From: Streptosporangiaceae bacterium
GTDB taxonomy: Bacteria > Actinomycetota > Actinomycetes > Streptosporangiales > Streptosporangiaceae
Reading direction: 5' to 3'
NCBI GenBank assembly: GCA_030040475.1
Contig: JASHTQ010000145.1
Location: 1-11,879 of the forward strand
Length of the DNA: 11,879 bases
Of this stretch, positions 1-11,879 are shown one piece after another. The translations under genes were made by a program, and so were the position numbers. A model generated the notes under the pieces. The model was not told where the DNA came from and made no database searches. It saw only the letters and a program-made list of their open reading frames with translations. Position 1 is the stretch's first letter, and every line of letters begins with the position of its first letter.

Positions 1-1
1 T

Positions 2-73
2 GCGGCAGGTGCGATCCGCGGGGCGAACGTGTCCGGCCACGGCACTAGTTCGGGTTTCCTGACCCGGCCGTGA
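2..73 (+). CDS. Possible 3' end of an upstream gene (partial)
   Basis: One plus-strand frame is open from the window edge to a TGA at 71-73 and would encode a C-terminus ending GTSSGFLTRP. Most of its codons end in G or C, as in the genes of this window, and a small hairpin (73-88) starts at the stop codon. At 23 codons it is too short to assign to a family. The opposite strand is also open here from a GTG near base 46, so strand and reality are both uncertain. Confidence 0.25.
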   Translation, partial: AAGAIRGANVSGHGTSSGFLTRP

Positions 74-88
74 CGGGCACGCGCCCGT
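73..88 (+). terminator. Small hairpin after the possible upstream stop
   Basis: ACGGGC (73-78) and GCCCGT (83-88) form a perfect 6-bp GC-rich stem around a 4-base loop. No T-run follows. It could be a weak terminator for the partial gene ending at 73, or chance in GC-rich DNA. Confidence 0.25.
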
Positions 89-457
89 ATGGTCAGGTGT
101 GCCCTTATGCCGGAAATAACATAATAATTGATTCACGTCATTACGGCAGCCCGCCTTCTTTAGTTGTCTCGCAAGCATACGATCGCGGGGCCGACTCGCT
201 CTCTTGATCGATGTACCACACACCATATCTGCAGGTCAGGGGCGTACTTGTGGCTGCAGGACAGGCGGCTCGGTAACCGGCGGCTGCGGGCATACCGTAT
301 ATCCGGTCTTTCCGGGTGTGAGGGGTTCTGAGGCCTTGCACGACATAGGCTAAACAAAAACGGCCATGGACTTACATGAATGCGCCATTTATATTGTTGC
401 CCAGCTGTTCGAGATTTGTGCTTACCATATCGGGCGCTATTTATCCAAGGAGTGCAT
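89..457. other. Long non-coding stretch upstream of the G1 peptidase gene
   Basis: No frame here has the codon pattern of the neighbouring genes; the open frames on the minus strand give low-complexity, Cys/Arg/Ser-rich nonsense. Base composition is visibly more AT-rich than the rest, for instance around 112-140 and 350-445. An imperfect 12-base direct repeat, CTGCAGG(T/A)CAGG, occurs at 229-240 and 254-265, 25 bases start to start. A -35/-10 pair cannot be placed convincingly. The stretch presumably carries the promoter and regulatory sites of the secreted peptidase. Confidence 0.5.
447..452 (+). promoter_or_regulatory. Ribosome binding site deciding the G1 peptidase start
   Basis: AAGGAG lies 5 bases before the ATG at 458 and is a strong Shine-Dalgarno match. 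It selects this ATG over the in-frame upstream ATG at 380, which would put 26 extra residues in front of a clean signal peptide. Confidence 0.75.
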
Positions 458-1297
458 ATGCGACACAGGCTTCCGCTTTTGGCGGCAAGCATCGGCCTAG
501 TCCTTGGCGGGACACTCGCGGCTGCTTACCCGGCAGCGGCCACCACCAACCCGACGGACGCCGGTATGGTTCAGCCCGGTGGCCCGATGGAGCTGTCGAC
601 CGGGACCCAGCCTGCGGCGGGGGTATCGCAGAGCGCGAACCAGACCAGGCACACGATCGTGACCAGCTCCAACTGGGCGGGCTACGCGGCGACCGGCTCC
701 AACGGCTCGTTCACCAAGATCTCGGCGAGCTGGGTGCAGCCGACCGGGCATTGCACCAGCGGCGACCAGTACGCGGCGTTCTGGGTCGGGCTGGACGGCT
801 ACTCCAACTCCACCGTGGAACAGACCGGCACCGAGGTCGACTGCGTCGGGCGCACCGCGGTGTACTACGCCTGGTGGGAGATGTACCCGGGCGCCTCCAT
901 GGAGATCAATCACACGGTCCGTCCTGGCGACCACTTCACGGCCACGGTCACTTACCAGGGCAGCAACCAGTACCAGCTCGTGCTGGACGACACGACCGAA
1001 TCCTGGGTCAACACCACCACCCAGACCCTGGTCGGAGCGGACCGGTCCTCGGCCGAGGTCATCGCCGAGGCTCCGTGCTGCACCTACGGAGGCGGCATCC
1101 TGCCGCTGGCCAACTTCGGCACGGTCAACTTCACGGGCGCGACGGTGAACACCACCACGAACCTGGGTAACGCCTCCGGCCTGGTAGAGATCACCATGCG
1201 GGACACGGCGGTCTCGCCGATTACCAGCGCACAGAACTTCAGCGTCACCTACAGCGGTTCCAGCATCGGCTTCCCCTGGCCCTTCGGCGGCTTCTGA
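458..1297 (+). CDS. Secreted G1 family (glutamic, eqolisin-type) endopeptidase
   Basis: The 279-residue precursor begins MRHRLPLLAAS and continues into a hydrophobic helix ending AYPAAA near residue 28, a classical Sec signal peptide with an AxA-type cleavage site. A short propeptide-like stretch (about 29-65) follows. The mature domain starts at the family-typical SSNWAGY (70-76) and continues through SWVQP (91-95). The proposed catalytic Gln is Q122 in VEQTGTE and the catalytic Glu lies in SAEVIAEAP (E200 or E204, more likely E204), matching the Gln/Glu dyad known for scytalidoglutamic peptidase. ILPLANFG (214-221) after the Glu motif is also typical. The product should be exported and cleave proteins, probably best at acidic pH. 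The usual Trp in the AEW motif is Val here. The gene stands alone and converges on the amine oxidase gene, so it is probably unrelated to the catabolic cluster. Confidence 0.88.
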   Translation: MRHRLPLLAASIGLVLGGTLAAAYPAAATTNPTDAGMVQPGGPMELSTGTQPAAGVSQSANQTRHTIVTSSNWAGYAATGSNGSFTKISASWVQPTGHCTSGDQYAAFWVGLDGYSNSTVEQTGTEVDCVGRTAVYYAWWEMYPGASMEINHTVRPGDHFTATVTYQGSNQYQLVLDDTTESWVNTTTQTLVGADRSSAEVIAEAPCCTYGGGILPLANFGTVNFTGATVNTTTNLGNASGLVEITMRDTAVSPITSAQNFSVTYSGSSIGFPWPFGGF

Positions 1298-1345
1298 GGT
1301 CAGCCGGGCCGCGGCAGCGGTCAGGTTACGGCCGAACGCGCGGGA

Positions 1346-1402
1346 GTGCCGCCGCCAGGGTTCCGCTCAGCCGGCGGAACAATGCTTACCTGGCGGCGGC
1401 AC
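1346..1402. terminator. Large bulged hairpin at the convergent gene junction
   Basis: Arm 1346-1359 (GTGCCGCCGCCAGG) is perfectly complementary to 1389-1402. Nested inside, GTTCCGC (1360-1366) pairs with GCGGAAC (1374-1380) around a 7-base loop. The result is a 21-bp stem interrupted only by an 8-base bulge (1381-1388). It lies between two converging genes and includes the amine oxidase stop codon (1367-1369) and its last 11 codons. No T-tract follows on either strand, which is common for actinobacterial terminators. A bidirectional terminator or 3'-end stabiliser is the likely role. Confidence 0.65.
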
Positions 1403-3289
1403 GTCCAGCGTTGGGTTGCGGTCGAAGAAGCCGGTGGGCTTGAGCGTGAAGCCGCAGTGCGCGACCGGCATGACCGGCCAGTCCTCCGGGCGGGGCCAGT
1501 GCGTCGGGCCGAAGGTGTGCCAGACGACGATGTCCGTGCCGTCGATGTCCTTATCCTCCGCGATGAAGGCGGGGATCCCGGCTCCGCCCGGGTTCTGGTT
1601 CACGAAGTCGCCAGCCGGATAGCGGTGGGCCGGGTCGTACCTGGTGACCCAGAGGTGGTTGGTCGCGAAGGCGGCCCGGGCGGACAGCGGGGCGGCGGGA
1701 TCGGCGAGCAGGACCGGCGCGGACTCCGGGTAGAGCGTGTAGCCGACCGGGCGGCCGAACCTGTTCTCGTGCTCGGTGCTGATGATCCGCCAGGTCCGGC
1801 CGCGGGAGCCGTCGGCGCGCCGGCCCGCCTGCGACTCGCGGGTCAGCCGGGTCACCGTCTGCGCGATGGCGTTGCCGTGCGGGTTGTCCGGCCCGATCGG
1901 CAGGCCGCCGACGTCCACCTCCTCGACCGCGTTGGCCAGCCCGTCCACGGTCACGTCCAGCCGGGCGCTGAACAGGTGCTGGTGCACGGCCGCGGCCAGG
2001 CCGGGCGCGACCTCGGTGGAGTAGACGTGCTCGCCGCCCGGATGAGCCTGGGTGAACAGCACCCCGGTCATCTTGACCTCGTGCTCGATCGTGCCGTCCA
2101 GGTAGAAGTACCAGTAGAAGCCGTAGTCGTAGTTGCCGACGGTGGTGAAGTACGACACCACGAGCCTGCGCTGGCGGCGCGACTGGGCCGAGCCGTTGAA
2201 GATGTCCGTGTGCTTCCACAGGATGCCGAAATCCTCCTCGTGGATGCAGATCGCGTTCGGGATCGTGCGCGGCTGGCCCGCGTCGTCGGTCACGGTCGCG
2301 TCCAGGTAGGCGATCTCGCCCAGGCAGTCGCAGCCGAGCTCGAGGGAGTTGGCGAACTTCCCGCACAGGTACTCCCCCGTGTCGAAGTAGGCCTGCCAGT
2401 AGCGGAACTGCGGGTCGCCGTAGGGGACGACCATCTCGGGGATCGATGCCCGGTAGATCACCGGGCGCTGCTGCAGGCTGATCTGGTGCAGGGTCAGCCC
2501 CTCGCGGGCGTCGAAGCCGATCCGCATCGACCAGTCCTGCCAGCGCAGCAAGTGCCCGTCCAGGGTGAAGCTCGGGCCTTCGGGCTGGGTGATCTCGATG
2601 GGCCGCAGCGTGCTGCGGTGCGGGCCGCGCACCGCCTCGTCGTCGTAGTCGCCGGACTCGGCAGGAACCGGCAGCTCGAACTCGTCGATGATCGTGAAGA
2701 CCTTCTTCTCGACCAGGTCGACATAGGCGGCGATGCCGTCGACCGGATGCGCCCAGGCCAGGTCGTGCTCCCGCGCCTGGACGAAGGTGAGCACCCGCAC
2801 CATCCGCCGCCTGTCGTCCTCGGCGGGCCCGAACACGCCCGCGGTGAGCGGGCAGACCCGGAGCTGGCCGAGATCCGTCAGGCCGCGCCGGGCCATGGCG
2901 GCGCGCCAGTCCGGGTCCGCCTTGACGATCTCGTCCACGGCCACGAAGTCGCCGTCGATGATCGGCAGCTGCCCGTCGGCGGGCGGGTCCAGCCTGCGCG
3001 CGCTAACCACCTTCCGGTCGGTCAGCGAGACCACGGCGTCGGTCGACTCGCCGGTGCCGGCGTTGAGCAGGAACGCGCGCAGCCGGCGATCGGTGACCGC
3101 GTCGCCGAGGACGTCGTCCTTCGGCGGTTCCTCAAGGCCGTAGTAGGCGAACCTGGTCGGCTCGGCCAGCAGCCCGGCGGCGGCCAGGATCTCCCGCCCG
3201 GCCAGGTACTCGGCGGCGGTGGCCGGTGCCAGCGGATGCGGGCGGTGCTCGCGCGAGGTCTGGGTCTCGTGGACGGCGGTGTCGGTCAT
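1367..3289 (-). CDS. Copper-containing primary amine oxidase (TPQ enzyme)
   Basis: A 640-residue copper amine oxidase, the length expected for bacterial members such as the Arthrobacter globiformis enzyme. It oxidises a primary amine to an aldehyde with release of NH3 and H2O2. The topaquinone precursor is Y387 in the signature GNYDYG (385-390). The copper ligands are H436 and H438 (HQH) plus H611 in PVAHCGF. The catalytic base is D303 in YFDTGEY (301-307). N-terminal N2/N3 domains precede the large beta-sandwich catalytic domain. There is no signal peptide, so H2O2 would be made in the cytoplasm, and no catalase is in view. The ATG at 3289 is chosen because GGAG sits 9 bases upstream; the frame stays open further upstream only as antisense of the permease gene. 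It is last in the unit after the dehydrogenase and permease genes. The amine (aromatic, aliphatic or polyamine) cannot be told from sequence. Confidence 0.95.
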   Translation of the reverse strand: MTDTAVHETQTSREHRPHPLAPATAAEYLAGREILAAAGLLAEPTRFAYYGLEEPPKDDVLGDAVTDRRLRAFLLNAGTGESTDAVVSLTDRKVVSARRLDPPADGQLPIIDGDFVAVDEIVKADPDWRAAMARRGLTDLGQLRVCPLTAGVFGPAEDDRRRMVRVLTFVQAREHDLAWAHPVDGIAAYVDLVEKKVFTIIDEFELPVPAESGDYDDEAVRGPHRSTLRPIEITQPEGPSFTLDGHLLRWQDWSMRIGFDAREGLTLHQISLQQRPVIYRASIPEMVVPYGDPQFRYWQAYFDTGEYLCGKFANSLELGCDCLGEIAYLDATVTDDAGQPRTIPNAICIHEEDFGILWKHTDIFNGSAQSRRQRRLVVSYFTTVGNYDYGFYWYFYLDGTIEHEVKMTGVLFTQAHPGGEHVYSTEVAPGLAAAVHQHLFSARLDVTVDGLANAVEEVDVGGLPIGPDNPHGNAIAQTVTRLTRESQAGRRADGSRGRTWRIISTEHENRFGRPVGYTLYPESAPVLLADPAAPLSARAAFATNHLWVTRYDPAHRYPAGDFVNQNPGGAGIPAFIAEDKDIDGTDIVVWHTFGPTHWPRPEDWPVMPVAHCGFTLKPTGFFDRNPTLDVPPPGKHCSAG

Positions 3290-3330
3290 TTTAAAAATCT
3301 CCAAGATTATTCCGAACGGGCCGTGGTGCT

Positions 3331-3391
3331 TGCGCCCGCGAAGCCTGCCCGTCACGCGTGGCAGACGTGAACCGTGGGCTTCGCGGGCGCA
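3331..3391 (-). repeat. Perfect 15-bp inverted repeat between permease and amine oxidase genes
   Basis: TGCGCCCGCGAAGCC (3331-3345) is perfectly complementary to 3377-3391, with a 31-base spacer. The spacer itself contains CTGCC/GGCAG (3345-3349 with 3360-3364, sharing one base with the outer arm) and the palindrome CACGCGTG (3353-3360), so a second, alternative fold is possible. On the transcribed strand the hairpin begins 8 bases after the permease stop and ends about 40 bases before the amine oxidase ATG. There is no U-tract. It could partly terminate transcription, protect the upstream mRNA from decay, or set different expression levels for the two genes. Confidence 0.6.
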
Positions 3392-3399
3392 GTGCGCGG

Positions 3400-4863
3400 T
3401 TATTCGTCGGCGATGATCGAGCCGACCCGGTCGCCGAGGCTGGGGTCGCGCTTGACCAGCCAGATGGCGTAGACGACCGAGACCACGATGACGCCAAGGG
3501 CGGCGTACGGGAACCAGTCGTAGGGGTTGGGCTGCGGCGGCTTGCACAGGTAGTAGACCGGGACGGCGATCGCGGCCATGCCGAGCACCGGCAGCACGAC
3601 GTGCTTGATGACGTTGAACTCTTGCGGCCGGTACTTGCGGTAGTAGAACGGCAGCGCCAGGTTGGCCAGGAAGTACACGACCAGGATCAGGATCGTGCCC
3701 ATCGTGCCGGATTCGTCGAAGTAGTTCAGCGCGCTCAGGCTGTTGCCGTGGCCGCCGGCCCAGTGGCCGATCGCCCAGCCGAGGACGATCACCGAGGCGA
3801 CGGCGACGAAGGTGATGATCGCGTAGATCGGCGTCCGGCGGACTGGCTGCACGTAGCCGATGAAGCGCGGCAGCAGGCCCTCGCGGCCGGCGTTGAAGAT
3901 CAGCCGGCACTGCGAGTTCACCGCGGCGATGAGCACGCCCAGGGTAGAGGTCAGCCCGGCGCAGTAGGCGATGAACGCCAGCCAGGCCACGATGCCGTGC
4001 ACAGCCGTGATGAACGGGATGAGCGGAGCCGCGAGCGCCGACCCGTTGTCGTGGAAGGCGCTGACCGTGGAGTAGGCGACCAGGAGGTACGTGACCGCCA
4101 TGATCGCGATCGACAGGAATACGGCTCTGGGCACGTTGCGCCGCGGGTTGCCGGTCTCCTCGGCCAGCGCCGCCGAGTTCTCCCAGCCGATGAACAGGTA
4201 GACGGCCAGCGGGAAGCCGGCGGCCAGGCCGCTGAACCCATTGGTGATATGGCCGGGGTCGAACGGCGCACCGGACAGGTGACCGCCGTTCTTGATCAGC
4301 ATGGCCACCGACCCGATCAGCAGCACCAGCATCTCGAAACCGAAGAAGAAGCCGGCCAGCTTGGTCGACACCGCCACGCCGCGGAACATCATGACCATGG
4401 CGCCGGCCGTGAAGGCCGCGGAGAAGATGATCCAGGGGATGGCCACGTTGAAGTAGTACTGCAGCATGATCGACAGGAACCCGCCGGAGATGACGAGCAC
4501 CGACGAGATCGCGATGATGTACCCGGCCCCGCACAGCAGCGCCGTGGTTACCGCGCTGGTGCCGCCGAACGTCTTGCCGACGAAGGTGATGAAGCCGCCG
4601 GTCGACGGGTGAGCCCGGGAGAACTGCGAGAGCGTGTTGCCGAGCAGTGCGATGGCGACGATGGCGGCGACGATCGTCAGCGGGGCGGCAATACCCGCCG
4701 TCACCACGATCAGACCGAAGCTGAAGTAGAAGCTGTACGCCGGGCCGATGTTGGCCATCGTCGAGGCGGAGATGTCGATCAGCCTGAGCGCCCCACGGTG
4801 CAATCGCTCGGGAGATTCAGGCGACTTAGTTTCGGTGAACGGAACGGGTGCCGCTTCGCTCAT
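3400..4863 (-). CDS. APC superfamily amino acid/amine permease
   Basis: A 487-residue, very hydrophobic inner-membrane protein with about twelve predicted transmembrane helices, the first near residues 44-75 and the last near 450-470. A short polar N-terminal tail precedes RGALRLIDISASTMANIGPAYSF, the usual start of the APC fold. The segment GWENSAALAEETGNPRRNVPRAV (226-248, TM6 and the following loop) is the family's hallmark. It should be a secondary transporter for an amino acid, polyamine or amine, probably driven by protons or exchange. GGGAG lies 7 bases before the ATG. The gene starts 35 bases after the aldehyde dehydrogenase stop and precedes the amine oxidase gene, so its likely cargo is the amine substrate of that oxidase. 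Substrate specificity cannot be read from sequence. Confidence 0.9.
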   Translation of the reverse strand: MSEAAPVPFTETKSPESPERLHRGALRLIDISASTMANIGPAYSFYFSFGLIVVTAGIAAPLTIVAAIVAIALLGNTLSQFSRAHPSTGGFITFVGKTFGGTSAVTTALLCGAGYIIAISSVLVISGGFLSIMLQYYFNVAIPWIIFSAAFTAGAMVMMFRGVAVSTKLAGFFFGFEMLVLLIGSVAMLIKNGGHLSGAPFDPGHITNGFSGLAAGFPLAVYLFIGWENSAALAEETGNPRRNVPRAVFLSIAIMAVTYLLVAYSTVSAFHDNGSALAAPLIPFITAVHGIVAWLAFIAYCAGLTSTLGVLIAAVNSQCRLIFNAGREGLLPRFIGYVQPVRRTPIYAIITFVAVASVIVLGWAIGHWAGGHGNSLSALNYFDESGTMGTILILVVYFLANLALPFYYRKYRPQEFNVIKHVVLPVLGMAAIAVPVYYLCKPPQPNPYDWFPYAALGVIVVSVVYAIWLVKRDPSLGDRVGSIIADE

Positions 4864-4898
4864 GTGCTCACTCCCTCGACGGGCTGGCTTTGTGCCGA

Positions 4899-6362
4899 TT
4901 AGTAGGGATAATGCGCGGGGCCGGGGTTAACGGTCAACCAGCGGCGTTCGGTGAACTCCTCGATGTTGGAATCACCGCCTGACCTGCCGCCCAAACCCGA
5001 CTGTCCGATCCCGCCGAACGGCGCCAGCGCCTCATCCTGCGGCGTTGCGTCGTTCACGTGCACCATCCCGGCCCGCAGCCGCCGGGCCAGGCGCAGGCCG
5101 AGGTTCGGGTCGCCGGTCAGCACCGAGTCGACCAGGCCGTAGTTCGTGTCGTTGGCCACCGCGACCGCCTCGTCCGCGTCGTCGACCACGCTGACCGGCG
5201 CGATCGGCGCGAAGATCTCCTCGGTCCACAGCCGGGAGTCGCGGCTGACCTCGGCGACCACCGTGGGCCGGAAGAACGGCCCGTCGGTGGTACCGCCCGC
5301 CACGACCTTGGCTCCCTGGGCGACGGCCTCGTCCAGCAACTGCCGGGCCCGGTCCAGTTGGCGCGCGTTGATCATCGGGCCGAGGCCGACGTCCTCGGTG
5401 ACCGTGTTACCGACGGTGATCCGCTCCGCGCGGGCGGCCAGTGCCCTGGTGTAGGCCTCGGAGATCCCGCGCTGCACGATGTGCCGGCCAGCGGTGATGC
5501 AGGTCTGGCCCTGGTAGTGGAAGCTCGACCAGGCCCCGATCATCGCCGCCTGGTCCAGGTCGGCGTCGTCGAGGACGATCAGCGCGTTGTTGCCGCCGAG
5601 TTCCAGGGACACCTTCTTCAGGAGCTCGCCGGCGGTCCCGGCGATCTGCCGCCCCACCGCGGTCGACCCGGTGAAGTGGATCATTTTTACGTCAGGGTGG
5701 GCGACAAGCCGCTGGCCGACCTCGACGTCGCCGGGCAGCACGCTCAGGATGCCGGGTGGCAGCCCGGCGGCCTGGAACGATTCGGCGATGGCCAGCCCTC
5801 CGGACAACGGCGTCTCCGGGGACGGCTTGATCAGCACCGCGTTGCCAAGCGCGATCGCGGGCGCGATCACGCGCATGCCCAGGACGAGCGGGAAGTTCCA
5901 CGGAGTGATCACGCCGACCAGGCCGACCGGGATCCGCTCGGACAGCGAGAAGCGCCCGGCGTGGCCGGTGGGGAGCACTTCGCCGGTCGCGCGTGAGGCC
6001 AGCCCCGCCGCCTCGATCAGCTCGCTTTTCGCGGCGGAGATCTCGTAGTCGGCCTTCCCGCCGATGCAGCCGGTCTCGCGCATAATGAGCTCGCGGTACT
6101 GCTTGGCCCGGCCATCCAGGGCGGCCGCGACATCGCGGAGCAGGCCGGCGCGCTCGGCGTAGGTCCGCTCGGCCCAGTCCGGCTGGGCCTGCCGGGCCAC
6201 CGCGACGGCCTGGTCCACGTCGGACGGGCCGGCCAGCCCGGCGCTTGCGAAGACCTCGCCGGTGGCCTTGTCGCGCACGCCGATGGACCCGCCGCCCGCG
6301 GGCGGGCGGAACTCGCCGTCGACGAAGATCGCGCCCCGCCATTGACCTGGCTGCTTGAGCAC
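4899..6362 (-). CDS. NAD(P)-dependent aldehyde dehydrogenase, benzaldehyde/vanillin dehydrogenase-like
   Basis: A 487-residue ALDH superfamily enzyme of normal length, oxidising an aldehyde to a carboxylic acid. The oxyanion Asn is N156 in TPWNFP, the cofactor-binding Lys is K179 in IKPSPETP, the Rossmann turn is FTGSTAVG (230-237), the general base is E254 in LELGGNN, the nucleophile is C288 in QGQTCITAGRH, and E382 lies in EEIFAP. The QGQTCITAGRH context and the GGKADYEISAAKSEL region resemble benzaldehyde and vanillin dehydrogenases, which hints at aromatic aldehydes but is not decisive. A GTG start at 6362 is chosen because AGGAG precedes it by 5 bases and the protein then begins, as is usual, shortly before the IFVDGEF strand; an upstream extension of 27 residues is low-complexity. 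It is the first gene of the unit with the permease and amine oxidase and would consume the aldehyde the oxidase makes. Confidence 0.93.
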   Translation of the reverse strand: MLKQPGQWRGAIFVDGEFRPPAGGGSIGVRDKATGEVFASAGLAGPSDVDQAVAVARQAQPDWAERTYAERAGLLRDVAAALDGRAKQYRELIMRETGCIGGKADYEISAAKSELIEAAGLASRATGEVLPTGHAGRFSLSERIPVGLVGVITPWNFPLVLGMRVIAPAIALGNAVLIKPSPETPLSGGLAIAESFQAAGLPPGILSVLPGDVEVGQRLVAHPDVKMIHFTGSTAVGRQIAGTAGELLKKVSLELGGNNALIVLDDADLDQAAMIGAWSSFHYQGQTCITAGRHIVQRGISEAYTRALAARAERITVGNTVTEDVGLGPMINARQLDRARQLLDEAVAQGAKVVAGGTTDGPFFRPTVVAEVSRDSRLWTEEIFAPIAPVSVVDDADEAVAVANDTNYGLVDSVLTGDPNLGLRLARRLRAGMVHVNDATPQDEALAPFGGIGQSGLGGRSGGDSNIEEFTERRWLTVNPGPAHYPY

Positions 6363-6367
6363 CGCCG

Positions 6368-6372
6368 CTCCT
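6368..6372 (-). promoter_or_regulatory. Ribosome binding site selecting a GTG start for the aldehyde dehydrogenase
   Basis: On the minus strand AGGAG lies 5 bases before the GTG at 6362. It is the only good Shine-Dalgarno match near the N-terminus and excludes the longer in-frame open reading that runs upstream through the operator. Confidence 0.6.
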
Positions 6373-6437
6373 GCCCTGGCTGTCCCGCGCCTGCCGCGTG
6401 GCCCGTGACGGCCCGTCTGTGTCGTATGGCCCGTCGG

Positions 6438-6453
6438 TGGCAAGCGCTTTCCA
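6438..6453. promoter_or_regulatory. LacI-family operator for the amine-oxidation unit
   Basis: Read on the minus strand the site is TGGAAAGCGCTTGCCA, a palindrome with one mismatched pair and the central AAGCGCTT typical of LacI/GalR-family operators. It lies 75 bases upstream of the aldehyde dehydrogenase start and just downstream of the candidate promoter. It shares 12 of 16 bases with the second operator at 7613-7628. The adjacent LacI-type regulator is the obvious ligand. Confidence 0.7.
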
Positions 6454-6463
6454 ATTGCTGCGA

Positions 6464-6493
6464 AACGTACCTGATTGTGGCCATGGTGCGCAA
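6464..6493 (-). promoter_or_regulatory. Candidate promoter of the aldehyde dehydrogenase-permease-amine oxidase unit
   Basis: On the minus strand TTGCGC (6493-6488) and TACGTT (6469-6464) are separated by 18 bases and fit the actinobacterial TTGnnn/TAnnnT pattern. Transcription would start near 6457, immediately before the operator at 6453-6438, so a bound repressor would block initiation or clearance. The match is moderate and this is inference from position as much as from sequence. Confidence 0.4.
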
Positions 6494-6496
6494 GGG

Positions 6497-7558
6497 TCAG
6501 CTGGGCGGGCCGGTCGGCGGGGGCGGCAGCGTGCTGTCCCGCAGGATGACCTCGCCGGGGACTGGGATGACCCGTGGCTCGCCTGCGCTGCCCTCGGACA
6601 GGGTCAGGTTGGCGGCCATCTCCCCCATCTGCTTGAGCGGCAGCCGCACCGTGGTCAGCGGCGGGTACACGTCACGCAGGGTGAGGATGTCGTCGAACCC
6701 GGCCAGCGCGACGTCGGAGGGTACCGTGAGGCCGCCCGCCCGGAGCCGGGCGAGGGCGCCCAGGGCCATCACGTCGGTGACCGCGAAGACGCAGTCGGGC
6801 AACGGCTCGGCCGCCGCCAGGATGGCGCTCATGGCCTCGTAGCCGCCGTCTCTGGTGAATGCGCCGTGGATGACACGGGCCGGGTCGAGCGGCACCGACC
6901 AGGCGGCGAGCCCGGCGCGGAATCCGTCCAGCCGGTCGCTTGCCGTGAGCAGGCCGCGAGGGCCCGCGAGCACGGCGAAGCGGCGGTGCCCTAGCGCCAC
7001 CATCGCCCTGGCCAGGGCCTCGGCGCTCGCGGCGTTCTCCGGCAGGATCGTGTCCACGCCGAGCAGGTCCTGGCCGATACAGACGGCCCGGCCGCCTTGG
7101 CGGGTGAACGCGGCGATCTCCGCGCGCAGCGCGTCCCTGGCCGCCATGTCGTCGGTCCTGCTGCCGATCAGGATCACGGCGCGCGCCCGCTGGGCGCGCA
7201 TCAGCGCCACGTACTCACGCTCGGCCGTCTCGGTCGCCTTCGTGCTGGACATGCAGACCAGCAGGTTCCTGGAGTCGGCGACCTCGATCAGGCCGGCCGC
7301 GATCGTCGAGAAGTACGGGTCGGCGATGTCGTGCACGACCACGCCGACCATCGTGCTCTGCCCGGTGGCAACGGCCCTGGCCTGCAGGTTAGCCGTATAG
7401 CCGAGCTCGGCGGCCGCCTCGTGGACGCGATCGGCGAGGCGCCTGCCGACCCGGCGCGGGCCGTCGTTGACCGCCCGGGACGCGGTGGTCAGCGAGACGC
7501 CCGCGCGATCGGCGACGTCCTGCAGCGTTACCCTCGCGACCGGCCGACCCTGACCCAC
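6497..7558 (-). CDS. LacI-family transcriptional repressor
   Basis: A 353-residue regulator with the LacI architecture. The N-terminal helix-turn-helix is VTLQDVADRAGVSLTTASRA (10-29), followed by NDGPRRVGRRLADRV and the hinge helix near NLQARAVATG (57-66). The periplasmic-binding-protein-like effector domain starts at MVGVVVHDIADPYFS (70-84) and ends near residue 340. Such proteins usually bind a sugar, polyol or related metabolite and release DNA on binding it. The start is a GTG at 7558 with AGGAG 6 bases upstream. The gene is divergent from the plus-strand unit, and the operator at 7613-7628 lies between them, so autoregulation is likely. A second operator beyond its 3' end suggests that it also controls the amine-oxidation unit. 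The effector is unknown. Confidence 0.93.
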   Translation of the reverse strand: MGQGRPVARVTLQDVADRAGVSLTTASRAVNDGPRRVGRRLADRVHEAAAELGYTANLQARAVATGQSTMVGVVVHDIADPYFSTIAAGLIEVADSRNLLVCMSSTKATETAEREYVALMRAQRARAVILIGSRTDDMAARDALRAEIAAFTRQGGRAVCIGQDLLGVDTILPENAASAEALARAMVALGHRRFAVLAGPRGLLTASDRLDGFRAGLAAWSVPLDPARVIHGAFTRDGGYEAMSAILAAAEPLPDCVFAVTDVMALGALARLRAGGLTVPSDVALAGFDDILTLRDVYPPLTTVRLPLKQMGEMAANLTLSEGSAGEPRVIPVPGEVILRDSTLPPPPTGPPS

Positions 7559-7583
7559 TGGCCTCTCCTCATCGCGTCCGCGC

Positions 7584-7612
7584 TTGACGCTCTACCGGTC
7601 CGAACCTAGGCT
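7584..7612 (+). promoter_or_regulatory. Promoter of the four-gene plus-strand unit
   Basis: TTGACG (7584-7589) and TAGGCT (7607-7612) are separated by exactly 17 bases and closely match actinobacterial housekeeping sigma-factor promoters (TTGACn / TAGnnT). Transcription should start near 7619, inside the LacI-type operator, leaving a leader of about 58 bases before the ATG at 7677. Confidence 0.7.
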
Positions 7613-7628
7613 GGGAAAGCACTTTCCC
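7613..7628. promoter_or_regulatory. LacI-family operator overlapping the predicted transcription start
   Basis: GGGAAAGCACTTTCCC consists of perfect 7-base arms around a central CA. It abuts the -10 hexamer, lies 48 bases from the oxidoreductase ATG and 54 bases from the repressor start codon, so it is placed to repress the plus-strand unit and perhaps the repressor gene itself. It is closely related to the site at 6438-6453. Confidence 0.8.
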
Positions 7629-7676
7629 GGATCCAGGCTAGCACCGGCACGCGTCGCCGACCGAAGGCTGAGGTCA

Positions 7677-8828
7677 ATGACTCGGAAGATCATCCACGTG
7701 GCGGTGAACGGCGTCACCGGGCGGATGGGATACCGACAGCACCTGGTACGGTCGCTGCTCAGCATCCGCGAGCAGGGCGGCGTGCTGCTCGACGACGGCA
7801 CCATCGTCTACCCCGAGCCGATCCTGGTCGGGCGGAGCGAGGACCGGCTGCGGGCGATCGCCGAACGGCACGGGCTGGAACGCTGGACCACCAGCCTGGA
7901 CGAGGTGCTCGCCGACCCCGATGTCGAGGTGTACTTCGACACCCAGGTCACCGGCGTCCGCGAGGCCAGCCTGCTGAGGGCGATCGAGGCGGGCAAGCAC
8001 GTCTACACCGAGAAGCCGGTGGCCGAGTCGGTCGAGGGGGCGCTGCGGCTGGCCCGCGCCGCGCAGGCGGCCGGGATCACCCACGGCGTGGTGCACGACA
8101 AGCTGTTCCTGCCTGGCGTGATCAAGCTGCGGCGCCTGGTCAGCGAGGGCTTCTTCGGCCGGGTGCTGTCGGTGCGGCTGGAGTTCGGCTACTGGGTGTT
8201 CGAGGGGGACGTGATCCCGGCGCAGCGGCCGTCCTGGAACTACCGCGCCGAGCAGGGCGGCGGGATAGCGCTCGACATGTTCCCGCACTGGCAGTACCTG
8301 CTCACCGACCTGTTCGGGCCGATCGCGGCGCTGTACGCGAGGAACGTCACGCACCTGCCGCGGCGGTGGGACGAGTCCGGCCGCCCCTACGAGGCGACCG
8401 CGGACGACGCCGCGTACGCGGTGCTCGAGTTCGCCAGCGGTGCGCTCGCGTCGGTGAACTCGTCGTGGGCGGTGCGGGTCAATAGGCGCGAGCTGCTCGA
8501 ACTGCAGGTCGACGGGACCGGCGGCAGCGCGGTGGCGGGGCTGCGGAACTGCGCGGTGCAGCACCGGGTGAGCACGCCGATGCCGGTGTGGAACCCGGAC
8601 CTGCCGGACCCCATCGACTACCAGGCGCAGTGGAGCGACGTGCCGGACAACGCGAGCTTCGACAACGGGTTCAAGGTGGAGTGGGAACTGTTCTTGAAGA
8701 GCGTGGCCGAGGGCAGGCCGTTCGCCTGGAACCTGGCCGAGGGGGCCAGGGGGGTGCAGCTGGCCGACCTGGCACTGCGGTCGTCGGCCGAAGGCCGGCG
8801 GATCGACGTGCCGCCGCTGGACGTCTGA
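7677..8828 (+). CDS. Gfo/Idh/MocA-family NAD(P)-dependent oxidoreductase
   Basis: A 383-residue dehydrogenase of the family that includes inositol and glucose-fructose oxidoreductases. The N-terminal Rossmann domain begins IIHVAVNGVTGRMG (5-18). Its NGVTGRMG loop recalls the GxxGRMG loop of dihydrodipicolinate reductase more than the usual GxGxxG. The nicotinamide-side motif EKP is at 112-114. The C-terminal alpha/beta domain carries GGGIALDMFPHW (194-205), where D200 and H204 match the family's DxxxH catalytic pair. A carbohydrate-like alcohol is the expected substrate, oxidised to a ketone or lactone. The ATG at 7677 is chosen because GAGG precedes it closely and the Rossmann strand begins directly after; an ATG 93 bases upstream lies on the promoter. 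It is the first gene of the unit and the next GTG begins one base after its stop. Confidence 0.9.
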   Translation: MTRKIIHVAVNGVTGRMGYRQHLVRSLLSIREQGGVLLDDGTIVYPEPILVGRSEDRLRAIAERHGLERWTTSLDEVLADPDVEVYFDTQVTGVREASLLRAIEAGKHVYTEKPVAESVEGALRLARAAQAAGITHGVVHDKLFLPGVIKLRRLVSEGFFGRVLSVRLEFGYWVFEGDVIPAQRPSWNYRAEQGGGIALDMFPHWQYLLTDLFGPIAALYARNVTHLPRRWDESGRPYEATADDAAYAVLEFASGALASVNSSWAVRVNRRELLELQVDGTGGSAVAGLRNCAVQHRVSTPMPVWNPDLPDPIDYQAQWSDVPDNASFDNGFKVEWELFLKSVAEGRPFAWNLAEGARGVQLADLALRSSAEGRRIDVPPLDV

Positions 8829-8829
8829 G

Positions 8830-10065
8830 GTGACCGCGCAGATCGGGCTGCCCGGCCGTGCCGAGCCGCTGACCATTCCCGATCCTGGCTGGGCCGCCTG
8901 CTACCCGCCGCCGGTCTCCCGGCGGGTCTACGCGGCCGCCCACGTCGCCGCGCACCCAGGGGGCGAGGCCATCGACTGGGAGTCCACGATGCGCTTCCGC
9001 GATCATCTGTGGGCGCACGGCTTCGGCGTCGCCGAGGCGATGGACACCGCCCAGCGCGGCATGGGCCTGTCCTGGGAGCAGGCCAGCGAACTGATCGCCA
9101 GGTCGGCCGCGCGAGCAAGCCAACACGGAGCGAAACAGATCAGGTCGGATCGTGCGGGCGGAGGCGGCGAAGGGGCCGGCGGTCCAGGCGGCGGGAGTCC
9201 AGAGCGAGGAGAGCCGGGTGCCGCGGGGCTGGTTTGCGGGGTGGGGACCGATCAGCTCAGGGACGGAGAAAGGCATCCGATTGCGCGGATCATCTCCGCT
9301 TACCAGGAGCAGATGGCGGTGGTGCAGGCGGCCGGGGCGGGAGCCCGAGTGGTGCTGATGGCGAGCCGGGCGCTCGCGGCCAGCGCCCGGGGCGCGCGGG
9401 ATTACCTCGGCGTGTACGGGGAACTGCTGAGCCACGCCGAGCAGCCGGTGATCTTGCACTGGCTCGGCGAGGCCTTCGATCCGGCGCTGCGCGGGTACTG
9501 GGGCAGCGGCGAGTTCGGCGCTGCCGCGGACACGGTGCTCGAGCTGATCGACAGGGCAGGCGGGCGGGTGGACGGCGTCAAGCTGTCGGTGCTCGACGCG
9601 GGGCACGAGGTGGCGCTGCGCCGGCGGCTGCCGGCCGGGGTCCGGCTGTATACCGGGGACGACTTCGACTACGCCGACCTCATCCGCGGCGACGGTCACG
9701 GGCACAGTGACGCGCTGCTCGGCGCGTTCGCCGCGATTACGGGTCCGGCGGCGGCTGCGCTCGCGGCACTGGACCGGGGCGACCTGGCGGGGTACGACGC
9801 GGCGATCGCGCCGACCGTCCCGCTCAGCAGGCTGCTCTTCGAGCAGCCGACCTACCACTACAAGGTGGGCGTGGCGTTCCTGGCCTGGCTGAACGGGCTC
9901 CAGCCGCACTTCGCGATGCTGGGCGGGCTGGAGCGGCAGCGGCCGGCCGGGCACCTGATCCGGGTGTTCGAGATGGCGGCCGCGGCGCGGGCGCTTGCCG
10001 AGCCGGACCTCGCGGTGGAGCGGATGAACTGGCTGCTCGCCGGGCTCGGGGGTGAGGGAGCGTGA
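8830..10065 (+). CDS. DUF993 dihydrodipicolinate synthase-like TIM-barrel protein
   Basis: A 411-residue protein that I assign to the DUF993 family, annotated by homology to dihydrodipicolinate synthase/aldolase barrels. Recognisable parts are MRFRDHLWAHGFGVAEAMDT (54-73), CGVGTDQL (136-143), VVLMASRALA (174-183), VILHWLGEAF (207-216), VDGVKLSVLD (247-256) with K251 as the candidate Schiff-base Lys, and LYTGDDFDY (273-281). An aldolase or retro-aldol step on a sugar-derived keto compound is plausible, but no activity is established. About 35 residues (98-132), rich in Gly and charged residues, interrupt the barrel between RSAARAS and GLVCGVG; they look like a lineage-specific insertion. The GTG start lies one base after the oxidoreductase stop, implying translational coupling. 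The 3' end overlaps the next gene by 4 bases. Confidence 0.8.
   Translation: MTAQIGLPGRAEPLTIPDPGWAACYPPPVSRRVYAAAHVAAHPGGEAIDWESTMRFRDHLWAHGFGVAEAMDTAQRGMGLSWEQASELIARSAARASQHGAKQIRSDRAGGGGEGAGGPGGGSPERGEPGAAGLVCGVGTDQLRDGERHPIARIISAYQEQMAVVQAAGAGARVVLMASRALAASARGARDYLGVYGELLSHAEQPVILHWLGEAFDPALRGYWGSGEFGAAADTVLELIDRAGGRVDGVKLSVLDAGHEVALRRRLPAGVRLYTGDDFDYADLIRGDGHGHSDALLGAFAAITGPAAAALAALDRGDLAGYDAAIAPTVPLSRLLFEQPTYHYKVGVAFLAWLNGLQPHFAMLGGLERQRPAGHLIRVFEMAAAARALAEPDLAVERMNWLLAGLGGEGA
9121..9225 (+). other. Low-complexity in-frame insertion within the DUF993 gene
   Basis: These 105 bases encode residues 98-132, including the tract AGGGGEGAGGPGGGSPERGE. Codon third positions lose their usual strong G/C bias in the first third (CAA CAC GGA GCG AAA CAG), unlike the flanking coding sequence. 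The reading frame is kept, so the insertion is either a tolerated surface loop or remains of a small inserted element. The boundaries are set by my recollection of the family and are approximate. Confidence 0.45.
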
Positions 10066-10889
10066 TCGGGCTGGAGCGGCTGTCGCTGAATCAGGCGACG
10101 GTTAAGCACATCGGCCTGAAGGATGCCGTGGACCTGTGCGTGCGGCACGGCATCCCGGCGATCGGGCTGTGGCGGGATCGGGTCGCGGAAGCGGGGCTTG
10201 CCGAGTCGGCAGCGGCGGTTCGGGGCGCCGGGTTGCACGTGTCGAGTCTGTGCCGGGGCGGGTTCTTCACTTGCGCCGACGCGGAAGGACGGCGGGCGGC
10301 GCTTGAGGATAACCGGGCCGCGGTCGCCGAGGCGGCCGCGCTCGGGGCGGATGCGCTGGTCTTGGTGTGCGGGGGGCTGGTACCGGGGAGCCGGGACCTC
10401 GGGCTGGCCCGTCGTTTGGTCGCCGAGGCGATCGGCGAGCTGGTACCCGAGGCGCAGCGGCTGGGGGTCCGGCTGGGGATCGAGGCGCTGCACCCAATGT
10501 TCTGCGCCGACCGGTGCGTGATTTCCTCCCTGGGCGAGGCCGTGGACCTGGCCCTCGTGTTCCCTGCGGACGCGGTGGGGGTGGTGGTGGACACCTACCA
10601 CGTCTGGTGGGACGCGCGGCTGTGCGACCAGATCGCCCGCGCGGCCGGGCGGATCGTCAGCTACCAGGTCTGCGACTGGGTGCTGCCGCTGCCGCAGGAC
10701 GCGCTGCTCGGCCGCGGGCATCTCGGCGACGGCGTGATCGACTTCGGGGCGATCTCGGCCAGCGTGGCGGCGGCGGGTTACGACGGGTACGTCGAGGTCG
10801 AGATCTTCAACGCCGACGTCTGGGCCGCGCCGGCCGACGAGACGGCGGCCACCGTACGGGAGAGGTTCGCGATCGCGCTGGGCCAGTAG
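10062..10889 (+). CDS. Sugar phosphate isomerase/epimerase-like TIM-barrel protein (AP endonuclease 2 fold)
   Basis: A 275-residue xylose-isomerase-like barrel of the family including IolE, IolI and related isomerases. Likely metal ligands are E141 in GIEALHP, D177 with H180 in VVVDTYHVWWD, and E247 in YVEVEIF; H220 in GRGHLGDGVIDF is the expected active-site His. It probably isomerises, epimerises or dehydrates a keto sugar or polyol, presumably the oxidised product of the first enzyme. The GTG start overlaps the preceding TGA as GTGA (10062-10065), with a GGGAG just upstream, so translation is likely coupled. Its stop TAG overlaps the next GTG by one base. The exact reaction cannot be assigned. 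Confidence 0.85.
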   Translation: MIGLERLSLNQATVKHIGLKDAVDLCVRHGIPAIGLWRDRVAEAGLAESAAAVRGAGLHVSSLCRGGFFTCADAEGRRAALEDNRAAVAEAAALGADALVLVCGGLVPGSRDLGLARRLVAEAIGELVPEAQRLGVRLGIEALHPMFCADRCVISSLGEAVDLALVFPADAVGVVVDTYHVWWDARLCDQIARAAGRIVSYQVCDWVLPLPQDALLGRGHLGDGVIDFGAISASVAAAGYDGYVEVEIFNADVWAAPADETAATVRERFAIALGQ

Positions 10890-11806
10890 TGCGGTTCAAT
10901 CGTCTGATGGACGGGGTACGGGCGCCGGAGGAGGACTTCGACATCCCGGCGTTCTGCCGGGCGCTCGGGGTGCCGGGGCTGGCGGACGTGCACACCCATT
11001 TCCTCCCGCCGCGGATGCTGCGGCGGGTGTGGGAGTACTTTGACGCGGCCGGGCCGCTGGTCGGGGTCAGCTGGCCGATCCGGTACAGGTGGAGTGACGA
11101 GGAGCGGGTCGCGCACCTGCGGGGCATGGGGGTGCGGATGTTCAGCGCGCTCGCGTACGCGCACCGGCCGGGGATGGCCGCCGACCTGAACGCGTGGACG
11201 ATGGCGTTCGCGAAGGCCACGCCGGGATGCCTGGAGTCGGCGACGTTCTACCCGGAGCCCGGGGTGGCCGGGTACGTGCGCGACGCGCTGGCAGCGGGAG
11301 CGCGGATCTTCAAGCTCCACCTTCAGGTCGGCGGGTTCTCGCCGGGAGACCCCTTGCTCGACCCGGTGTGGGGGCTGCTTGCCGAGGCAGGGGTGCCAGT
11401 CGTGGTGCACGCGGGGCATGCGCCGGTGGGGAACGCGCACACCGGGCCGGGTCCCTTCGGCGAGGTGCTGGCGCGGTTTCCCAGCCTGCCAGCGATCGTC
11501 GCGCACATGGGGGCGCCGGACTACGAGGCGTTCCTGCGACTCGCCGGCCAGTACGAGCGGGTGGCGCTGGACACGACGATGATCTTCACCGACTTCTTCG
11601 ACGCGCTGGCTCCGTTTCCCGCGACGGCCCGGCCGCTGGTGCGCGAGCTCGGGCTGGCGGGCAAGGTGCTGCTCGGCAGCGACTTTCCCAACATCCCGTA
11701 CCCGTATGCCCGGCAGATCGCCGGGCTGGCCGGGCTGGAGCTCGGCGAGGCGTGGCTGCGCGCGGTGTGCTGGGAAAACCCGGTGGCGTTGTTCGGCGCT
11801 CCGTAA
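10889..11806 (+). CDS. Metal-dependent amidohydrolase family hydrolase
   Basis: A 305-residue TIM-barrel hydrolase of the Amidohydrolase_2 type. The metal-binding HxH is H35/H37 in ADVHTHFLPP, with further candidate ligands H174 (VVVHAGH), H206 (IVAHMGAP) and D265 (LLGSDFPN), in the order expected for the superfamily. Relatives hydrolyse lactones or cyclic amides or decarboxylate aromatic acids. In this unit a lactonase or C-N hydrolase step on a sugar-like intermediate is a reasonable guess. The GTG at 10889 shares one base with the previous stop (TAGTG), favouring coupled translation; an ATG at 10907 would shorten the protein by 6 residues and cannot be excluded, as neither has a good Shine-Dalgarno sequence. 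It is the last gene seen in the unit. Confidence 0.85.
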   Translation: MRFNRLMDGVRAPEEDFDIPAFCRALGVPGLADVHTHFLPPRMLRRVWEYFDAAGPLVGVSWPIRYRWSDEERVAHLRGMGVRMFSALAYAHRPGMAADLNAWTMAFAKATPGCLESATFYPEPGVAGYVRDALAAGARIFKLHLQVGGFSPGDPLLDPVWGLLAEAGVPVVVHAGHAPVGNAHTGPGPFGEVLARFPSLPAIVAHMGAPDYEAFLRLAGQYERVALDTTMIFTDFFDALAPFPATARPLVRELGLAGKVLLGSDFPNIPYPYARQIAGLAGLELGEAWLRAVCWENPVALFGAP

Positions 11807-11879
11807 CGGGGACAGGCGGCCGGCCCGGGCGAGGATGTCGGCCACCTGCTCGCGGGGCAGCGCGGGGGTGCGATGGCCG
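11807..11879. other. Short unassigned tail at the window edge
   Basis: These 73 bases follow the amidohydrolase stop. The minus strand reads REQVADILARAGRL, which looks protein-like, but that frame has no stop until deep inside the amidohydrolase gene, and no minus-strand stop in any frame lies close by. No clear terminator hairpin with a T-run is visible. Confidence 0.3.

Follow-up and report, generated by a model that had tools for sequence, protein, structure and literature searches.

Most members of the LacI family sense sugars, and the usual view of amine oxidases is that they degrade biogenic amines. In the main text of Ravcheev et al. 2014 (PMC4052901), local LacI regulons have few targets and an even palindrome, with a site before the regulator gene and sites placed 30-140 bp ahead of start codons; the family's palindromes generally have CG at the centre (1173 of 1303 regulators). 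Carbohydrate metabolism is controlled by 176 of the 182 groups with an assigned pathway, the exceptions named there being nucleosides, neotrehalosadiamine and purine/pyrimidine control, and no word starting with "amine" occurs in that main text. The enzyme pair of copper amine oxidase and aldehyde dehydrogenase (ALDH) is known from the tynA-feaB genes of E. coli, which are under FeaR, a regulator of the AraC family (PMC4640556). In B. subtilis, the frlBONMD operon (deglycase, kinase and ABC importer) frees an amine from a sugar (PMC12632257). Our searches of the open-access literature, from which subscription papers are mostly missing, found no LacI-family regulon with a copper amine oxidase, no paper on DUF993 and nothing for the combination of Amadori compounds, an amine oxidase operon and an SIS domain; PMC2991359, as far as its text was available, does not connect a LacI-family repressor with an amine oxidase.

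The locus analysed here seems to resemble the local LacI regulons in its predicted architecture and differs from them in that its predicted targets include amine oxidation genes. It shares the amine oxidase and ALDH with the E. coli system, from which it differs in having a LacI-type regulator with two predicted operators and a sugar-type unit that is seemingly co-regulated. The expectation of the first-pass annotation that amine oxidase operons are usually run by other regulator families agrees with FeaR, which is a single system.

The window, by which we mean the whole stretch of 11,879 nucleotides, carries on its minus strand a LacI-family regulator gene (6497-7558, 353 aa; lacI hereafter). 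Its product matches PF00356 (47.8 bits, cut-off 27) and PF13377 (105.1 bits, cut-off 26.5), that is, a LacI helix-turn-helix and a periplasmic-binding-protein-like sensor domain, and its C-terminus, RDSTLPPPPTGPPS, is a short proline-rich tail with no obvious extra helix. The same strand carries the amine unit, composed of an ALDH (~4899-6362, the GTG start at 6362 inferred from relatives), an APC-type amine/amino-acid permease (3400-4863) and a phenylethylamine-oxidase-type copper amine oxidase (~1367-3319, the start at 3319 inferred). The oxidase scores 511 bits against the catalytic domain PF01179, and its best solved relative is phenylethylamine oxidase (PDB 1rjo, 1av4) from Arthrobacter, with whose TIGNYD its own TVGNYD aligns (T-x-x-N-Y-D), a stretch that we take to be the TPQ cofactor motif. 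Beyond the oxidase lies a Peptidase A4 family protein (380-1297), a weak partial relative of which (36%) is found downstream of the oxidase in locus L001.

The plus strand encodes a Gfo/Idh/MocA oxidoreductase (7677-8828), whose best solved relative, 3oqb, is named only "Oxidoreductase", a DUF993 protein (8830-10065), which probably has a DapA/aldolase-like fold, a xylose-isomerase-like TIM-barrel epimerase/isomerase (AP_endonuc_2; 10062-10889) and an Amidohydro_2 family hydrolase (~10904-11806). The search of the ortholog loci, several of them cut off by the end of a short contig, gave no match to this fourth gene. A riboswitch or other RNA element in the window was considered and set aside, since no Rfam family matched at the gathering threshold.

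Two related palindromes on either side of lacI had been reported by the first-pass annotation, and both are read directly in the sequence. Site 1 (6438-6453; plus strand TGGCAAGCGCTTTCCA, operon strand, here minus, TGGAAAGCGCTTGCCA), the predicted operator of the amine unit, lies in the lacI-ALDH gap, 43 bp behind the lacI stop codon. Site 2 (7613-7628, plus strand, GGGAAAGCACTTTCCC), the predicted operator of the oxidoreductase unit and probably of lacI too, lies in the divergent lacI/oxidoreductase gap, about 55 bp before the lacI start. Seven of the eight pairs are complementary in each; the two have 12 of 16 bases in common and start 1175 bp apart. When the 11,879 bases were scanned with a 12-position core, at least 5 of 8 complementary pairs being required, three places had at least 9 core matches: the two sites (12 and 11) and one place with 9.

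A regulator search of 341 genomes from the family of Trebonia kvetii 15TR583 (G003, the genome of locus L003) gave a lacI match in 248, of which nine were taken as orthologs (~74-83% regulator identity). Five of the nine are also among the six real relatives that stand among the 80 loci listed from a scan of genome contigs, a scan that gave at least 80 matches; the other 74 loci listed (L007-L080, ~27-31% identity), being other LacI proteins, were left out. Both palindromes are present in all nine orthologous loci, where loss of the 6438-6453 palindrome had been named beforehand as evidence against a joint regulon. At site 1, the window and the nine orthologs agree in all 14 core bases (GGAAAGCGCTTGCC on the operon strand), and a palindrome stands at the place of site 2 in the same ten loci, overlapping the apparent lacI start codon in G005. 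Across these ten loci, which are related and whose counts are not independent, pairwise identity averages 0.94 at site 1 and 0.85 at site 2, compared with 0.27-0.47 in the flanking 16-bp blocks. When up to 316 bp round each site were dinucleotide-shuffled 2000 times, no region of the ten loci gave a match of at least 11 of 12 in more than 9 shuffles.

The two sites differ from each other in a consistent way. At site 1 the central bases are CG and position 13 is G in 10/10 loci; at site 2 the centre is CG in 1/10 and position 13 is G in none, so that nine of its ten copies depart from the CG-centred form usual in PMC4052901, as far as its main text goes. The difference suggests two affinities for one protein, which might bind the two sites unequally because their centres differ systematically. 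Six more distant loci (L117, L118, L119, L120, L122 and L124) have TG or AG in the middle of the palindrome that precedes lacI (AAAGTGTTTT, AAAGAGTTTT), not the usual CG.

Both sites stand directly behind promoter-like sequences. On the minus strand, a putative -35 box TTGCGC (6488-6493) and a putative -10 box TACGTT (6464-6469) would form the promoter of the amine unit, the -10 box lying 10 nt before site 1 in the window. All ten loci have TTGCG(C/T/G) upstream of site 1 with a spacer of 17-18 nt, and nine have TA(C/G/T)(G/T)TT, G337 carrying TATTTC at that place; the -10 box ends 9-12 nt before the site. The putative promoter of the oxidoreductase unit consists, on the plus strand, of TTGACG (-35, 7584-7589) and TAGGCT (-10, 7607-7612), and TTGAC(C/G), a 16-18 nt spacer and TANNCT ending 0-2 nt before site 2 recur on that strand in 8/10 loci, no such promoter being recognised in G005 and G051. 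Under a rule formulated after the contexts had been inspected, a -35/-10 pair just precedes site 1 in nine loci and site 2 in eight, compared with 9 of 5000 random positions in these loci; applied to the lacI strand, the same rule finds no promoter upstream of site 2 in any of the ten. Lying directly behind such pairs, the two sites are placed so that a repressor bound there would prevent transcription from starting.

The gene that follows site 1 varies. ALDH comes first in the window and in G004, and the permease in G002, G003, G005, G037, G051 and G211. In G001, the first intact gene is the permease, which stands behind a dehydrogenase remnant of 34 residues, and in G337 a 40-residue permease remnant precedes the oxidase; these remnants could be assembly faults. 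G337 (locus L112) shows DUF993 and the permease both shrunk to remnants of about 40 residues (3538-3654 and 6141-6254), with the operators, lacI and the oxidase kept, which reflects either real deletions or assembly faults. G004 has a 496-aa ORF (L004, 10609-12099) between lacI and the promoter-like sequence with site 1, which both stay before ALDH; by eye, its product is membrane-protein-like and presumably DUF2254-like. On the other side, the oxidoreductase was not seen beside site 2 in G001, where the contig ends, or in G037.

As controls we used 16 lacI homologues without an adjacent amine unit which, like the 12 further oxidase loci treated below, were hand-picked from longer lists and are not random samples. 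With a criterion of at least 10 of 12 core matches, none of the 16 has a palindrome within 400 bp downstream and 13 have one within 400 bp upstream. Two of them (G210 and G028) do possess an amine unit farther away, with other genes in between or on another contig. Site 1 is linked to the amine unit, and the proposal of the first-pass annotation, that one LacI-type regulator joins both units through two related sites, is supported by the presence of site 1 in all nine orthologous loci and by the lack of such a palindrome downstream of the 16 homologues.

The reading we prefer, with a probability of roughly 0.83, is that a local LacI-family repressor acting at two promoter operators controls the amine oxidation genes together with the oxidoreductase/DUF993/isomerase unit. 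The repressor encoded by lacI would bind both 6438-6453 and 7613-7628. At 7613-7628 it would cover the start region of the divergent oxidoreductase-DUF993-isomerase promoter, and probably also regulate lacI itself, because this site is only some 55 bp before the lacI start; at 6438-6453 it would sit close behind a second promoter, located in the gap that separates lacI from the amine unit. As long as no inducer is present, the repressor would keep both promoters blocked. The inducer, most likely a sugar-like compound or an intermediate of one of the pathways, would allow both units to be expressed.

A second LacI lineage has a similar arrangement. Amine oxidases of at least 69% identity occur in 12 of the 341 genomes, and a LacI-type palindrome precedes 11 of the units (those of the nine orthologs, G210 and G028). 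G210 and G028 each have one palindrome before ALDH-permease-oxidase and another in the lacI/oxidoreductase gap. A single G210 contig carries the oxidase, permease, ALDH, SIS, sugar ABC, kinase-like, ROK regulator and lacI genes and oxidoreductase-DUF993-isomerase; in G028 the two halves, amine unit and lacI/oxidoreductase part, are on different contigs. The oxidases of both genomes adjoin the window clade (98/97) in a midpoint-rooted oxidase tree, and their lacI genes fall in another part of the lacI tree. In two LacI lineages, amine units that are related to each other occur with a sugar-type module of the same kind. Which protein binds which palindrome in G210 and G028 is less clear, because the palindromes within either genome differ outside a AAGCGCTT core and have only that core in common.

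The further claim of the first-pass annotation, that the two enzyme sets work on one substrate, is weaker. It is plausible, with indirect support from the clustering of both units, and we put the chance that both sets act on one compound at about even. It is weakened by G064, which has kept the permease and oxidase and has no close regulator, no palindrome and no DUF993. A slightly less probable alternative is a shared regulator with separate substrates, the amine unit having been recruited under a sugar-sensing LacI protein, for example for nitrogen supply or by-product clean-up. The state of G064 fits such independence, as does the spread of the genes, DUF993 being found in 245 of the 341 genomes and the oxidase, at 69% identity or more, in only 12. 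In G073, moreover, the oxidase cluster and the lacI-oxidoreductase-DUF993-isomerase module are on different contigs, with no palindrome of at least 11 matches at the oxidase cluster. The separate-substrate reading has to contend, however, with the recurrence of the pairing on one G210 contig under a lacI of another subclade and with the sugar-type genes that accompany half of the 12 oxidase loci outside the nine orthologs. The G064 oxidase, too, falls inside the coupled clade of the oxidase tree (100/99), and its state therefore looks like a loss.

Those 12 loci fall into two equal groups: six (L165, L166, L167, L169, L170 and L171) have SIS, BadF-type kinase-like and sugar ABC genes, and six are without this set. 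No palindrome with at least 11 matches is listed in the nine loci of more distant oxidases (L160-L168, G073 included). SIS, kinase-like and sugar ABC genes beside the amine oxidases of some distant relatives recall the B. subtilis frl operon (PMC12632257). The window differs from frl in that no such genes were found among the nine window proteins scanned or in the loci of the nine orthologs, and a Frl/Fra-type Amadori pathway was rejected for the window locus, no SIS or kinase-like match having been obtained there. A Frl-type assignment was also rejected for the distant oxidase clusters, whose SIS proteins match GlmS and glucosamine-6-phosphate deaminase better than FrlB; their kinase-like and SIS proteins have weak, below-cut-off matches to aminosugar families (NagK, GlmS, NagB-II). 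In L165, L166, L167 and L171, the neighbours of the distant copper amine oxidases include GntR-type or ROK regulators as well as the SIS, kinase-like and sugar ABC genes, possibly an undescribed catabolic cluster of their own.

It is also conceivable, and in our estimate unlikely, that site 1 serves another LacI-family regulator as operator and merely resembles site 2. Palindromes of this kind are generic for the LacI family in the main text of PMC4052901, and the consistent difference between the sites in the centre and at position 13 would fit two regulators. Such an origin sits poorly, however, with the presence of site 1 beside the window-type regulator in 10/10 loci and its absence behind the 16 other homologues; in G064, where no close lacI relative was found, site 1 is missing as well.

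Genome scans for further sites, which the first-pass annotation had proposed, gave an answer that depends on the pattern. The strict pattern GGMAAGNNCTTKCC, with no mismatch allowed, occurs at 26 places in the genomes of the nine orthologs, 18 of which are the two local sites, and the reversed-pattern control at 20; one of the extra places (G005) lies inside the oxidoreductase gene. No further strict-pattern sites in these nine genomes rise above the control, which speaks against a different regulator. The looser pattern GGNAAGCRCTTTCC, with at most one mismatch, both strands summed and local sites included, exceeded its control in all six genomes scanned: 9 vs 1 matches in G001, 18 vs 3 in G002, 25 vs 7 in G003, 17 vs 0 in G004, 18 vs 10 in G005 and, a very large excess, 323 vs 6 in G006. 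This excess, which lends the different regulator some weight, may represent sites of other LacI-family proteins or further members of the regulon. The count in the distant G006 (Amycolatopsis bartoniae, L006) might point to a global LacI-type regulator with a similar motif.

A repression loop between the two sites through a tetramer, raised by the first-pass annotation, is improbable enough that we rejected it. Two predicted operators of one regulator do lie about 1.2-1.4 kb apart in 9/10 loci, but the spacing is not conserved over the ten (1162-2864 bp) and the tail of the regulator offers no obvious C-terminal helix; nor is a loop needed, because each operator has its own promoter-like sequence in most loci. 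That site 1 is a chance palindrome or part of the lacI terminator, as its position so close behind the lacI stop codon might suggest, was dismissed, since at most 6 of 2000 shuffles of any site-1 region reach 11 of 12 (and one shuffle only, in G337, reaches 12), the sequence and not pairing alone is conserved, and in G004 the site lies ~1.7 kb from lacI.

In the plus-strand unit, the DUF993 protein matches 4dnh, a solved relative whose function is not known (49% identity), and more weakly DapA and sialic-acid lyases; the mean pLDDT of the model is 57.7, and weight is placed only on the 4dnh match. The DapA/NAL aldolase superfamily is marked by a TIM barrel that bears a lysine, and in DUF993 lysine 251 is invariant across 35 sequences. 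The DUF993 ORF of the window has a glycine-rich stretch at about residues 105-132, largely absent from the family consensus, which could have arisen by expansion or by two frameshifts that compensate each other.

The sugar ABC, kinase-like and SIS genes beside some distant amine oxidases suggest a sugar-amine compound, which is our best guess for the substrate. We offer only tentatively the idea that both units form one undescribed pathway for such a compound; candidates are amines that are glycosylated or of Amadori type, and amino sugars bearing a CH2-NH2 group. Induction of the LacI repressor would come from the sugar-like part or from the whole conjugate. The amine part would be imported by the permease and burned by the copper amine oxidase and ALDH, and the sugar part by the oxidoreductase, the DUF993 aldolase and the isomerase.

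The locus would represent a LacI-family regulon with an unusual pair of targets, and the sharing of the regulon is well supported by comparison of the related loci. If true, this conserved two-operator regulon in a group of soil actinobacteria would help in approaching DUF993 and its oxidoreductase, both uncharacterised proteins, and in finding the substrate that these amine oxidases have in the cell, since whatever induces the repressor is probably a substrate or an intermediate.
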